Part shown: piece after piece, positions 1-64,000 of the stretch
Layout: the number at the start of each line of letters is the position of its first letter
Position numbering within the stretch: the stretch's first letter is position 1
Origin: Ruminococcus sp.
GTDB taxonomy: Bacteria; Bacillota; Clostridia; Oscillospirales; Ruminococcaceae
Reading direction: 5' to 3'
DNA: 64,000 nucleotides
Assembly (NCBI RefSeq): GCF_017464355.1
Contig: NZ_JAFUAG010000045.1
Coordinates: 1 to 64,000 of the forward strand
Position numbers and translations under genes: made by a program
The notes under the pieces: generated by a model
Seen by the model: the letters and a program-made list of their open reading frames with translations, nothing else
Told to the model about the DNA's origin: nothing
The model's database searches: none

Positions 1-65
1 CCTTGTTCTTTCAATTTTAAGATCTCTTTTTCATACTCCTGTATGTGTCTGTAACTTCTTGCCAT
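1..65 (-). CDS. Transposase OrfA-like protein, N-terminus only (partial)
   Basis: About 21 residues are visible, starting MARSYRHIQEYEKEILKLK. This resembles the start of the helix-turn-helix OrfA proteins of clostridial IS3-family elements, in which the first helices precede the DNA-binding turn. The ATG at 65-63 has a strong ribosome site (GGAGG, about 8 bases upstream). The gene continues beyond the left edge of the window. The identification is from recognised N-terminal style, not from a full domain. Confidence 0.55.
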   Translation of the reverse strand, partial: MARSYRHIQEYEKEILKLKEQ

Positions 66-72
66 AACAAAA

Positions 73-103
73 CCTCCTATGGTTTCTATTATACCATAGG
101 AGG
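73..103 (-). other. Hairpin covering the transposase ribosome binding site
   Basis: Perfect 11-bp inverted repeat: CCTCCTATGGT at 73-83 and its complement at 93-103. The arm at 73-83 contains the ribosome binding site (GGAGG on the minus strand). The -10 box of the element's own promoter lies in the loop and inner arm, so a transcript from that promoter would start near 81 and lack the second arm, while read-through RNA would fold and hide the site. Confidence 0.7.
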
Positions 104-116
104 CTCTTTTTGTCAT
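88..116 (-). promoter_or_regulatory. Transposase promoter
   Basis: Minus-strand -35 ATGACA (116-111), 17-bp spacer, -10 TATAAT (93-88). The predicted start of transcription near 81 leaves a leader of roughly 16 bases before the ATG at 65. Confidence 0.65.
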
Positions 117-166
117 TGTACGTTTTTACTGGGGCGGTTCATCATCGAGGCTTTAATACTGCCATA

Positions 167-199
167 AAACAAGGCTCGGTGTTTTACCGAGCCTTGTTT
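167..199 (-). terminator. Terminator of the LRR/dockerin gene
   Basis: Perfect 14-bp stem, AAACAAGGCTCGGT at 167-180 with its complement at 186-199 and a 5-base loop. On the minus strand it is followed by TTTTATGG. It lies 14 bases past the stop codon at 213. Confidence 0.85.
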
Positions 200-212
200 A
201 AATGGTTTTTAT

Positions 213-3200
213 TTACTGGTCGATAGGCCTGATGCCCTTTACATGAGCTGCAAGCTTAGCCAGGTCGGTAACGTTGATGTCGCCGTCACCGTTAACATCA
301 GCCTGCTCAAGGGAGCCTTCGGGTACGCTTCTGATGCTCTTTACATGGGCTGCCAGCATAGCCACGTCGGTAACGTTGATGTCGCCGTCCTTGTTGATAT
401 CGCCCCGCAGGATAACTTCGTCCTCGCCGTCGGTGGCGTCGTCATCACCGGGTTCGTCGTCGCCGGGCTGGTCGTCACCGGGCTGGTCAGGCTGGTCGTC
501 ACCGGGCTGGTCGGGCTGATCGTCACCGGGCTGATCGTCGCCTGGCTGGTCATCACCGGGCTGAGCAGGCTCATCATCACCGGGCTGGTCATCGCCGCCC
601 TGAGGTTCGTCCTTGGCCTTTATGATGAATTCAGCTTCCGCTGTACCCTCATATGCGCCCATGCCTGTAATGGTCACGGTTGCAGTGCCTGCCTGAACAT
701 TGTCGGAGTACTCAACAGTGTAGTCAACACCCTCGGTAAGCACCTTGTCGCCGTCCTTTACGGTAACAGCAGGGGTTATCTCCTCGCCTGTGTACTCAGC
801 TTCAGCTATATCAAGCTCGATATCCAGCTCCTCGGCGGAACGTGCAGTAATATCGAACTCCTTTGTTATCTCACCCTTGTAGTTGCCGATACCCTTGATA
901 ACAGCCTTTGCTGTGCCGACCTCGGTGTTGTCGGTGTAAGATACTTCATAATCCTTGCCATCGGTCAGACCCTTTACGGTTGCCTCGGGTTCCTTGGCAG
1001 TGCCGTCATAAACGAACTCGTCCTCGGAAAGCTTTGCTGTCATCTTTGAGATATCAGCCTGCTCAATAGTGAATGTCACCTGAACAGTGCCTGTGTAGTT
1101 GCCCTTGCCTGTAACTGTAACAGATGCATTGCTGCCTGCATTCACGTTGTTCTTGTACTCGATATCGTAGTTTGAAGCCGCAGCGTTCTTAACAGTTACC
1201 TTGGGTGTCTGGGCGCTGCCGTTGTAAACAAGTCCGCTGTCTGCTACGGTAACATCAGCCTTCTTGATAGCAGCCTGTTTTATAGTGAAGTTCTTTGTTA
1301 CGGTGCCCTTGTAGCTGCCCTTGCCCTGTATGGTAACAACAGCCTTGTCGCCTGCATTTACGTTGTTTGAGTACTTAACTGTGTAGTCAGTACCTTCTTT
1401 CAGGGTGATGCTGCCGTTCTTGGCAGTTACAGCGGGCTTCTTAGCAGTGCCGTCGTAGGTGAACTCAGCTGTGTCCAGCCTTACATCGCAGTTTGTGATA
1501 TCTGCACCTGTTATCTTGAAGGTCGCTTCAAGAGTCTCAGGATAATCCTCAGAACCTGTGATCATCACCTTGCCTGAGCCGGGCTGTACATTGTCAGAAT
1601 ACTCTACAGTGTAATCCCTGCCATTTTTCAGCACCTTGCTGCCGCTCTTTACAGTTACCCGGGGTTCCTTTGCAGTGCCGTCATAAGTGAATTCCTTTTC
1701 TGAAAGCTCGGCTGTCAGCTTTTCAAATACTTCAACTTCGACAGTGTCGCTTACAAGACCTCTGCTGTCTGTAACAGTTATCTCGGCAGTGCCTTCATTC
1801 TTCACTGTCAGATTGCCTGTTTCATTTACTTCTGCCACCTCAGGGTCACTGGAAGACCATACCAGCTTATCCTCAGCGGGTTCGCCCTTGGCGTTCAACT
1901 GAGCCGCAGAAAGCTGTATGCTCTTTTCAGCAGTGGATATCCTCTTGCTTTCAAAGCTTTCGCCGTTCTCATCAAGTATATCAACTTCCGCTACTGCGTC
2001 AACAAAGGTAACGTTCCTGCTGTTTGCGGGAAGCCCTGCATAGTCCTTGGCGGTGCAGGGTGCTGTACCGTAGAGCAGTACGTTCTTGGTAGCTGTGCCT
2101 GTGGCTGTGAAAGCATTCGTGCCAATGGTAACAGTGTCGTTATCACCGAAATCTACATATTCCAGCGCATTGCCGGTATACATGGCATTATTGCCGATAG
2201 ACTCCAGACCCTCATTCAGTGTAACGCCCTTGAGCAGGCAGGTGGCAGCCATAGCATAGTTGCCGATGGCCTTTACGCTGTCAGGTATGGTGAAATACTC
2301 ATAGGGTGCCATTATGGGGTATTCCAGCAGGGTGGTCTTGTCCTTGTTGTAAAGAACACCGTCCATGGAGGAGTAGTTCTTGTTGTCCTCAGATACCTCT
2401 ATGTACTCGATGGGTGTGTAGCCCTTGCTCTCTATCTCATCAAACTTTATGTTTATGTTGAACATTGAAAGGTCGATGACACTTGCAGTTGCAGGGAAGC
2501 TTATCTTCTGCATACAGTAGTTGTTGTCAAAAGCCTGACCGCCGATAGAGATAAGGGTCTCAGGGATAACATACTCACCCTCGGGGTCAGCAGCAGTACC
2601 AAAGGTGTGCAGATAATGGCAGTCAGAGAATGCCTTGGCGCCGATAGACTTGACAGCTGTGTCAGGCAGTGTTACTTTCCTGAGGTTATCGCAGTTCATA
2701 AACAGGTTCTTCTCAATGGAAGTCAGATTTGAGGAAGACATATCCACGTTCACCAGTTCGTGGTCATTGTTGAATGCGCCATCCTCGATTATCATTACCT
2801 TGCCTGCGTTTGCTGGGCTGCCTATGGTCAGGTCTTTAAGTGCGCACTTCTCGAAAGCATTCTTCTTGATAGTCACCAGTGAATCAGGGAACGAGGTCTT
2901 TTCTCCCTCGGCCTCAGGAGAGAAAGCTGTCAGCTTCTGGCAGCTGCTGAAAGCCTGTTCGCCTATCTGCTCCAGCTTTGAGCCTTCCTCCCACTGAACG
3001 TTTGCAAGCTCAGCACAGTCCTTGAAAGCCTTGCTGTCTATAAGGGTGACATTTGCGGGAATGAATGCCGATGTCAGGGCGGTGCAATTCTCAAAAACGC
3101 TGTTGTTTATTACCTGCAGGTTGCTGAGGGCAGTTGCTCCCGTGTCGGTCATGGGCATATTTTCAAGAGTTATGCAGTCCTTGAAAGCCATAGCGCCCAC

Positions 3201-5306
3201 CTGCTTTACAGTGTCGCTTACTTCAATGCTCTTAAGAGAAGCACAGCCCATGAAAGCCTTTTCAGCTATGGTGGAAACATCACCTGTCAGCACGATATGG
3301 GGCAGGTTCTTGCAATTCTCGAAGGCGCTTGCCTGTACAACTACCAGGTTCTCGGGCAGGGTAAGTGTATCGTTCTTTACGTTGTCGATGTTTGTACCCT
3401 CGATAGCCTCGCAGCCCTTGAAAGCCTTCTCGCCCACAGTACCGAAGTTTGTGTAGCCGCTGTCGTCCTTCAGTATGTTCAGGTATCTGAAACTATTGCA
3501 GTTTTCAAAAGCAGACTTCTGCACACCGCCGCAGGTGGCAGGGAACTGTATGGTGTAGTCATACTTGTCGATGTCAAAGGGTGTCATGGTCTCCAGGGCT
3601 GTGCAGTTCATGCAGGCCTCGTCAATGATAGCACCCAGCCTGGGTGATACCTCGATATCCTTAAGGGAAGTGCAGCCCTTAAGTACCCTGTAATTAAGGT
3701 AGACCACCTTTTCGGGGAAATGCACAAAGGTCAGGGAGGTGCAGTTCTCCATGGCGGAGTAGCCCACTGAATTTACATCAGCCAGGTATATATCGGTGAT
3801 GCCTTTGTCGTTCATAAAGCAGCTTTCAGGAACTCTCTCCAGAGAATCGGGCAGCTTTACCTTGTTTGCATAGTCAAGCCAGTTTTCCTCAGCATCAGCC
3901 ATATCTGCTCTGGGATAGATAGCCAGTTCAGGGCAGTTTGCAAAGGTACCGCCGAACTTATAATCCAGAGGATCAGGGGTATTATCATCTGGGGTGCTCA
4001 CATATGAATATATGAATTCAGTATCACTTACTTCGACTTTACCATCAAGGGTCAGAATGTTGTCTGACATTGCTACCTTTTCAAGAGAAGAGCAGCTGTT
4101 GAAAGCATTATAGCATATTCGTAACACCGAGTTCGGAATATTGACCTTGTTAAGAGCAGTACAGCCATAAAAGCATTCATCGCCTATTATTTCACATACG
4201 GAGTCGTTGCCATGTTCATCTCCGAACCTTACATCTTTAAGGGCAGTACATTTATTGAAAGTGGCTGGAGAAAGAGCCTGCAGGTCATTAGGTATTATAA
4301 AGCTCTGCAGAGCAGTGTCACCGCTGAAAACACCCTTGCCCATGTATTCTATGCCATTTGGCAGTGTGTTCTGTACACCGTTGACTATGACCTCCTGCAG
4401 CATGGTATCTGATGAAAAAGCACCGCTGCAAATGTGTCTGAGCGTGGTGCCTGTGCCGAAGTTCACGGTCTTGAGCATAGTGTCCTTGCTGAAGGCAGTC
4501 AAACCTATCAGCTCTATGGCTGTATCATCTGCAAACTGCATAGTTTCAAGCTGTGTGCAGCCGTTGAAGGCATTGTTATCTATCTTACTCAGCGTGTTTG
4601 GAAAGTCCAGGTCTTTCAGCGCCTTGCAGTTTGCAAAGGCATACTTGCCTATATCCACAATGCTGCCGTCAAAGTTTATATGCTCTATCATGGCACAATC
4701 CTTGAACGCATTATCACCGATAGCATTTACATTGTTCAGCTGCAGGGTGTTGTCCCTGTTGCTGCCGACAAAGTTCTTGCAGCCGTTAAATGCATTGGCC
4801 CCGATAGAAGTTATATTGTCACCGAAGACCGCAAACTGCAGGTTGGTGCAGCCTCGGAACATAGCCGGACCGATCTCTTCTATAAAGCCGTCCTCAAAAT
4901 ATACCTGTGCCAGGTTAACGCACTGACTAGCAAAGAATGTTGGGTAATCGGAGGGTGCGCCAAGTGCGATCTTGCATTCCTCAGGTGCAACAGCGTCCTT
5001 TTTGCCGACCATTGCTTCTTCCAGCAGCGCAAATATCTCCGCCTTGTATCCGCTAAAGTCAAAATGTATCTCCTTAGCCAGACGCACATCATCGTAATAT
5101 GCCGCAGTAGGCATTATCGTTATAGTCATGGTCTTGGTATCAAGCTTTGCCTCTACCATATCGTCAGATGTGGTGACAACGTAAGCTGCCGCCGAAGCCG
5201 AGATGACAAAGCCCGAAGGCATTATCTCTGCCAGTTGGGGCAGGGGGCCTGCACCAAAGACCATCAGCAGGGCGGTAAGTCCTGCTACTATCCTTTTTTT
5301 GTTCAT
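213..5306 (-). CDS. Secreted BspA-type leucine-rich-repeat protein with C-terminal dockerin
   Basis: 1697 residues with an N-terminal signal peptide (MNKKRIVAGLTALLMVFGAG, Ala-rich cleavage region near 40). Residues about 130-1130 are tandem LRR_5/BspA repeats with the pattern AFxxCxxLxxVxxP and IGxxAF. Then follow a Big_2-like Ig domain (about 1150-1250) and five roughly 70-residue modules marked by YDGTAKEP and DYTVxYSDN (about 1250-1560). An acidic GDDQP-repeat linker (1565-1634) leads to a type I dockerin (1635-1697) with two calcium loops (GDINKDGDIN, DVNGDGDIN). BspA-type repeats usually mediate adhesion. The dockerin implies docking to a cohesin, perhaps at the cell surface. The start has GGAGAGGATACTGAC upstream. 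Target and partner are unknown. Confidence 0.9.
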   Translation of the reverse strand: MNKKRIVAGLTALLMVFGAGPLPQLAEIMPSGFVISASAAAYVVTTSDDMVEAKLDTKTMTITIMPTAAYYDDVRLAKEIHFDFSGYKAEIFALLEEAMVGKKDAVAPEECKIALGAPSDYPTFFASQCVNLAQVYFEDGFIEEIGPAMFRGCTNLQFAVFGDNITSIGANAFNGCKNFVGSNRDNTLQLNNVNAIGDNAFKDCAMIEHINFDGSIVDIGKYAFANCKALKDLDFPNTLSKIDNNAFNGCTQLETMQFADDTAIELIGLTAFSKDTMLKTVNFGTGTTLRHICSGAFSSDTMLQEVIVNGVQNTLPNGIEYMGKGVFSGDTALQSFIIPNDLQALSPATFNKCTALKDVRFGDEHGNDSVCEIIGDECFYGCTALNKVNIPNSVLRICYNAFNSCSSLEKVAMSDNILTLDGKVEVSDTEFIYSYVSTPDDNTPDPLDYKFGGTFANCPELAIYPRADMADAEENWLDYANKVKLPDSLERVPESCFMNDKGITDIYLADVNSVGYSAMENCTSLTFVHFPEKVVYLNYRVLKGCTSLKDIEVSPRLGAIIDEACMNCTALETMTPFDIDKYDYTIQFPATCGGVQKSAFENCNSFRYLNILKDDSGYTNFGTVGEKAFKGCEAIEGTNIDNVKNDTLTLPENLVVVQASAFENCKNLPHIVLTGDVSTIAEKAFMGCASLKSIEVSDTVKQVGAMAFKDCITLENMPMTDTGATALSNLQVINNSVFENCTALTSAFIPANVTLIDSKAFKDCAELANVQWEEGSKLEQIGEQAFSSCQKLTAFSPEAEGEKTSFPDSLVTIKKNAFEKCALKDLTIGSPANAGKVMIIEDGAFNNDHELVNVDMSSSNLTSIEKNLFMNCDNLRKVTLPDTAVKSIGAKAFSDCHYLHTFGTAADPEGEYVIPETLISIGGQAFDNNYCMQKISFPATASVIDLSMFNINIKFDEIESKGYTPIEYIEVSEDNKNYSSMDGVLYNKDKTTLLEYPIMAPYEYFTIPDSVKAIGNYAMAATCLLKGVTLNEGLESIGNNAMYTGNALEYVDFGDNDTVTIGTNAFTATGTATKNVLLYGTAPCTAKDYAGLPANSRNVTFVDAVAEVDILDENGESFESKRISTAEKSIQLSAAQLNAKGEPAEDKLVWSSSDPEVAEVNETGNLTVKNEGTAEITVTDSRGLVSDTVEVEVFEKLTAELSEKEFTYDGTAKEPRVTVKSGSKVLKNGRDYTVEYSDNVQPGSGKVMITGSEDYPETLEATFKITGADITNCDVRLDTAEFTYDGTAKKPAVTAKNGSITLKEGTDYTVKYSNNVNAGDKAVVTIQGKGSYKGTVTKNFTIKQAAIKKADVTVADSGLVYNGSAQTPKVTVKNAAASNYDIEYKNNVNAGSNASVTVTGKGNYTGTVQVTFTIEQADISKMTAKLSEDEFVYDGTAKEPEATVKGLTDGKDYEVSYTDNTEVGTAKAVIKGIGNYKGEITKEFDITARSAEELDIELDIAEAEYTGEEITPAVTVKDGDKVLTEGVDYTVEYSDNVQAGTATVTITGMGAYEGTAEAEFIIKAKDEPQGGDDQPGDDEPAQPGDDQPGDDQPGDDQPDQPGDDQPDQPGDDQPGDDEPGDDDATDGEDEVILRGDINKDGDINVTDVAMLAAHVKSIRSVPEGSLEQADVNGDGDINVTDLAKLAAHVKGIRPIDQ
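441..593 (-). repeat. In-gene minisatellite coding the GDDQP linker
   Basis: Tandem 15- to 18-bp units (plus-strand consensus CACCGGGCTGGTCGTC, with variants) encode GDDQP and GDDQPDQP repeats in the linker before the dockerin. The near-identity of the units suggests length variation by slippage. Boundaries are approximate. Confidence 0.8.
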
Positions 5307-5359
5307 GTCAGTATCCTCTCCTTCAAAAATTTGGTTATTATAAATAAAATACCATATTA

Positions 5360-5388
5360 ATTATACCATGTTGTTGCTTGGTTTTCAA
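5360..5388 (-). promoter_or_regulatory. Promoter of the LRR/dockerin gene
   Basis: Minus-strand -35 TTGAAA (5388-5383), 17-bp spacer, -10 TATAAT (5365-5360), about 55 bases before the ATG at 5306. The rest of the 330-base gap up to the TetR promoter at 5628 is AT-rich and I see no gene in it. Confidence 0.7.
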
Positions 5389-5627
5389 TAATTATCCGCA
5401 AAAAAAACGTGTTGTGCAGAAAAATCGGCAACTCATACAATATTTTTATGGTAGGTCGGGCAATTTAACGGAATGTTAATACATTTAAAGCCTGCATCTT
5501 TTTGAATTCGTGGGCTGAAACAGCGCTTATCTCCGAATTTATCCTGTGTTATGCCCTTTCGGGAATGACATATATGCTTTCTCACAGCGGGAAGATTTAG
5601 TTTAATAAAAAAAATATTGTATACCCC

Positions 5628-5656
5628 TTGACAGCTAATTGAAATTAGCTTATAAT
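5628..5656 (+). promoter_or_regulatory. Promoter of the TetR-flavoprotein operon
   Basis: -35 TTGACA (5628-5633), 17-bp spacer, -10 TATAAT (5651-5656), a consensus promoter. The spacer is almost completely filled by the first TetR-type operator, which argues for autorepression. Confidence 0.85.
5634..5649. promoter_or_regulatory. Operator 1, inside the promoter spacer
   Basis: Palindrome GCTAATT-GA-AATTAGC lying exactly between the -35 and -10 boxes. It shares its half-site with the second palindrome at 5664-5681. The likely ligand is the TetR protein encoded just downstream. Confidence 0.75.
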
Positions 5657-5663
5657 ATATGTA

Positions 5664-5681
5664 GGCTAATCCAAATTAGCC
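5664..5681. promoter_or_regulatory. Operator 2, at the transcription start region
   Basis: Inverted repeat GGCTAAT-CCAA-ATTAGCC, centred 31 bp (about three helical turns) from operator 1 and directly before the ribosome site AAAGGAG of the TetR gene. The spacing suits two dimers bound on the same face of the DNA. Confidence 0.75.
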
Positions 5682-5695
5682 AAAGGAGTGATAGC

Positions 5696-6319
5696 ATGGA
5701 TACCAAAGAAAAGATACTTGACGCAGCAATGTCGCTGTTCTCAGAAAAAGGCTATGCCGACGTCTTCATGGCAGAGATAGCCGAGCGTGTGGGCATAAAG
5801 GCGCCCTCTATCTACAAGCATTACAAAGGCAAAAAAGAGATATTCGAGGCCATACTTGCAAAGATGAAGCAGGACTATGACAAGCAGGCCGCCGCCCTTT
5901 CCATTGACGGTAATGACGCTGCTGCCGACGGCGCAGTGTATCTGGGCAAGTCCGAGGAGGAGATACTCAAAATGGGCATGGGTCTGTTTATGTATTTTAT
6001 ACATGATGAGTATGTCTGCAAATTCCGCAAAATGCTGACGGTTCAGCAGTTTAATGATAAAGAACTGGCAGAAATATTTTCTGCCCAGTATGCCGATGAC
6101 CCCCTGAATTACCAGTCAGCCTTGTTCGCCCTGCTGATGTCTGAGGGCGCTTTCAAGGAGGCTGACCCCGCTGTTACAGCACTGCAGTTCTATGGACCCC
6201 TGTTCATGCTGATGACCATGTACGACCGTCAGCCCGAAAGGGAACAGGAGCTTGCCGCCCTGGCAGAAAAACACATCAGGCAGTTTACCAAGCTTTACCG
6301 TAAGGAGGAAAAGTCATGA
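5696..6319 (+). CDS. TetR/AcrR family transcriptional repressor
   Basis: 207 residues from the ATG at 5696, which has AAAGGAG 7 bases upstream. An upstream in-frame start at 5639 would lie inside the promoter and is rejected. Residues 1-50 form the TetR helix-turn-helix (TKEKILDAAMSLFSEKGY, then IAERVGIKAPSIYKHYKGKKEIFEAI). The rest is an all-helical ligand domain of unknown specificity. The gene overlaps the flavoprotein gene by 4 bases (ATGA), so the repressor probably controls itself and that oxidoreductase through the two operators upstream. The inducer cannot be told from sequence. Confidence 0.9.
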   Translation: MDTKEKILDAAMSLFSEKGYADVFMAEIAERVGIKAPSIYKHYKGKKEIFEAILAKMKQDYDKQAAALSIDGNDAAADGAVYLGKSEEEILKMGMGLFMYFIHDEYVCKFRKMLTVQQFNDKELAEIFSAQYADDPLNYQSALFALLMSEGAFKEADPAVTALQFYGPLFMLMTMYDRQPEREQELAALAEKHIRQFTKLYRKEEKS

Positions 6320-6999
6320 AGATAACAGTTATCCACGGCCAGAGCCACAAGGGCTCCACCTATAATATCGCCCGTCAGTTATGCGATAAGCTGGGGGGCG
6401 AGGTCACTGAGTTTTTCCTGCCTAGAGATCTCGGGGAATTCTGCATGGGCTGTACGAGCTGCTTTGCCGATGAAACAAAGTGCCCCCACTACGAAAAGTT
6501 CCGCCCCCTGACCGAAGCCCTGGACGAAGCCGATGTCATCATACTGGCAAGCCCCGTGTATGTAATGCACGCCACAGGTGCCATGAAAGCTTTCCTTGAC
6601 CACTACGGCTACAGGTTCATGGTACACCGACCAGAGGAGAAAATGTTTTCCAAGCAGGCTGTCTGCATTGCCACCGCCGCAGGGGCAGGTCTTGGCAGCA
6701 CCATCAAAGATATGGCAGACAGCACTTTCTTCTGGGGGATAGCCCGTACCTACAGGCTTGGGGTGGCTGTTATGGAAACGAATTGGGAAAATGTCAGGCC
6801 GAAGATAAAAACAAAGATCGATAAAAAGACAACTGCCATCGCTGCAAAAATAAGCAGCCGCGCAGGCCGCTGCCGACCTTCACTTAAGACCCGTGTGGTC
6901 TTCAAAGCAATGTCTGTAATGCAGCGCAAGGGCTTCAACCCGCCTGATGTGGAATACTGGAAAGCCAAGGGCTGGACAGCAGGGAAGACCCCCTGGTGA
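6316..6999 (+). CDS. Flavodoxin-family NAD(P)H-dependent oxidoreductase with a compact Cys motif
   Basis: 227 residues with a flavodoxin fold. The N-terminus MKITVIHGQSHKGSTYNIAR is the FMN phosphate loop, and ILASPVYVMHATGAMKAFLDH is the usual flavin-binding region. Residues about 43-56 read CMGCTSCFADETKC, a CX2CX2CX6C arrangement matching the compact cluster-binding motif of iron-sulfur flavoproteins (Isf, CX2CX2CX4-7C). It may therefore carry a [4Fe-4S] cluster beside FMN and pass electrons from ferredoxin or NAD(P)H to an unknown acceptor. It is the only evident target of the upstream TetR, which suggests a response to a quinone, nitro compound or other toxic electrophile. That last step is inference. 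Confidence 0.8.
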   Translation: MKITVIHGQSHKGSTYNIARQLCDKLGGEVTEFFLPRDLGEFCMGCTSCFADETKCPHYEKFRPLTEALDEADVIILASPVYVMHATGAMKAFLDHYGYRFMVHRPEEKMFSKQAVCIATAAGAGLGSTIKDMADSTFFWGIARTYRLGVAVMETNWENVRPKIKTKIDKKTTAIAAKISSRAGRCRPSLKTRVVFKAMSVMQRKGFNPPDVEYWKAKGWTAGKTPW

Positions 7000-7004
7000 T
7001 GTGC

Positions 7005-7033
7005 TTGACTTTTAAAACAGGATATGCTATGAT
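7005..7033 (+). promoter_or_regulatory. Promoter of the SIMPL-domain gene
   Basis: -35 TTGACT (7005-7010), 17-bp spacer, -10 TATGAT (7028-7033), about 50 bases before the preferred GTG start. Confidence 0.6.
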
Positions 7034-7083
7034 TACTTTGTCATGGTATGACCATATTTTTGCAGAGTCAAGGAGATGATCTT

Positions 7084-7692
7084 GTGAGCAGGTTAAGTGT
7101 CAAGGGCACTGCCGAGATGAAGTTCGATGTGGATATCATCAAGCTGAAAACAGTTGTCAGTGCAACAGCCGATTCTTCGGGGGAGGCTGTTCTTGTGGGA
7201 AAAGATAAAACAGAAAAGTTCCTTTCAGCGATGAAAGAAAAGCTGGGCATAGGACCTGAAAGCTTCAGGCTTGAAGAAGAAACTGTCAGAGCAGACTACA
7301 GCATGAAGAACAAATATAACTATTACAAGGGGCTTACCCTGGAGATAAAGGCTGACATGGCTGCTTTGTCGAAGATAACAGCTGTCATTGGGGAATTTGG
7401 AGATTCTTCCTATAACGTTGAATTTGATATTTCAGACATGGCTGAGAAAGAAAAGCAGGTCATCGGCGCAGCAGTGGAAAATTCCAGAGCAAAGGCAGAA
7501 TGCATAGCAGCTTCCCTGGGCAAGACAGTTCAGGGCGTCGATGATGTGAAATTTGATACAGAATACGAGGAACCATACAGAGGCGAATTAAGAGGCATTT
7601 CCGCTGACTTGTCTGTCAATATGGAAGCCTTGGTGCAGGTCCCCAAAAAGAGCGTTTCAAAGTCGGTCACTATCGACTGGATAGTTGAGTGA
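7084..7692 (+). CDS. SIMPL-domain (DUF541) protein
   Basis: 202 residues from the GTG at 7084, chosen because AAGGAGATGAT lies just upstream; the ATG at 7048 has no ribosome site. The sequence starts with the family's LSVKGTAEMKFDVDIIKLKTVVSA and ends with a beta strand (VSKSVTIDWIVE). SIMPL domains (from YggE/BP26-type proteins) form oligomeric beta-rich assemblies of unclear role. Most are exported, but no signal peptide is visible here, so this copy is probably cytoplasmic. No operon partner is evident. Confidence 0.75.
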   Translation: MSRLSVKGTAEMKFDVDIIKLKTVVSATADSSGEAVLVGKDKTEKFLSAMKEKLGIGPESFRLEEETVRADYSMKNKYNYYKGLTLEIKADMAALSKITAVIGEFGDSSYNVEFDISDMAEKEKQVIGAAVENSRAKAECIAASLGKTVQGVDDVKFDTEYEEPYRGELRGISADLSVNMEALVQVPKKSVSKSVTIDWIVE

Positions 7693-7804
7693 CAGTGCAG
7701 GGAATATCTATGAAAAGGCAAAGCTTGAAAACGGAGTTACCGTAAAGCAAAAGATCCTCAGCGACAGCGGCTATCAGCTGACTTTCAAAGCGAAGGTCAG
7801 ATAA
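7685..7804 (+). pseudogene. Orphan coding-like fragment after the SIMPL gene
   Basis: An open stretch of 39 codons overlaps the SIMPL stop in another frame. It has protein-like composition (NIYEKAKLENGVTVKQKIL, then SGYQLTFKAKVR) with a beta-strand-rich look and ends at a TAA just before the terminator at 7823. The only possible start is a TTG with no ribosome site. It could be the C-terminal remnant of a second gene or an old frameshifted extension. Function unknown. Confidence 0.3.
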
Positions 7805-7822
7805 ACTTATCCTGTAACGAAT

Positions 7823-7858
7823 GACCCTCACTGCATTTTGCAGCAAGGGTCGTTTTTT
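7823..7858 (+). terminator. Terminator after the SIMPL gene
   Basis: Imperfect stem GACCCTCACTGC / GCAGCAAGGGTC (7823-7834 and 7839-7850 region), followed by GTTTTTTC. It separates the plus-strand SIMPL gene from the converging phosphatase gene. Confidence 0.75.
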
Positions 7859-7868
7859 CTTGAAAGTT

Positions 7869-8186
7869 TTACAGATATCCACTGACCTCACTGTCCAGCA
7901 GCGAGATGAGTTCTTCGTCCATATATCCATATTCGTCCGGTATGTTCAGGCAGATGACTTTCTTGCCGCTGAGGATATGGGGATATTTCTCCCGTATCCT
8001 ACGCAGGTGTTTTTTTTCCATGCAGAAGACCATATCTGCCCACCCGATGAGCCCCTCAGTCACCTTAATGCGGGAGTTGTTCTCCGTCCCCGCCGACTTT
8101 GCCTGATGCCCGTTATAGCCGTCAAAATATTTCTCGGCTGTCAGGCTTCGCCGCTTGTTCTGGCTGCACAGGAATAATATCTTCAT
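7869..8186 (-). CDS. Low-molecular-weight protein-tyrosine-phosphatase-like protein
   Basis: 105 residues from the ATG at 8186, preceded by AAAAGGGGAAAG. The start carries the phosphatase loop: LFLCSQNKRRS, i.e. C7-X5-R13-S14. An Asp in a late IPDE segment (about residue 83) could be the general acid. At 105 residues it is shorter than the usual 140-160, matching the short COG4551-type predicted phosphatases. The substrate is unknown: phosphotyrosine protein or arsenate-like substrates are both possible for the fold. It stands alone, convergent with the SIMPL gene. Confidence 0.75.
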   Translation of the reverse strand: MKILFLCSQNKRRSLTAEKYFDGYNGHQAKSAGTENNSRIKVTEGLIGWADMVFCMEKKHLRRIREKYPHILSGKKVICLNIPDEYGYMDEELISLLDSEVSGYL

Positions 8187-8380
8187 TTTTGCTCTTTCCC
8201 CTTTTGCAGAAATTATGCTGAAATTATACCACATACTTCAATGTTCGTCAATGGTGAGATAACGGCATTCTGTGTAAATAGCTGATATCAAATTCTGAGC
8301 CATAGTATTTCTGCTGACAGTGCAGAGATAATGTGCCATGAACGTTACTGACACAATTTGTGATTTACGGAGGTGTTACA

Positions 8381-8675
8381 ATGGTCAGAAAAGCAGCCGA
8401 TGGCATTTGCACAATGCGGCTTGAGAACTGACTATGCAGAAGGCACAGAAAGTTCTCCTGTGGGCTACCTTGAGGGCATTTTCGTAAATGAAGAATATCG
8501 CAGGCACGGTCATGCAAAAGAACTCCTTTGTGCTTGTGAAAAATGGTCAAGGGAAATGGAGTGCAGTGAGTTTGCCGGTGACTGCGAGCTGAACAATGAT
8601 TACAGCTTCAACTTTCATATGGCAATGGGATTTGATAAAGCAGATAGTATAATTTGCTTCAAGAAAAGGATATAA
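8381..8675 (+). pseudogene. Decayed AAC(6')-like GNAT acetyltransferase
   Basis: From about 8409 the sequence encodes a clear C-terminal half of a GNAT enzyme of the aminoglycoside 6'-N-acetyltransferase type: EGTESSPVGYLEGIFVNEEYRRHG, with the acetyl-CoA loop RRHGHA, continuing to FHMAMGFDKADSIICFKKRI. A good start with ribosome site (GGAGGTGTTACA, ATG at 8381) opens a different frame, MVRKA, typical of GNAT N-termini. The 45 or so residues that should lie between are missing. The simplest reading is an internal deletion that also shifted the frame. A GTG at 8373 would restart the C-terminal part but would give no complete fold. Confidence 0.7.
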
Positions 8676-8682
8676 ACACAAT

Positions 8683-8712
8683 GCCCCGAAGCACTTTGCA
8701 ATGCTTCGGGGC
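8683..8712. terminator. Hairpin between acetyltransferase remnant and membrane-protein gene
   Basis: Perfect 11-bp stem GCCCCGAAGCA / TGCTTCGGGGC with an 8-base loop. Neither strand has a strong U-run after it, so it is a weak terminator candidate for the two converging units. Confidence 0.45.
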
Positions 8713-8764
8713 AAAACTTATATATCGGTATCGCTCGTACAGAAGCAGGCCTCAGCCATATCTG

Positions 8765-9079
8765 TTACGATCTTTTTTTCAGAATTTCCCTTACAGTACC
8801 TGCGGGGTCCTTTATAAGAACATATATCACCCACACCACCAGTGCCAGCACTGCAACTGATATCCCGAGAAATGTGTCGTTCACCATATCAGCAAATGCA
8901 GGGGCGAAAAACTCAGCCCTCTGCTCAGCGTATTCTACCACCGAGTCTACCAGCCACATAAGGGAAGCCCCCCAGAACATATACAGCAGCACTCCGACCT
9001 TCATCTGCCTTGCCTTAGGTGAGGTATACCATACGACCGTCGATATGACAGCTGCGATAACAGTTATAAGAAGTGTCAT
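8765..9079 (-). CDS. Small membrane protein B of the CooS operon
   Basis: 104 residues with three likely membrane segments: about 1-18 (LLITVIAAVISTVVW), 28-46 (GVLLYMFWGASLMWLVDSV) and 72-92 (GISVAVLALVVWVIYVL), and a basic C-terminus. I do not recognise the family. It overlaps the upstream gene by 4 bases (ATGA) and is the last gene of the CO dehydrogenase operon. Its role is probably tied to that enzyme, for example as a membrane anchor or electron-transfer partner, but it has no Cys or His pattern that would prove redox function. Confidence 0.65.
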   Translation of the reverse strand: MTLLITVIAAVISTVVWYTSPKARQMKVGVLLYMFWGASLMWLVDSVVEYAEQRAEFFAPAFADMVNDTFLGISVAVLALVVWVIYVLIKDPAGTVREILKKRS

Positions 9080-9456
9080 GCTGCGTCACCGGCCTTTGCA
9101 GTATCGGCCGAGGATATCTTCCCCGTCACCAGCACCAGCCCCGCCCAGACCAGTGTCACAAGCAAAGCCATGGCACTGCCCGAGGTCGCCATTTCGTGGA
9201 GCATCTCAGCGGTGTCCGCAGGGTCGTTCGCCGCGGTAAGAAAAGGGAAGAAAGGCGATATCTCACCATGCCACAGATGCTCAAAGGCCAGCAGTCCCGA
9301 GCCGCCCCACAGCATACCGTTGAGCCAGCCCAGCTTCTCAGAGAACTTTATCTTACCGTCATTTTCCGAAACTCTGTTGTTTTCCTTTTTCTTAACTATC
9401 AGCTTAACTGCCGTGGTAACTATAGCCTCAGCAGTAGGTATAAGAAAGCAAGCCAT
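9076..9456 (-). CDS. Small membrane protein A of the CooS operon
   Basis: 126 residues. A hydrophobic N-terminus (MACFLIPTAEAIVTTAV), a basic loop, an amphipathic central segment (LNGMLWGGSGLLAFEHLWHGEI) and one strong membrane helix near 93-112 (SAMALLVTLVWAGLVLVTG). It starts 15 bases after the cooS stop with GGAGGATATCAAT before the ATG, so it is translated from the same message. I do not recognise a named family. The His and Glu in the AFEHLWHGE segment could bind metal, but that is speculation. Confidence 0.65.
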   Translation of the reverse strand: MACFLIPTAEAIVTTAVKLIVKKKENNRVSENDGKIKFSEKLGWLNGMLWGGSGLLAFEHLWHGEISPFFPFLTAANDPADTAEMLHEMATSGSAMALLVTLVWAGLVLVTGKISSADTAKAGDAA

Positions 9457-9471
9457 ATTGATATCCTCCCG

Positions 9472-11577
9472 TTATTTATCCCAGCCAAGGGCTTTTCTCT
9501 TGGCCTTCATATCTGCTACTATCTTCTCGCCCAGTTTCACAGGGTCAGTGTCCACGTTCATGGAGGACCCCAGTGTTTCAAGGGTGCCGTACTTCAAAAA
9601 TTCTATAACGTTCTTCGAGCCGTATATCTGGGCTTCAACGCAGTGGTATGAGCTTATGCCGTTGAGCCTGAAGCCCAGGGCGGCGTCAATGCCCTTTTCG
9701 TTGCCCCATTCGGGGGAAGAAAATGCAAAGGGCAGTTCATAAAGCTTATGTCCCAGTGCATTGGCGATACCTGCAAATATCCCCGTGGAACGTGTGTTGT
9801 CGATACATTCGCCAACGTGCCATACAGGGGGCAGGTCAGGCTCAAGGAACTCTCTCAGGCTGTCGCCTGCCTTATCCTTGCCCGATACCGCGCAGTATCC
9901 CAGCTTCATCAGCGGGAAGGAAGCACAGCCGTTTGAGATTATCAGCACGTTGTTTTTCAGCAGAACATCTGCCACATCTATAATGCACTTTTCGTACAGA
10001 ACTTTCGGGTTGTTGCAGCCCACCATATTTACCACACCGAGAATTCGGCCGTCCTTTATAGCGTCTGCCAGGGGCTTCATGCTGCCGAAGCGCTTGTGGA
10101 TATATTCCACCGAGAAGCCCACCTCAGCCTCCACCTCGTAGGGCGGTATGTAAACGGGAATGCCCTTTCTCGCCTCAAAGCTTTCAATGGCACGGCGAAC
10201 TATCTTCTCAGCCAGTGCCTTTGTTTCGCCTATGTTCGAGTGGTGGTGGTCGTATTCATATCTTTCCGCCCCGGGAAGTCTTGCGGACTCACTGGTGGTG
10301 ACAACAGTAGTCTTGAAGCACTTTGCCACCTCCATGATAGAGGGGAAAACGTCCTGTACATCAGCTACCCACAGGTCAAGGGCACCTGTGCCCAGCACCA
10401 GCTCAGCCGATACCGCATTTGAAAGGGGCACTACCCCAGCATATCTGTACATGGCCGAAAGTCCCGAGCAGCATATGCCGTAGAACCTTATGCCCTTGGC
10501 ACCCTTTGACTTTGCCAGCTCTATGAGGTCTTCACGCTTGCCTGCCTCAACTATCTGGCTTACCAGCAGGGGGAGATGTCCGTGTACTGCAATGTTGACA
10601 TAGCCCTTTTCAAGAGCGCCGATATTTACCTTTGAAGTCACTCTGTCGCCCACACCGAACAGGCTGTCCGTTGCGATAGAAGCTCCCACAACTCCGGAGA
10701 AAGTGAAAGCCAGCCCGCACCGCAGGAACTGCTGCATTACCGAGCGCCAGTCGCCGTCGGTGGCACAGCCCGACTTGTGATAAGCTTCAAAAACCTCGTG
10801 ATAAGCGCTTATGGGCAGTATATCCAGCTCTTTCCAGATCTTCTGCCTTTCAGGCAACGCACAGGCAGAGATCGTCTTGTACTCATCGGGAACTGTCCGT
10901 GAAAGGTCTTCCAGCAGTGCATCTGCCAGATCCCTTGCCACGTTTTTCAGCTGACGGTTCTTCTGCTTTATGCCGAAGGCTTCTGCTGTAGCCCTTATCT
11001 TCTGCTCACCGAGTATAGGCACATCAAGCTTGCCCTCAGCCGCCCATTTCAGCGCAAGCATGACTTCTCTTGCGTGCATACCGTGCTGTGCCGCACCTGC
11101 CGCTGCCGAGCGCAGCAGGTTTCTCGCAACGATGAGGTCTGCATCAGCCCCGCAGACGCCCCTGGGCGCCTTGGCAGTTATGCGGCAGGGACCCATGTTG
11201 CAGATCTTGCAGCATATGCCCGCCAGCCCGAAATTACACTGGGGCTTCTGCTTGTCAAAGCGGTCAAAGGCAGTGTCTATGCCCAGTTGTTCCATTCTAA
11301 GCAGCATCTCCCTGACAGCAGGGTCGGGGGTCTGCTCGATGACGTCCTGCTTTGTGGGGAAAGTCTTGCGGTACTCAGATACCGCATTCATGTAATCCTT
11401 TATAAATGCCTGCGGGTCATCAGCCTCGCCCTCGCCGTGGCTCGCTTTCAGTATAACGGTGGGAACGCCGTGTTCGTCAAAACCGATTATATTCCTGTGT
11501 GAATGGATATGTGCGGGTCCATGGTCTTCTTCATGGTGATGGTGGTGATGTTCATGCTCGTGTTCATGCTTGCTCAT
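9472..11577 (-). CDS. cooS: Anaerobic carbon-monoxide dehydrogenase catalytic subunit (CooS-like) with altered C-cluster
   Basis: 701 residues, the usual family length plus a His-rich N-terminal tail (residues 4-27, 13 His), which may bind nickel. D- and B-cluster cysteines are present: C114-X7-C122, then C123, C126, C131 and C142. C-cluster candidates: H334 (VHGHLP), C369/C370 (GICCSG), C521 (VGCNNPK), C551 (SNGCAS), C591 (VGECIDNTR); the catalytic-type Lys is K628. The segment that in typical enzymes reads DVQCxMPS is DVQDVFPS here, so one C-cluster cysteine appears to be Asp409. CO oxidation (CO + H2O to CO2 + 2e- + 2H+) may therefore be changed or lost. No acetyl-CoA synthase or hydrogenase genes lie nearby; two membrane proteins follow and an ABC transporter precedes it. 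Confidence 0.85.
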   Translation of the reverse strand: MSKHEHEHEHHHHHHEEDHGPAHIHSHRNIIGFDEHGVPTVILKASHGEGEADDPQAFIKDYMNAVSEYRKTFPTKQDVIEQTPDPAVREMLLRMEQLGIDTAFDRFDKQKPQCNFGLAGICCKICNMGPCRITAKAPRGVCGADADLIVARNLLRSAAAGAAQHGMHAREVMLALKWAAEGKLDVPILGEQKIRATAEAFGIKQKNRQLKNVARDLADALLEDLSRTVPDEYKTISACALPERQKIWKELDILPISAYHEVFEAYHKSGCATDGDWRSVMQQFLRCGLAFTFSGVVGASIATDSLFGVGDRVTSKVNIGALEKGYVNIAVHGHLPLLVSQIVEAGKREDLIELAKSKGAKGIRFYGICCSGLSAMYRYAGVVPLSNAVSAELVLGTGALDLWVADVQDVFPSIMEVAKCFKTTVVTTSESARLPGAERYEYDHHHSNIGETKALAEKIVRRAIESFEARKGIPVYIPPYEVEAEVGFSVEYIHKRFGSMKPLADAIKDGRILGVVNMVGCNNPKVLYEKCIIDVADVLLKNNVLIISNGCASFPLMKLGYCAVSGKDKAGDSLREFLEPDLPPVWHVGECIDNTRSTGIFAGIANALGHKLYELPFAFSSPEWGNEKGIDAALGFRLNGISSYHCVEAQIYGSKNVIEFLKYGTLETLGSSMNVDTDPVKLGEKIVADMKAKRKALGWDK

Positions 11578-11643
11578 TGATATCAGCTCCTGATCTGCAT
11601 TTTTTCTTCCTTGTTTTCAAAGACTTCTTCATAAGTTAACCAT

Positions 11644-11672
11644 ATTATACTACTTCTCTAGGAATATTGCAA
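11644..11672 (-). promoter_or_regulatory. cooS promoter with palindromic -35 region
   Basis: Minus-strand -35 TTGCAA (11672-11667), 17-bp spacer, -10 TATAAT (11649-11644). The -35 box is the centre of a perfect 12-bp palindrome ATATTGCAATAT at 11664-11675, a possible regulator site. The promoter lies in the 145-base gap between the ABC ATPase gene and cooS, so cooS can be transcribed separately from the transporter. Confidence 0.65.
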
Positions 11673-11722
11673 TATAGCTTTATAAATCTTATAGGAATTG
11701 TAGGAGTTTGTTCACAAAAAAA

Positions 11723-12493
11723 TCATATATTGTATTCGATGTAGTCATCGACTTTCATGTTGAAAAGCTCGAATATCTTGTCGCGCACATAAAGAAAATC
11801 GTCGTTCGTCCTGTCACGGTGAGAACCCAGGGGCACCTTGACAATGCTTTTGATCCGCCCGGGGTCGGCCATCATAACAACTATCCTGTCCGCAAGAAAT
11901 ACCGCTTCTTCGATATCGTGGGTAACAAATATGATAGTCTTCTTTTCCTCACGGGATATGCGCAGTATGTCCTCCTGCAGCTTCATGCGGGTGATAGCGT
12001 CAAGGGCGCCGAAAGGTTCGTCCATAAAAACAATGTCGGGGTCAACGGCCAGACCTCTTGCTATGGCTACACGCTGCTGCTGTCCGCCCGAAAGCTGCCT
12101 TGGGTAGCGCTTTTCATAACCCGAAAGCCCCACAAGTTCAAGGTATTTCTTTGCGGTCTGCTCCCGTTCCTCTTTGGGGACTTTCTTTGACTCCAGCCCC
12201 AGCTCCACATTTTTCAGCACGTTCCTCCAGGGCAGCAGGCCGTAGTTCTGGAAAATGGTTATGTTGTTTATCGAGGGTTCAGTGACTTCCTTGCCGTCTA
12301 TCTTAACGCTGCCGCTGTTTACTCTCTCAAAGCCTGCAAGGGCATTGAGCAGGGTGCTTTTGCCGCAGCCCGAGGGTCCCAGCAGGCAAATGAACTCGCC
12401 CTTTTCAATATCAAGCGAAACATGGTCAAGGGCGATGAATTCCTTTCCCTCCTGCACAAAGTTCTTGCAGGCATCTTTAACTTCAATGTACAT
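11723..12493 (-). CDS. ABC transporter ATPase, SsuB/TauB type
   Basis: 256 residues. Walker A GPSGCGKS (about 39-46), signature LSGGQQQR, Walker B with DPDIVFMDEP, and a late switch His (VTHDIEE). It belongs to the nitrate/sulfonate/taurine family of import ATPases. Its ATG overlaps the permease stop by one base (TGATG), so the two are coupled. Neighbouring permease and lipoprotein complete an importer whose substrate is not evident. Confidence 0.9.
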   Translation of the reverse strand: MYIEVKDACKNFVQEGKEFIALDHVSLDIEKGEFICLLGPSGCGKSTLLNALAGFERVNSGSVKIDGKEVTEPSINNITIFQNYGLLPWRNVLKNVELGLESKKVPKEEREQTAKKYLELVGLSGYEKRYPRQLSGGQQQRVAIARGLAVDPDIVFMDEPFGALDAITRMKLQEDILRISREEKKTIIFVTHDIEEAVFLADRIVVMMADPGRIKSIVKVPLGSHRDRTNDDFLYVRDKIFELFNMKVDDYIEYNI

Positions 12494-13257
12494 CAGTTCG
12501 CACCTCCCCAGGACTTAAGTATGGCTTTTTCCGCCAGCTTCAGCAGGCCGTCAAGTATTATGCCTATGACACCTATTACAAGTATGGTCGCAAGAAGTAT
12601 GTCAGCGCGGATATTGTTTCTTGCATCTATTATCTGGTAGCCAAGCCCCGACTGCGCACCTACCATTTCGCCTGCCACCAGGAATATCCATGCGGTGCCC
12701 AGCGCTAAATGAATGCCGTTGGCTATCTGGGGGAAAGCCGCAGGGAATATGACTTTCCATGTCAGCGCAGGCTGCTTTATGCCGAAATTCTTTGAAACTT
12801 TCAGGTATATGGGGTCGATGTTCGAGACCGCTGCAACGGTGGAAAGCAGCACAGGGAAAAAGGCGGCGATGAAGATTATTACCACAGCAGGTATATCACC
12901 TATACCGAAAAGCAGCACGATAAAAGGCATCCACGCAGTAGGGGAGATAGGCCTCAGCAGCTGAACGGCGGGGTTTATGTACTTGAACACATTGGGAAGT
13001 CTTCCCAATATCAGCCCCAGTGTGACCGCAACTATCACCGAGCTGAAATACCCCACAGCAAAGCGCCCCATACTGGTACCTATATTCTCAAAAAGCACAC
13101 CACTGTCTGTCATTTCCAACAGGGCATCAAAGGCCATTTTAGGTGATGGAAACAGCGCCTTGTCGTAACTGCTGACCCAGAACAGAAGCTGCCATATAAG
13201 TATGAGTATCGCAATGGATATCACAGCATTTTTCAGGGAAAGGATCTTCTTCATCAT
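12493..13257 (-). CDS. ABC transporter permease, SsuC/TauC type
   Basis: About 254 residues with six likely membrane helices. The EAA-type loop that contacts the ATPase is in the central region (PIYLKVSKNFGIKQPALTWKV). The ATG at 13257 is preferred because AAGG lies 7 bases upstream; a GTG at 13263 and an ATG at 13254 are alternatives. The start is 12 bases after the binding-protein stop. Transports with the neighbouring ATPase and lipoprotein. Confidence 0.9.
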   Translation of the reverse strand: MMKKILSLKNAVISIAILILIWQLLFWVSSYDKALFPSPKMAFDALLEMTDSGVLFENIGTSMGRFAVGYFSSVIVAVTLGLILGRLPNVFKYINPAVQLLRPISPTAWMPFIVLLFGIGDIPAVVIIFIAAFFPVLLSTVAAVSNIDPIYLKVSKNFGIKQPALTWKVIFPAAFPQIANGIHLALGTAWIFLVAGEMVGAQSGLGYQIIDARNNIRADILLATILVIGVIGIILDGLLKLAEKAILKSWGGAN

Positions 13258-13269
13258 TATCACGCCTTA

Positions 13270-14193
13270 TCAAAAATCATTCTTCACAAAGTCTTCGTAA
13301 GCAGGAGGTGCATCGGAAAGACCGTAGTCTTTTACTTTTTCCACCAGCTGTGCATAGGTCTCCTCGGTTATGTCAAGGTCATTGTAGGATATCCACTGCA
13401 GTGATATATCCAGCACCTCATCGGTCTGGCTCAGGTATTTCTTAGCGACTTCCTTTGCCTTTTCCTTGTCCAGCTCGTTTCCTGCTTTCTTGTAGTTCTC
13501 AACGAAGTTCTTTGCATCATCGGGGCGCTCGTCGATGAACTTGTCTGTCAGCACCAGCCCGCAGCAGAGGGAGTCTTTCCAGAGTTCCTCAGAGCTGAAC
13601 AGAACTTTACCTGCCCCGAGGGAAACACCCATTGCCCCGAAAGGTTCTGCCACACAGTAACCGTCTATCTGGCCACTTGCCAGTGCAGAGGGCATCTCGG
13701 TGGGCGCAAGCTCGGTAACGGTCACGTCATCTATGGTAAGCCCCGCAGTGCCGAGGGCGTCGTTTAAGAGAATGTTGTGGGAGGACTGCCTGTGGGGTAT
13801 GGCAAAGGTCTTGCCCTTAAGGTCAGCGGCCGACTCTATGTCGTTCGACACTATAATGACGTTGCCGTCTCTGTGTCCCAGTGCCACAGCTTTCAGGCCG
13901 ATACCCTCCTGCTTTGACTTCATAGCCAGCTCTATGAGAACAGAAGCACCGTCAACTCTGTTTGAATTCAGCGCGTCCAGCAGCTCAGACCATGAGCCGT
14001 ATTTTACCAGCTCAACTTTCAGCCCCGATTGCTTTTCCAACTCCTCAGCCTCTTCAAGAACTGCCAGAGAATGGGTTATGGGCAGGTAGGCTATTTTTAC
14101 TGTATCATCGCCGCCTTTGTCAGCTTTTCCGCAGGATACCGCAGAAAATGCAAGGCTCAGTGCAAGGGCAAGGGAAATTATCTTTTTCTTCAT
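13270..14193 (-). CDS. Lipoprotein substrate-binding protein, SsuA/NMT1 type
   Basis: 307 residues with a lipoprotein signal; the lipobox ends at Cys21 (AVSC). The mature part has the NMT1/SsuA pattern: VKIAYLPITHSLAVL at the start, GKTFAIPHRQSSHN in the phosphate-loop-like region, and LASGQIDGYCVAEPF for the hinge. Family members bind sulfonates, nitrate, bicarbonate or pyrimidine precursors. It is the first gene of a three-gene importer directly upstream of cooS, which hints that the cargo has to do with the CODH-like enzyme, but this is only a neighbourhood argument. Confidence 0.85.
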   Translation of the reverse strand: MKKKIISLALALSLAFSAVSCGKADKGGDDTVKIAYLPITHSLAVLEEAEELEKQSGLKVELVKYGSWSELLDALNSNRVDGASVLIELAMKSKQEGIGLKAVALGHRDGNVIIVSNDIESAADLKGKTFAIPHRQSSHNILLNDALGTAGLTIDDVTVTELAPTEMPSALASGQIDGYCVAEPFGAMGVSLGAGKVLFSSEELWKDSLCCGLVLTDKFIDERPDDAKNFVENYKKAGNELDKEKAKEVAKKYLSQTDEVLDISLQWISYNDLDITEETYAQLVEKVKDYGLSDAPPAYEDFVKNDF

Positions 14194-14217
14194 GTATATT
14201 ACTTCCTTTCATGTAAG

Positions 14218-14240
14218 GGAAATATCTATCATATATTTCC
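14218..14240. promoter_or_regulatory. Inverted repeat in the transporter leader
   Basis: GGAAATAT (14218-14225) and ATATTTCC (14233-14240) with a 7-base centre. It sits between the promoter at 14261-14289 and the start codon at 14193, downstream of the transcription start, a repressor-type position. Confidence 0.4.
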
Positions 14241-14260
14241 TATCGTTTTAGTATGTATTT

Positions 14261-14289
14261 ACTATACCAAAAAATAAGCTCCCTGTCAA
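14261..14289 (-). promoter_or_regulatory. Promoter of the ABC importer operon
   Basis: Minus-strand -35 TTGACA (14289-14284), 17-bp spacer, -10 TATAGT (14266-14261). It drives the binding-protein, permease and ATPase genes. The 311-base gap at 14194-14504 holds this promoter, the inverted repeat at 14218-14240 and the divergent promoter at 14432-14460; no gene is seen. Confidence 0.75.
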
Positions 14290-14431
14290 GGGAACAGCAG
14301 TGTGCTTTCTGTAAAATCAGATAAGCAACTACAATTATCTCACCATATCCTAGCGTTATTGTAGGAATTGTACAAATGCAGCTTCCTGATAAACCTTTAC
14401 AGAAAATTCCCACCCTTGGGGAAGATACTCA

Positions 14432-14460
14432 TTGTCAAAACCCGCCCGATGTGGTATAAT
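14432..14460 (+). promoter_or_regulatory. Promoter of the two-component/ABC exporter operon
   Basis: -35 TTGTCA (14432-14437), 17-bp spacer, -10 TATAAT (14455-14460), 44 bases before the response-regulator ATG. Confidence 0.75.
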
Positions 14461-14504
14461 TATATTTGTTATTATTTTTCTACCCGTGAAAGGAACAGCA
14501 GAAA

Positions 14505-15176
14505 ATGAACAGGATACTTATAATAGAAGACGACGATGACCTCCGTGAGGGGCTGACATTTTCCCTGGGGGCTGAGGGCTGTGAGGTAATATCCGCCCCG
14601 AATGCCGCTGAGGGCATGGCGGCTTTCACAGAAAAGCGTCCCGACCTCGTCATACTTGACTGCAATCTCCCTGACGGCAACGGCTTCGAGATATGCGGCG
14701 AGATGAAAAAGCAAAGCAGTGCGGCCATAATAATGCTCACCGCCCGTGATACCGAGCTTGATGAGGTAAAAGCCCTTGAACTTGGCATGGACGATTTCAT
14801 GAGCAAGCCCTTTTCTCTGGCCGTGCTGAAAGCCAGGATAAAAAGGCTCCTGCGGAAAAGTGACGAGAACGACAAGATGATATCGGGGAACATCACCCTT
14901 GACCGCACAGCCTGCAAGGTCTGCAAAAACGGTGAGCAGGTGGAGCTTAGCAAGGTGGAATACCAGCTGCTATCCTACCTTATGTATAATGAGGGCGCAG
15001 TGCTTTCAAAGGAGCAGATACTTCAGCACGTCTGGGACAGCCACGGTAATTTCGTTGACGAGAACACTTTGCAGGTCAACGTGCGCAGGCTCCGTGCAAA
15101 GCTGGAGGACGACCCTAAGTCCCCGACAAGATTAGTCACCGTTTACGGCATAGGCTATATCTGGAAGAAGGTGTAG
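14505..15176 (+). CDS. OmpR-family response regulator
   Basis: 223 residues. Receiver domain at 1-118 with the acidic pair at 9-11, phosphoacceptor Asp52 (VILDCNLPDGNGFE), Thr in MLTARD and Lys in SKPF. C-terminal winged helix at about 128-223 (VEYQLLSYLMYNEGAVLSKE, then VNVRRLRAKLE). It is followed 4 bases later by its histidine kinase and then by an ABC exporter, a Firmicute layout used for antimicrobial-peptide sensing and export. The signal is unknown. Confidence 0.92.
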   Translation: MNRILIIEDDDDLREGLTFSLGAEGCEVISAPNAAEGMAAFTEKRPDLVILDCNLPDGNGFEICGEMKKQSSAAIIMLTARDTELDEVKALELGMDDFMSKPFSLAVLKARIKRLLRKSDENDKMISGNITLDRTACKVCKNGEQVELSKVEYQLLSYLMYNEGAVLSKEQILQHVWDSHGNFVDENTLQVNVRRLRAKLEDDPKSPTRLVTVYGIGYIWKKV

Positions 15177-15180
15177 CCTG

Positions 15181-16089
15181 ATGACCTGGTTATTTGCGCT
15201 GATAGCCGCCGCCGCAGTTATCTTCGCGTTTTATGAGCGCCGCAGGAGAAAACAACTTTTCTCCGTGACTGACATGATGCTGGAGCAGATGCTCAACAGG
15301 GAAAAGATATCAGTTTCCGCCATACGTGAGGGCGAGCTTTCTGCGGTGGCCGACAAACTCATGCGCCTGCAGGAACGCTCCGAGGGAGAGCTTGCCCGCA
15401 CCCTGGAAGAAAAAGAACAGCTCAACCGCCGTATATCGGATATGTCCCACCAGCTTAAAACACCACTCAGCAGTGTTATAATGTACAGCGACCTGCTGCA
15501 GGGCGAGGCTTCCCCCGAAAAGAAAGCCCACTTCGCAGAGCGCATGAAAGTCCAGCTGGACAAGCTTGACTGGCTGCTGGGCTCAATGTTCAAGATGATA
15601 GGCCTTGAACAGAATGCTATCCATATCGAGCCTGAGTATCTTCCAATACGGGATACCCTGTTGTCAGCCATAAACAGCACCTACGACAAGCTGGAGAAAA
15701 AGCAGATGAACGTCATCACCCTGCCTTTTGAGGACATTAAACTCCTCCACGACCGCAAATGGACGGCAGAGGTATTTGTAAATATCATCGAGAATGCAGT
15801 AAAGTATTCACAGCAGGAAAGCACCATTGAGATAGCAGTGCGTCCCTATGAGCTTTTTACTGAGATAGAATTCCGTGACAGCGGCATGGGCATACGGGCA
15901 GAAGAACTCACTGAGATATTCAAGCGCTTTTATAGGAGCAAAGATGTGGAAAACCTGGAAGGTTCGGGTATAGGGCTGTATCTTTCAAGGCTGATACTTG
16001 AACAGGAAAAGGGCAGTATCACTGTCAAGTCGGAATACGGCAAAGGCAGCAGCTTTTCGGTCTTCTTACAAAACTGTCAGGATCTTTAG
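15181..16089 (+). CDS. Sensor histidine kinase, short, intramembrane-sensing style
   Basis: 302 residues with a single hydrophobic segment at the start (2-17) and no extracellular domain. DHp box with DMSHQLKTPLSS, N box NIIENAVKYS, G boxes RDSGMGI and GSGIGLYL. Kinases this short next to FtsX-type ABC genes commonly sense peptide antibiotics through the transporter rather than directly. Partner of the regulator 4 bases upstream. Confidence 0.9.
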   Translation: MTWLFALIAAAAVIFAFYERRRRKQLFSVTDMMLEQMLNREKISVSAIREGELSAVADKLMRLQERSEGELARTLEEKEQLNRRISDMSHQLKTPLSSVIMYSDLLQGEASPEKKAHFAERMKVQLDKLDWLLGSMFKMIGLEQNAIHIEPEYLPIRDTLLSAINSTYDKLEKKQMNVITLPFEDIKLLHDRKWTAEVFVNIIENAVKYSQQESTIEIAVRPYELFTEIEFRDSGMGIRAEELTEIFKRFYRSKDVENLEGSGIGLYLSRLILEQEKGSITVKSEYGKGSSFSVFLQNCQDL

Positions 16090-16148
16090 GCGTTTTTGTC
16101 AGCGTGATGAAAGATTTGCTTGTTATACTGATAAGCGAGGTGATAAAG

Positions 16149-16832
16149 ATGACAGTTTTACAGGTCAGCAACGTCAGCCGTGATTACGGCGAAAAGAACA
16201 ATATAGTCCATGCTTTGCAGGATATCTCTTTTTCAGCAGCACAGGGCGAATTCATTGCTATAGTGGGAACTTCGGGCTCGGGCAAAAGCACCCTGCTCAA
16301 CCTTGTGGGAGGACTTGATACCCCCGACAAGGGCAGCATAATCATACGCGAAAGGGAGCTTTCGGGTCTGAGCCGCAAGGAGCTGACTATCTTCCGCAGG
16401 CGCAACATAGGTTTTGTTTTCCAGGATTACAGCCTTATGCCTGTGCTGAACGTTTATGATAACACGGTGCTTCCCGTGACCTTTGATAAGGGCAGTTATG
16501 TAGACCATTCGTTCATAGAGCAGCTGCTGAAAGAGCTTGGTCTCTGGGACAAGCGCACCCGCTATCCCAACGAGCTTTCAGGCGGTCAGCAGCAAAGGGT
16601 CGCCCTGGCGAGAGCCCTTGCGGCCAAGCCCGCCATTATCCTGGCCGATGAACCCACAGGCAACCTTGACAGCCGCAATGCCGTGGAGGTCATGGGGCTT
16701 CTCAAAAACAGCGTCAAAAAATTCGGGCAGACTATCCTCATGGTGACACATAACGAGAGCCTTGCCCAGACCTGCGACAGGATACTTCATATCGAAGACG
16801 GCAGGCTGCTCCCCGAAAGGTCGGGTGAGTGA
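16149..16832 (+). CDS. ABC exporter ATPase, MacB/LolD-like
   Basis: 227 residues from the ATG at 16149 (AGGTG just upstream); a start at 16104 would add a non-conserved tail. Walker A GTSGSGKS, signature LSGGQQQR, Walker B with [14 protein letters not shown], typical of the lipoprotein/antimicrobial-peptide export subfamily. The FtsX permease starts 2 bases after its stop. Confidence 0.92.
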
Positions 16833-16834
16833 CC

Positions 16835-19486
16835 ATGAAAGGCGTTATACGTCTGGCACTGCGGTACCTTAGATATTATAAGAGTCAGACCGCAGCACTG
16901 TTTCTCGGCATTGTGCTGGCGGCCGCCCTTTTCTCTGGTCTTGGCGGACTTCTTGGCAGCGGCAGGAAAGCAGCTGCTGAAAACGCCAGGGTCTTGTACG
17001 GCGACTGGCATTACTGCCTGACAGGCGAGGCGGCCGATACTGAGAATACCGCAGGCAGCGGTTTCAGCATTGAAAAAACGGGCAGGCTTTATCTTGGGGA
17101 TATTGTTAATGGCAGGGAAGATATCAGGCTTGCCTGTGCAGATGAGGGCTATCTTGATATGATGTTTATCAAGGCAGAGGAAGGTCATCTTCCGCAGAAC
17201 GCGGACGAGATAGCCGCCGATGAGAACACCCTGCGCACCCTGGGGGCAAAGGAAGGGCTTGGAGAAACTTTGCAGATAAACGGCGAAAGCTTTACCGTCT
17301 GCGGTATAACGGACGGCCTCCCCGAGAAGCTTGCAGAGCAGAAGGATCTCCCCTCCATGGTGTTCGTGAATGCTGAGGACAGCAGCTTTCAGGAGTTTAA
17401 CTATATAAAATTCAATGAGACACGCAAGGTATACAAGCAGATGATGTCTTTGTGCAGTGACAGAAAGCTTTCCTTCAAAGAGCTTAAGCAGAACCTGGGC
17501 TTGTGCGAACTGGTGGGCGGTGAATCCCCCGCACGTATATTCGAGGTCTTCAAAGCAGGCCTTTCGCAAAAGGAAATGGGTCTGCCCTACATCTGGGGCA
17601 CCCTGAACGGTGACGGCGCTCTGGCGGAGGGTGTTATACTTCTGGGCACAGGCATTTTTGGCATATTGATGATATACAGCCTTTATCGTGTCACCCTGCG
17701 CAAGCGGCTCTCGCAGTACAGCGTCATGGAAACTCTGGGTATGACCGACGGCTATAAGGCAGCAGTGCTTTTTACAGAGCTTTTCATGCTGGGGCTGGCA
17801 GGCTATCCTGTGGGCTGCCTTGTGGGCAATGCTGCCGCCTATGGCATATACAGCAAGGTCGGCAGGATATTCGTGACCCGTAACACTGCCAGACATACAG
17901 GGGGCAGCAGCTTTGCAGAAGCTGACCTCCCTGATGCAGGCAACTATGTAATCAGCACAGATATCATGCTTTTCGGCTCAGCTGCGCTGACAGCAGTTTT
18001 TATCCTGATAGCTGCACTTCTTGTCATGAAGATGAGAAAGCATTCCCTCAGGCAGATGATAGCCGAGAACACAGACAAAAAACGCAGCCGAAAAATATAC
18101 AGCCTAAGGCGCAGCGACCTCAGCGGCATAGTGGCAAAACGCTTCATGTTCCCCACAAAGGCAGGGACGGCAGGCAGTATGCTCTCGCTGGCTGTGGGAA
18201 GTGTGCTGTTCCTGGGTTCGGTCTTCGTCACCGAAAACACCAGGCGAAATAACCAGCTTACCTTCAAGGCAGATGACGGCCTTGGCTCTGATATGCAGGT
18301 GATGATAGACTCTGAAAACTATGACACCGTTGTCTCTCAGGACAGATCCGAGGCTCTGGCGAATATTTCGGGCATAAGCAGCTGCCATGCAGTGCGCTAT
18401 ACTCTTGGTGAGATAGAATTCAAAGACGGTGCTTTCAAGTGGACGGAATTCTACCCCGAACTCTGTAACTACGAGGACTGGCAGCAGGACCCCGACATCA
18501 TGGAAAGGTTCGGCGGTATCGCAGTTAAGTCGGGGGAGGACAGCTACAAGCTCAAAGTGAACATCTACGGCTACGATGACCAAATGCTGGCAGAACTTGG
18601 TGATTATCTCTTTGAAGGCACCATTGACCCCGATGCCATGCGCCGTGATGACACAGTTATCTTCAAGCCCCTTATGGACGGCCAGGGCAATTATGACGGA
18701 GCAGATGTTAGTCTTGGGGATACCCTTACCATAAAGACCATTCGCCCCGACTCGCCCCCCGAGGCCATGCGCTTTGAAGGCGATGAAAGCCTGTATGACA
18801 ATGATGACCTGTCGGTTTCAGCCATTGTCAGCAGGCCGCTTGCAAAGGTCGATGATCTCATAGGCGACGACGGCACAGACACTATAGATGTCATCATGAC
18901 CTGCGAACAAATGGAGAGATATTTTTCTGTAACAGGCAGCAGGACTATCAGTATATCCCTTGAGAACAGCGAAAACTCTCGTAAGGTATATGAGCAGGTC
19001 TGCCTTGCCCTGAAAGGTGCCGAGGGCTGCATAGTCAAAGACTACACCGAGCAGATAGCCCGTCAGGATCTCTACCTCAGCCAGAAAATGTTCTTCTTCT
19101 ACGGCATATCCGCTGTCATATTCGGAGTAAGCCTTATCCATATCATGAACAGCCTGCAGTATTTCATCACATCAAAGCGCCGTGAATTCGGCATACTCCG
19201 TGCCATGGGCATGACAGATGCAGGCCTGCGCAGAATGCTGGCGCTGCAGGGCGCAAGGTACGGTCTGCTGTCCTCAGCGGTCATCGCAGTTATGTACCTT
19301 GCGGTGCAGAAAATGCTTTTCTATTTCATGACCCATGTCTACCTCTATATCCACCCGAATTCCTTTATCTCATATAAGGTCTTGTTCAGCGTGCTTGCCG
19401 CGAACATAGCTGTTTGTATACTGGTCTCTGTTCTGGCAGGAAGGTCCGTGCTGAAAACAGGTATCATCGAAGAAATAAAAGAATAG
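16835..19486 (+). CDS. FtsX-like ABC permease of the exporter
   Basis: 883 residues from the ATG at 16835; a GTG at 16829 is the alternative. One membrane helix near the start, three helices in the middle (about 270-400), a large second extracellular part and three C-terminal helices, i.e. two FtsX domains as in Vex/Bce-type permeases. Works with the ATPase upstream, probably expelling or sensing a membrane-active compound under control of the two-component genes. Confidence 0.9.
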   Translation: MKGVIRLALRYLRYYKSQTAALFLGIVLAAALFSGLGGLLGSGRKAAAENARVLYGDWHYCLTGEAADTENTAGSGFSIEKTGRLYLGDIVNGREDIRLACADEGYLDMMFIKAEEGHLPQNADEIAADENTLRTLGAKEGLGETLQINGESFTVCGITDGLPEKLAEQKDLPSMVFVNAEDSSFQEFNYIKFNETRKVYKQMMSLCSDRKLSFKELKQNLGLCELVGGESPARIFEVFKAGLSQKEMGLPYIWGTLNGDGALAEGVILLGTGIFGILMIYSLYRVTLRKRLSQYSVMETLGMTDGYKAAVLFTELFMLGLAGYPVGCLVGNAAAYGIYSKVGRIFVTRNTARHTGGSSFAEADLPDAGNYVISTDIMLFGSAALTAVFILIAALLVMKMRKHSLRQMIAENTDKKRSRKIYSLRRSDLSGIVAKRFMFPTKAGTAGSMLSLAVGSVLFLGSVFVTENTRRNNQLTFKADDGLGSDMQVMIDSENYDTVVSQDRSEALANISGISSCHAVRYTLGEIEFKDGAFKWTEFYPELCNYEDWQQDPDIMERFGGIAVKSGEDSYKLKVNIYGYDDQMLAELGDYLFEGTIDPDAMRRDDTVIFKPLMDGQGNYDGADVSLGDTLTIKTIRPDSPPEAMRFEGDESLYDNDDLSVSAIVSRPLAKVDDLIGDDGTDTIDVIMTCEQMERYFSVTGSRTISISLENSENSRKVYEQVCLALKGAEGCIVKDYTEQIARQDLYLSQKMFFFYGISAVIFGVSLIHIMNSLQYFITSKRREFGILRAMGMTDAGLRRMLALQGARYGLLSSAVIAVMYLAVQKMLFYFMTHVYLYIHPNSFISYKVLFSVLAANIAVCILVSVLAGRSVLKTGIIEEIKE

Positions 19487-19494
19487 CACAAAAT

Positions 19495-19530
19495 GGCAGG
19501 ATAGCGCAATGCTGTCCTGCCTTATTTCTT
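19495..19530 (+). terminator. Terminator of the exporter operon
   Basis: 11-bp stem with one G-U pair, GGCAGGATAGC / GCTGTCCTGCC (19495-19505 and 19511-19521), followed by TTATTTCTTT. Confidence 0.75.
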
Positions 19531-19635
19531 TATACCGCTGCTCGTTCAAATTCCGCTGCGGCGGGGATTTAATAAAATATAGCAAAATGTTATCAATTTG
19601 TTCAAATTATTGTCTATTTTATCACTTGCCTGCAA

Positions 19636-19664
19636 TTGAAATTTCTGTTTGTTTGTGCTATAAT
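19636..19664 (+). promoter_or_regulatory. purC promoter
   Basis: -35 TTGAAA (19636-19641), 17-bp spacer, -10 TATAAT (19659-19664). The leader holds a small hairpin, TGTCAGTA / TACTGACA at 19692-19713, too small to be a purine riboswitch and lacking its conserved loops. Confidence 0.75.
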
Positions 19665-19746
19665 AAATCTATTAGTTCACATTTGTATCGTTGTCAGTAT
19701 GTTTTTACTGACAGCGGCAGAGAAGAAAGGCTAAGAGGTGTTTAGA

Positions 19747-20607
19747 ATGAAGAAGATCATTTCAGGCAAAGTTAGAGAAGTTTATGAAACAGACAACGGC
19801 GAGCTTGTTCTCGTTACCACGGACAGGATCTCCGCTTTTGACGTTATCCTTGATTCCACAGTTCCAGGCAAGGGCAAGGCACTTAACCAGATAGCACTGT
19901 ACTGGTTCGACCTGACCAAGGATATCATACCCAACCACATAATCACTGACGATATTTCCAAAATGCCCGAAATGTTTGCTGACAAGGATCAGTACCAGGG
20001 CAGGACCATAATGACCAAGAAGCTGAAAATGCTGCCCTATGAGTTCATTGTCAGAGGATATATGTTCGGCAGTATGTGGGAAGACTACAAGAAGACAGGC
20101 TCTTACTGCGGTCAGCCTATCGAGGGCGAGTATCAGCTGGCTGAAAAGCTGAAGGCTCCCATGGTCACACCTTCTGTAAAGAACAGCGAAGGTCACGATG
20201 AGAACATCACCCTTGACAGACTCAGAGCTGAGATAGGCACTGAGGAAGCTGACAAGATCGCTGATATCTGCGTAAAGATCTACAACAAGTGCTATGAAGA
20301 CGCTAAGGCAAAGGGCCTCATCATCGCTGATACCAAGTTCGAGTTCGGTTATGACGAGAACGGTGTGCTGACCCTGGGCGACGAGGTAATGACACCTGAC
20401 TCCAGCCGTTTCTGGGCTGCTGAGGATTACAAGACAGGCGTTTCTCCCAGATCTTATGATAAGCAGTTCGTTCGTGACTGGCTCATCGAGAATGATCTCA
20501 AGGGTGTTACACCTGCCCCCAAGCTCCCCGAGGAGATCGTTGAGAAGACCGCTGCCCTGTATAAGGAGTGCTACACCAAGATCACAGGCTGCGAGTCCTA
20601 TAAGTAA
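19747..20607 (+). CDS. purC: Phosphoribosylaminoimidazole-succinocarboxamide synthase
   Basis: 286 residues from the ATG at 19747 (AAGAGGTG upstream). Joins aspartate to CAIR with ATP in purine synthesis. Motifs: GKVREVYE at the start, TTDRISAFDVIL, EFIVRGYMFGSMW, and late LGDEVMTPDSSRFW. Length is slightly above the E. coli form and matches the longer bacterial type. It stands alone, with its own promoter and terminator, away from other pur genes. Confidence 0.95.
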   Translation: MKKIISGKVREVYETDNGELVLVTTDRISAFDVILDSTVPGKGKALNQIALYWFDLTKDIIPNHIITDDISKMPEMFADKDQYQGRTIMTKKLKMLPYEFIVRGYMFGSMWEDYKKTGSYCGQPIEGEYQLAEKLKAPMVTPSVKNSEGHDENITLDRLRAEIGTEEADKIADICVKIYNKCYEDAKAKGLIIADTKFEFGYDENGVLTLGDEVMTPDSSRFWAAEDYKTGVSPRSYDKQFVRDWLIENDLKGVTPAPKLPEEIVEKTAALYKECYTKITGCESYK

Positions 20608-20633
20608 TTGTATATAAGTACATAAGCCTTTTA

Positions 20634-20669
20634 CAGCCATATCCTCTTTGCGGATATGGCTGCTTTTAT
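20634..20669 (+). terminator. purC terminator
   Basis: Perfect 11-bp stem CAGCCATATCC / GGATATGGCTG (20634-20644 and 20652-20662) followed by CTTTTATT. Confidence 0.85.
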
Positions 20670-20804
20670 TGAAATGATACAATATTCTGCCTGGAAGTTT
20701 GTGCAATTTTTCGATATAAACAGCCATAAAAACAGCCTGCTGCAAACGTATATATTATAACTTACACAACAAACCGTAAGATACAAAACAAGGAGGCTTT
20801 TATT

Positions 20805-22229
20805 ATGAAAAAGACAAACTTAAAGAACAAGATGATATTCGTTATGGCAATAGCAATGCTGGCAAGTGCATTGTCAGGCTGCGGCAGCACAAAGGAAAAA
20901 GACAGTGTCGGTGAGCCAACGGTCAAATATTCTGATAACGCAGAAAAAGGGGTAGCCGCTGAAGCTGCTGATGACGGAGGTGAAACAGCTGCGGCATATG
21001 AAACAGCTGCGGCAGATGAAACAGCACCCTCGGACGAAGCAGTATACAACTCAGCAGAAGGTGTCGAATTCGAGACTTTTGACGCTGCGGTCTTTGATCG
21101 GAGCGAAGCAAAGATGTCGGCAGCTGAAGCAGGTGCTTTATCCGATGGCGCATTGACCGATCTTCCGTCAGCAGACGTAGGTATCTCCGAAGAAGATATG
21201 CTTACCCCCATGGAGCCTGAACTTGATAACGGCGAGCCCTTTGTGCTTACAGCAGGCCAGTGGAACGACAACGATAACTGGGGCTTCTTCACCAACCTGG
21301 TTAATAACGGCACCATCGAATTCCCCGCCTACGGTGTTGACCCCCGCAACAGGATAGAAGTTACCATAACAGGCGAAGACGGCGCTCTCCCCAATGAAAC
21401 CGTTGAACTGATGAACGGCTCGGGGGACGTTATCTGGAGCGCAAAGACCGACAAAAACGGCAAGGCTTACCTTTTCTACAGCGATGATACTCCCACTGAT
21501 GTCCGTTACGGCGATCAGACTTCCCCGGTGACTGCCGCTTCCGCTGATGACACTGAGGGTCAGGCCAGGGGTGAGGCCACCGCTGCTGTGGAGTTCACTG
21601 CTGAAAAGTACGCTGAAAAATATGACAAGACCGAGGTAATGTTCATTCTTGACACCACAGGCTCCATGGGCGATGAGATAGCCTACCTCCAGAAGGATTT
21701 TTCTTCCATAGCCGAAGAACTGGCCGATGACAATATCACATTCTCCGCTAACTTCTACCGTGATGAGGGCGATGACTACGTTACCAAGTGCAACCCTTTC
21801 ACCACCGATGTCAAGGAAGTCCAGTCACAGCTGAACAAAGAGTATGCTGCAGGCGGCGGAGATATCCCTGAGGCAGTGGCTGAGGTGCTTGATGAGACCA
21901 TGACAGGGGACAGCTGGGGCACTGACACCAACAAGATAGCTTTCCTTATCTTCGATGCACCTCCCCATAACGGCAGGGAAGATGTTATAATTGGCGCAGT
22001 AAAGTCCGCCGCTGAAAAGGGAATACACCTTGTACCCGTAGTTGCTTCCAACAGCGACAGAGCCACCGAGCTTTTCGGCAGAGCCCTGGCTATAACCACC
22101 AACAGCAACTATGTGTTCCTCACCGATGATTCGGGTGTGGGCGACTCTCACCTTGAACCCATAATAGGCGACTACGATGTCGAGCTGCTCCACGATATAA
22201 TAGTAAGAAACATAAAAGAGTTAAAGTGA
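20805..22229 (+). CDS. Lipoprotein with von Willebrand factor A domain
   Basis: 474 residues. Lipobox LSGC with Cys26. Residues about 35-140 are acidic, Ala-rich low complexity (repeats such as ETAAADETA). Residues about 150-245 look like a beta-rich domain with a TDKNGKAYLFY segment. The vWA domain runs from about 275 to the end with MIDAS residues DTTGS at 283-287 and a later Thr/Asp region (IFDAPPHNGRED). A cell-surface metal-ion-dependent binding role is likely. Ligand unknown. AAGGAGG precedes the ATG. Confidence 0.8.
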   Translation: MKKTNLKNKMIFVMAIAMLASALSGCGSTKEKDSVGEPTVKYSDNAEKGVAAEAADDGGETAAAYETAAADETAPSDEAVYNSAEGVEFETFDAAVFDRSEAKMSAAEAGALSDGALTDLPSADVGISEEDMLTPMEPELDNGEPFVLTAGQWNDNDNWGFFTNLVNNGTIEFPAYGVDPRNRIEVTITGEDGALPNETVELMNGSGDVIWSAKTDKNGKAYLFYSDDTPTDVRYGDQTSPVTAASADDTEGQARGEATAAVEFTAEKYAEKYDKTEVMFILDTTGSMGDEIAYLQKDFSSIAEELADDNITFSANFYRDEGDDYVTKCNPFTTDVKEVQSQLNKEYAAGGGDIPEAVAEVLDETMTGDSWGTDTNKIAFLIFDAPPHNGREDVIIGAVKSAAEKGIHLVPVVASNSDRATELFGRALAITTNSNYVFLTDDSGVGDSHLEPIIGDYDVELLHDIIVRNIKELK

Positions 22230-22269
22230 GCATTCAGTTTCCTTTAAGATCACCTCTATATAAAAAATG

Positions 22270-22303
22270 CGGCAGAGAGTCTTGTACCCTCTGCCGTGTT
22301 TTT
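22270..22303. terminator. Bidirectional terminator
   Basis: Stem CGGCAGAG / CTCTGCCG (22270-22277 and 22289-22296). T-runs follow on both strands (TGTTTTTA on plus, TTTTTTA on minus), serving the vWA gene and the converging kinase gene. Confidence 0.8.
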
Positions 22304-23186
22304 ATGCCTGTTTTTCCAGAACTGCCGTTACGGTAAGCACACCGTCTTCGTACTTTGCGGAGATACTGCCCCCCATGGCGGTGACGAATTCTCTGCAAAT
22401 ATAAAGCCCTATGCCTGCCCCATTAGCAGACCTCGCCCTGCCCGCACGGTAGAATTTGTCAAACATTTTCTCGGTGTCTATGTCCTTTTCCTTTGCAGGA
22501 TTTGCAATGCTTATACGGACCTTGTCATCTTCGCGGACAGTTATGCTCATGCTTTCTCTGCCGTACTTTATCCCGTTGGAGATAAGGTTCTGTATGACCC
22601 TTGTGAGCAGTTTGCTGTCCGCATTTGCATATACAGCCCTTCCGCTGTCCTCAAAGACAGGGGTCATGCCCGCCGCCTCAAAATTCGGGACATTTGCCAG
22701 TATAAGCTCACAAAGCATGTCGCTCACATCGACCTTTTCCATCACAGGCTCAATGCCCTTTGAGTCTATGACCGAAAGCTCAAAAAAGTCGTTCACAAGG
22801 GTGGTGCAGTATCTTGCTCTTTCCAGGGCGATGCTTATATTCGCCCGCTGCTCCTCGCTCTCCGCCGACCTTTCAGCCAGCTGCAAATACCCCACCACCG
22901 AGGTCAGTGGCGTGCGTATATCGTGGGAGATATCAGCGATAGCCTGTTTCAGCGCAGCCTGCTCCTTACTGACTGCCAGCTCTGCCGCATGGTGCTGTTC
23001 TTTCATCTTATCTATCTTCTTCACCACATCTTCCAGCTCATCGCCTTTCAGCTGTGTGGTGATGAGCCTGTTCTCATTGTCATCAAGCTGTTCCGAAAGG
23101 GCACCTATCCTCCGCTTCAAAGATATGAGCTTTCCCGCCAGCAGGCATACAGCGGCAGAAAGCGCTGTTATTATCAATATCTCCAC
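22302..23186 (-). CDS. Sensor histidine kinase without adjacent response regulator
   Basis: 294 residues starting with GTG (GAGGAG upstream). One membrane helix (about 2-20), a coiled-coil stretch (about 28-85), DHp box DISHDIRTPLTS, N box NLISNGIKYG, G box GAGIGLYICREF. It is the third gene of an ATPase-permease-kinase operon. In the common form of this cluster a response regulator precedes the ABC genes; none is visible here up to the divergent gene at 25121. Confidence 0.88.
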   Translation of the reverse strand: MEILIITALSAAVCLLAGKLISLKRRIGALSEQLDDNENRLITTQLKGDELEDVVKKIDKMKEQHHAAELAVSKEQAALKQAIADISHDIRTPLTSVVGYLQLAERSAESEEQRANISIALERARYCTTLVNDFFELSVIDSKGIEPVMEKVDVSDMLCELILANVPNFEAAGMTPVFEDSGRAVYANADSKLLTRVIQNLISNGIKYGRESMSITVREDDKVRISIANPAKEKDIDTEKMFDKFYRAGRARSANGAGIGLYICREFVTAMGGSISAKYEDGVLTVTAVLEKQA

Positions 23187-23213
23187 CGCTGTATCAACTC
23201 CTCTGTTTTAGTC

Positions 23214-23912
23214 TTATTTTATCTCTGCTTTTCTGAACACCAGCTGTGTCAGCCCCAGCACCACAGCTATGGTGATGGCCGCAAATATCCCCGAAAGCAC
23301 CAGCGTGCTTACGTCATTTGTCTGCGCCAGTGAAAAGCATGACAGTTTAAAGGCTGTCTTTCCATCCAGGAAGTTCCTGAGGATATTGCAGGTGATAAAA
23401 GTGAATACCACCGTCAGCGCAATGCCCGCCAGAGCATTCTTTGCCGCAAAAACTATCAGCACCACAAAGCTTGTTATCGCACATACCTGCACCATGACCA
23501 CCAGCAGCCACAGCAGGTTGCCTGTGGTGAAAAGGCTGCTGTCAAATCCGTATCTCAGGCCATAGCCGACTATTGTCGCAGTTATGTCGGTCAGGTGTAT
23601 CATCAGCGATACAGCAAAAGCCGTCAGCGCCTTTGCCATTATCACCGAAGCCCTGCTGCTGCCCAGCTTTATGGGGTTGTGTATGGTCCTGTAAAGGAAA
23701 TCGTTCCCCAGTAGCCAGGCTGTTACGGTGGCAGGCACGAACAGCAGTGAGGTATCGCATACAGCGTCTGCAAATACCTTCCCCAGGCCTAGCCCCTCAG
23801 GAAATTTCAGGTACCCGTAGGAACCACCTGCTGCTGCTATAAGGGCAATGGCTATGTATATCATGTAAAATCTTGCGGCTTTAAATCTTTCAAGTTTCAG
23901 CTGTTCAAACAT
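23214..23912 (-). CDS. ABC-2 type permease of a peptide-resistance exporter
   Basis: 232 residues from the ATG at 23912 (AGGAGG 8 bases upstream). Six hydrophobic segments spread over the whole length, in the manner of lantibiotic-immunity permeases. It overlaps the ATPase stop by 8 bases. Likely pumps or repels a hydrophobic peptide together with that ATPase; substrate not known. Confidence 0.8.
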   Translation of the reverse strand: MFEQLKLERFKAARFYMIYIAIALIAAAGGSYGYLKFPEGLGLGKVFADAVCDTSLLFVPATVTAWLLGNDFLYRTIHNPIKLGSSRASVIMAKALTAFAVSLMIHLTDITATIVGYGLRYGFDSSLFTTGNLLWLLVVMVQVCAITSFVVLIVFAAKNALAGIALTVVFTFITCNILRNFLDGKTAFKLSCFSLAQTNDVSTLVLSGIFAAITIAVVLGLTQLVFRKAEIK

Positions 23913-24828
23913 TTTCAGCACCTCCTGTCAGCCTGAGAAAATATTCTTCAAGGCTCTGCTCGGTCACAGAGAATTCCCTGGTCACTATCATGTTCTCCAT
24001 AAGCAGCTTAGCCACCGCTTCCGCCTTGTCAGTGTGGGAGAAAAGCTGCATGGTCTCATCGTCGATGACCTTGTACTCAGGCTCATCAAGGCCGTTTTCA
24101 ATAACGGTTATGCACCTGGGCAGTTCAGCAGTTTTTATCTTTATGTACTGCCTGCACTTTGCATCAAGTTCATCATGGGTCAGCGACTCGATCATCCTGC
24201 CCCTGTGTATGATGTAGTAGTCCGTAGCCAGCAGGTAAAGCTCGTTGAGGATATGGCTTGATATAAACAGCGTCACATCGTTTTCCTCGTTGAGCCTTTT
24301 CAGTAGCACTCTCAGTTCTGATATGTTCTTCGGGTCAAGACCGTTTATAGGCTCGTCCAGTATGAGCAGCTCAGGCTTGCCCACCAGCGCCAGGGCTATT
24401 CCCAGGCGCTGCTTCATGCCCATGGAGAATTTCTTTACCTTCTTGCTGCGGACATCTTTCAGCCCCACCAGCTCCAGCAGCCTGTCACAGACCCCCTTGT
24501 CAGGGTTGCCTATAAGCACCCGCTGCAGCTCCAGGTTCTGGTAAGCAGTGTAATTGGGATAAAGTGTGGGTGCCTCAATGGTACTGCCTATCCTGCGGCG
24601 CATCTTCATTATGTCCTTCTCATCATTTTTCCCGAACAAGGAAAAATCACCGCTTGTGGGGTATATCAGCCCCGTCAGCACTTTCATCAGCGTGGTCTTG
24701 CCAGCACCGTTCTCGCCGATAAAACCGTAAATGTGCTTTTCTTTAAGACATATGCTCACATTATCAAGAGCAGTAAAGCTTCCGTATTTAACGGATAACC
24801 CGTTTGTTTGCAGTATGATGTTCTCCAT
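23905..24828 (-). CDS. ABC transporter ATPase, bacitracin/lantibiotic-immunity type
   Basis: 307 residues from the ATG at 24828 with GGAGGTCTGCAAT before it; an upstream in-frame start at 24930 has no support. Walker A GENGAGKTT, signature FSMGMKQRLGIA, Walker B ELLILDEPINGLDP, late H-loop (SSHIL), plus a C-terminal regulatory extension of about 90 residues. First gene of the ATPase-permease-kinase operon. Confidence 0.9.
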   Translation of the reverse strand: MENIILQTNGLSVKYGSFTALDNVSICLKEKHIYGFIGENGAGKTTLMKVLTGLIYPTSGDFSLFGKNDEKDIMKMRRRIGSTIEAPTLYPNYTAYQNLELQRVLIGNPDKGVCDRLLELVGLKDVRSKKVKKFSMGMKQRLGIALALVGKPELLILDEPINGLDPKNISELRVLLKRLNEENDVTLFISSHILNELYLLATDYYIIHRGRMIESLTHDELDAKCRQYIKIKTAELPRCITVIENGLDEPEYKVIDDETMQLFSHTDKAEAVAKLLMENMIVTREFSVTEQSLEEYFLRLTGGAENV

Positions 24829-24874
24829 ATTGCAGACCTCCTTTTCTTTGTTGCTCTTATGATAACATATGATG

Positions 24875-24915
24875 TCTAAAACATTCTTCACCAATTCTAA
24901 AGAAAATCTAAAGAA
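24875..24915. promoter_or_regulatory. Phased TCTAAA repeats upstream of the exporter operon
   Basis: TCTAAAGAA occurs at 24896-24904 and 24907-24915, with a partial copy TCTAAAACA at 24875-24883; start spacings are 21 and 11 bases, i.e. two and one helical turns. Such direct repeats are typical targets of OmpR-type regulators. They lie 47-87 bases before the ATPase start. The regulator would have to be encoded elsewhere. Confidence 0.5.
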
Positions 24916-25013
24916 TTGCAGCCGACACATATATTATATCACTCATTCACCATGATTTCAATACATCTGTGCCGAAAGGCTGTGCTTTGGGCTGAATGGG
25001 GTATCGCCTTACC

Positions 25014-25027
25014 TTACAAATTTGTAA
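25014..25027. promoter_or_regulatory. Palindrome before the esterase-homologue promoter
   Basis: Perfect 14-bp palindrome TTACAAATTTGTAA, 20 bases upstream of the -35 box at 25048. Possible regulator site for the esterase homologue or the divergent exporter operon. Confidence 0.4.
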
Positions 25028-25047
25028 TGTAAAAAAATATAAAAAAC

Positions 25048-25076
25048 GTGACAACGCTGTGTTATTGTGCTATAAT
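25048..25076 (+). promoter_or_regulatory. Promoter of the esterase homologue
   Basis: -35 GTGACA (25048-25053), 17-bp spacer, -10 TATAAT (25071-25076). Confidence 0.7.
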
Positions 25077-25120
25077 ACAGATACAGAAAACAAAACCGAG
25101 CAAAAGAAAGGAAGACTATC

Positions 25121-26392
25121 ATGAAAAAAGCAGTCATCATCATTACAGCACTGGCAGTAGCAGCAGCGGGGGCAGTGGGAGCAGCGAACTTCCTGCATAT
25201 AAAGCCCGAAAAACTGGATACTTTTGCCGCCAACGTAAGACCCTCCGAGGAGCTGACCGTTCCCGAAACTGCCAGGGTGATCGCCCTGGGAGAAGCCACT
25301 CACGGCAACAGTGATTTCCAGCAGCTGAAGCTCACCGTGTTTAAAAGGCTGGTGGAGACCACCAACGTAAGGGGACTTATCCTTGAAGGCGACATGGGCG
25401 GCTGCGCCCGAGCCAATGAGTATATAAACGGCGGCAAGGGCACCGCAGAAGAAGTCACCCGAAAGCTGGGCTACCAGATATACCGCACTGATGATATGTG
25501 TGAGCTGATACAGTGGATGCACGACTACAACGAAACAGCCCCCGATGAAGACAAGGTGCGTCTTTACGGTGCTGATATTCAGCGGGATATGTGGAGCATT
25601 GAGCTTATAAAGGGTTTTTATGAGGAGGTTTCCGCTGACAAGTATGCCGAGTATTCGGTGAGGTTCGATGAGCTTTTCGGTACCGAGGAAGATTCTTACG
25701 ACAAGGCCGACTACGATGAGATAGTTTCTTTCATCGATGAGGTAGGCGCTGATATGGACTCACAGCGTACCGACTACGAAGCCGCAGTTGGCAAGGACAG
25801 ATTTGAGAATGTCCGCCGTGCAGATGAAATGCTTAAATGCTACATGGAATACCGTGAAAAGGAAAATTTCTCCTCAAAGTACCGCGATACCAAAATGAAA
25901 GAGAACGTTGAGTGGGCGCTGAGCATCGAGGAAAACGACCACGGCAGCAGGCTCATGTTATCCTGCCACAATGGCCACATGACCAAAAACCAGTCAAGCA
26001 TGAACACTTTCATGGGCAAATTCCTCTATGATGAACTGGGCGAAGGCTACTTCGCCATAGGCACGGATTTCTATATTTCCAACGATGACCTGCCCGTGGG
26101 AAGTGACGGCAGGGAAGTACACAAATTCATCTCCGATGACCCCCTGGCCTATCAGGCAGGTGAGCTGGAGGGCGATAGCTTTTACATGGATTTCTCTCAG
26201 GTAGCCGAAGATGACCCCATTTACAAGATCATCAACAAGCCCATGAAAACAGGCTCTCTGGGTGAGCAGTACAATATCCTGATACAGAATGTGAAACCCT
26301 TATATCAGCTGAACAAGACCCCCACCGAGATGTACGATGCCATGATCTTCATATATGAGACTGACCCCATCGAGGTATGGGACTACAGGTGA
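25121..26392 (+). CDS. Exported erythromycin-esterase-family protein
   Basis: 423 residues. The start is a signal peptide or membrane anchor (MKKAVIIITALAVAAAGAVG). The Ere-type core follows: GEATHG at 57-62 with the catalytic-type His61, Glu89 in LEGDMGG, and His283/His286 in CHNGHMTKN. Characterised Ere enzymes hydrolyse the macrolactone ring of erythromycin; many relatives have other or unknown substrates. The export signal is unusual compared with cytoplasmic EreA/EreB. Its place beside an antimicrobial-type ABC operon hints at defence against a lactone antibiotic, which is inference. Confidence 0.85.
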   Translation: MKKAVIIITALAVAAAGAVGAANFLHIKPEKLDTFAANVRPSEELTVPETARVIALGEATHGNSDFQQLKLTVFKRLVETTNVRGLILEGDMGGCARANEYINGGKGTAEEVTRKLGYQIYRTDDMCELIQWMHDYNETAPDEDKVRLYGADIQRDMWSIELIKGFYEEVSADKYAEYSVRFDELFGTEEDSYDKADYDEIVSFIDEVGADMDSQRTDYEAAVGKDRFENVRRADEMLKCYMEYREKENFSSKYRDTKMKENVEWALSIEENDHGSRLMLSCHNGHMTKNQSSMNTFMGKFLYDELGEGYFAIGTDFYISNDDLPVGSDGREVHKFISDDPLAYQAGELEGDSFYMDFSQVAEDDPIYKIINKPMKTGSLGEQYNILIQNVKPLYQLNKTPTEMYDAMIFIYETDPIEVWDYR

Positions 26393-26398
26393 AAAAAA

Positions 26399-26428
26399 GC
26401 GTGAACGGAAATTCCCGTTCACGCTTTT
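26399..26428. terminator. Bidirectional terminator
   Basis: Perfect 10-bp stem GCGTGAACGG / CCGTTCACGC (26399-26408 and 26415-26424), flanked by an A-run on the left and TTTT on the right, so it works for both converging genes. Confidence 0.85.
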
Positions 26429-26434
26429 GCATTA

Positions 26435-27475
26435 TCATCTTCGACGTCTGTCATGGCCTTTCTGCCTGTAGTAAGCCGACTTGTCTTCGTACATGAACTT
26501 GTCAGCCTTCTGGAAAAGGGCCTCGGGAGAAAGCTCCCTGAACTCCAACCGACAGGCCACACCGACCGAAAGGAAGACCTCGCCTATCAGCCTGCCCTTG
26601 AACTTAGCCGCATACTTTTTCATGCTCTCCGCCTTCTTGCTGATATCCTCGGGCTTGCCGTAGGTGATTATGGCAAACTCATCGCCGCCTGTGCGGGCTA
26701 TCACCACATCGTCCCCGAAAGCTTTCTTTGCAAATCCCGGCACCGAGCAGATCATCTCGTCACCTGCCGCATGGCCAAGACCGTCGTTGGTCTCTTTCAG
26801 CCCGTTGACATCTATAACGGCTATGCAAAGGTCATCTCTGGTGCCCAGGGAGCTTTCCAGCATTTCCATGAAATACTTTCGGTTGTATGCCCCTGTCATG
26901 TCATCAGTGTAGACCTGCAGCTTCGTGACTCTGTAGTAGTATTCCATACTGATCGCAAGAAACTGTGCGGTAGCTGCGTCCGCCAGAAACAGAACAGGAA
27001 AGCGCTTCATGAAATTGTCCGTGTAAAGGTCGGCAATGTGAACGCTCAGGGGCGAATAGAACAGCCCTATGATCAGCAGTGTGAAATATGCGTTCATTAT
27101 CAGGCCTATACGCAGGCCGAAAAGACTTATGCTGAACAGCGGTATCAGCAGCACCCATAGCACCGCAAAGCCCTCGTTGCCGCCCGATATGGGGAACACT
27201 GTGAATACTCCTGTAAGTATCAGCGCCATTATCATCGAGGATATCTTGCTGTTTTTGAAGACCCCTGCTATCACACCTGTTGCGGCGAACCCGCCCACCA
27301 GTATCAGGGAGGTTATGGTCATCAGCGTTGCATGGCGCATTATGTTCATCACCAGCATTATGCCTGCCGAAAGACAGACTATCACAGACATGGCCGTATT
27401 TATATGACATTGCCGCCTGTTGTCCTCAGCTATCTTCATCGTGAGGATCTGTAAAAGTTTTTTCAGTTTATGCAT
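26435..27475 (-). CDS. Membrane-bound diguanylate cyclase
   Basis: 346 residues. About five to six membrane helices in residues 28-175, then a GGDEF domain from about 188 to the end. The signature GGDEF is intact at 263-267, with LTDDMTGAYNRK-like entry (DDMTGAYNRKYF) and substrate residues in VNGLKETNDGLGHAAGDE. No inhibitory RxxD precedes the signature. Makes cyclic di-GMP from GTP; together with the EAL protein at 47529 it shows c-di-GMP signalling in this organism. The signal for the membrane part is unknown. Confidence 0.9.
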   Translation of the reverse strand: MHKLKKLLQILTMKIAEDNRRQCHINTAMSVIVCLSAGIMLVMNIMRHATLMTITSLILVGGFAATGVIAGVFKNSKISSMIMALILTGVFTVFPISGGNEGFAVLWVLLIPLFSISLFGLRIGLIMNAYFTLLIIGLFYSPLSVHIADLYTDNFMKRFPVLFLADAATAQFLAISMEYYYRVTKLQVYTDDMTGAYNRKYFMEMLESSLGTRDDLCIAVIDVNGLKETNDGLGHAAGDEMICSVPGFAKKAFGDDVVIARTGGDEFAIITYGKPEDISKKAESMKKYAAKFKGRLIGEVFLSVGVACRLEFRELSPEALFQKADKFMYEDKSAYYRQKGHDRRRR

Positions 27476-27506
27476 AACTCACCACTATCATCTTACAAAT
27501 TTACTA

Positions 27507-27881
27507 TCAAGACTTATGTTTCTTCCATGCACTTACTGCCGATCCGCCGTATATGGGGGTGGCCGTTGTGGTGTGTCCGTCGGGGAATGAGTACCCTGTG
27601 GCGGTGGTTATAGCGTCCCCCGCAGGAAGCACCCTGCTGTCCCTTATCCACTGTCGGTAAGCACAGACCCTCAGTTTCAGCACCGCATTCACGGCTATGC
27701 AGCTGTTGTAGGAAGCCGGCGTGTAAAGCCCGCTGCGCTTGTCAAATGCCCAGTAGATGAAAGCAGGCACTATCATAAGATAAGTGACCGCAAACAGCGA
27801 TATCATCTCCATAAACGGAGTAAGTGCGTCGTTAATAGCATTTCGGAAGTCCTGCAATAAATGCAGATACTCTATATCCAT
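27507..27881 (-). pseudogene. Truncated PAP2-type phosphatase
   Basis: 124 residues from the ATG at 27881; a GTG at 27896 is possible. The sequence aligns with the first half of membrane PAP2 phosphatases: two hydrophobic segments, a C1-like motif KLRVCAYRQ (usual KX6RP with P replaced by Q), and the C2 region SFPDGHTTTA (usual PSGH). It then stops at WKKHKS, before the third motif (SRxxxxxH), and the diguanylate cyclase gene begins 30 bases later. Without that His the family's phosphatase mechanism cannot work. Most likely a 3'-deleted gene. Confidence 0.65.
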
Positions 27882-28058
27882 ATTATTTCTACCCACACAT
27901 TATTTCTCTGTATGTTTTATTATATCATGTTGCACTAAAATAGTCAACTGCCAACTTGGTAAAATATAAGTTATTTCTCAATTGTTTGTTGTGTATAATC
28001 ATAAAAGTATATTCCTGAGCAGGATAAGCTTTATAATTCATCTCCCTTTTGTCTGTTA

Positions 28059-28085
28059 AGCTACACATACCTCCCAAGTGTAGCT
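28059..28085. other. Small hairpin in the 27882-28198 gap
   Basis: AGCTACAC / GTGTAGCT, 8-bp perfect stem with an 11-base loop and no T-run, just upstream of the promoter at 28115. It could be a regulator site. Apart from it and the promoter I see nothing in this 317-base gap. Confidence 0.35.
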
Positions 28086-28114
28086 AAAGCTACGTTTCAG
28101 GCTGACATTGAATA

Positions 28115-28143
28115 TTGAATAACAGGGGTTTTCGTGGTATTAT
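28115..28143 (+). promoter_or_regulatory. Promoter of the tandem-repeat protein gene
   Basis: -35 TTGAAT (28115-28120), 17-bp spacer, -10 TATTAT (28138-28143). Confidence 0.65.
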
Positions 28144-28198
28144 GTAATCACACCAAGGGAAACGACCCAAATGAAAAAACGTACAGGAGTTGATCATC

Positions 28199-28840
28199 AT
28201 GAAAGCAAACAATAAGAACACAGCAAAGGTAATATTCGCAGGGGCAGCAGCCGTAGTTACAATGGCAGCAGCAGTAGCAGCTGTCTCAGCTGCTGATGTA
28301 AAGGTGATAGGCAAGGCCGATATGGGGACTTCCGTAAAGACCATGACTATCGAGCAGAAAAAGGCAGTAGGTGACAAGCCCGCTGTAAGCAAAGTTTCCG
28401 ACTCTCAGGAAGTAACCAAGAACGGCAAGCACCCCGGCGAAAGCGGCTGCTATTACTACGTCAACGAAACTTCTGCCGATGACGAAGTAAACGAGTATGG
28501 CAAGCACTCCGGCGAAAGCGGCTGCTACTACTACGTCAACGAAGCTTCTGCCGATGAGGAAGTAAACGAGTACGGCAAGCACCCCGGCGAAAGCGGCTGC
28601 TATTACTACGTCAACGAAGCTTCTGCCGATGAGGAAGTAAACGAGTACGGCAAACACCCCGGTGAAAGCGGCGGCTGCTACTACGTCAACGAAGCTTCTG
28701 CTGACGAGGAAGTAAACGAGTACGGCAAACACCCCGGCGAAAGCGGCTGCTATTACTACGTCAACGAAGCTTCTGCTGACGAGGAAGTAAACGAGTACGG
28801 CAAGCACCCGGGCGAATGCGGTTACAACTACAAGGGTTGA
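28199..28840 (+). CDS. Secreted 25-residue tandem-repeat protein, unknown function
   Basis: 213 residues from the ATG at 28199 (CAGGAG 9 bases upstream). A signal peptide (residues 1-32, ending VAAVSAADV) and a short spacer precede five full and one partial copies of a 25-residue unit: KHPGESGCYYYVNE followed by ASADEEVNEYG. Each unit has one Cys next to three Tyr and an acidic tail; copy 4 reads GGCYY, the last ends KHPGECGYNYKG. I recognise no family. Possible roles are a surface or secreted structural protein, a metal binder, or a multi-core peptide precursor. No modifying enzyme or exporter is adjacent. Confidence 0.75.
   Translation: MKANNKNTAKVIFAGAAAVVTMAAAVAAVSAADVKVIGKADMGTSVKTMTIEQKKAVGDKPAVSKVSDSQEVTKNGKHPGESGCYYYVNETSADDEVNEYGKHSGESGCYYYVNEASADEEVNEYGKHPGESGCYYYVNEASADEEVNEYGKHPGESGGCYYVNEASADEEVNEYGKHPGESGCYYYVNEASADEEVNEYGKHPGECGYNYKG
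28427..28837 (+). repeat. 75-bp coding tandem repeats (5.5 copies)
   Basis: Units start at 28427, 28502, 28577, 28652, 28727 and 28802. Neighbouring units differ by few bases, mostly silent, so amplification is recent or the array is being homogenised. Confidence 0.9.
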
Positions 28841-28861
28841 TATGATGATCCTCCTCTATAA

Positions 28862-28901
28862 AAAAATGGGAACAGCCAGACGTCTGTTCCCATTTTTCTT
28901 T
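28862..28901. terminator. Bidirectional terminator
   Basis: 14-bp perfect stem AAAAATGGGAACAG / CTGTTCCCATTTTT (28862-28875 and 28884-28897), with A-run and T-run flanks for the two converging genes. Confidence 0.85.
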
Positions 28902-29123
28902 TTATTCAGTTGTTGTTTTGCTGTCCTCTTTGCACTTGCGGTACATATCATACTCAATGCAGAATATAGCGCAGTTTACAGCAGCTGCGGAGCTTCCTGC
29001 ACCCGACCACATACCTGTACGAACGAACTCTATGACCAGCCCTGCCGCTGTAAGCACACAAGCCACCGCTGAAATGATCATGCAAACCTTAACTGTCTTT
29101 ACGTTGTAAGTATTCTTTTTCAT
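28902..29123 (-). CDS. Small membrane protein, unknown function
   Basis: 73 residues from the ATG at 29123 (AAAAGGTGAC upstream). A hydrophobic helix at about 12-32 (CMIISAVACVLTAAGLVIEF), a second weakly hydrophobic stretch (GSSAAAVNCAIFCIEYDMY) and an acidic/basic tail. It stops at the shared terminator. No recognised domain. Confidence 0.55.
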   Translation of the reverse strand: MKKNTYNVKTVKVCMIISAVACVLTAAGLVIEFVRTGMWSGAGSSAAAVNCAIFCIEYDMYRKCKEDSKTTTE

Positions 29124-29420
29124 ATTAGTCACCTTTTCCTTTTTTTGAAGTTTTGTTTTCGGCTCCTTGCCGTTTCCTTGACTAAAGTATAACACATCAG
29201 CATGGCAAAGTCGTGCTTTCTATATTTCCTAACATTACTCTTTTGTAAGGTAAGTGCAGCTTTACGAAGATAAGCTGTCAAGCCCCGATGTCAATTGATA
29301 TTCAATTATATTAAATGACCCGAAAATTCATCACAAATGATGATTACAAGCGACCCTAAATGTGCTACCATGACTATGTACCGCTATTTGGCGGAAAAAT
29401 AAAGACATGGAGGAGCAAAA

Positions 29421-32063
29421 ATGAAAAATAAGAAGAAAATGCTGGCGTCTTTTACGGCGGCAGCGATGATGATGGGGCAGTATATCCCCGTCAAAGCGGA
29501 AAGCGTGATGTCAAGGATAAAGACATTCACCTACCGTTCAGACAAATGCACTATACAACTGATACCCGACCACACCGATGTCAAGCCCGGTGATCTTGTG
29601 ACCTATACGATCGAGGCGACCAGAGGCGCCAGAGTGCCCTTTGCCTTTGAGCTTGATATGGAAATGCCCGATACCCTGGAATTTGTCAGCCGTAAGCAGG
29701 CGTTTGAGGACGATACCCTTTCCGTGACAGAACAGATAGATAAATACGGCACTTTCGGCGGCGGCGGTTACAGCGACATGATACACCCCTCGAACAATGA
29801 AAGAAGAGCAAATATCTCATTCATAGTCAGCAAGCCCGAGGTGTTTGAAAAGCTCGGCCAGCGTTTTGAACTGGGGGAGTTCACCGTAAAGGTGTCCGAA
29901 GATGCACAGGTAATCGATGCACCTTTCTTTGATAGAGTCATATGGATAGATGACATCTATCATGAGCAGACTAATATCGACCCAAATGTGAGCGCTTATT
30001 CTTACGTTACCGCTTCTGCTTCCTTTTCTGACAGAGAAGACGAAATAAAGCATATCAGCGGTGAGCTTAAGGCAAAGAACGAGACCGCCCCGGGGGCAAC
30101 GGTTGAGTATGATGTTTTCCTCGACCTGCCCGACGGCAGCGGCGATGCCAGCACTTTCACTCTGGCCGTACCCGACGGTATGACCTATCTGGGCTTTGAC
30201 TGCGACAGTGCTAAGGTATGCAGTGACCTCGGTATGGAGCTGGTTTCCGTAAGTGATGTGAACGATGAAAAGGAAGCACCCTATGCTTTGCGCTTTATGG
30301 GATTCGGCAATGATAATTCATATGATACACCTGTGGAGGACTATTATGTCGGCACACTGAAAGTACAGATAGCAGAAGATGCCACCCCCTTTGAGCTGGA
30401 GCATCTTTCACCCTACATGACAAGTCTGAGCTGCTTTGTGGACGTGGACGAGGAAGATAAGTCCATCGATTATTATCCCCCTGAGAAATACCCTGCCGAG
30501 GCGAAAGTCGAGCTGATATCCGCAGGCCTTAAAAAGGAAGTCGGCAGCGACGCATTATACAGACTCACCATCGATCAGCCTTACAGCATCAGCTCTCTGT
30601 TCCTGGACTTTGATGTTCCCGAGGGACTGAGTATCAGAGGTATCGCCAATGACTTTGATAAGGTCTATGAGGAACTTGGCTGGGACCGCGAGGATTACGA
30701 CCACGCTCATACCTCATGGGCATACACCTCAACTAAGGGCGACTATTCAGGCAGCCCCGAGGGCACCTACGAGATAGGTATGGTTTGCGTAGAGGTAACT
30801 GATGAAAGAGGCCTTGACAAGGATATCAGCCTTAAGTCCTATTCAGCTTTCATTGATGACAAGGATCTTAAGGAGCCTGAGGACGGCCTTGAATATGTGC
30901 GTTCCTATGTTACCTTTGTTCCCGAAAGCAATACTCCCGATGAGAACGGGGACCTGCGCTGCAAGTTGCTTTACACTCAGGCAGATAAGTCTGATGCGGT
31001 AAAGTTCTTCGTTGATATGCCCGAGGGCATGACCATGACAGGCTTTGAGGAGAACGAGGCTGTCACCAAAGATCTGCTTTCCTATGAAACAGTTATTTGT
31101 AATAATGTGTCTGCCACCAACAGGTCATATACTAATCAGGATTGGGCTTTCTTTGCTATGAGCGAGGACTTCCTTTCTGAAGCAGAAACCGGCACCTACG
31201 AACTGGGCACCGTGCTTATCCATGCCAAGGAGGGCGTTTCCTTTGCGAACGGTGTGCCTCTGGCCTTTGACGTTGAGTCTGTAAGGGCAGAGTCACTGAA
31301 TAAGTTAAATGCTGTCAAGACCGAGAACTTTACCAAGGACGCTGCTGTGACTTTTGACAGCTCAGCCGTTGTACAGCTGTTCCCCTACACCAACAGAGTA
31401 TATGCAGACCAGACCTTCGCTATCGAAGTTGTATATCATCAGGACAAGCCCGCCAAGCTCATAGACTTTGAGGTAGTTCTTCCCAAGGGGGCGGATATCA
31501 CAGATATCAGGACCGAGGCACTGGAAGAATATGTTGGAATAACAGGCTGCCGGATACAGATGACAAAGATAAAGGACAATGTTGTCAGGGTAACAGGCTA
31601 TGTTCCCGAGGGCATGGGTCAGGCAGGCAAGGCAGTGCTTGGCAATATATTCGTTAAAGCAGGCGAAGACATGATAGGTGAATTTGGCTATGGTCTTGGC
31701 AGCAGCCGTATCCTTTGCGATGCCTGCGGCACACGTATGGCCGTGAGATGTTCGACCGATATTCTGGAGGTGCTTCCTCCCAAGTCTCACGATGTTGACG
31801 ATGAACCTACCCACGAAGACGACCAGACTACTTCCGACGGTGAAGACAACACCGATGAGCGCGAGGTAGGCGATATCAACGGCGACGGCGAGATCAATGT
31901 AACTGACCTTACCATTCTGTGCGCCCATGTCAAGAGTATCAGGGCTGTTGCACAGGATTCTGAGTACTACGCTGATGTAAACGGTGACGGAGACCTGAAT
32001 GTAAGTGATGTTACAAAGCTTGCAGCCCACGTTAAGGGCATCAGACCCCTGAAAAGTTCGTAA
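29421..32063 (+). CDS. Secreted multi-module cohesin-like protein with dockerin
   Basis: 880 residues with a signal peptide (about 1-26). Five beta-sandwich modules of 120-150 residues follow, at roughly 42-200, 205-350, 362-490, 500-640 and 645-775. Each has an amphipathic strand set, a turn such as VPDGM, VPEGL or MPEGM, and a closing strand of the form ELGxxxVxxxED (FELGEFTVKVSEDA, YVGTLKVQIAEDA, YEIGMVCVEV, YELGTVLIHA, AVLGNIFVKA). This layout resembles divergent cohesins. An acidic linker leads to a type I dockerin at 817-880 (GDINGDGEIN, DVNGDGDLN). If the modules bind dockerins this is a scaffoldin; otherwise it is a dockerin-borne adhesin. Confidence 0.75.
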   Translation: MKNKKKMLASFTAAAMMMGQYIPVKAESVMSRIKTFTYRSDKCTIQLIPDHTDVKPGDLVTYTIEATRGARVPFAFELDMEMPDTLEFVSRKQAFEDDTLSVTEQIDKYGTFGGGGYSDMIHPSNNERRANISFIVSKPEVFEKLGQRFELGEFTVKVSEDAQVIDAPFFDRVIWIDDIYHEQTNIDPNVSAYSYVTASASFSDREDEIKHISGELKAKNETAPGATVEYDVFLDLPDGSGDASTFTLAVPDGMTYLGFDCDSAKVCSDLGMELVSVSDVNDEKEAPYALRFMGFGNDNSYDTPVEDYYVGTLKVQIAEDATPFELEHLSPYMTSLSCFVDVDEEDKSIDYYPPEKYPAEAKVELISAGLKKEVGSDALYRLTIDQPYSISSLFLDFDVPEGLSIRGIANDFDKVYEELGWDREDYDHAHTSWAYTSTKGDYSGSPEGTYEIGMVCVEVTDERGLDKDISLKSYSAFIDDKDLKEPEDGLEYVRSYVTFVPESNTPDENGDLRCKLLYTQADKSDAVKFFVDMPEGMTMTGFEENEAVTKDLLSYETVICNNVSATNRSYTNQDWAFFAMSEDFLSEAETGTYELGTVLIHAKEGVSFANGVPLAFDVESVRAESLNKLNAVKTENFTKDAAVTFDSSAVVQLFPYTNRVYADQTFAIEVVYHQDKPAKLIDFEVVLPKGADITDIRTEALEEYVGITGCRIQMTKIKDNVVRVTGYVPEGMGQAGKAVLGNIFVKAGEDMIGEFGYGLGSSRILCDACGTRMAVRCSTDILEVLPPKSHDVDDEPTHEDDQTTSDGEDNTDEREVGDINGDGEINVTDLTILCAHVKSIRAVAQDSEYYADVNGDGDLNVSDVTKLAAHVKGIRPLKSS

Positions 32064-32141
32064 ATATCCCGATGTATCCCAAGCAGTACACATCATGCAC
32101 AGGGATATGTTATCAGCGGTCACGGAATAAACTGATATACA

Positions 32142-32183
32142 AAAACTCCCGCAGACACACATTGTTCTGCGGGAGTTTTGCTT
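32142..32183 (+). terminator. Terminator of the cohesin-like gene
   Basis: Perfect 14-bp stem AAAACTCCCGCAGA / TCTGCGGGAGTTTT (32142-32155 and 32166-32179) followed by GCTTTT. The A-rich left flank may also stop the converging thiC transcript. Confidence 0.85.
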
Positions 32184-32263
32184 TTATCCCAATTTGGTTG
32201 TGTATCGCTTTTTTACATCATCGGCAATACACATCGAAATCGGGAGTTGCTTTTTTATGTGTA

Positions 32264-33577
32264 TCAGAGTTCCGAACAGAACTCGACCTTCTTGCCCTCA
32301 AGTATGAGATTTGTCGTCCTGACAGCACACATCTTGCCGCACATTGAGCAGGTATGTCTTTCTGCGGGAGGTGTGCTTTCGTAGTACTCTCTTGCCTTGT
32401 CGGGGTCAACAGCCAGTTTGAACATCTCTTCCCAGTCAAGCTTGTGCCTTGCCTCTGCCATGGCATTATCCTTGTCCCTGGCATGGGGCACGCCCTTGGC
32501 GATGTCCGCAGCGTGGGCAGCTATCTTGCTGGCGATTATGCCCTCCTTGACGTCATTTACATCAGGCAGGCGCAGGTGTTCTGCGGGTGTCACATAGCAT
32601 AGGAAATCCGCACCGTTTGAAGCTGCGATAGCTCCGCCGATAGCAGTGGTGATGTGGTCGTAACCGGGGAAGATATCCGATACCACAGGCCCCAAAACAT
32701 AGAAAGGTGCGTTGTGGCAGATACGCTTCTGCAATCTCATGTTGGCAGCTATCTCGTTCATGGCCATGTGACCTGGGCCCTCTACCATTATCTGAACGTC
32801 CTTTGCCCATGCCCTCTCGGTCAGGTAGCCCAGCTCAATAAGCTCGGATATCTGTCCTGCATCGGTGGCATCATCTATACAGCCGGGGCGCAGGGCATCG
32901 CCGAGGCTTATGGTGCAGTCAAATTCACGGAGGATATCCAGCACCTCATCGTAATGCTCAAAGAAAGGGTTCTCGTTGCCTGTCATCATCATCCAGGCAA
33001 ACAGCAGGGAACCGCCGCGGGAAACGATGTTCATCTTTCTGCCCTCTCTCCTGAAAGCTTCCACTGCACGTCTGTTTATGCCCGCATGGATAGTCATGAA
33101 ATCCACACCCTCCTCGGCATGGGCACGCACTACCTTCAGAAAATCCTCAGCAGTTATCTCCAGCAGATCCTTCTCCAGATAGCCGATAGCATCGTACATG
33201 GGCACAGTGCCTATCATTGCAGGGGACTTCTCGATCAGCGCCTGCCTGAACTTGTTAGTCTTGCCGTAGTTTGAAAGATCCATGATAGCCTCCGCACCGA
33301 ACCTGTGGGCCAGGTCTACCTTCTTCATCTCTTTCTCGTAATCCTTGGCATCTCCCGAGATACCGAGATTTACGTTTATCTTGGTCCTCATCTTAGTGCC
33401 TATGCCCTCGGGAGATATGGACTTGTGGTTCACGTTGCAGGGTATGGCTACCTCGCCCTTGGCTACCAGCTCACGCAGCTCTTCGGGGTCGATGTATTCT
33501 TTCTCTGCAACTATCTTCATTTCAGGGGTGATTATGCCTTTCTTAGCGGCCTCCATCTGTGTAGCGTATTCTCTCAT
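32264..33577 (-). CDS. thiC: Phosphomethylpyrimidine synthase
   Basis: 437 residues from the ATG at 33577 (AAAGGAAAAATTAAG upstream), one base after the thiD stop region; a start at 33607 would lie inside thiD. Radical-SAM rearrangement of AIR to HMP-phosphate for thiamine. The C-terminal cluster motif reads CSMCGKMC, i.e. CX2CX3C as seen here, where E. coli-type ThiC has CX2CX4C; I take this as the short-ThiC variant. Core motifs [27 protein letters not shown] and VEGPGHM are present. Last gene of the thiamine operon. Confidence 0.93.
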
Positions 33578-33578
33578 C

Positions 33579-34388
33579 TTAATTTTTCCTTTCTGCTGTG
33601 AATTCATTGTCTATTGCGAATGCATGGTCCATAGGGCCGCTGCCTTTGCCCAGGTCGAGCATGGCACTCAGCGCCCCCGAGATGTACTTCTTGGCGCGCT
33701 GTACGGCTTCTGTCATATCAAAGCCCTTAGCCAGATTTGAAGCTATGGCACTGGAAAGCGTGCAGCCCGTACCGTGGGTGTTGGGGTTGTCTATGCGCCT
33801 GCCCCTGAACCACTCACGGGTGTCCCTGCCTACCAGCAGGTCATTTGCATCATTCAGCTGATGACCGCCCTTGAGCAGCACAGCGCAGCCGTAAGAAGCA
33901 AATATCTTTTCTGCGGCAGTTTCCATGTCCTCTGCGGAAGCTATCTTCATATCCGCCAGCACCTCCGCTTCGGGAATGTTGGGCGTTATGATATCCGCCA
34001 GAGGTATCAGCCTGCGCTTAAGGGTATCCACCGCTTCCTCACTGATGAGTCTTGCCCCGCTGGTCGCCACCATAACAGGGTCGAGGACGATGTTCTTCGC
34101 CTTGTACACTTCAAGCTTGTCTGCGATAGCCTCTATCAGCTCCGCCGATGAGACCATGCCTATCTTCACAGCATCAGGAAAAATATCCTCAAAAATACGA
34201 TCCAACTGCTCCGATAAAAACTGTGGGGTAACTTCCATTATTCCAGAAACGCCGGTCGTATTCTGGGCAGTAAGTGCCGTAACGGCTGTCATGGCATAAA
34301 CGCCGTTTGCCGTCATGGTCTTGATATCTGCCTGTATACCGGCGCCTCCGCTGGGGTCGCTCCCCGCGATGCTCAATGCTGTTCTCAT
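33579..34388 (-). CDS. thiD: Hydroxymethylpyrimidine/phosphomethylpyrimidine kinase
   Basis: 269 residues of the ribokinase fold. Starts [22 protein letters not shown] (HMP-binding region), with [11 protein letters not shown] and the C-terminal catalytic loop [14 protein letters not shown]. Phosphorylates HMP and HMP-phosphate to HMP-diphosphate. GAGGAGTAAAATT precedes the ATG. Lies between the 224-base gap after the thiE fusion and thiC. Confidence 0.95.
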
Positions 34389-34425
34389 AATTTTACTCCT
34401 CTCGTCACTAGCATTGGTTTTGTAT

Positions 34426-34463
34426 AGCGGCTGACAGGTGGTGCCCCCAAGCAGCCGCTTTTA
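34426..34463 (+). other. Terminator-like hairpin with no matching plus-strand gene
   Basis: Stem AGCGGCTG / CAGCCGCT (34426-34433 and 34452-34459) followed by TTTTA on the plus strand only. It lies in the gap between thiE and thiD, upstream of thiD on the minus strand. It could stop antisense transcription or be a regulatory fold in the thi message. Confidence 0.4.
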
Positions 34464-34512
34464 TGATCCATAATCCATGATTTGTGTGGGATATGGATTT
34501 GCTTTTTTTTTT

Positions 34513-34572
34513 CAATTTTGATGTTTATCGCTCCCCCCGCCGCAGGCGAGGAAGCAATACACGACCAAATTG
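34513..34572. repeat. 60-bp imperfect palindrome in the thi operon
   Basis: The plus-strand half starting CAATTTTGATGTTTATCGC and the minus-strand half starting CAATTTGGTCGTGTATTGC are near copies of each other. The centre is a GC-rich stem with a TGC loop (GCCTGCGGC on minus). In RNA this gives a long hairpin with G-U pairs. There is no T-run after it on the minus strand (A-run instead). It may be a small palindromic repeat element or a processing/regulatory fold. It accounts for most of the interesting part of the 34389-34612 gap. Confidence 0.55.
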
Positions 34573-34612
34573 TAACCTCTTCATTATGCTCACTTGTTAT
34601 GAACGTCTGTAT

Positions 34613-35854
34613 TCACTTTTCTTCAAGCACCTGCTTTGCCTTTTCTCTGAGGGCTTTGGTGCTTTCTTCGATATCCTCTGCGCCGAACACTGCAGATACC
34701 ACAGCAAAGCCGTCGGCGCCACAGCCTTTGAGTTTTGCAATATTTTCGTAGCTTATGCCGCCTATGGCCACCGCAGGTATGTCCACCGAAGCAGTTATCT
34801 CCCGCAGCTGCTCGTTGGTTATGCGTATGGCATTGGTCTTGGTAGGGGAGGGGAACACTGCTCCCACACCCAGGTAGTCAGCCCCTGCGGCCTGTGCAGC
34901 CCTTGCCTGCTCCACAGTTTTCGCTGTCGCCCCGATGATGAAGCCCTCGGCGGCCTGCTTTCTTATTTCCTCCACAGGGGTGTCCTCTATGCCCACATGG
35001 ACGCCGTCTGCCCCTGCTTCAATGGCAGCCTGCCAGTCATCGTTTATTATGAGGGGCGCTGAATATTTTCTGCATATGGGCAGAAGCTCCCTTGCTTCCC
35101 TCACCAGTTCCTCACGGCTGACATTCTTGTCTCTCAGCTGTATGATGGTCGCCCCGCCTTTCAGCGCAGCTTCTACGCAGGCACAGAGCCCCCGTTCCTC
35201 CACCAGCTTTCTGTCGGTTATGGCATACAGTTCGAGCTGTTTGCCGCTTATCCTCATTTTCATCACTCTTTTCAGTTTATCGCTGAACTCACGGGGGGCG
35301 GCCGTTTTCATGAAGCCGCTCATGACACATACCCCCGCAGCCCCTGTTTTTTTCACATCAAAGGCATTTCCCGCCCCTATGCCGCCTATGGCATAAACAG
35401 GGATTTCCACCCTTTTGCAGACCTCGCCGAGGAACCCGAGCCCCCGTCCTGCCAGACCTTTTTTGCAGTCGGTCTCAAAAATATGTCCCGCCGTTATGTA
35501 AGAAACCCCCAGCCTTTCAGCCTCTGCTGCTTCTTCCACCGAATGGCAGCTGGCGCCGATCGTTTCAAACCTCGCCTTGTCCTCATCGCTCATATCCCGC
35601 AGCAGCCCCAGGGGAAGATGTATGCTATTCACCCCAAGCTTTTTGGCCGCCCCGACGAAGCTGTGCAGTATGACCTCGGTGCTGCTGCCTTTGAATATCT
35701 CCAGTACCCTCTCGGCGAGGTCTGTGTACTCCTCCTCGTCAAGCTCCTTTGCACGGAGTATCAGTGCATCTGCACCGCTTTGCGCTATCTTTTTCAGCTG
35801 TGCCACGCTGTCTTCGCAAAGCCCCAAAGCGGTGACACATATTACCTTACACAT
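34613..35854 (-). CDS. thiE: Thiazole tautomerase-like (TenI) / thiamine phosphate synthase (ThiE) fusion
   Basis: 413 residues with two related TIM-barrel halves. Residues 1-200 resemble TenI, with GHIFETDCKKGLAGRG, the region of the TenI tautomerase His, and AIGGI. Residues about 210-413 are ThiE: QLRDKN, INDDWQAAIEAGADGVHVG, GVGAVFPSPTKT and AIGGI. ThiE joins HMP-diphosphate to thiazole phosphate; TenI isomerises the thiazole made by ThiG, so the fusion links consecutive steps. The ATG overlaps thiH by 8 bases. Half the protein is about the size of a normal ThiE, so the fusion is real rather than a missed stop. Confidence 0.92.
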   Translation of the reverse strand: MCKVICVTALGLCEDSVAQLKKIAQSGADALILRAKELDEEEYTDLAERVLEIFKGSSTEVILHSFVGAAKKLGVNSIHLPLGLLRDMSDEDKARFETIGASCHSVEEAAEAERLGVSYITAGHIFETDCKKGLAGRGLGFLGEVCKRVEIPVYAIGGIGAGNAFDVKKTGAAGVCVMSGFMKTAAPREFSDKLKRVMKMRISGKQLELYAITDRKLVEERGLCACVEAALKGGATIIQLRDKNVSREELVREARELLPICRKYSAPLIINDDWQAAIEAGADGVHVGIEDTPVEEIRKQAAEGFIIGATAKTVEQARAAQAAGADYLGVGAVFPSPTKTNAIRITNEQLREITASVDIPAVAIGGISYENIAKLKGCGADGFAVVSAVFGAEDIEESTKALREKAKQVLEEK

Positions 35855-37097
35855 ACAGGTAATCGTTCAGCACAGGCTGCAGCCCCTCATCGGACATATC
35901 CTTGTACATGGTGCTGAAGCTTCTGTTATCGGCTATCTCGAACTGCTCGTCGCCCTCGGCATCGCTTTCCTTGCCTGTGTACTTGCTCTCGTGGTCGCCT
36001 ATTCCTGTGGAAACTCCCGCGGATATCTTGGTAGCAGCTATCTTCACAATACCGTCGCGGAAACTCTTGGTCTCACGGGAAGATACCGTTATCCCCGCAA
36101 AGGGCAGGAAGAGCCTGTAAGCGCAAAGCACCTGGCAAAGCTGTCTTTCACCTACGTCCATGGGGTCTATCTTGTCGTTGTTGACTATGGGTCTTAGTCT
36201 GGGACATGACAGCGATATCTCAGCGTGGGGGTACTTGCGCTGTAAATAATACATATGCAGTGCTGAAGCCAGTGCATCCTTGCGGAAATCCGAAAGTCCC
36301 AGCAGCGCCGAGCCAGCCACTCCTCTCATGCCCCCCATGAGGGCTCTCTCCTGTGCCTCAAAGCGGTACGGCCACACTCTCTTGTGCCCCGCCAGATGAA
36401 GCTGCTCGTATTTCACATTGTCATAGGTCTCCTGAAATACTGTAACATAGTCAACGCCGCATTCGTGGAGATACCTGTAGTCCTCCACATTTACGGGGTA
36501 TATCTCAACACCCACCATGCGGAAATATTTTCTTGCCAGCTTGCAGGCCTCACCGATGTATTTTACATCGCTCATGCTCTTGCTCTCGCCTGTGAGTATG
36601 AGTATCTCTTCCATGCCGCTGTCGGCTATGACCTTCATCTCATGCTCTATCTGCTCCATGTTCAGCTTCATACGGCGGATATGGTTGTAGCAGTTGAAGC
36701 CGCAGTATACACAGTAGTTCTCGCAGTAATTTGCTATGTACAGCGGTGTGAAAAGGTACACCGTGTTCCCGAAGTGTTTTCTTGTTTCAATGCGGGCACG
36801 CTCAGCCATCTGTTCAAGAAAAGGTTCTGCCGCAGGTGAAAGCAGCGCCTTGAATTCCTCCACACCAATGGTCTGCTGCTGCAAAGCACGGGCCACATCT
36901 TTTGCAGTGTATGCAGAGGGCTCATAGCTTTCAAACTGTTTCATGACCTTTTCCATTATGTCGCTCTTTATCCTGTCCTGACCCTCCATGTACTCCATGT
37001 GGTCGGTGCGGCAGGAAGGGTCATTTTCCAGCTTGTGCTTGCGCCTGAGGGCTTCCTCTGAAAGTCCCTCAGAGTCAAATATAAAATTGTTCTCCAT
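35847..37097 (-). CDS. thiH: 2-iminoacetate synthase (radical SAM)
   Basis: 416 residues from the ATG at 37097 (AAGAGGTGCAGG upstream); a GTG at 37106 is the weaker alternative. Cleaves tyrosine to dehydroglycine and p-cresol for thiazole formation. Radical-SAM motif CENYCVYC (CX3CX2C) at about 122-129. Its presence instead of glycine oxidase (ThiO) fits an anaerobe. Between thiG and the thiE fusion. Confidence 0.95.
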   Translation of the reverse strand: MENNFIFDSEGLSEEALRRKHKLENDPSCRTDHMEYMEGQDRIKSDIMEKVMKQFESYEPSAYTAKDVARALQQQTIGVEEFKALLSPAAEPFLEQMAERARIETRKHFGNTVYLFTPLYIANYCENYCVYCGFNCYNHIRRMKLNMEQIEHEMKVIADSGMEEILILTGESKSMSDVKYIGEACKLARKYFRMVGVEIYPVNVEDYRYLHECGVDYVTVFQETYDNVKYEQLHLAGHKRVWPYRFEAQERALMGGMRGVAGSALLGLSDFRKDALASALHMYYLQRKYPHAEISLSCPRLRPIVNNDKIDPMDVGERQLCQVLCAYRLFLPFAGITVSSRETKSFRDGIVKIAATKISAGVSTGIGDHESKYTGKESDAEGDEQFEIADNRSFSTMYKDMSDEGLQPVLNDYLYV

Positions 37098-37109
37098 ATC
37101 CTGCACCTC

Positions 37110-37883
37110 TTAATCTCTCAGAAAGCCTGTCAGCGTATCCGAGGGCGCAGCGCCTCTCACCAATACTCTGCCCAGCCCCGAAAGATAAGCCTGTCTGCCA
37201 GCTTCAACAGCCTTGCGGAAAGCGTCTGCCATCATGGGCAGATCACCTGCGGAGGCAAGGGCTGTGTTGGACATTACTGCCGCAGCACCCATCTCCATAG
37301 CCTCGCAGGCCTGTGACGGTCTGCCTATGCCAGCATCAACTATGATCGGCAGGTCTATCTCATCTATAAGTATCTGTATGAAATCCCTTGTAGCCAGACC
37401 CTTGTTTGAGCCAATGGGCGAAGCCAGAGGCATTACCGAAGCTGCACCCGCATTGACCAGATCTCTTGCAGTGTTCAGGTCGGGGTACATATAGGGCATT
37501 ACCACAAAGCCCTCATTGGCCAGTATCTCGGTAGCCTTGATAGTTTCAGCGTTGTCAGGCAGAAGATACTTGGTGTCCCTCATTATCTCTATCTTGACAA
37601 AATCGCCGCAGCCCAGTTCTCTTGCAAGCCTTGCTATCCTTACAGCCTCCTCGGCATTTCTTGCCCCCGAGGTATTGGGCAGCAGGGTAACGCCCTTTGG
37701 TATGTGGTCGAGTATGTTTTCTTGATCCTTGGTGTTTGCCCGCCTTACTGCCAGGGTGATCAGTTCAGCACCTGCATTTTCCACCGCAGCCTTTATCAGC
37801 TTGAGTGAATACTTTCCCGAACCGAGTATGAACCTTGAATTGAATTCATGCCCGCCGATGATAAGCTTGTCATTGTTTTCCAT
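37110..37883 (-). CDS. thiG: Thiazole synthase
   Basis: 257 residues of TIM-barrel form. Condenses deoxyxylulose phosphate, dehydroglycine and the ThiS thiocarboxylate. Start [13 protein letters not shown], Schiff-base Lys in FVKIEIMRD, phosphate sites [11 protein letters not shown] and [10 protein letters not shown]. Thirteen bases upstream of thiH. Usual length. Confidence 0.96.
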
Positions 37884-37904
37884 TTATATCTGTCCTTTCG
37901 TGTA

Positions 37905-38540
37905 TCAGGGTCCTGTTTCCCCTGATATGAGTCTTAGTATCATAGTGGCCTCATGGGCGGCGCACACCGCCACCCTGGGTGCGTACAGTGTGCCAAGTTC
38001 GTTGACGTCGCTGTGGCCGTCCCCGCAGATGTAGAAACGTCCTCCCGCCTTTCGGGTGACTATCTCGTTGGCACTGCCAAGTCCTGCCATGCCCGAGGCC
38101 GCCACTAAATATTTTCCCGGGAAATTTTCCAGCACCCCATTTACCAGCATGGCTTTCTGGTTGGCCTTGTCAAAGCATTCGCAGATGAAGCCGCAGTCAC
38201 CCAGCAGCTCGGCCATGTTATCATCCGTTATCTTAGCAGATACCGCATTTATCTCACAATAGGGCGCTATGCGATGTATAGTCTCCCTCAGAGCCTCAGC
38301 CTTTGGCCTGCCCAGCTGGTCGGGAAAATACTGCTGCCTGTTCAGGTTTGATATATCCACATTGTCAAAGTCGATGAGCGTAAGCCTGCCCACACCTGCC
38401 CTGGCCAGGTGTATGGCCACGTTCGAGCCCAGCCCGCCCAGCCCGCATACAGCCACTGCGGCCTCGCTGAATTTTTTCTGCCGTTCTCTGCCGTGCCTTG
38501 CTTCCAGGGCGGCGTACATCTCTTCTCTTGTGGGTATCAT
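37905..38540 (-). CDS. thiF: ThiS adenylyltransferase, short form
   Basis: 211 residues. ATP-binding GLGGLGSNVA at about 33-42, IDFDNVDISNLNRQ, and APRVAVCAAHEAT near the end. It is shorter than E. coli ThiF (about 250) and lacks the zinc Cys pairs, as in the clostridial ThiF2 type. Adenylates the ThiS C-terminal glycine. It directly follows the thiS stop. Confidence 0.92.
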   Translation of the reverse strand: MIPTREEMYAALEARHGRERQKKFSEAAVAVCGLGGLGSNVAIHLARAGVGRLTLIDFDNVDISNLNRQQYFPDQLGRPKAEALRETIHRIAPYCEINAVSAKITDDNMAELLGDCGFICECFDKANQKAMLVNGVLENFPGKYLVAASGMAGLGSANEIVTRKAGGRFYICGDGHSDVNELGTLYAPRVAVCAAHEATMILRLISGETGP

Positions 38541-38735
38541 CTAACCGCCTCCCACAAAGCTTACGACCTCAACGCTGTCGCCGTCATTGATGACCGTGCT
38601 GTCATACCTGGCTTTCGGTACGATATCAAGGTTTATCTCAACTGCTACCTTGGTGCGGTCGTATCCGTTCTTTTCAAGAAATTCGGCTACGGTGACACCT
38701 GCGATCTCCATTTGTGTGCCGTTTACTTTTACCAT
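38541..38735 (-). CDS. thiS: Sulfur carrier protein ThiS
   Basis: 64 residues of ubiquitin-like fold ending in GGG, with the terminal Gly-Gly needed for thiocarboxylate formation. GGAGGGAAATTT lies before the ATG. First gene of the thiamine operon, directly after the riboswitch terminator. Confidence 0.95.
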   Translation of the reverse strand: MVKVNGTQMEIAGVTVAEFLEKNGYDRTKVAVEINLDIVPKARYDSTVINDGDSVEVVSFVGGG

Positions 38736-38758
38736 AAATTTCCCTCCCGTAAGCCAAC

Positions 38759-38792
38759 AAAAAAGGGAAGACCGCGCAAAAACAGTCTTCCC
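38759..38792 (-). terminator. Riboswitch-controlled terminator before thiS
   Basis: 8-bp stem GGGAAGAC / GTCTTCCC (38792-38785 and 38772-38765 on the minus strand) followed by TTTTTT. It lies between the aptamer and thiS, so TPP binding most likely favours this terminator. Confidence 0.85.
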
Positions 38793-38805
38793 GATATATC
38801 GGTCG

Positions 38806-38892
38806 ATATGTCCCTACGTTGGCATTATCCAAATCAGGTTGCGGGTCGATAACTCGATCGTTATCCTCTCAGCCTGCCTACAAGCTCCCCGT
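38806..38892 (-). promoter_or_regulatory. TPP (thiamine pyrophosphate) riboswitch
   Basis: On the minus strand the conserved core elements appear in order: GGGGAGC near 38889, CTGAGAGGAT (about 38872-38863), the variable arm, ACCTGATTTGGATAATGCC (about 38840-38822) and ACGTAGGGA (about 38819-38811). It precedes the thiS-thiC operon and switches it off when thiamine pyrophosphate is plentiful. Confidence 0.96.
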
Positions 38893-38914
38893 TGTATTGT
38901 TTATAACGTCTAAC

Positions 38915-38943
38915 ATTATACCACTGTATTTGTGAAAAATCAA
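38915..38943 (-). promoter_or_regulatory. Promoter of the thiamine operon
   Basis: Minus-strand -35 TTGATT (38943-38938), 17-bp spacer, -10 TATAAT (38920-38915), about 20 bases before the riboswitch. The 354-base gap 38736-39089 is filled by this promoter, the riboswitch, the terminator and the divergent promoter at 39025. Confidence 0.8.
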
Positions 38944-39024
38944 CCCATTTATTGTTATTTTTTATATTTTTCTGCGAATTGCCCGAAAATGGCTTTGCTG
39001 TCCATTCAAATGTACTCAAAGCAC

Positions 39025-39053
39025 TTGAATTGAAAGAACTTTTATGCTATAAT
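39025..39053 (+). promoter_or_regulatory. Promoter of the TerB/ATPase/helicase operon
   Basis: -35 TTGAAT (39025-39030), 17-bp spacer, -10 TATAAT (39048-39053), about 37 bases before the TTG start. No obvious operator. Confidence 0.8.
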
Positions 39054-39089
39054 ATAAAATGTATAACTATACTGCGGGAGGTGACATTC

Positions 39090-40622
39090 TTGAAAGACAT
39101 AGACGACCTTATAGAACTCATCATGGGCGACAGCAAGCTTAAGGAAAGCCTTGGGGATAAGGTATACCGTGATGAACCTATCCTCCGCCGAGCCTCTCAG
39201 CTGGTGCGTGATGTTATCCCTAAAAAAGACGGCACTCCTGCGAAACTCATGGAGATGCGCCGCATGGTGTATACCCCCGAGGCTCAGTGGAAATCCCGTG
39301 AATGGCTGTTCTATAAGCAGGGCAGGTTCATGGAGGATTTTGAAGACAGCTTTGAGGAAAATGTTTTCTTCAACAAATACTTTCCCGTTTACAGTGACAT
39401 GACCCTTGAACAGCAGCGTTCGTTTTTCAGCTGGCGCACAGCTGTCAGGCGGGGGGAGTACAGAGAAACGAGCATATCCTATATCTTCCTGTATGCCTAT
39501 GAGCTCATAAACCTCATAGGTGTCCCCGACCCCAGGACCGCCTATGACAGGCTGAGAGCCCTGCTGGATAATTACGGCGAAAAAGAGCCGAATCTCAAGG
39601 CTTACCTGAACAACTGGCTCTTTGATATGGTGATATATTACGGGTTGGATATCTCACTGGCTGACCTGACCGAGATCTGTGAGTTTGACAAAGCTGTCAT
39701 GACTTTGCGCAGCGCCCCTGCCCATTCCCGTGATGAGATATTTGAGGCGCTGAACTCATTGTCTTCCTACAATGCAGAGCGTTCATCTTTCTATAAAGCA
39801 TACCCCGAGGATCTCCGTGCCGTGGCGGTGGACAGCTACCTTGCTCTTTCGGATTACTATAATACCCACCGCAAGAACCCCCTTTTCGATAAATACATAG
39901 GCAAGCGGGTCTGGAATGTCCACCGTATGTTCCATGCCGCCGTGTTCTGTCATTACCGCACGGTCAAGCATGATTCGGTAGTGATAGATGAAGTCCGCAG
40001 ATATGTTTTCAGAAGCGGTGACTGGTACTGCGAGGAATATGTGGGCAAGATACGGGGCAACAAGAACATAGGCGACCTGCTGCGGGCAGTTGACAGTATC
40101 ATGCGGAAAAAGTATGACTTCAAAAAGCCCCTCCGTCAGCCCGATATCATAAAACCACTCATAAAGATCATCGAGGAAAAAGTCAACGCTCTGCAGGAAG
40201 AGAAAAAGCGTGCCGAGGCCGCCAGGATAGACATCGACCTGAGCAAGCTGGGCTCTATCCGCCGTGCAGCGGATATCACCAGAGAAAAGCTCATAGTCGA
40301 TGAAGGACCCGAGGAAATGATCCCGGCAGATATCCCCGAAACTCAGCCTGAAACAGCAGAGAACTCACCGTCAGAAAAAACAGTTTCTGCAAACACCACC
40401 CCCCTCACTGACGGCGAATATGCTTTCATGCAGGCACTGCTTTACGGCGGGGACTGTTCTGCTGCCGCAAGAAATGCAGGCTCCATGCCCTCACTGCTGG
40501 CAGACAGCATAAACGAAAAGCTGTACGATGACTTTGCAGATACCGTCATAGAATTCAACGGCGAACAGCCGCTTATCATAGAAGATTACGAAGAAGAACT
40601 GAAAGGAATGATACTTCCATGA
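39090..40622 (+). CDS. TerB-N / TerB-C domain protein
   Basis: 510 residues from the TTG at 39090, chosen because GGGAGGTG lies 8 bases upstream; the frame extends back to 38952 without support. Residues about 60-270 match the TerB-N domain (SFFSWRTAVRRGEY, TSISYIFLYAYELINLIG). Residues about 430-506 match TerB-C (LTDGEYAFMQALL, SINEKLYDDFADTVIEF, IIEDYEEELKGMI). In predicted Ter-linked DNA-processing systems such proteins sit with ATPases and SF2 helicases, as here. Biochemical role unknown. Its stop overlaps the ATPase start (ATGA), so the two are made together and may bind each other. Confidence 0.85.
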   Translation: MKDIDDLIELIMGDSKLKESLGDKVYRDEPILRRASQLVRDVIPKKDGTPAKLMEMRRMVYTPEAQWKSREWLFYKQGRFMEDFEDSFEENVFFNKYFPVYSDMTLEQQRSFFSWRTAVRRGEYRETSISYIFLYAYELINLIGVPDPRTAYDRLRALLDNYGEKEPNLKAYLNNWLFDMVIYYGLDISLADLTEICEFDKAVMTLRSAPAHSRDEIFEALNSLSSYNAERSSFYKAYPEDLRAVAVDSYLALSDYYNTHRKNPLFDKYIGKRVWNVHRMFHAAVFCHYRTVKHDSVVIDEVRRYVFRSGDWYCEEYVGKIRGNKNIGDLLRAVDSIMRKKYDFKKPLRQPDIIKPLIKIIEEKVNALQEEKKRAEAARIDIDLSKLGSIRRAADITREKLIVDEGPEEMIPADIPETQPETAENSPSEKTVSANTTPLTDGEYAFMQALLYGGDCSAAARNAGSMPSLLADSINEKLYDDFADTVIEFNGEQPLIIEDYEEELKGMILP

Positions 40623-41935
40623 AGATACCAAAGCGCATAGCGCAGGCAGTTATAAATTCCCTGAAAGGCGGCGTAGTGCCCCGCATAGGCCTGCCCTACA
40701 TAACCGTCGGCAGGGAAGTGGAGATAGATGCCCTGCTCCACGATGTCGATATCATACAGGAGGGCGGAGCCTCCTTTCGGTTCATAGTGGGCAAATACGG
40801 CAGCGGTAAAAGCTTTCTGCTGCAGACTATCAGAAGCCATGTCATGGACAGGAATTTCGTTGTGGTAGACGCCGACCTTTCCCCCGAGCGCAGGCTGCAG
40901 GGCACCAAGGGCCAGGGGCTTGCCACCTATAAGGAACTGATACGCAATATGTCCACCAAGACCCGCCCTGACGGCGGTGCCCTCACCCTTATCCTTGACC
41001 GCTGGATAAGCAGCGTACAGGCAGAAGCTGCCGCCGAAAGCGGACTTGATACAGCTTCCCCTGAGTTTGCTGCTGTGGTGGAGAAGAAGATATATCAGGT
41101 CATAAATGCCCTGAACGAAATGGTTCACGGTTTCGATTTCGCCCGCCTGCTGACCCTCTATTACCGTGCAGCCCTCTCGGGTGACGATGAGCAGAAAGCC
41201 AAGGTGGTAAAGTGGTTCAGGGGAGAATATGTTAACAAGACCGAGGCTAAAAGCGAGCTTGGTGTAAACATCATCATCACCGATGATGACTGGTATGAGT
41301 ACATAAAGCTTTTCGCCATGTTCCTGAAAATGGCAGGTTACAGCGGCCTGCTGGTGCTGGTGGACGAGCTTGTCAACATTTATAAGATACCAAATGCCAT
41401 CACCCGCCAGTACAACTATGAAAAAATACTCACCATGTATAACGATACCCTGCAGGGAAAGGCGCAGTACCTGGGCATCATCATGGGGGGCACGCCCCAG
41501 TGCATCGAGGATACCCGCCGCGGTGTGTACAGCTACGAGGCTCTGCGCTCCCGTCTGGCAGAAGGCCGCTTCGGCCGTGAGGGCATAAGGGATATGCTGG
41601 CGCCTGTCATTCATCTTGTCCCCCTGACCTACGAGGAAATGCTGGTGCTGACAGAAAAGCTTGCCGATATCCATGCCCAGCTCTTCGGCTATGAACAGCG
41701 CATAACTCAGGAGGATATGATAGTTTTTATCAAGACCGAGTTCGGCCGTATAGGTGCTGACAGCCATATCACCCCCCGTGAGGTCATCAGGGATTTCATC
41801 GAGCTTCTGGATATAGCGTTCCAGAACCCCGATATAGATATATCCGGGTTCATATCCTCGGGCGGTATAGATCATTCAAAGCCCGCCGCTGAGGAAGAAA
41901 CAGAAGATACCGATTTTGCGGAGTTTGACATATGA
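40619..41935 (+). CDS. BrxD-like P-loop ATPase (DUF2791)
   Basis: 438 residues. Walker A GKYGSGKS at 58-65, Walker B LLVLVDE with D249-E250, and an arginine-rich late region. The profile (start IPKRIAQAVINSLKGGVVPRIG, then TVGREVEID) matches the ATP-binding DUF2791 group that includes BrxD of BREX type 2 and related systems. Probably an oligomeric DNA-binding ATPase that loads the helicase encoded downstream. Overlaps both its neighbours by 4 bases (ATGA on each side). Confidence 0.82.
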   Translation: MKIPKRIAQAVINSLKGGVVPRIGLPYITVGREVEIDALLHDVDIIQEGGASFRFIVGKYGSGKSFLLQTIRSHVMDRNFVVVDADLSPERRLQGTKGQGLATYKELIRNMSTKTRPDGGALTLILDRWISSVQAEAAAESGLDTASPEFAAVVEKKIYQVINALNEMVHGFDFARLLTLYYRAALSGDDEQKAKVVKWFRGEYVNKTEAKSELGVNIIITDDDWYEYIKLFAMFLKMAGYSGLLVLVDELVNIYKIPNAITRQYNYEKILTMYNDTLQGKAQYLGIIMGGTPQCIEDTRRGVYSYEALRSRLAEGRFGREGIRDMLAPVIHLVPLTYEEMLVLTEKLADIHAQLFGYEQRITQEDMIVFIKTEFGRIGADSHITPREVIRDFIELLDIAFQNPDIDISGFISSGGIDHSKPAAEEETEDTDFAEFDI

Positions 41936-42423
41936 ATGTTTGCAGGATAATAGTCATAGGCTGCCCGGGGTCAGGAAAAAGCACCTTTGCCCGCAGGCTT
42001 GCGGTACTTACGGGCATACCCCTCTATCCCCTTGACCTCATCTACCACCGTCCCGACCGCACAACTGTTCCCCGTGAAGTCTTCGACGGCAGGCTGGAAG
42101 CTATTATGTGTACAGAAAGTTGGATAATTGACGGCAACTATCAGCGCACCCTTGAGAACCGCATTGAACATTGCGACAAGGTCTTCCTGTTTGACCTGCC
42201 TACAGAGGTCTGCCTTGCAGGGGCAAAAGCACGCATAGGCGTGCCCCGCCCCGATATGCCCTGGTATGAGGACGAACTTGACCCGGGTTTCGAGGGCTTC
42301 ATAAAAGAGTTCCGTGACAGCAGGCTGCCGCAGATTTATAAACTGCTTGAAAAGCACAGCGGAAAAGATGTGACAGTGTTCAGGTCGCGGGAAGAGGCTG
42401 ACGGATATTTATTCGGTCTGTAG
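41932..42423 (+). CDS. Small kinase-like P-loop protein (AAA_17/FlaR-like)
   Basis: 163 residues. Walker A GCPGSGKS at about 10-17, a region with WIIDGNYQRTLENRI and a lid-like segment, resembling adenylate-kinase-type proteins annotated as DNA topology modulation protein FlaR. Such proteins probably phosphorylate a small substrate. It sits inside the TerB/helicase operon by ATGA overlap, so it may be a true component or a passenger; I cannot tell. Confidence 0.75.
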   Translation: MNVCRIIVIGCPGSGKSTFARRLAVLTGIPLYPLDLIYHRPDRTTVPREVFDGRLEAIMCTESWIIDGNYQRTLENRIEHCDKVFLFDLPTEVCLAGAKARIGVPRPDMPWYEDELDPGFEGFIKEFRDSRLPQIYKLLEKHSGKDVTVFRSREEADGYLFGL

Positions 42424-42434
42424 GGGAGAATGGA

Positions 42435-42614
42435 ATGAAAAACAACATACACCGCAAGATGACCGAAGAAGACAGCTTCGACCGTTTGTATGCCTGTTGG
42501 TGCAATACACACAACCTGGTCTGGCGGAGAGAAAAAGTCCGTCAGCGCAGAAAATTCCGCAGGAAAATGAAAATACAGCTTTTAAGGGAAAGGGCAGAAA
42601 ATGAACGTTTTTGA
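42435..42614 (+). CDS. Small basic protein between kinase and helicase genes
   Basis: 59 residues from an ATG with GGGGAG 6 bases upstream. The C-terminal half is strongly basic (RREKVRQRRKFRRKMK); the centre has YACWCNTHN, a possible Cys/His metal site. It overlaps the helicase start by 14 bases, a coupling typical of real genes. No family recognised. A nucleic-acid-binding accessory to the helicase is plausible but unproven. Confidence 0.6.
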   Translation: MKNNIHRKMTEEDSFDRLYACWCNTHNLVWRREKVRQRRKFRRKMKIQLLRERAENERF

Positions 42615-44826
42615 CCGCTATGCACCATTCGTGCAGGATTTTATTTACCGCAATAACTGGGAAAGCCTTCGTGCCATACAGGCCGCCGCAGGCGATGTTA
42701 TCTTCAATACCGATGACAACCTGCTGCTGACAGCTTCAACTGCTTCGGGCAAGACAGAGGCTGCCTTCTTTCCCATACTCACCCTCTTTTCCGAGGATAT
42801 GCCCCGTTCGGTGGGCGCCATATACATCGGACCCCTGAAAGCCCTGATAAACGACCAGTTCACCCGCCTCAACGACCTCTGCGAGGACGCAGGCATACCT
42901 GTCTGGCACTGGCACGGCGATGTGGCACAGTCCCACAAAACCCGTATGCTGAAAAAGCCCTCGGGGATACTGCAGATAACTCCCGAATCACTGGAAGCCA
43001 TGATGATACGCAAGCACGCAGCCCTCACCAAGCTTTTCGGGGATCTGCGCTTTATCGTCATCGATGAGGTGCATTCTCTCATGCGGGGCGACCGCGGCGG
43101 CCAGACCCTCTGCCTTATTGAGCGCCTTTGCAGACAGGCAGGGGTGAACCCCAGACGTATCGGGCTTTCCGCTACCATAGGCGACCCCGAGGCTGCAGGG
43201 GAGTTCATCTCGGCAGGCACAGGCAGAAAGACAGCTATCCCGAAAATAGAAGCAAAGGGCACCCGCTGGCGGCTCTCCATGGAGCATTTCTATGTCAGCG
43301 ATACTCAGGCTTCGGCAGACAAAAAGGATATCAAAGCCCTGCCCGAACTTGAAGCCCCCACCGATAAAGCTCCCGCCCACTCCGACCCGGGCATGGGCTA
43401 TATCTTCGAGCATACCAGGGGCAAAAAGTGCCTTATCTTTGTAAATTCCCGTGAGGAATGCGAAGCTGTCACCACCACTCTGCGTTCTTACTGCGAAGCC
43501 AACCATGAGCGTGACCGTTTTCTTATCCACCACGGAAATCTCTCGGCCTCGTACCGTGAAACTGCCGAAGCCGCCATGAAAGACGAAGATGTGCAGATGA
43601 CCACCGTCACCACTGCCACCCTCGAACTCGGTATCGACATAGGCAGGCTTGAAAGGGCTTTCCAGATAGATGCGCCCTTTACCGTTTCATCTTTCCTCCA
43701 GCGCATGGGCCGCACAGGCAGACGTGACCTGCCCCCCGAGATGTGGTTCGTCATGCGGGAGGATATGCCCGAGCCCCGCACCATGCTGCCCTCCACCGTG
43801 CCCTGGAAACTGCTGCAGGGCATAGCGCTGGTGCAGGCCTATCTGGAGGAACGCTGGGTCGAGCCCCCAAGACTTGACCGCCTGCCCTACAGCCTGCTCT
43901 ACCACCAGACCATGTCCACCCTGGCCTCCTGCGGAGAGCTTACCCCTGCCCAGCTGGCACAGCGGGTGCTTACCCTGAAATACTTCCACCGCATAACAGC
44001 AGATGACTACAAGCTGCTGCTGCGCCACCTTATCGAAAAAGACCATATCCAGCGCACCGACGAGGGCGGGCTCATAGTCGGCCTTGCAGGAGAAAGGCTG
44101 GTCAACAACTTCAAGTTCTACGCAGTTTTTCAGGAGAACGAGGAGTACACCGTAAGGTGTGAGTCCCAGGAACTCGGCACCCTGGTCATGCCGCCCCCCG
44201 TAGGTGAGAAGATAGCCATTGCAGGTCAGGTGTGGATAGTCACCGAGCTTGACCATAAGCGCCACCTTGTCTACTGCGAGCCCGTAAAGGGCAAGGTGCC
44301 CGCCTATTTCGGGGATTGCCCAGGGGATATCAACACCAAGATACTCAAGCGCATGAGACAGGTGCTGTGTGAGGACAAGAGCTATCCCTACCTTATGAAA
44401 AATGCGGTAGCAAGGCTTGAACAGGCCAGAATGACCGCCCGCAATTCCGGGGTGTCATCGGTAGATCTTATAAACCTCGGTGGAGATATGTGGGCGCTTT
44501 TCCCATGGATAGGCACCTATGCTTTCTTTGCGCTGGAACGTTTTCTGAACGTAAGGTGCAAGGACAGGCTGCACATGAAAGGTATAGACTCCTTCCGCCC
44601 CTACTTCATACAGTTCACCATGAAGGCCACAAAGGAAGAATTTCTCAGCGTGCTTCGTGAAGAAGCAGCACGCCCCATCGACCCCATGGAACTGGTCTAC
44701 CCGAAAGAGATACCCCTGTTTGAAAAATACGATGAACATCTTCCCGCCGAACTGGTGCGCAAGGGCTTTGCCTATGGTGTGCTGGATATTGACGGAATGC
44801 TTTCGGCAGTGAACAGTTTTATCTGA
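42601..44826 (+). CDS. Lhr/BrxHI-like DEAD/DEAH-box helicase
   Basis: 741 residues, superfamily II. Motif I TASTASGKT (44-52), motif II DEVH (156-159), motif III SAT (191-193), motif VI QRMGRTGRR (368-376), then a long C-terminal extension. It resembles the Lhr-like helicases (BrxHI) of BREX-related loci and is much shorter than E. coli Lhr. Predicted to translocate on DNA or DNA:RNA hybrids with the ATPase and TerB protein. AAGGGAAAGG lies upstream. Confidence 0.88.
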   Translation: MNVFDRYAPFVQDFIYRNNWESLRAIQAAAGDVIFNTDDNLLLTASTASGKTEAAFFPILTLFSEDMPRSVGAIYIGPLKALINDQFTRLNDLCEDAGIPVWHWHGDVAQSHKTRMLKKPSGILQITPESLEAMMIRKHAALTKLFGDLRFIVIDEVHSLMRGDRGGQTLCLIERLCRQAGVNPRRIGLSATIGDPEAAGEFISAGTGRKTAIPKIEAKGTRWRLSMEHFYVSDTQASADKKDIKALPELEAPTDKAPAHSDPGMGYIFEHTRGKKCLIFVNSREECEAVTTTLRSYCEANHERDRFLIHHGNLSASYRETAEAAMKDEDVQMTTVTTATLELGIDIGRLERAFQIDAPFTVSSFLQRMGRTGRRDLPPEMWFVMREDMPEPRTMLPSTVPWKLLQGIALVQAYLEERWVEPPRLDRLPYSLLYHQTMSTLASCGELTPAQLAQRVLTLKYFHRITADDYKLLLRHLIEKDHIQRTDEGGLIVGLAGERLVNNFKFYAVFQENEEYTVRCESQELGTLVMPPPVGEKIAIAGQVWIVTELDHKRHLVYCEPVKGKVPAYFGDCPGDINTKILKRMRQVLCEDKSYPYLMKNAVARLEQARMTARNSGVSSVDLINLGGDMWALFPWIGTYAFFALERFLNVRCKDRLHMKGIDSFRPYFIQFTMKATKEEFLSVLREEAARPIDPMELVYPKEIPLFEKYDEHLPAELVRKGFAYGVLDIDGMLSAVNSFI

Positions 44827-44863
44827 TACAGAACAGTCCTGTCTTATAAAGAAAGGAGAAGCC

Positions 44864-45382
44864 ATGCTTATCACTGACAGAGAAGAATACCTGCGTATCT
44901 GGGACATGGTGTATGAACGCCTGGGTTTTGAACCCTCATACGATCACCGTGGCCATTCCATGGAAGTACCCCTGCCCTTTGATATCAGGGAGCGATATTC
45001 GGTCTATGCCACAGACGGACTACCCGTTGACAAAATAGATGAACTGTACAAAAAAATGACTTCTGTTCTTGCGGATATCACCCCCGCAGGAGGAAAGGTC
45101 TATGCCCTTGACTGGCAGCACAGCCTGTTCCTCTTTGACCCCAGAGATAAGGAAGATATGAAAACCGTGTATGTGGAAGACGAAAAATATTCGGGTGGAG
45201 GGTACTATGCTTATTTCCCCGAATTTCTCCCCGACGGCGACTACTATTTCTTCATTGCGGAAGATTTTTCCTTCGGCTGGCTGGGGCACCCCTGGCGGCA
45301 GGAGATATGGGTCTTCGGTGAAAAGCTGCTTGCCTTCATGGAAGAAAACTACAAGACCCTCGGCTTTGAAAAGCTGGTATAA
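44864..45382 (+). CDS. DUF2716-like protein
   Basis: 172 residues with the order ALDWQHSLFLFDP, FPEFLPDGDYYFFIAEDF, GHPWRQEIWVFGEKLL, which fits DUF2716. Function of that family is unknown. It starts 37 bases after the helicase stop with AAAGGAG, so it may be the last gene of the operon. Immunity-type or toxin-linked roles have been suggested for some SUKH-like neighbours of such proteins, but nothing here shows that. Confidence 0.6.
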   Translation: MLITDREEYLRIWDMVYERLGFEPSYDHRGHSMEVPLPFDIRERYSVYATDGLPVDKIDELYKKMTSVLADITPAGGKVYALDWQHSLFLFDPRDKEDMKTVYVEDEKYSGGGYYAYFPEFLPDGDYYFFIAEDFSFGWLGHPWRQEIWVFGEKLLAFMEENYKTLGFEKLV

Positions 45383-45394
45383 AAAGGCATAACA

Positions 45395-45426
45395 AAGGCG
45401 CCCGCGGCAGCTTCCGTGGGCGCCTT
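45395..45426. terminator. Bidirectional terminator
   Basis: 13-bp stem with one G-U pair, AAGGCGCCCGCGG / CCGTGGGCGCCTT (45395-45407 and 45414-45426), between the DUF2716 gene and the converging sufB. Confidence 0.8.
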
Positions 45427-45444
45427 ATCATATGGCAAAAATTA

Positions 45445-46371
45445 TTATTTCAGGAACCCGTTGATTATCTGCTCCTCAGCCTCAGCCTCGGTAAGACCCA
45501 GTGTCATCAGCTTTATCAGCTGCTCGCCTGCTATCTTGCCTATGGCAGCCTCGTGAACAAGGGCTGCATCAACGCTGTTGGCCTCCAGTGAAGGAACAGC
45601 CAGTATCCTGCCGTTGTCCATGATTATGGAGTCGCATTCGGTGTGACCGCTGCAGGCAGCGTTGCCGTTTACGCAGAGGTCAAGCTTCTGGTAAGAGTTG
45701 TCCCTTGCAACAGAACGTGATACCACATCAGCACTGGAACCGTCACCGTTCAGCGATACCTGATAGGTGCTGAGTGCCTGCTGCTCACCGTGGGTCATCA
45801 GCCTTTCACGGACATTCAGCTTGGCACCGGCCTTAAGCTCGGCCACAGTTTTTCTGTCTGTGGAGTCAACACCCTTTATCTGCACCATTTCCATATCAAC
45901 AGTGCTGCCCTCTTCCATGTAGACTTCCGTCACAGGGTTCAGCACCCTTTTGCCTGTGCCCTCACCTGAGCCGTAGTGTTTTTCCACATATCTTACCTTG
46001 GAATTCTTTCCCACGAAAAATCTGTGTACACCGTCATGTTCCGAATCCTGAGTGCCGCAGTTGTCGATACCGCAGCCCGCAACTATGAGCACATCGCAGT
46101 TCTCGCCAACATAGAAATCATTGTAGACCGTTTCCTTCAGGCCGCTTTCGCTGAGAACGACAGGTATGTGTACGCTCTCGTTCTTTGTGCCGTCCTTGAT
46201 CTTTATGTCGATACCGCTTACATCGGTCTTGCTGATTATCTCGATATTCGCCGTGGAATTTCTTCCCACCGATTCACCGTTGGCACGGAGATTGTACGCA
46301 CCCTCGGGTATGTCATGAAGCTCTGCTACTTCCTGTAAAAGCTGTTTCTGTACAGCGTCCATTTTCAGCAT
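45445..46371 (-). CDS. sufB: SufB/SufD-like Fe-S scaffold protein of a minimal SUF system
   Basis: 308 residues from the ATG at 46371 (AAGGAGG 8 bases upstream); a GTG at 46380 is the alternative. Beta-helix core with the conserved end region HTECDSIIMD and VHEAAIGKIAGEQ. Much shorter than E. coli SufB (about 495) because the N-terminal part is lacking, as in the two-gene SufBC (SMS-type) systems of anaerobes. Assembles [Fe-S] clusters with the SufC ATPase upstream. Confidence 0.9.
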   Translation of the reverse strand: MLKMDAVQKQLLQEVAELHDIPEGAYNLRANGESVGRNSTANIEIISKTDVSGIDIKIKDGTKNESVHIPVVLSESGLKETVYNDFYVGENCDVLIVAGCGIDNCGTQDSEHDGVHRFFVGKNSKVRYVEKHYGSGEGTGKRVLNPVTEVYMEEGSTVDMEMVQIKGVDSTDRKTVAELKAGAKLNVRERLMTHGEQQALSTYQVSLNGDGSSADVVSRSVARDNSYQKLDLCVNGNAACSGHTECDSIIMDNGRILAVPSLEANSVDAALVHEAAIGKIAGEQLIKLMTLGLTEAEAEEQIINGFLK

Positions 46372-46384
46372 CTCCGTCACCTCC

Positions 46385-47116
46385 TTATTCTTCGATCTTG
46401 GGACAAATGGTCTGTGCGTAATTGCTGCTCATTATTTCGGGCAGTATCTCATCTGCGGGGCCCTGCTTTATCAGCTTACCGTCAGAAAGCACCACTATCT
46501 CATCTGCTATTTTCAAAAGTCTTTCCTGATGAGAGATGACAACTACCGTCCTGTCAGTATCAGCCTTGCGCATATTCTCAAATATGCGGATAAGGTTGTT
46601 GAAGCTCCACAGGTCGATACCGGCCTCAGGCTCATCGAAAACTGCAAGCTTCACATCTCTTGCCATGACAGTTGCTATCTCTATCCTCTTCAGTTCGCCG
46701 CCCGAAAGGGAAGCGTTCACCTCACGCCTGATGTAGTCCTTGGCGCAGAGCCCTACCTCGGAAAGATAAGCGCAGGCATCGGAAACCGAAAGATTTTTGC
46801 CCGCAGCTATCCTCAGCAGGTCAAGTACCGTCAGCCCCTTGAAGCGTACAGGCTGCTGAAAAGCAAAGCCTATGCCTGCCCTGGCCCTTTCGGTTATGCT
46901 CATGTCGGTAATGTCTGTACCGTTGAATATCAGTCTGCCTTCGGTGGGCTTTACTATTCCCGCGATTATTTTCGCCAGGGTAGATTTGCCGCCGCCGTTA
47001 GGGCCTGTTATAACGATGAACTTGTCATCGGGTATGATAAGGTCTATGCCTCTGATTATGTCGGCAGCCTTGCCGCCGTCATCTGCACTGAAAGTTATAT
47101 TTTTAAGCTCCAGCAT
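46385..47116 (-). CDS. sufC: SufC-type Fe-S assembly ATPase
   Basis: 243 residues. Walker A GPNGGGKS (38-45), signature LSGGELKR, Walker B KLAVFDEPEAGID, H-loop SHQE. The signature and the PEAGID sequence are typical of SufC rather than of a transporter ATPase. First gene of the two-gene operon with sufB 13 bases on. Confidence 0.93.
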   Translation of the reverse strand: MLELKNITFSADDGGKAADIIRGIDLIIPDDKFIVITGPNGGGKSTLAKIIAGIVKPTEGRLIFNGTDITDMSITERARAGIGFAFQQPVRFKGLTVLDLLRIAAGKNLSVSDACAYLSEVGLCAKDYIRREVNASLSGGELKRIEIATVMARDVKLAVFDEPEAGIDLWSFNNLIRIFENMRKADTDRTVVVISHQERLLKIADEIVVLSDGKLIKQGPADEILPEIMSSNYAQTICPKIEE

Positions 47117-47222
47117 ATCAGAACTTCCTTTCTTCCTGTAATATATACTATTTTAGCATACTTTCATGAGTGTGTATGTTGCTTTTGCAACAAAAAGTTT
47201 CCCGTGCCACACTAACTCTATT

Positions 47223-47251
47223 ATTATAGCACATTATCTTACTTTTTACAA
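47223..47251 (-). promoter_or_regulatory. Promoter of the suf operon
   Basis: Minus-strand -35 TTGTAA (47251-47246), 17-bp spacer, -10 TATAAT (47228-47223), giving a leader of about 100 bases with a small hairpin GTTGC / GCAAC. The 412-base gap 47117-47528 holds this promoter, the divergent promoter at 47345 and the leader at 47380-47528. Confidence 0.6.
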
Positions 47252-47344
47252 TAGTTTTTTTCTATAACTCAAAGATTGTATGACAAATTTTAACACTCAA
47301 ATATATGAAAATGGTATATTTTTGTGAAAATTTAAGTTCAACTC

Positions 47345-47373
47345 TTGAAAAATTTTTTGAAATATGGTATAAT
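47345..47373 (+). promoter_or_regulatory. Promoter of the GGDEF-EAL gene
   Basis: -35 TTGAAA (47345-47350), 17-bp spacer, -10 TATAAT (47368-47373), about 155 bases before the start codon. Confidence 0.75.
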
Positions 47374-47379
47374 CTCAAT

Positions 47380-47528
47380 AATTAGAGCAGTAGGTGAAGA
47401 CATTTTAGCTATATTTCTTCATTTTTTCTTTTGCAGGTCATGCAGAACCGCCTGTTGCTTTTGGGCACTGCGCTTTCGCTGCAGCTGCCTTTGTGGGGTA
47501 AATATGTTTATGTTTGGGGGGAGAAGTA
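47380..47528 (+). other. Long leader with two possible hairpins
   Basis: The 150-base leader contains GCAGGTCATGCAGAACCGCC followed by TGTTGC, which can fold (GCAGG with CCTGT), and a second fold around GGGCACTGCG and GCAGCTGCCT. It does not match the c-di-GMP-I or c-di-GMP-II aptamer cores I know. Possible regulatory RNA for the downstream c-di-GMP gene. Confidence 0.35.
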
Positions 47529-49211
47529 ATGATCACGGATATAGTGCAGGCTTTTTCTTTTTTCATAGAGATGATGACCGACGCTGAGGATGCACTGGAT
47601 CCCAACACCCAGCGTCAGGCCATTGAGCATATCATGCGGCTCACTGATGTTTCAGAACTTAAGATATCCTACTATGAAAACTATAAGCTTGAAGGCACTG
47701 ACGAGAAAATGGATTACTTCATCTACAAAGACGGCGAGTCGGACGATGAGGAGTACATAGATAAAAAAGTTACCGACATCTCCGGGCTTGCTGTATACAG
47801 GTTCATGCACAAGGCGGGTACCCCGCCCTGGACCCGCCGTCACAGGGACAGGCTCTCGCTGCTGGTATCCATAATGTTCGTCTTCAACAGCCGCCAGATG
47901 CTGAAGCAGGTGGCCAACCGTTTCGGGTATTTTGATGACGCAGGCTACCATAATCTCAGATTTTTCCTTTCTCAGCTGGAAAGGCTGGATATGATAGGTG
48001 CCCTTAAGGGCAAGGCTATCGTCCATTTCAACCTTAAGCATTTCCAGATGGTAAATCAGCAGGCAGGCCGTGAAAACGGCGATATCGTCATGCAGGGCTT
48101 CATCGACGGCCTTGACGAGGTCATTGACGGCGAACTGCCCGTCTGCCGTATAGGCGGCGATAATTTCATCGGTTTGTTCGATTATGATAAGGTCGATTCG
48201 GTAACTGATTACCTCGGCGGGCGCATAATCAAGTTCGGTGAGGGCTACGGCGAGAGCGCCAGAGTAAGTGCTACCGCAGGTATATATAAGCTTGAAGATG
48301 ACCTGAAATTCAAGTCGCCCAATGAGCTGATGGATAAGGTCATGCCCGTGTCCTTTGCCGCCAAAAGCGGCGGCAAGGCAGATATACTTTTCTACAGCGC
48401 CGAGCTGCTTGATGGCAGAAGGCATACTATCGAGGTGCAGCGTGCTTTCCCGAAAGCGCTGGAGGACGAGGAATTCCTGGTGTACTACCAGCCAAAGGTC
48501 GAGATAGGCGGCTGCAAGCTTGTGGGTGCGGAAGCCCTCTGCCGCTGGCTGCATGAGGGTGAACTGATATCACCTGCCAGGTTCATACCTGTCCTTGAAA
48601 GCACCACTGATATCTGCAAGCTGGACTTCTATATGATAGAACACGTCTGCAAAGATATAAGGCGCTGGCTGGACGAAGGCAGGCCTGCGGTAAGGGTGTC
48701 GGTCAATCTTTCCCGCAAGCATATGCTTGATGTGGAGCTGCTCAATCATCTTATGGAACTGATAGATAAGTACAATGTTCCCCATGAACTTATCGAAGTG
48801 GAGCTTACAGAGACCACTACCGACGTGGAATTCAAGGACCTCAAGCGTATTGTCGGCGGATTGCAGGAGCTGGGCGTTTCCGCCTCGGTGGACGATTTCG
48901 GCATAGGCTATTCGTCCCTTAATCTCATCAAGGAGATACCCTGGAACGTCATCAAGATAGACAAGAGCATAGTGCCCGTCGATGAAGATGACGAGCACAG
49001 CCCCAGAAGTGTCATGTTCAAGTATGTTGTTGCCATGGCACGGGAAATGGGCCTTGAATGTATAGCCGAGGGTGTTGAAACAAAGGCTCAGGTCGAGATA
49101 CTTCGCCGCAGCGGCTGCGATGTGGCACAGGGCTTCTTCTTTGACAGACCTCTCCCCAAGGACGAATTTGAAAAGCGCCTCAGCCTGCAGGGCAGCAATT
49201 ACAAACTATAG
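47529..49211 (+). CDS. Degenerate-GGDEF / EAL cyclic-di-GMP phosphodiesterase
   Basis: 560 residues from the ATG at 47529 (GGGGGGAGAAG upstream). An N-terminal part of about 130 residues without clear domain, a GGDEF domain whose signature is changed to GGDNF (about 204), so cyclase activity is unlikely, and an EAL domain from about 305. EAL residues are kept: GAEALCRW, the NLS segment SVNLS, ELTET, DDFGIGYSS and AEGVE. It should hydrolyse c-di-GMP, possibly with GTP-regulated GGDNF. No membrane segment, so cytoplasmic. Confidence 0.9.
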   Translation: MITDIVQAFSFFIEMMTDAEDALDPNTQRQAIEHIMRLTDVSELKISYYENYKLEGTDEKMDYFIYKDGESDDEEYIDKKVTDISGLAVYRFMHKAGTPPWTRRHRDRLSLLVSIMFVFNSRQMLKQVANRFGYFDDAGYHNLRFFLSQLERLDMIGALKGKAIVHFNLKHFQMVNQQAGRENGDIVMQGFIDGLDEVIDGELPVCRIGGDNFIGLFDYDKVDSVTDYLGGRIIKFGEGYGESARVSATAGIYKLEDDLKFKSPNELMDKVMPVSFAAKSGGKADILFYSAELLDGRRHTIEVQRAFPKALEDEEFLVYYQPKVEIGGCKLVGAEALCRWLHEGELISPARFIPVLESTTDICKLDFYMIEHVCKDIRRWLDEGRPAVRVSVNLSRKHMLDVELLNHLMELIDKYNVPHELIEVELTETTTDVEFKDLKRIVGGLQELGVSASVDDFGIGYSSLNLIKEIPWNVIKIDKSIVPVDEDDEHSPRSVMFKYVVAMAREMGLECIAEGVETKAQVEILRRSGCDVAQGFFFDRPLPKDEFEKRLSLQGSNYKL

Positions 49212-49220
49212 CAGTACAAC

Positions 49221-49255
49221 AAAGACCCGAAAGTCATCTGAACTTCCGGGTCTTT
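49221..49255. terminator. Bidirectional terminator
   Basis: AAAGACCCG / CGGGTCTTT (49221-49229 and 49247-49255), with inner AAG/CTT pairs and TTTT on the plus strand. Shared by the EAL gene and the converging cellulase gene. Confidence 0.75.
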
Positions 49256-49284
49256 TCATATATACTTTTCGCAGAAAGCGCAGT

Positions 49285-51327
49285 TTACTCAGCCGCCGCC
49301 AGATGCTTGCTCTCAGCATTGAATGTAACTTTCAGTTCGTTCGCAGCCTTTATTTTTGAAACATCAATAGGCGAAGCGTTCTTCGTGTTGCCGTAGGCAT
49401 TGTATATCTCAATGCGGTAGTTGTTCTTGCCCTCCAGGTCGCCCATTGCCAGCTTGCTCTGGTCAACAGCTATCTCAGTGCCGTCAACAAATACCTTTAC
49501 ATCGCTTATCTTGAGGTCTTTCAGCTTGTCCGCCGCATCGATGATATCTATAACGAAAACCGTAGCGCCCTCAGGCGTCTTGCCGCTGAAACCGCTGAAT
49601 ACCAGCTCGTTTGCACCGCTTACCAGGGTGGTGTCCACGCTGGGTATACCCTCATTTTCGTCAGCGCCAATGTTTGTCATAGGATCCCAGTCAGTGTCAG
49701 CGAAGCCCAGCCTTGCAGTGGCAGTCACTATCTCAGCGGGGGCATCAGGGTCTTCAACTTCTTCCTCATAGGGAACCACCTTGGGTATCTCGTAGTCGCC
49801 CTCAGTGTTGATAGCCCTCAGCATACCTTCCAGGATAGTGGGGTAGTCCACCGCACCTGTCCTTCTGTTGAACAGCCTGCAGCCGCCCTTGCCCTTGGCG
49901 CCGTTGTCCCAGTATACGGGTATAGCGCCGTTCTCCTTGGCATACTTGACAACGTTCTCGCACCATACTCTTCTGAACTCTGTGTTGTCAGGATCGGCGT
50001 AGGTCTTATCCGTAGGGCTGAATTCACCTATGATGACAGGGTAGCCTGCATCGGTAAAGGTCTTGAGCCTTGCCATCTGCTTTTTCAGGGCATTTACAGC
50101 GCCTGTGGTATCTACCTTGGCTTTGTTTGTGAATTCGGGACCCCACTGGGTCACTCTGGTATCCTCGTTGAGTACGAAGTTGTAAGGGTCATAATAATGC
50201 ACGGAGATAGCTATCCTGTTGGACTCAGCCGTGCAGCCCTCATCGGTGGGTATCCTGAAACCGTAGTCGCCCTCAGTGTATTCGATGTTGGTGTTCCAGC
50301 CGGGCACCAGCAGCCAGCGCGTGCTGTTCTCTCCGCCTACAGCCCTTATCGAGTCAACGAATATCTGGTTGTACTTGTTTATGTTCTCGTAGGATTCAGC
50401 ATCGGGGTCGCCCCAGTTCGAGTCGTTCTCATCATTGGTGAAATTGCGGTACTCCGCAGACCTCTTGCGGGCGAACTCCTCGTTCATGGACTCAAAGATA
50501 ACGTGCTCGTCATAGTCCTTGAAGGTCTCGGCTATCTGTGTCCAAACCGCAGCATACTTCGCCCTGATGACCTCCTGCTGCTCCTCGGGGGCATCGCAGT
50601 ACAGCCAGCCGCCTGCAATGGTGTGGTAGCCGTCGCTGTGCATATTCACGATGACATACAGGTCTTCCGCCACCATGTAATCAACAGCTTCCTTTATCTG
50701 GGACATCCATTCGTCCTTGATCTTGTAATCGGGACCCTCGCCGATGTTGTCCAGCCAGCCCACGGGCATTCTCACTGAGGAGAAGCCCAGCTCCTTTATC
50801 TGCTTGGCAAGGTCGGCATTCATGGGGATATTGCCCCATGCCGTCGGGTCGGGAGTGACCTCGTAAACGGTCTCGCCCGAAGAATACTTCACACCCTGGC
50901 CGTCCACATCGGTATACTCTTTCCCGTTGGACTTCACAGCCTCATAGGTGTTGCCCAGGTTCCAGCCCAGACCCATGGCCTTTGTGAAAGCGGCCTGACC
51001 GAAGTCGCCGTCCTCATCAGGCTCCTGCTTGTCTGCCTCAGGAATATTTCTTATACCCTTTACATGAGCCGCAATAAGATTGAGGTCTGTAACATTAACG
51101 TCGTCATCTTTGTTCACATCAGCTGCAGCCAGTCTGTCATCAGCAATGTTCCTGATACTCTTGACATGGGCAGCGCAAATGGAGATATCAGTGACATTTA
51201 TATCGCCGTCACCGTTTATGTCACCGAGGGTGATTTCCGCCGCACTGACAGCAAGGGCACTCAGCGCCGAGCAGGACATTGCACATACAGCTGCAAGAGC
51301 AGCCAGTTTTTTTATAGCATTATTCAA
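49285..51327 (-). CDS. GH5 cellulase/endoglucanase with N-terminal dockerin
   Basis: 680 residues from the TTG at 51327, which has GGAG 8 bases upstream; the ATG at 51345 has no ribosome site. Signal peptide (about 1-29), type I dockerin at about 34-95 (GDINGDGDIN, DVNKDDDVN), GH5 catalytic domain at about 110-505. Acid/base Glu283 in FESMNEE and nucleophile Glu435 in VIIGEFSP; GLGWNLGNT at the start of the domain. The C-terminal about 150 residues form a beta-rich, carbohydrate-binding-like module. Hydrolyses beta-1,4-glucans. A dockerin at the N-terminus rather than the end is unusual. Confidence 0.93.
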   Translation of the reverse strand: MNNAIKKLAALAAVCAMSCSALSALAVSAAEITLGDINGDGDINVTDISICAAHVKSIRNIADDRLAAADVNKDDDVNVTDLNLIAAHVKGIRNIPEADKQEPDEDGDFGQAAFTKAMGLGWNLGNTYEAVKSNGKEYTDVDGQGVKYSSGETVYEVTPDPTAWGNIPMNADLAKQIKELGFSSVRMPVGWLDNIGEGPDYKIKDEWMSQIKEAVDYMVAEDLYVIVNMHSDGYHTIAGGWLYCDAPEEQQEVIRAKYAAVWTQIAETFKDYDEHVIFESMNEEFARKRSAEYRNFTNDENDSNWGDPDAESYENINKYNQIFVDSIRAVGGENSTRWLLVPGWNTNIEYTEGDYGFRIPTDEGCTAESNRIAISVHYYDPYNFVLNEDTRVTQWGPEFTNKAKVDTTGAVNALKKQMARLKTFTDAGYPVIIGEFSPTDKTYADPDNTEFRRVWCENVVKYAKENGAIPVYWDNGAKGKGGCRLFNRRTGAVDYPTILEGMLRAINTEGDYEIPKVVPYEEEVEDPDAPAEIVTATARLGFADTDWDPMTNIGADENEGIPSVDTTLVSGANELVFSGFSGKTPEGATVFVIDIIDAADKLKDLKISDVKVFVDGTEIAVDQSKLAMGDLEGKNNYRIEIYNAYGNTKNASPIDVSKIKAANELKVTFNAESKHLAAAE

Positions 51328-51403
51328 GCCTATCACTCCATCCATATGTTAAAATATTAACCGCGGACAGCACCATGCTGCCCAGCTTCCTTATTATGGG
51401 ACA

Positions 51404-51432
51404 ATTATAGCATACTTTTTACCCAATTGCAA
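51404..51432 (-). promoter_or_regulatory. Promoter of the GH5 cellulase gene
   Basis: Minus-strand -35 TTGCAA (51432-51427), 17-bp spacer, -10 TATAAT (51409-51404). The same -35 TTGCAA occurs before cooS and pgi. Confidence 0.7.
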
Positions 51433-51441
51433 TAGGTAAAA
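51417..51441. promoter_or_regulatory. Palindromic operator over the cellulase -35 box
   Basis: Arms TTTTACC (51417-51423) and GGTAAAA (51435-51441) are perfect complements with an 11-base centre that contains the -35 box. A repressor bound here would block the promoter. A LacI- or GntR-type sugar-responsive regulator would fit, but none is encoded nearby. Confidence 0.55.
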
Positions 51442-51584
51442 GTCAATTATTATTGTAAACTTTATGCCTTCTTGTAAGAATATGAAACGCTTTAAGTAAA
51501 AAATATTGATATAAAAACAAGTCCTTAACAGAGTCATGAACTATCCTTGTCCGCCATATCATGTACTATAAAGGAGGTCTAGCC

Positions 51585-52745
51585 ATGGAACTGAAAAAAC
51601 GTATCACCATATTGTTCATCAGCCTTGCCGTTCTGCTGTCAGCGGTGCCGAGGGTAAGTGCGGAAACTGTTTCGGTGGAGGAACTGCTTGCTGCCATGCC
51701 TGCAAAAAGCATTGTCGCCTGCGAATGCACCACGGGAAGAGTGCTTATGGAAAAATCAGCCGATGAAACGGTGGAGATATCTCACCTGGCAAAGCTCATG
51801 CTTCTTCTGCTCGCCGCAGAAAAACTCGAAAGCGGAGAACTGCACCTTGAAGATACGGTCACAGCCTCTGCCAAAGCAAACTCCATGCCCGCCCCGCAGA
51901 TATGGCTGGATAAAAACGAGAAGATATCCGTTGAAGAACTTATAAAAGCCCTGACCGTCGGCAATGCCAACGATGCGGCCGTCGCACTGGCAGAGCATAT
52001 CTTCGGTTCGGCGGAAGCAGCTGTTGAACAAATGAACAGTAAAGCGGAAACACTTGATATGCGTTCAACTACCTATGCAGATGTCTGCGGTATAAACGAA
52101 CGCACTCTCTCAACGGCCGAAGATACGGCAAAACTGGCCGGTGAGCTTGTCAAGCATGATATACTGACACTATATTTCACCTCCCGTATAGAATATGTCC
52201 GCGGTGATAAGGCAGAACTTGTCAACCTCAACCGCCTTGTCAGGAATTATAAAGGTATCACAGGCTTGAAGGCCTGCAGTTCTTCTGCGGCAGGGGAGTG
52301 TTCGGTGGTGACAGCCCGCCGCCGTGATATGGATATCGCCGTGGTCATCTTAGGCTGCGATAAACGGGAAAACTGCGATGATATGGCCAAGAAGCTCCTT
52401 GATATGTGCTTTGACAGCTATTCCCTCTATACCCCCGAGCCTGATGAGAAAATGCTGGAAAAGATACCTGTAAAGGGCGGCGAAAAGCTTGCGGTAAAGG
52501 TCACTTTCGGCGAACTTGCCCCTGCCGTGATACCCAAGGGCTCCTCCTATTCTTTCGACATAGATTTTGAAAAGGAAAGTGAGCTGACGGCCCCTGTGAA
52601 AAAAGGACAGGTCTGCGGCAAACTGACCTGCCGCTTCGGTGAAGAGGAGATGTATTCCGCCGAACTGGTGGCAGCAGAACCTGTAAAGCAGAAAAGCTTT
52701 CCATTTTGCTTGAAACAATTGGTAGTTTTTCTTCTAAAAATTTGA
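51585..52745 (+). CDS. S11-type D,D-carboxypeptidase homologue, probably inactive
   Basis: 386 residues from the ATG at 51585 (AAAGGAGG upstream). Signal peptide (about 1-27), then the DacF/PBP5 fold: SxxK region reads HLAK (67-70), SxN region reads NAN (127-129) and KTG reads KAC (229-231). In active enzymes these are SxxK, SGN and KTG, with the first Ser forming the acyl-enzyme. All three are changed, so peptidase activity is unlikely. The C-terminal region (about 270-370) looks like the PBP5 C-terminal domain. A regulatory or cell-wall-binding role is possible. Confidence 0.85.
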   Translation: MELKKRITILFISLAVLLSAVPRVSAETVSVEELLAAMPAKSIVACECTTGRVLMEKSADETVEISHLAKLMLLLLAAEKLESGELHLEDTVTASAKANSMPAPQIWLDKNEKISVEELIKALTVGNANDAAVALAEHIFGSAEAAVEQMNSKAETLDMRSTTYADVCGINERTLSTAEDTAKLAGELVKHDILTLYFTSRIEYVRGDKAELVNLNRLVRNYKGITGLKACSSSAAGECSVVTARRRDMDIAVVILGCDKRENCDDMAKKLLDMCFDSYSLYTPEPDEKMLEKIPVKGGEKLAVKVTFGELAPAVIPKGSSYSFDIDFEKESELTAPVKKGQVCGKLTCRFGEEEMYSAELVAAEPVKQKSFPFCLKQLVVFLLKI

Positions 52746-52795
52746 ATGTGATTTTGTACTGTTTGCACAAAAGTGACAAGTCGCTGTGAAATGGC

Positions 52796-52824
52796 TTGCA
52801 AAGTTTCAAAAAATATTGTATAAT
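52796..52824 (+). promoter_or_regulatory. pgi promoter
   Basis: -35 TTGCAA (52796-52801), 17-bp spacer, -10 TATAAT (52819-52824). Confidence 0.75.
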
Positions 52825-52861
52825 GTATTCAAGCAATATTGTAAAGAGAGGCTGATCTATA

Positions 52862-54193
52862 ATGTCACTTACATTGAGAACAAAATATCTTGAGGGCTTT
52901 GTTGCAGACCATGAGTTCGATGCTATCGCTCCTGCTGTAACAGCTGCTCATAATACCCTTGCTGCCAAGAACGGCCCCGGCAATGATTTCCTGGGCTGGG
53001 TAGAGCTCCCTACCGATTACGATAAGGAAGAGTTCGCAAGGATCAAGGCTGCTGCCGAGAAGATAAAGGCTAAGGCTGATGTACTCATCGTAATCGGTAT
53101 CGGCGGTTCCTATCTTGGTGCAAGAGCTGCTATAGAACTGCTCAAGTCGCCGTTCTATAACGATCTCAAGAAAGATACACCCGACATCTACTTTGTCGGC
53201 AATAACATCAGCGCTACCTACCTCAACGAGGTGCTGAGCATCTGTGAGGGCAGAGATGTATGCGTTAATGTCATCTCCAAGTCCGGTACTACTACTGAGC
53301 CTGCTCTGGCTTTCAGGGTATTCAAGAAACTGCTTGAAGAAAAGTACGGCAAGGACGAGGCTAAGGAAAGGATCTTCGCTACTACCGATAAGGCTAAGGG
53401 CACTCTTAAGGAGCTGTCTGATGAGCTGGGTTACGAAACTTTCGTAGTTCCCGATGACGTAGGCGGAAGATTTTCCGTGCTGACAGCTGTCGGCCTGCTG
53501 CCCATAGCAGTTGCAGGCTGCGATATCGACGCACTGATGAAGGGCGCACAGAACGCTCAGAAGAAGTATGCGAATGACGACGGCAACGACTGCTATAAGT
53601 ACGCTGCTGCAAGAAATATCCTCTACAGAAAGGGCAAGAGCGTAGAGATGCTGGTTTCCTATGACCCCGCTTTCACACTTATGGGTGAGTGGTACAAGCA
53701 GCTCTTCGGCGAGAGCGAGGGCAAGGACGGCAAGGGCATATTCCCCTCTGCTGCAACTTTCTCCACCGACCTGCACTCTCTGGGTCAGTTCATTCAGGAC
53801 GGTTCAAAACTGATGTTTGAAACTGTTGTCAACATCAAGACCCCCAAGAAGGATTTCTTCATCGAGGAAGATGCTGAGAACAGAGACGGCCTGAATTTCC
53901 TGTCCAACCAGAATATGTCAGTTGTTAACCAGAAGGCCTTTGAGGGCACTATCCTTGCTCATACTGAGGGCGGTGTTCCCAATCTGGTCATCGACGTTGA
54001 CAAGATCGACGAGGAAAACATCGGCGAACTGATCTATTTCTTTGAGAAGGCCTGCGCTATCTCGGGCTATATGCTGGGCGTTAACCCCTTCAACCAGCCC
54101 GGCGTTGAAAGCTATAAGAAGAATATGTTCGCTCTGCTGGGCAAGCCCGGCTATGAGGACCAGAAGGCTGCACTTGAAGCCAAGCTGGGCTAA
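52862..54193 (+). CDS. pgi: Glucose-6-phosphate isomerase
   Basis: 443 residues, the short Firmicute form. Interconverts glucose- and fructose-6-phosphate. Sugar-binding [12 protein letters not shown] and [12 protein letters not shown], late [13 protein letters not shown] with the catalytic Lys region. GAGAGGCTGATC precedes the ATG. Its codons are strongly biased to those of highly expressed genes in the window. Confidence 0.97.
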
Positions 54194-54273
54194 GACCAAG
54201 GAATTATGCGGTTTGGCCCTACGGGGCCTTCCCGCTTAAAATAAATGCTTTTAAAGCAGAATGGAGAGTTATT

Positions 54274-54678
54274 ATGATCAATTTAATTCCGGGAAAAAAG
54301 GGTACAGGCAAGACTAAGATACTTGTTGACTCCATTGTAAAGGCTGCCGAGAATGCAACAGGCAATGTTGTTTGCATCGAGAGAGGCATGAAGCTTACTT
54401 ATGATATTCCCCACAGTGTAAGACTTGTGGATGCAGAAGCTTACGGTATAACCAGTTTTGAGACCTTCTACGGTTTCGTTGCAGGCCTGCTGGCAGGCAA
54501 CCACGATATCCAGGACGTTTTTGTTGACGGTATCCTGAAGATCGGCGGCAGAGACTACGCTGAGTTCGGCAGCATGATCGAGAAGCTGGCACTGGTAGCT
54601 AAGGATATCAACATCGTGTTCACAGTATCTGCTGATGTTGAAGACCTGCCTGCACAGGTAAGAGCTTTCATCAAGTAA
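54274..54678 (+). CDS. Small P-loop protein, unknown function
   Basis: 134 residues. Walker A GKKGTGKT at 7-14 (PGKKGTGKTKIL), a DVFVDGILK stretch that could be a Walker-B-like strand, and no further recognised domain. About half the size of usual P-loop ATPases. Sometimes labelled PilT-like in clostridial genomes; I would not use that label. It starts 80 bases after pgi with GGAGAG upstream, so it may be in the same transcript. Confidence 0.7.
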   Translation: MINLIPGKKGTGKTKILVDSIVKAAENATGNVVCIERGMKLTYDIPHSVRLVDAEAYGITSFETFYGFVAGLLAGNHDIQDVFVDGILKIGGRDYAEFGSMIEKLALVAKDINIVFTVSADVEDLPAQVRAFIK

Positions 54679-54722
54679 TTTGAAAATTTATTTTGAATTA
54701 ACAAAAAAGTTCTGAAAAACTA

Positions 54723-54751
54723 TTGACAAATCGCGGACTTCGGGTTATAAT
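54723..54751 (+). promoter_or_regulatory. Promoter of the yceD-rpmF operon
   Basis: Fully consensus: -35 TTGACA (54723-54728), 17-bp spacer, -10 TATAAT (54746-54751), 26 bases before the yceD ATG. Confidence 0.88.
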
Positions 54752-54777
54752 GGAGTTTGTGATGTTTGAGGTGTACT

Positions 54778-55242
54778 ATGAAAATACATCTGAAAGAGCT
54801 TTTCGACATTGTCGGTGAGGTCAAGGAGTTTGACTACGAGATCACACCTGAGCAGGTCGGGGAGTATTCATCTTATGATTTTACAGCACCTATAGCAGTC
54901 AGCGGCAGGGCAGAGAACCGTGCGGGCGTTGTAACGCTCGATGTTAACGTGAAGTTTGCACTGTCCCATGTCTGCGACAGATGTCTTAAAGAGTTTGAGC
55001 GTGAGTACGATTATGATTTCGCCCATATCCTTGTCAGAAAGCTCCACAGCGGGCGGGAAGACTATGATGAATATGTGGTATGTGAAGATAACGTGCTCGA
55101 GCTTGATGAACTGGTCATATCGGATACGCTGCTGGAGCTGCCCACCAAGATACTCTGCAGAGAGGATTGTAAGGGTCTGTGTTTCAAGTGCGGCAAGGAT
55201 TTGAATGAGGGCGACTGTGATTGTCCCAAGGATCAGTTCTGA
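54778..55242 (+). CDS. yceD: YceD/DUF177 family protein
   Basis: 154 residues from the ATG at 54778 (GAGGTG upstream). Cys motifs CDRC (about 64-67) and a C-terminal CREDCKGLCFKCGKDL, then CDC, are typical of the family and probably bind zinc. YceD genes lie next to rpmF in many bacteria, as here, and have been linked to 23S rRNA/ribosome maturation. The exact role is not firm. Confidence 0.9.
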   Translation: MKIHLKELFDIVGEVKEFDYEITPEQVGEYSSYDFTAPIAVSGRAENRAGVVTLDVNVKFALSHVCDRCLKEFEREYDYDFAHILVRKLHSGREDYDEYVVCEDNVLELDELVISDTLLELPTKILCREDCKGLCFKCGKDLNEGDCDCPKDQF

Positions 55243-55284
55243 TCTGACACTGGTGTTTACTATTACCGAAGAGGAGGTGCCAAA

Positions 55285-55467
55285 ATGGCAGTACCAAAGA
55301 GAAAAGTCTCCAAGGCTAGACGTGATAAGAGACGTTCAGCTGTATGGAAGCTTGACGCGCCTGCACTGAGCAGATGCTCCAACTGCGGCGAACTGACTTC
55401 GCCCCACAGAGTTTGCAAGAACTGCGGTTATTACAAGGGCGTTGAGGTCATCAAGAAGGACGCATAA
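55285..55467 (+). CDS. rpmF: 50S ribosomal protein L32
   Basis: 60 residues beginning AVPKRKVSKARRDKRRS with the zinc-binding pattern CSNCGE and CKNCGYYKG, i.e. the four-Cys (C+) form. GAGGAGGTG precedes the ATG. Confidence 0.98.
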   Translation: MAVPKRKVSKARRDKRRSAVWKLDAPALSRCSNCGELTSPHRVCKNCGYYKGVEVIKKDA

Positions 55468-55507
55468 GCCTTTTGGTACCTTGAAAGTCTTAAAGACAAG
55501 CTTGACC

Positions 55508-55541
55508 AAGGCAGAGGAATGAATTTTCCTCTGCCTTTTAG
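55508..55541 (+). terminator. rpmF terminator
   Basis: Perfect 12-bp stem AAGGCAGAGGAA / TTCCTCTGCCTT (55508-55519 and 55526-55537) followed by TTAGTTT. Confidence 0.85.
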
Positions 55542-55548
55542 TTTGGTG

Positions 55549-55577
55549 TTGATTTTTTTTGCAGGATATGATATAAT
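55549..55577 (+). promoter_or_regulatory. Promoter of der
   Basis: -35 TTGATT (55549-55554), 17-bp spacer, -10 TATAAT (55572-55577), before der and plsY. Confidence 0.75.
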
Positions 55578-55622
55578 CAGTAAAGTATGCAATGTTTTGG
55601 AAAGTGAAGGGAGAGGATATAG

Positions 55623-56954
55623 ATGGTGCTGCCTGTTGTTGCTGTTGTCGGACGACCAAATGTGGGCAAATCTACGCTCTTTAATAAACTGATAGGTCAG
55701 CGTCTCTCGATAGTAGAGGACACCCCCGGTGTCACAAGAGACCGTATCTATGGTAAATGCGAATGGCTGGGCAGGGAATTCATGCTGGTGGATACGGGCG
55801 GTATCGAGCCTGAGTCCAACGATGTTATCCTGTCCCAGATGAGAAGACAGTCCGAGCTGGCTATCACTTCGGCTAACGTGATAATTCTTGTCACCGATAT
55901 CAAATCGGGCGTGACCTCAACTGATATGGAGGTCGCACAGATGCTCCTTAAATCGGGCAAACCCGTGGTGCTTTGCGTGAATAAGGTCGATAACGTGGGC
56001 GAGCCCCCTATGGAGCTTTATGAGTTCTATAACCTGGGTCTCGGCGAGCCTTTCCCTGTTTCATCGGTGCATGGCCACGGCACTGGTGATATGCTGGACG
56101 AAGTACTTAAATATCTCCCCGAAATATCCGCTGACGAGGAGGACGATGAAGCTGTTAAGGTGGCTGTCATCGGTAAGCCGAATGTGGGCAAATCTTCCCT
56201 TATAAACCGTATCTGCGGCGAGGAGAGGGTCATCGTTTCCGATATCGCAGGTACCACCCGTGATGCTACCGATACCGATATCGAAAATGAGTTCGGCAAG
56301 TTCGTGTTTATCGATACTGCGGGTATCCGCCGTAAGTCAAAGGTGCTTGAAAGCGTTGAGAAATATTCGGTGCTGCGTGCCTATATGGCCGTTGACAGGG
56401 CTGATGTGGCTGTCATAGTCATCGATGCTACCGTGGGCTTTACCGAGCAGGACAGCAAGGTCGCAGGCTATGCCCACGAAAAAGGCAAGGCTTGCGTTGT
56501 GGCCGTGAATAAGTGGGACGCACTGGAAAAAGACGGCAAGACCATGAACGAGTTCCGCAAAAAGCTGGAAAATGATTTCAGCTTCATGAGCTATGTGCCT
56601 TTCGTTTTTGTTTCTGCGAAGACAGGCCTGCGTGTGGATAAACTCTTTGAGATGATACGCTATGTCAAGGAGAAAAACTCTGTCCGCATAGCTACAGGTA
56701 AGCTCAACGAAGTGCTTGCTTATGCCACCCAGCGTGTTCAGCCCCCCTCTGATAAGGGCAGAAGGCTGAAGATATACTATATGACTCAGGTGTCCACCAA
56801 CCCGCCTACCTTTGTGTTCTTTGTGAACAGGGCGGAGCTTTTCCACTTCTCTTATCAGCGCTATCTCGAAAACCAGATCCGTGAGACATTCTCCCTTGAC
56901 GGAACACCTATTGTCTTCAAGATAAGAGAACGTGACCGCGACGACGTAAAATAA
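55623..56954 (+). CDS. der: Ribosome-assembly GTPase Der (EngA)
   Basis: 443 residues with two GTPase domains: first P-loop GRPNVGKST (about 10-18), second GKPNVGKSS (about 184-192), G3 DTAG in both, NKxD in both (NKVD, NKWD) and a KH-like C-terminal domain. Acts in 50S subunit assembly. Usual length. Confidence 0.97.
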   Translation: MVLPVVAVVGRPNVGKSTLFNKLIGQRLSIVEDTPGVTRDRIYGKCEWLGREFMLVDTGGIEPESNDVILSQMRRQSELAITSANVIILVTDIKSGVTSTDMEVAQMLLKSGKPVVLCVNKVDNVGEPPMELYEFYNLGLGEPFPVSSVHGHGTGDMLDEVLKYLPEISADEEDDEAVKVAVIGKPNVGKSSLINRICGEERVIVSDIAGTTRDATDTDIENEFGKFVFIDTAGIRRKSKVLESVEKYSVLRAYMAVDRADVAVIVIDATVGFTEQDSKVAGYAHEKGKACVVAVNKWDALEKDGKTMNEFRKKLENDFSFMSYVPFVFVSAKTGLRVDKLFEMIRYVKEKNSVRIATGKLNEVLAYATQRVQPPSDKGRRLKIYYMTQVSTNPPTFVFFVNRAELFHFSYQRYLENQIRETFSLDGTPIVFKIRERDRDDVK

Positions 56955-56973
56955 TTCAGGAGTTTCCAGTGAT

Positions 56974-57654
56974 ATGAAAGATGTAATAGCTATAGTTTTC
57001 ACCGTATTATTTTCCTATCTTTTCGGCAGTATGAATTCTGCCATAATCGTCTGCAAAGCGTGGAAAAAACAGGATATCCGCGATTACGGCAGCAAGAATG
57101 CAGGCCTGACCAACGTGCTTCGTGTATACGGCAAGGGGCCTGCGCTGGCGACTTTGCTCTGCGACCTTGCCAAGGGTGTCATCGCTGTGGTGGTGTGCAG
57201 ACTTCTGGTGCATAAGGTCATGGGCGTTGAGTTCTTCGGGGATCCCCATTTCATCGGCTACCTGGCAGGTCTTTTCGTTATGCTGGGACATTGCTTCCCC
57301 GTATTTTACGGCTTCCACGGCGGAAAAGGCGTGCTGCTGGCCGCAACTACGCTGCTCGCCATAGACCCCCTTACCTGCCTGCTGTCGGTAACAGTTTTTG
57401 CCATACTGCTGGCGCTGACCAAGTATGTTTCTGTAGGCTCGATATTTGCAGCTGTTGCTTATCCCACGTTCACCTTTATCCTCCAGAATTTCTTCTATAA
57501 GGAAGGCTATGCGGTGCTGCCCAATACTGTCATGGGCATACTTATCTGCATACTGATAGTTTCGCTGCACCACGCGAACATCGCCCGCCTTATGAACGGA
57601 ACTGAGAATAAATTCGGACAGAAAAAGAATGCCGCTGAAGAAGGCGGAAAATAA
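56974..57654 (+). CDS. plsY: Glycerol-3-phosphate acyltransferase PlsY
   Basis: 226 residues with five or so membrane helices. Conserved GSMNSAI, DIRDYGSKNAGLTNVLR, FHGGKGV and the ending NIARLMNGTENK. Transfers acyl from acyl-phosphate to glycerol-3-phosphate, first step of phospholipid synthesis. AGGAG upstream, 19 bases after der. Confidence 0.95.
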   Translation: MKDVIAIVFTVLFSYLFGSMNSAIIVCKAWKKQDIRDYGSKNAGLTNVLRVYGKGPALATLLCDLAKGVIAVVVCRLLVHKVMGVEFFGDPHFIGYLAGLFVMLGHCFPVFYGFHGGKGVLLAATTLLAIDPLTCLLSVTVFAILLALTKYVSVGSIFAAVAYPTFTFILQNFFYKEGYAVLPNTVMGILICILIVSLHHANIARLMNGTENKFGQKKNAAEEGGK

Positions 57655-57871
57655 CAACCGTTCTGCATAAAAATAAAATAGCGTAGTCTGTGTGATTTCT
57701 GGGTCGTTATGTATCTCGTGGGCTGAAAAAAAGAAAACGCTCTGGCAGAATAAATATAATTATTCGCCTTATGCACACACAGCTGTCACCAATGCAGTAT
57801 ATGATATAGTAAAATCTTCACGATGACCGTTTTGCGGTTTTATCAGTATATATCGAAAAGAGGTATGACAA

Positions 57872-58876
57872 ATGGCAAATATCACTATCTTAGGCTCAGG
57901 CGGATTCGGCCTTTCGCTGGCTATCATGTGCGACAATGCAGGACATGATGTTACCGTGTGGAGCAAATTTCAGGACGAGATCGACACTATCAACCGCACA
58001 GGCGAGCTTAAAAGCAAGCTCCCCGGGGTGCTGGTAAACAAGACTATCAAGCTGACTACAGATATCTCTGCGGCAAAGGGCAAGGATATGGTCATTGTGG
58101 GCATACCCTCAAACTTTGTAAGAAGCGTCTGCGAGGAGGCCGCACCCTATATCGACAAGAACACCATAATCGTCAATACCGCCAAGGGTCTTGAAGCAGG
58201 CAGCCTCAAAACCATGACCCAGGTGGAAAAGGAGTGTTTCCCCGGGAACACCATTGCTGTGCTGACAGGCCCCTCCCATGCGGAGGAAGTTGCCCGCGGC
58301 ATACCCACCACTGTCTGCACCGCCTGTGAGGACAGGAAAGCTGCCAACTTTATCCAGCAGACCCTCTCCAACAATACTTTCCGTGTTTATGTGAATGACG
58401 ATGTCATAGGCTGCGAGATCGGCGGTTCACTGAAAAATGTCATAGCACTGGCTGCAGGTGTCTGCGACGGCCTGGGACTGGGCGATAACACCAAGGCTGC
58501 CCTGATGACTAGAGGTATCCGTGAGATAGCAAGGCTGGGTCTTGCCATGGGCGCTGAAAGAGATACTTTTGCAGGCCTCAGCGGCATAGGCGACCTCATA
58601 GTTACCTGCTGCTCCATGCACAGCCGCAACAGACGTGCAGGCATGCTCATCGGCAAGGGCACCGACCCCGCCGAAGCTGTACGTCAGGTAGGTACCGTTG
58701 AGGGCTATACCTGCACCAAGAATGCCTACGAGCTTGCCAAGAAGATAGGCGTGGAAATGCCTATAACCGAGGAGCTGGCAAAGGTCCTGTTTGAAGGCGC
58801 ACCTGTGGCTGACAGCATCAGCAAGCTCATGGGCAGACCCTCCAGAAATGAGACCGAGAGCGAGTTCCTGAGCTGA
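57872..58876 (+). CDS. gpsA: NAD(P)-dependent glycerol-3-phosphate dehydrogenase
   Basis: 334 residues. Starts ITILGSGGFGLSLAI (nucleotide loop), then the catalytic Lys region GGSLKNVIALAAG and NTKAALMTRG. Makes glycerol-3-phosphate used by PlsY. The 217-base gap before it (57655-57871) shows no clear promoter or gene. AAGAGGTATGACAA precedes the ATG. Confidence 0.96.
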   Translation: MANITILGSGGFGLSLAIMCDNAGHDVTVWSKFQDEIDTINRTGELKSKLPGVLVNKTIKLTTDISAAKGKDMVIVGIPSNFVRSVCEEAAPYIDKNTIIVNTAKGLEAGSLKTMTQVEKECFPGNTIAVLTGPSHAEEVARGIPTTVCTACEDRKAANFIQQTLSNNTFRVYVNDDVIGCEIGGSLKNVIALAAGVCDGLGLGDNTKAALMTRGIREIARLGLAMGAERDTFAGLSGIGDLIVTCCSMHSRNRRAGMLIGKGTDPAEAVRQVGTVEGYTCTKNAYELAKKIGVEMPITEELAKVLFEGAPVADSISKLMGRPSRNETESEFLS

Positions 58877-58888
58877 CGGAGGTTTGAA

Positions 58889-59284
58889 ATGCTTAAGAAG
58901 TATAATCTCAAGACCGAAAAAGAGGGGCTCTATGACATAACAAGCTACGTCCGCCAGACGCTGAACGAGTCAGGCGTGGAGGACGGCATTGCTGTGGTCT
59001 TTTGCCCCCATACAACTGCGGCTATCACCATAAATGAGAACGCCGACCCCGATGTCCAGACCGACCTGCTTTTCGCGCTGGACAAGACTTACCCTGACAG
59101 ACCCCAGTTCCGCCATATGGAGGGGAACTCTGCGGCGCACCTTAAGTCCAGCTGCGTAGGCGCCTCGGAAACCGTCATCATCGAGGACGGCTCGCTGCTG
59201 CTGGGTACCTGGCAGGGCATCTATTTTGCGGAATTCGACGGCCCCAGACAGCGCACCTTCTACGTTAAGATAGTAAAGGGCTGA
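58889..59284 (+). CDS. yjbQ: YjbQ/UPF0047 family protein
   Basis: 131 residues, 12 bases after gpsA. Family motifs: CPHTTAAITINENADPDVQ, then SSCVGASETVIIEDGSLLLG and a C-terminal GTWQGIYFAEFDGPRQR. Some YjbQ proteins show weak thiamine-phosphate-synthase activity; this could matter beside the TenI-ThiE fusion in the same genome, but physiological role is unclear. Confidence 0.9.
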   Translation: MLKKYNLKTEKEGLYDITSYVRQTLNESGVEDGIAVVFCPHTTAAITINENADPDVQTDLLFALDKTYPDRPQFRHMEGNSAAHLKSSCVGASETVIIEDGSLLLGTWQGIYFAEFDGPRQRTFYVKIVKG

Positions 59285-59334
59285 ACAGGCTTTTGCGGCA
59301 CATAAAAAAGCTATATATCACTGACAGTTTTCCG

Positions 59335-59370
59335 CTGCGGAGAGTTTCATAAATTCTCCGCAGTTTTTTT
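59335..59370 (+). terminator. Terminator after yjbQ
   Basis: 9-bp stem CTGCGGAGA / TCTCCGCAG (59335-59343 and 59355-59363) followed by TTTTTTT. Confidence 0.88.
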
Positions 59371-59391
59371 CTAAGAAATTTGTGAAAAGAC

Positions 59392-59420
59392 TTTACAAGA
59401 GAAGAAAAATATAGTATAAT
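59392..59420 (+). promoter_or_regulatory. Promoter of the pyrH-rseP operon
   Basis: -35 TTTACA (59392-59397), 17-bp spacer, -10 TATAAT (59415-59420). Confidence 0.75.
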
Positions 59421-59476
59421 TTTATTGTGAGTAATTGTGCGCATAGGTGCAAAATAATAGTTAAGGAGTGTTATTT

Positions 59477-60187
59477 ATGGGTGCCAAATATAAGCGTATC
59501 CTCCTCAAACTCAGCGGTGAGGCTCTTGCAGGGGATAAGAAAATGGGTCTGGATTACGATATCATCAACACCTTCGGCAAAAGTATCAAGAAGGTAGTAG
59601 ATGCAGGCGTGGGTGTCGGCATAGTTGTCGGCGGCGGCAATTTCTGGAGAGGACGTTCCAGCGGCGCTATGGACAGGACCAGGGCTGACCACATCGGTAT
59701 GCTCGCAACTGCCATGAATGCTCTTGCTGTGGCTGACGGTCTTGAAAACTGCGGCATGGAGGTCAGGGTACAGACCGCCATATCTATGCCCCAGGTCGCA
59801 GAACCCTATATCCGCAACAAGGCAATGAGACATTTCGAGAAGGGCAGGGTCTGCATTTTCGGCTGCGGCACAGGCAACCCCTTCTTCTCCACCGATACAG
59901 CAGCTGCACTGAGGGCTGCCGAGATAGAGGCTGATATAATCTTCAAGGCAACTATGGTAGACGGTGTTTATGATAAGGACCCCCATAAGTTCGCTGACGC
60001 TGTAAAGTATGACACACTTACATTCAACGAGGTGCTTGAAAAGGACCTGCAGGTAATGGATTCCACCGCAGCTGCCCTTTGCAAAGACAATAACATTCCC
60101 GTACTGGTCTTCGACCTGGCAAGACCCGATAACATCTATGATGCCTGCATGGGCGAAAATGTGGGCACACTGGTTTCAGCAGAATAA
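59477..60187 (+). CDS. pyrH: UMP kinase
   Basis: 236 residues from the ATG at 59477 (AAGGAG upstream; the start at 59468 is not supported). Phosphorylates UMP to [57 protein letters not shown]. First gene of the canonical pyrH-frr-uppS-cdsA-dxr-rseP cluster; rpsB and tsf, often upstream, are not here. Confidence 0.97.
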
Positions 60188-60207
60188 TACTTGAAAGGAA
60201 GATAGAT

Positions 60208-60762
60208 ATGCAGGAGATCAAGAATAAGGCTAAGGAAAAAATGGAAAAGTCGGTAAACGTTATGCTTTCCGATTTTGCAGCTATAAGAGCAGGCAGAGCT
60301 AACCCCGCTGTGCTTGATAAGGTAAAGGTAGAGTACTACGGCGCTCCCACACCTATCAACCAGATGGCAGCAATATCCGTGGCTGAGGCTAGGATACTGG
60401 TCATCACCCCCTGGGACAAAAGCACACTGAAGTCTATCGAGAAGGCTATACAGGCTTCCGATATCGGTATCAATCCCCAGAACGACGGCCAGACTATCAG
60501 GCTCATATTCCCCCAGCTGACCGAGGACAGACGTAAGGAGATAGTTAAGGACGTCAAGAAGGGCGGCGAGGACTGCAAGGTAGCAGTGCGCTCCATCAGA
60601 CGTGACGCTATCGAAAAGATAAAGGCCAAGAAGAAGAACAACGAGATCACCGAGGACGAGCAGAAGGACGGCGAGGAAGCTATCCAGAAGCTGACCGACA
60701 AGTTCGTCAAGGAGATCGACGGCCACGTTGCCGAAAAAGAAAAAGAGATACTCTCTATCTAA
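60208..60762 (+). CDS. frr: Ribosome recycling factor
   Basis: 184 residues, usual length. Motifs RAGRANPAVLDKVKVEYYG, PLNQM-like PINQMA, and TEDRRKEIVK. Releases ribosomes with EF-G after termination. 20 bases after pyrH. Confidence 0.97.
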   Translation: MQEIKNKAKEKMEKSVNVMLSDFAAIRAGRANPAVLDKVKVEYYGAPTPINQMAAISVAEARILVITPWDKSTLKSIEKAIQASDIGINPQNDGQTIRLIFPQLTEDRRKEIVKDVKKGGEDCKVAVRSIRRDAIEKIKAKKKNNEITEDEQKDGEEAIQKLTDKFVKEIDGHVAEKEKEILSI

Positions 60763-60770
60763 GGTGACAG

Positions 60771-61499
60771 ATGGCAAGAAAGATAAGCTGTTTAGGCGAG
60801 AATATCATACCTCCCGTCCATGTGGGCGTTATCATGGACGGTAACGGCAGGTGGGCGAAGAAGCGCGGCCTGCCCCGCAAGTTCGGACACAGAGAGGGCG
60901 CTAAGACCTTCCGTGCCATTACAAGGCACGCTAAGGCCGTGGGGATAGACTATATCACCTACTATGCCTTTTCTACCGAAAACTGGAAACGTCCCAAGGA
61001 CGAGGTTGAAGCTATAATGGATCTCTTCGAGAAGTACCTGGACGAGGTAAATGACTTTATCGAAGAGAATATCCGTATCAGGTTTATTGGTGACAGGTCT
61101 GTGCTGAGACCCTCGCTGCAGGAGAAAATGCGCAACACCGAGGAGACTTCCAAGGATTTTGACGCCATGACCCTGGTGCTTGCCATAAACTACGGCGGAA
61201 GGGACGAGATCTGCCACAGCATGAAGACCCTTGCTGAAAAAGTAAAGCTTGGCGAGCTTGATCCGCAGGATATCACCGAGGAGATGATAGAGAGAAACCT
61301 CTATACCGAGGAGATACCGCCCCTTGACCTGGTCATAAGACCCAGCGGCGAACAGCGGCTTTCCAATTTTATGATCTGGCAGGCGGCTTATGCGGAATTT
61401 TATTATACCAATATCCTCTGGCCCGATTTCAAGAACGATGATTTCGACAGAGCGATACTGGATTTTTGCGAAAGAAACAGAAGATTCGGAGGAGTTTGA
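60771..61499 (+). CDS. uppS: Undecaprenyl-diphosphate synthase
   Basis: 242 residues. IMDGNGRWAKKRGLP with the catalytic Asp, then HREG, AFSTENWKRP and RPSGEQRLSNFMIWQ. Builds the C55 lipid carrier for cell-wall synthesis. Starts 8 bases after frr. Confidence 0.96.
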   Translation: MARKISCLGENIIPPVHVGVIMDGNGRWAKKRGLPRKFGHREGAKTFRAITRHAKAVGIDYITYYAFSTENWKRPKDEVEAIMDLFEKYLDEVNDFIEENIRIRFIGDRSVLRPSLQEKMRNTEETSKDFDAMTLVLAINYGGRDEICHSMKTLAEKVKLGELDPQDITEEMIERNLYTEEIPPLDLVIRPSGEQRLSNFMIWQAAYAEFYYTNILWPDFKNDDFDRAILDFCERNRRFGGV

Positions 61500-61502
61500 G
61501 TA

Positions 61503-62387
61503 ATGTCGACCCGAATAATATCCGCTGCGGTGGCACTGGTGTTAGCCATTGTCCTCGTGGCGCTGCACAATACTATAGTTATAAACCTTGCTGTCGGTGC
61601 GCTGTCTGTACTGGCGATCACCGAGGTCTTCAAGGCCGTGGGTCTGAACAAGTTCAAACACCAGAGCATTGCTTGTATGGCCTTTGCGGGTGTCGATGCA
61701 CTGATGCCCTTTTTCTTCTACAGACTGCACACTATGTATTTTTTCAGCTACAGCCTGTATCTGGGTATTTTTGTACTGGCGATGTGCATACTGTATCTGA
61801 GAGACCACAAGACCTATAAGTTCACTGATTTCTTCGGTATGCTGGGCACTACGGTGCTGATAAGCTATTCCTTCGGCACACTGATAAAGCTGGCACAGGA
61901 TAACAGCATGGTAAGCTTTGTTCCCGAGAAGCAGCAGGGCAGGGCACAGGTGTACCTTATCGTGGTGTCACTGGCAGCAGCCTGGCTGGCGGACAGCGGT
62001 GCCTACTTCGTGGGAACTTTCTTCAACAAAACAGGCCGTGAGGTCCATCACCCATGGCCTGAGATAAGCCCCAACAAGACCCTTGAGGGACTTGCAGGCG
62101 GTGTTATCACAAACGGCCTTATACTTGTCATAGTCAGCCTTGTGTTCGATGCTGTGTGCGACGGCTTCAGCGTGCGCTATCTCATAGTGTTCGCTGCGGG
62201 CATGGCAGCAGCGCTCATCGGTTTGGTGGGCGATCTTACCGCGTCAATGGTAAAAAGGCAGACAGGCATAAAGGATTACGGCAACATAATGCCCGGTCAC
62301 GGCGGTGTTATGGACAGGTTCGACAGCGCACTGCTGGTCGTGCCTTTCATGTACTACCTGGCATCCCAGTGGCTGCTTATCAAATAA
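61503..62387 (+). CDS. cdsA: Phosphatidate cytidylyltransferase
   Basis: 294 residues, about eight membrane helices. Signature near the C-terminus: GIKDYGNIMPGHGGVMDRFDS. Makes CDP-diacylglycerol for phospholipids. Starts 3 bases after uppS. Confidence 0.95.
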   Translation: MSTRIISAAVALVLAIVLVALHNTIVINLAVGALSVLAITEVFKAVGLNKFKHQSIACMAFAGVDALMPFFFYRLHTMYFFSYSLYLGIFVLAMCILYLRDHKTYKFTDFFGMLGTTVLISYSFGTLIKLAQDNSMVSFVPEKQQGRAQVYLIVVSLAAAWLADSGAYFVGTFFNKTGREVHHPWPEISPNKTLEGLAGGVITNGLILVIVSLVFDAVCDGFSVRYLIVFAAGMAAALIGLVGDLTASMVKRQTGIKDYGNIMPGHGGVMDRFDSALLVVPFMYYLASQWLLIK

Positions 62388-62452
62388 AGATCAGAGGGGC
62401 AGGCCGAAATACGGCTTACCCCTTTTGAACGTTTTTTACAGAGGTTATTTTC

Positions 62453-63607
62453 ATGAAAACTATCAGTATCCTAGGCTCAACAGGCTCTATCGGCACCCAG
62501 GCATTGGAGGTCTGCCGTGAGCATAAAATTAAGGTAAAGGCGCTGGCAGCGTACTCAAATGTCAGGCTGCTGGCTGAACAGGCTTCGGAGTTCGGGGCAG
62601 AGTATGTCTGCGTTTACGATGAGAAAAAGCTTGATGAACTCAAAGGTCTGCTATCGGGCAGGGAGGTCACTTTCCTGACGGGCATGGAGGGTCTTAAGAC
62701 CATAGCTGCTCTTGACGGTGTGGATATCATGCTCAATTCCGTGGTGGGAATGGTCGGCCTTGTGCCTACCCTGACCGCAATCGAACACGGCACGGACATC
62801 GCCCTTGCCAATAAGGAGACCCTTGTGGCAGGAGGAAAGCTGGTCATTGACTCCGCTAAGGAAAAGGGCGTTAAGATATATCCCGTGGACAGCGAGCATT
62901 CAGCCATATTCCAGTCAAGGCAGGGCAATGAGATGAATGCTGTCAAGGGGATAATACTTACAGCCTCCGGCGGCCCGTTTTATGGCAAGACCGCCGATGA
63001 ACTGAAAAATGTCACCGTGGAGCAAGCCCTTGACCACCCTAACTGGTCCATGGGCAATAAAATAACTATCGACTCTGCAACGTTGATGAACAAGGGGCTT
63101 GAATTTATAGAAGCCATGTGGCTCTTTGACCTGCGTCCCGAGCAGATAGAGATAGTTGTCCACCGTGAGAGCGTTATACATTCAGCGGTGGAGTATGAGG
63201 ATAATTCCGTCATTGCACAGCTGGGCGTGCCCGATATGAAAATACCTATCCAGTACGCGCTGCTCTATCCGAAACGTGTACACTGCGATGTCAAGCACCT
63301 TTCCCTGACAGACTACGGCAGGCTGACCTTTGCAAAGCCCGACCACGATACTTTCAAATGCCTGACAGCCTGCATAAAAGCCGTCACCGAGGGCGGCATA
63401 CTTCCGGCGGCGGTAAACGGCGCCAATGAGCAGGCAGTTGCGGCTTTCCTGGCAGGGAAGATAAGCTTCCTGGGCATAGGCGAGCTTGTTACCGAAGTTC
63501 TTGAAAATACAGAAAATAAAGAGATACATGATGTCGAAGATATACTTGCCGCCGATAAGGCTGCGAGAGCATATGTGGCAGAACGAATAACAGAAAGGCA
63601 ATACTGA
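62453..63607 (+). CDS. dxr: 1-deoxy-D-xylulose-5-phosphate reductoisomerase
   Basis: 384 residues. NADPH loop GSTGSIGTQAL, LANKETLVAGG, metal-site VDSEHSAIFQ, and NKGLEFIEAMWLF. MEP pathway for isoprenoids, supplying uppS. DXP is also a thiazole precursor for ThiG. Confidence 0.96.
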   Translation: MKTISILGSTGSIGTQALEVCREHKIKVKALAAYSNVRLLAEQASEFGAEYVCVYDEKKLDELKGLLSGREVTFLTGMEGLKTIAALDGVDIMLNSVVGMVGLVPTLTAIEHGTDIALANKETLVAGGKLVIDSAKEKGVKIYPVDSEHSAIFQSRQGNEMNAVKGIILTASGGPFYGKTADELKNVTVEQALDHPNWSMGNKITIDSATLMNKGLEFIEAMWLFDLRPEQIEIVVHRESVIHSAVEYEDNSVIAQLGVPDMKIPIQYALLYPKRVHCDVKHLSLTDYGRLTFAKPDHDTFKCLTACIKAVTEGGILPAAVNGANEQAVAAFLAGKISFLGIGELVTEVLENTENKEIHDVEDILAADKAARAYVAERITERQY

Positions 63608-64000
63608 TGAGCATAGTCATAGCGATAATAATATTTGGTCTTATAATAACTATCCATGAATTTGGACACTTTATAGCAGCTAAGCTGAACGGTGTAAAGG
63701 TGAACGAATTCGCCATAGGCATGGGGCCTGCAATTTTCAAAAAGCAAAAGGGCGAGACACTCTATGCGCTGCGTTTGCTGCCCATAGGCGGCTACTGCGC
63801 CATGGAGGGCGAGAACAGCGACAGCGCCGACGGCAAAGCATTCTGCCAGAAAGCCGTGTGGCGCAGAATGATAATCGTCGTCGCAGGTGTGTGCATGAAC
63901 ATGATACTCGGATTTATACTGCTGATGATACAGACGGGCATGAGCGATGCTATCGTCACCACCACAGTTTCCAGATTTGAGGAAAATGCTGTCAGCCACG
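63607..64000 (+). CDS. rseP: RseP-type site-2 protease, N-terminal part (partial)
   Basis: 131 residues are visible before the right edge. The first helix holds HEFGH (residues 17-21), the zinc-binding HExxH. RLLPIGGYCAMEGEN matches the membrane-loop region of RIP metalloproteases, then helix MIIVVAGVCMNMILGFILLM begins. Its ATG overlaps the dxr stop (TGATG). Cleaves membrane-bound anti-sigma factors or signal-peptide remnants. Incomplete in this window. Confidence 0.92.
   Translation, partial: MSIVIAIIIFGLIITIHEFGHFIAAKLNGVKVNEFAIGMGPAIFKKQKGETLYALRLLPIGGYCAMEGENSDSADGKAFCQKAVWRRMIIVVAGVCMNMILGFILLMIQTGMSDAIVTTTVSRFEENAVSH

Follow-up and report, generated by a model that had tools for sequence, protein, structure and literature searches.

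Identity of the operon

The question raised by this locus is whether six tightly packed genes in a Ruminococcus sp. genome form a defence module of their own or a copy of a known system. The window, i.e., the whole stretch of 64,000 nucleotides analysed here (positions 1 to 64,000 of contig NZ_JAFUAG010000045.1), had been described in an earlier note as carrying a standalone module of a TerB protein, a BrxD-like ATPase, and an Lhr-like helicase, a possible defence system that matched no complete named one.

Shango (SngABC) is reportedly covered by Millman et al. 2022. In a PADLOC profile search, the best matches for the three core genes are SngA, SngB, and SngC of Shango, by wide margins; the bit scores are 267, 637, and 921, and most of each protein is covered (residues 37–508 of 510, 2–438 of 438, and 3–736 of 741, respectively). 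The profile matches bear out the standalone module, and the operon is indeed free of pglX, pglZ, methylase, and nuclease genes. An unnamed system is ruled out by the same matches, and the statement that no complete named system fits is refuted, since PADLOC calls Shango (PMC10250203). The system is already known by name, and this operon is a further copy of it. The genes run sngA-sngB-sngC on a single strand (39090–44826), in Shango order, with two small genes interposed before sngC.

Johnson et al. 2023 (PMC10250203) report the same three-gene set as here, a TerB/ATPase/helicase system that hindered many phages in P. aeruginosa. The gene order and domain set (TerB-type protein, ATPase, and DEAD/DEAH helicase) are shared with the tested PA14 Shango described there and with two annotated plasmid loci that were examined, whereas this copy differs by the kinase-like gene and the conserved 59-aa basic gene that sit before sngC. 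A review lists the PF05099 TerB domain for Shango (PMC10952713). In SngA, a Pfam search at E up to 1 yields TerB_N and TerB_C and no PF05099, and the SngA profile is matched. In all likelihood, as judged from sequence, the locus encodes a complete Shango anti-phage system whose three core proteins would function jointly, and two rider genes plus a small basic gene restricted to this genus accompany it; the possible defence system of the earlier note can now be called very probably defensive.

Gene organization and upstream region

All six open frames are present at the positions claimed earlier (Table 1), in the order TerB-N/C, ATPase, P-loop, basic, SF2 helicase, and DUF2716. Their description as mostly overlapping holds for three of the five junctions (4, 4, and 14 nt, the last between the 59-aa basic gene and the start of sngC), and at the remaining two the genes are separated by 11 and 37 bp. 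The TTG start of sngA at 39090 is preceded by the Shine-Dalgarno-like GGGAGGTG. As for the single promoter that had been proposed, a promoter-like site does lie at 39025–39053, but the consensus scan finds six such sites in the region against a shuffle mean of 6.6 (sd 3.4), no excess over chance, and an operon promoter is therefore plausible at most.

Table 1. Positions of the operon genes and of the upstream promoter-like site in the window
Feature	Position	Strand	Basis
Promoter-like site TTGAAT-17-TATAAT	39025..39053	+	Consensus scan, 10/12 matches
sngA, TerB_N/TerB_C protein, 510 aa, TTG start	39090..40622	+	PADLOC SngA E 1.4e-79; Pfam
sngB, BrxC/D-like P-loop ATPase, 438 aa	40619..41935	+	PADLOC SngB E 4e-192
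P-loop kinase-like rider, 163 aa, accessory	41932..42423	+	NCBIfam PRK08118 E 4e-31
Small basic protein, 59 aa, pI 10.9	42435..42614	+	8/9 same-genus operons
sngC, Lhr/BrxHI-like SF2 helicase, 741 aa	42601..44826	+	PADLOC SngC E 1.5e-277
DUF2716 protein, variable slot between sngC and sufBD	44864..45382	+	Pfam E 1.1e-29

Core proteins

SngA contains TerB_N (E 1e-28) and TerB_C (E 1.5e-23), both over the Pfam cut-off. SngB matches BrxC_BrxD at E 4e-171 in the Pfam search and has intact Walker motifs, GKYGSGKS and LVDEL. SngC likewise has intact SF2 helicase motifs, TASGKTEA, DEVH, SAT, and QRMGRTGR. The alignments took in 22 of 27 SngB, 20 of 25 SngC, and 23 of 27 SngA sequences at hand; Walker A GKS and Walker B DE are kept in all 22 aligned SngB, and GKTEA and SAT in all 20 aligned SngC. 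The helicase core of SngC is matched by TIGR04121 and, among PDB entries, by long ATP-dependent DNA helicases, the latter being Lhr. Against solved structures, SngB has no match at E 0.01, and for SngA the search gives just two hits, both at chance level (E about 0.5).

The triad is under purifying selection. Among the same-genus loci, the median identity is 94% for SngB and 90% for SngC, compared with 94% for SufBD and 92% for ThiH, and pN/pS is 0.065 and 0.097 for SngB and SngC, respectively. This comparison includes SngC from eight of nine loci (one is cut by a contig end), the basic gene from eight, and the kinase-like gene from five; SufC was left out, as the wrong paralogue was picked up at one locus (identity 23%). 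SngA changes faster, with a median identity of 63% and pN/pS of 0.32. Positive selection on SngA was considered and rejected, and no arms race is claimed, because the neighbouring ThiF (0.295) and EAL-GGDEF protein (0.337) have similar pN/pS values and because synonymous positions are almost saturated, with dS not computable in 21 of 36 SngA pairs.

Co-occurrence of the three core genes

Across 150 relatives, SngA, SngB, and SngC occur in 29, 29, and 28 genomes, which are the same genomes; the single SngC miss is a 60%-complete genome with a contig that ends inside sngB. In the phylum sample of 398 genomes the counts are 23, 23, and 25, and two of these genomes have SngC matches (493 and 422 bits) with neither SngA nor SngB. 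Every genome with SngB in either sample also has SngA. The co-occurrence check proposed in the earlier note is thus strongly positive. In five of the 29 carriers (G047, G095, G119, G137, and G144) one core gene lies elsewhere and all three are retained. Such unlinked carriers are a natural hint that the three Sng proteins make up a working unit.

Chromosomal site and distribution

Shango is carried by eight of 28 other species of the window's genus. Both flanks are common to seven of the nine same-genus carriers and one flank to the other two, and the site is empty in one non-carrier. On gain versus loss at this site the trees point both ways: the empty-site species (G014) falls outside the carriers in the supermatrix tree with only 57% support and weakly inside them in the suf tree, both built without G001 (L102). 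Flanking genes are also shared within each of three other genera with more than one carrier in the relatives sample (g68, g69, and g79); the multi-carrier genera of the phylum sample (g139, g179, g197, and g206) were left out of this comparison. In the window's genus, Shango therefore appears to be passed on at one set position in the chromosome. In contrast, P. aeruginosa Shango is located in a variable defence hotspot (PMC10250203), and enterobacterial SngB-like genes (SngB alone was counted) are found on many plasmid records. Overall, 72,556 plasmid records include 680 that carry SngB-like genes, and 540 of these 680 are predicted to be conjugative; none of 50,697 phage records has an SngB match at E 1e-20. 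A system known from a variable hotspot and plasmids can, as this lineage illustrates, become a stable resident.

A defence island around the operon was also considered. In 20 of the window's other larger ORFs, scanned at E 1e-10 with the thi and suf genes and a 1697-aa ORF at 213–5306 set aside, no recognisable defence system was found. Four of the 20 matched mad3, mad8, AriA, and PDC-M43B with partial coverage of protein or profile; these are read as probable cross-matches of common domains, and the island is rejected. Stable chromosomal inheritance, with no recognisable defence system in the 20 scanned ORFs, is unusual for a defence system and leaves room for another role.

Alternative readings

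One such role would be chromosome maintenance or replication stress, with the triad domesticated as kin of the Lhr repair helicases and its anti-phage action secondary or lost. A chromosomal site common within the genus, the like flanks within g68, g69, and g79, identity levels that match some core neighbours, the 20 ORFs lacking a recognisable defence system, and retention of the triad when unlinked all suit this reading. Against it, the distribution is patchy, and with carriers at 8/28 in the genus and 23/398 in the phylum most sampled species live without the triad; a related species has an empty site, and the plasmid carriage of SngB-like genes fits defence better than housekeeping. Domestication is accordingly unlikely. 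Compared with the ligase-associated DEXH family, TIGR04121, SngC reaches 193 bits, far under the cut-off of 850. A published tree places SngC with BrxHI, DruE, and DpdJ in a potentially distinct clade (PMC12278908).

The TerB_N and TerB_C domains of SngA could instead point to a Ter-linked system against chemical stress of the tellurite type, and TerD-family matches occur at four places in the genome, two of which lie on this contig about 53 kb beyond the operon. However, the TerB-type gene is the sole Ter gene of the operon, its partners are DNA-acting enzymes, and phages were hindered by the Shango tested in PMC10250203, which leaves a Ter role very improbable. Type 2 BREX, or Pgl, has a gene content that includes pglX, pglZ, brxD, and brxHI, and the ATPase and helicase do match the PADLOC profiles of BrxD (E 3e-46) and BrxHI (E 1.4e-128). 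A reduced remnant of brxD and brxHI is nevertheless the least credible reading and is rejected. The Shango models score about fourfold (637 vs 156 bits) and twofold (921 vs 428 bits) higher, NCBIfam BREX_BrxD gives 157.6 bits, below its cut-off of 350, and a search of the genome sequence, which is 91% complete, for PglZ (PF08665) at E 0.001 finds nothing. Moreover, pglX and pglZ are missing from the operon, its third part is a TerB_N/TerB_C protein, and SngA accompanies SngB throughout both samples.

Proposed mechanism

As a Shango system, the three Sng proteins would act jointly as one machine on DNA. The BrxD-like ATPase SngB would engage DNA and help to load or drive SngC, and the Lhr/BrxHI-like SngC would unwind or remodel incoming phage DNA. 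The faster-changing SngA may serve as an adaptor or sensor that ties SngB and SngC together and perhaps recognises the trigger. This division of labour, with an SngA-SngB-SngC complex of the proposed form, is inferred at somewhat less than even confidence. No nuclease domain is seen in the Sng proteins, and blocking of phage DNA replication or processing is thus likelier than cutting; SngA may yet hide a nuclease fold.

Inserted and trailing genes

The kinase-like and small basic proteins had both been put forward as new components. The former scores 108 bits with PRK08118 (NCBIfam cut-off 215), and its gene is intact, i.e., a frame of at least 60% length, in only five of the nine same-genus operons, a remnant in two, and not found in two; it is therefore dropped as a core part. 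The 59-aa basic protein fares better in one respect, as its gene, with an ATG start, is kept in eight of the nine operons (in-frame deletions in two) at a median pN/pS of 0.27, but it is found in this genus only. It has no family match. The basic protein is possibly a fourth Shango component here and is a concrete candidate for an additional subunit. A broader and more tentative idea is that in Clostridia Shango may be an obligate three-protein machine turned resident module, rarely acquired, transmitted vertically from one constant position, and retained in full even when its genes are scattered; the basic protein of this lineage would then be a fourth subunit, one that may bind DNA and is coupled to translation of the helicase.

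The DUF2716 gene is present at two of the nine same-genus loci (locus G019 was seen in part), was rejected as a component, and its protein is probably not part of Shango. The same slot between sngC and sufBD carries flavodoxin- and GNAT-like genes in other loci.

Identity of the operon

From their PADLOC profile matches, the three large genes of the operon are identified as the defence system Shango (SngA, 267 bits; SngB, 637 bits; SngC, 921 bits). Shango was reportedly first named in a 2022 paper. The earlier note had listed six genes, all of which are present on the plus strand, and had correctly picked out the system, but had not recognised it as one already known. A BREX identity was rejected because the next-nearest PADLOC profiles, BrxD and BrxHI, score lower (156 and 428 bits), BrxD falls below the NCBIfam cut-off, and PglZ was not found in the window's genome, which is 91% complete.

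Coordinates of the operon, its surroundings and loci in other genomes (window positions unless a locus or contig is named)
Feature	Location	Strand	Remarks
Operon	39090-45382	+	six genes
sngA	39090-40622	+	TerB_N/TerB_C protein
sngB	40619-41935	+	BrxC/D-type ATPase
Kinase-like gene	41932-42423	+	small P-loop protein
Basic gene	42435-42614	+	59-aa protein
sngC	42601-44826	+	SF2 helicase
DUF2716 gene	44864-45382	+	DUF2716 protein
thiS	38541-38735		in divergent thiamine operon
TPP riboswitch	38793-38901	-	RF00059, 59.1 bits; upstream of divergent thi operon, adjoining Shango promoter region
sufBD-sufC pair	45445-47116	-	
Open frame	28190-28840	+	scattered weak Pfam matches only (WW, DUF5111)
Genome G022, thiS to sngA	L033:12188-14802		transposase-like fragments, by eye
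Extra gene, genus g68	L052:9071-9877		between sngA and sngB
Extra gene, genus g68	L054:3551-4372		between sngA and sngB
SngC-only match	G243:C1:1879331-1881427		493 bits
SngC-only match	G319:C28:17074-19122		422 bits
TerD-family, L117 and L118	C26:98411-99652		window's genome and contig
TerD-family, L119	C34:2340-2882		window's genome
TerD-family, L120	C36:6604-7101		window's genome

According to Johnson et al. 2023 (PMC10250203), Pseudomonas aeruginosa PA14 carries the same three-gene set as Shango, with modest 10- to 100-fold plating effects on many but not all tested phages, and protection in liquid culture. The same source relates that Shango was also found by another group, in islands of E. 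coli, where it affected two phages ~10-fold. TerB is entered for Shango in a review table (PMC10952713), and a rumen survey with DefenseFinder has Shango among the systems detected (PMC13356809). The system itself is known, and the present additions are a triad kept even when scattered, inheritance at a fixed site, and a candidate genus-specific fourth gene. These were not found in titles or abstract openings among the listed matches on Shango with vertical inheritance, Clostridia, Ruminococcus or gut Bacillota, and may already have been published.

Co-occurrence and unlinked triads

Co-occurrence of the core genes, the point on which the earlier note had asked its proposal to be judged, was observed. 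Matches were counted up to E-values of 1e-10 for SngA and 1e-120 for SngC; for SngB the limit was 1e-50 among relatives and 1e-80 across the phylum. Weaker homologues thus go uncounted. The same set of genomes among 150 relatives (window's included) has SngA (29), SngB (29) and SngC (28), and the phylum sample of 398 genomes (window's included) has 23, 23 and 25, the 23 being the same genomes. The sole relative without a SngC match is 60% complete, and its contig ends inside sngB. The two extra SngC matches in the phylum sample come from genomes with neither SngA nor SngB; they may represent different helicases of the clade or, possibly, another clade of defence helicases.

The sng genes are adjacent in most carriers and apart in 5 of 29 relatives. 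In G047, sngA is on a separate contig within a run of other genes; in G095, G119, G137 and G144, sngAB are paired and sngC is elsewhere. The splits in G095, G119 and G137, which belong to one genus, are probably one event, and three independent splits are likely. The triad of a further genome (G105) appears split, yet each piece is at the end of a contig, so the two may be adjacent. Every unlinked carrier retains the full set, which is a better argument for joint function than linkage in an operon.

In genus g68 (L051, L052, L054), sngC is at another place and sngAB lie beside a conserved gene run, in which genes resembling ribonuclease Y and TruB were recognised by eye. The extra gene in two of its three species has 58% mutual identity.

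Fixed site and inheritance

The cassette is flanked by the divergent thiamine operon and the sufBD-sufC pair; ThiC, ThiD and ThiE were named by Pfam, and the names thiS, thiF, thiG, thiH and suf are presumed from sequence reading. Shango is carried by 8 of 28 other species of the genus, and both flanks have the same arrangement in 7 of 9 carriers (window counted). G017 has the suf flank only. G019 has the thi flank only, its contig ending in sngC; a different contig carries the suf genes, and the 2.9 kb beyond sufBD there has no sngC match. In G014 the site is empty, with thiS and sufBD ~0.26 kb apart. The main groupings are common to the SngA, SngB+SngC, Thi and Suf trees, which disagree on G017, on G019 and on G011/G022. 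For G011/G022 the odd grouping has 75% support in SngB+SngC, versus 94-100% for the other grouping in the remaining trees.

Three other genera of relatives have more than one carrier (g68, g69, g79). In all 7 same-genus locus pairs there, between two and six flanking ORFs (sng genes not counted) are shared; they lie on both sides in g69 and g79, and in g68 they are downstream ORFs and one gene located between sngA and sngB. Between genera, only 2 of 146 pairs have one flanking ORF in common (27% and 35% identity). Since flanks are common within genera and almost never between them, and the site and tree groupings are common within the window's genus, Shango here seems to have been rarely acquired and then vertically inherited. 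In contrast, tblastn with SngB matched 680 of 72,556 plasmid records, of which 540 are predicted to be conjugative; both of the two plasmid loci inspected have the full triad. The same search matched 0 of 50,697 phage records.

Accessory genes

In 8 of 9 same-genus operons the basic gene begins with ATG and overlaps the sngC start by the same 14 nt. Two copies have in-frame deletions, one of 7 codons and one of 4; 23 of 59 aligned positions are invariant, and the median pN/pS is 0.27. It is a stub in G024, where sngABC are retained, and has no match in the 18 Shango loci of other genera, among which four are without sngC nearby. The gene is real, genus-specific and dispensable, and is a candidate fourth gene or subunit of Shango in this genus.

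The kinase-like and DUF2716 genes are riders. Among the nine operons, the former is intact in five, a remnant in two and not found in two, and the latter occurs in two. The slot before sufBD holds flavodoxin-like and acetyltransferase-like genes in other same-genus loci.

Predicted mechanism

The ATPase and helicase motifs are intact. Strong purifying selection acts on SngB (median identity 94%) and SngC (90%), and SngA (63%) is looser. SngA's faster change is no evidence of an arms race, because ThiF and an EAL-GGDEF neighbour change alike. SngC groups with BrxHI, DruE and DpdJ (PMC12278908). SngB would engage DNA and drive SngC, and SngA may act as adaptor or sensor. No nuclease domain was seen in these proteins, so the system is predicted to block the replication or processing of phage DNA.

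Genomic surroundings

The host looks like a fibre-degrading Ruminococcus, from its dockerin proteins and GH5 cellulase. The tabulated open frame is probably low-complexity sequence. The adjacent TerD-family matches L117 and L118 lie ~53 kb beyond the Shango operon.
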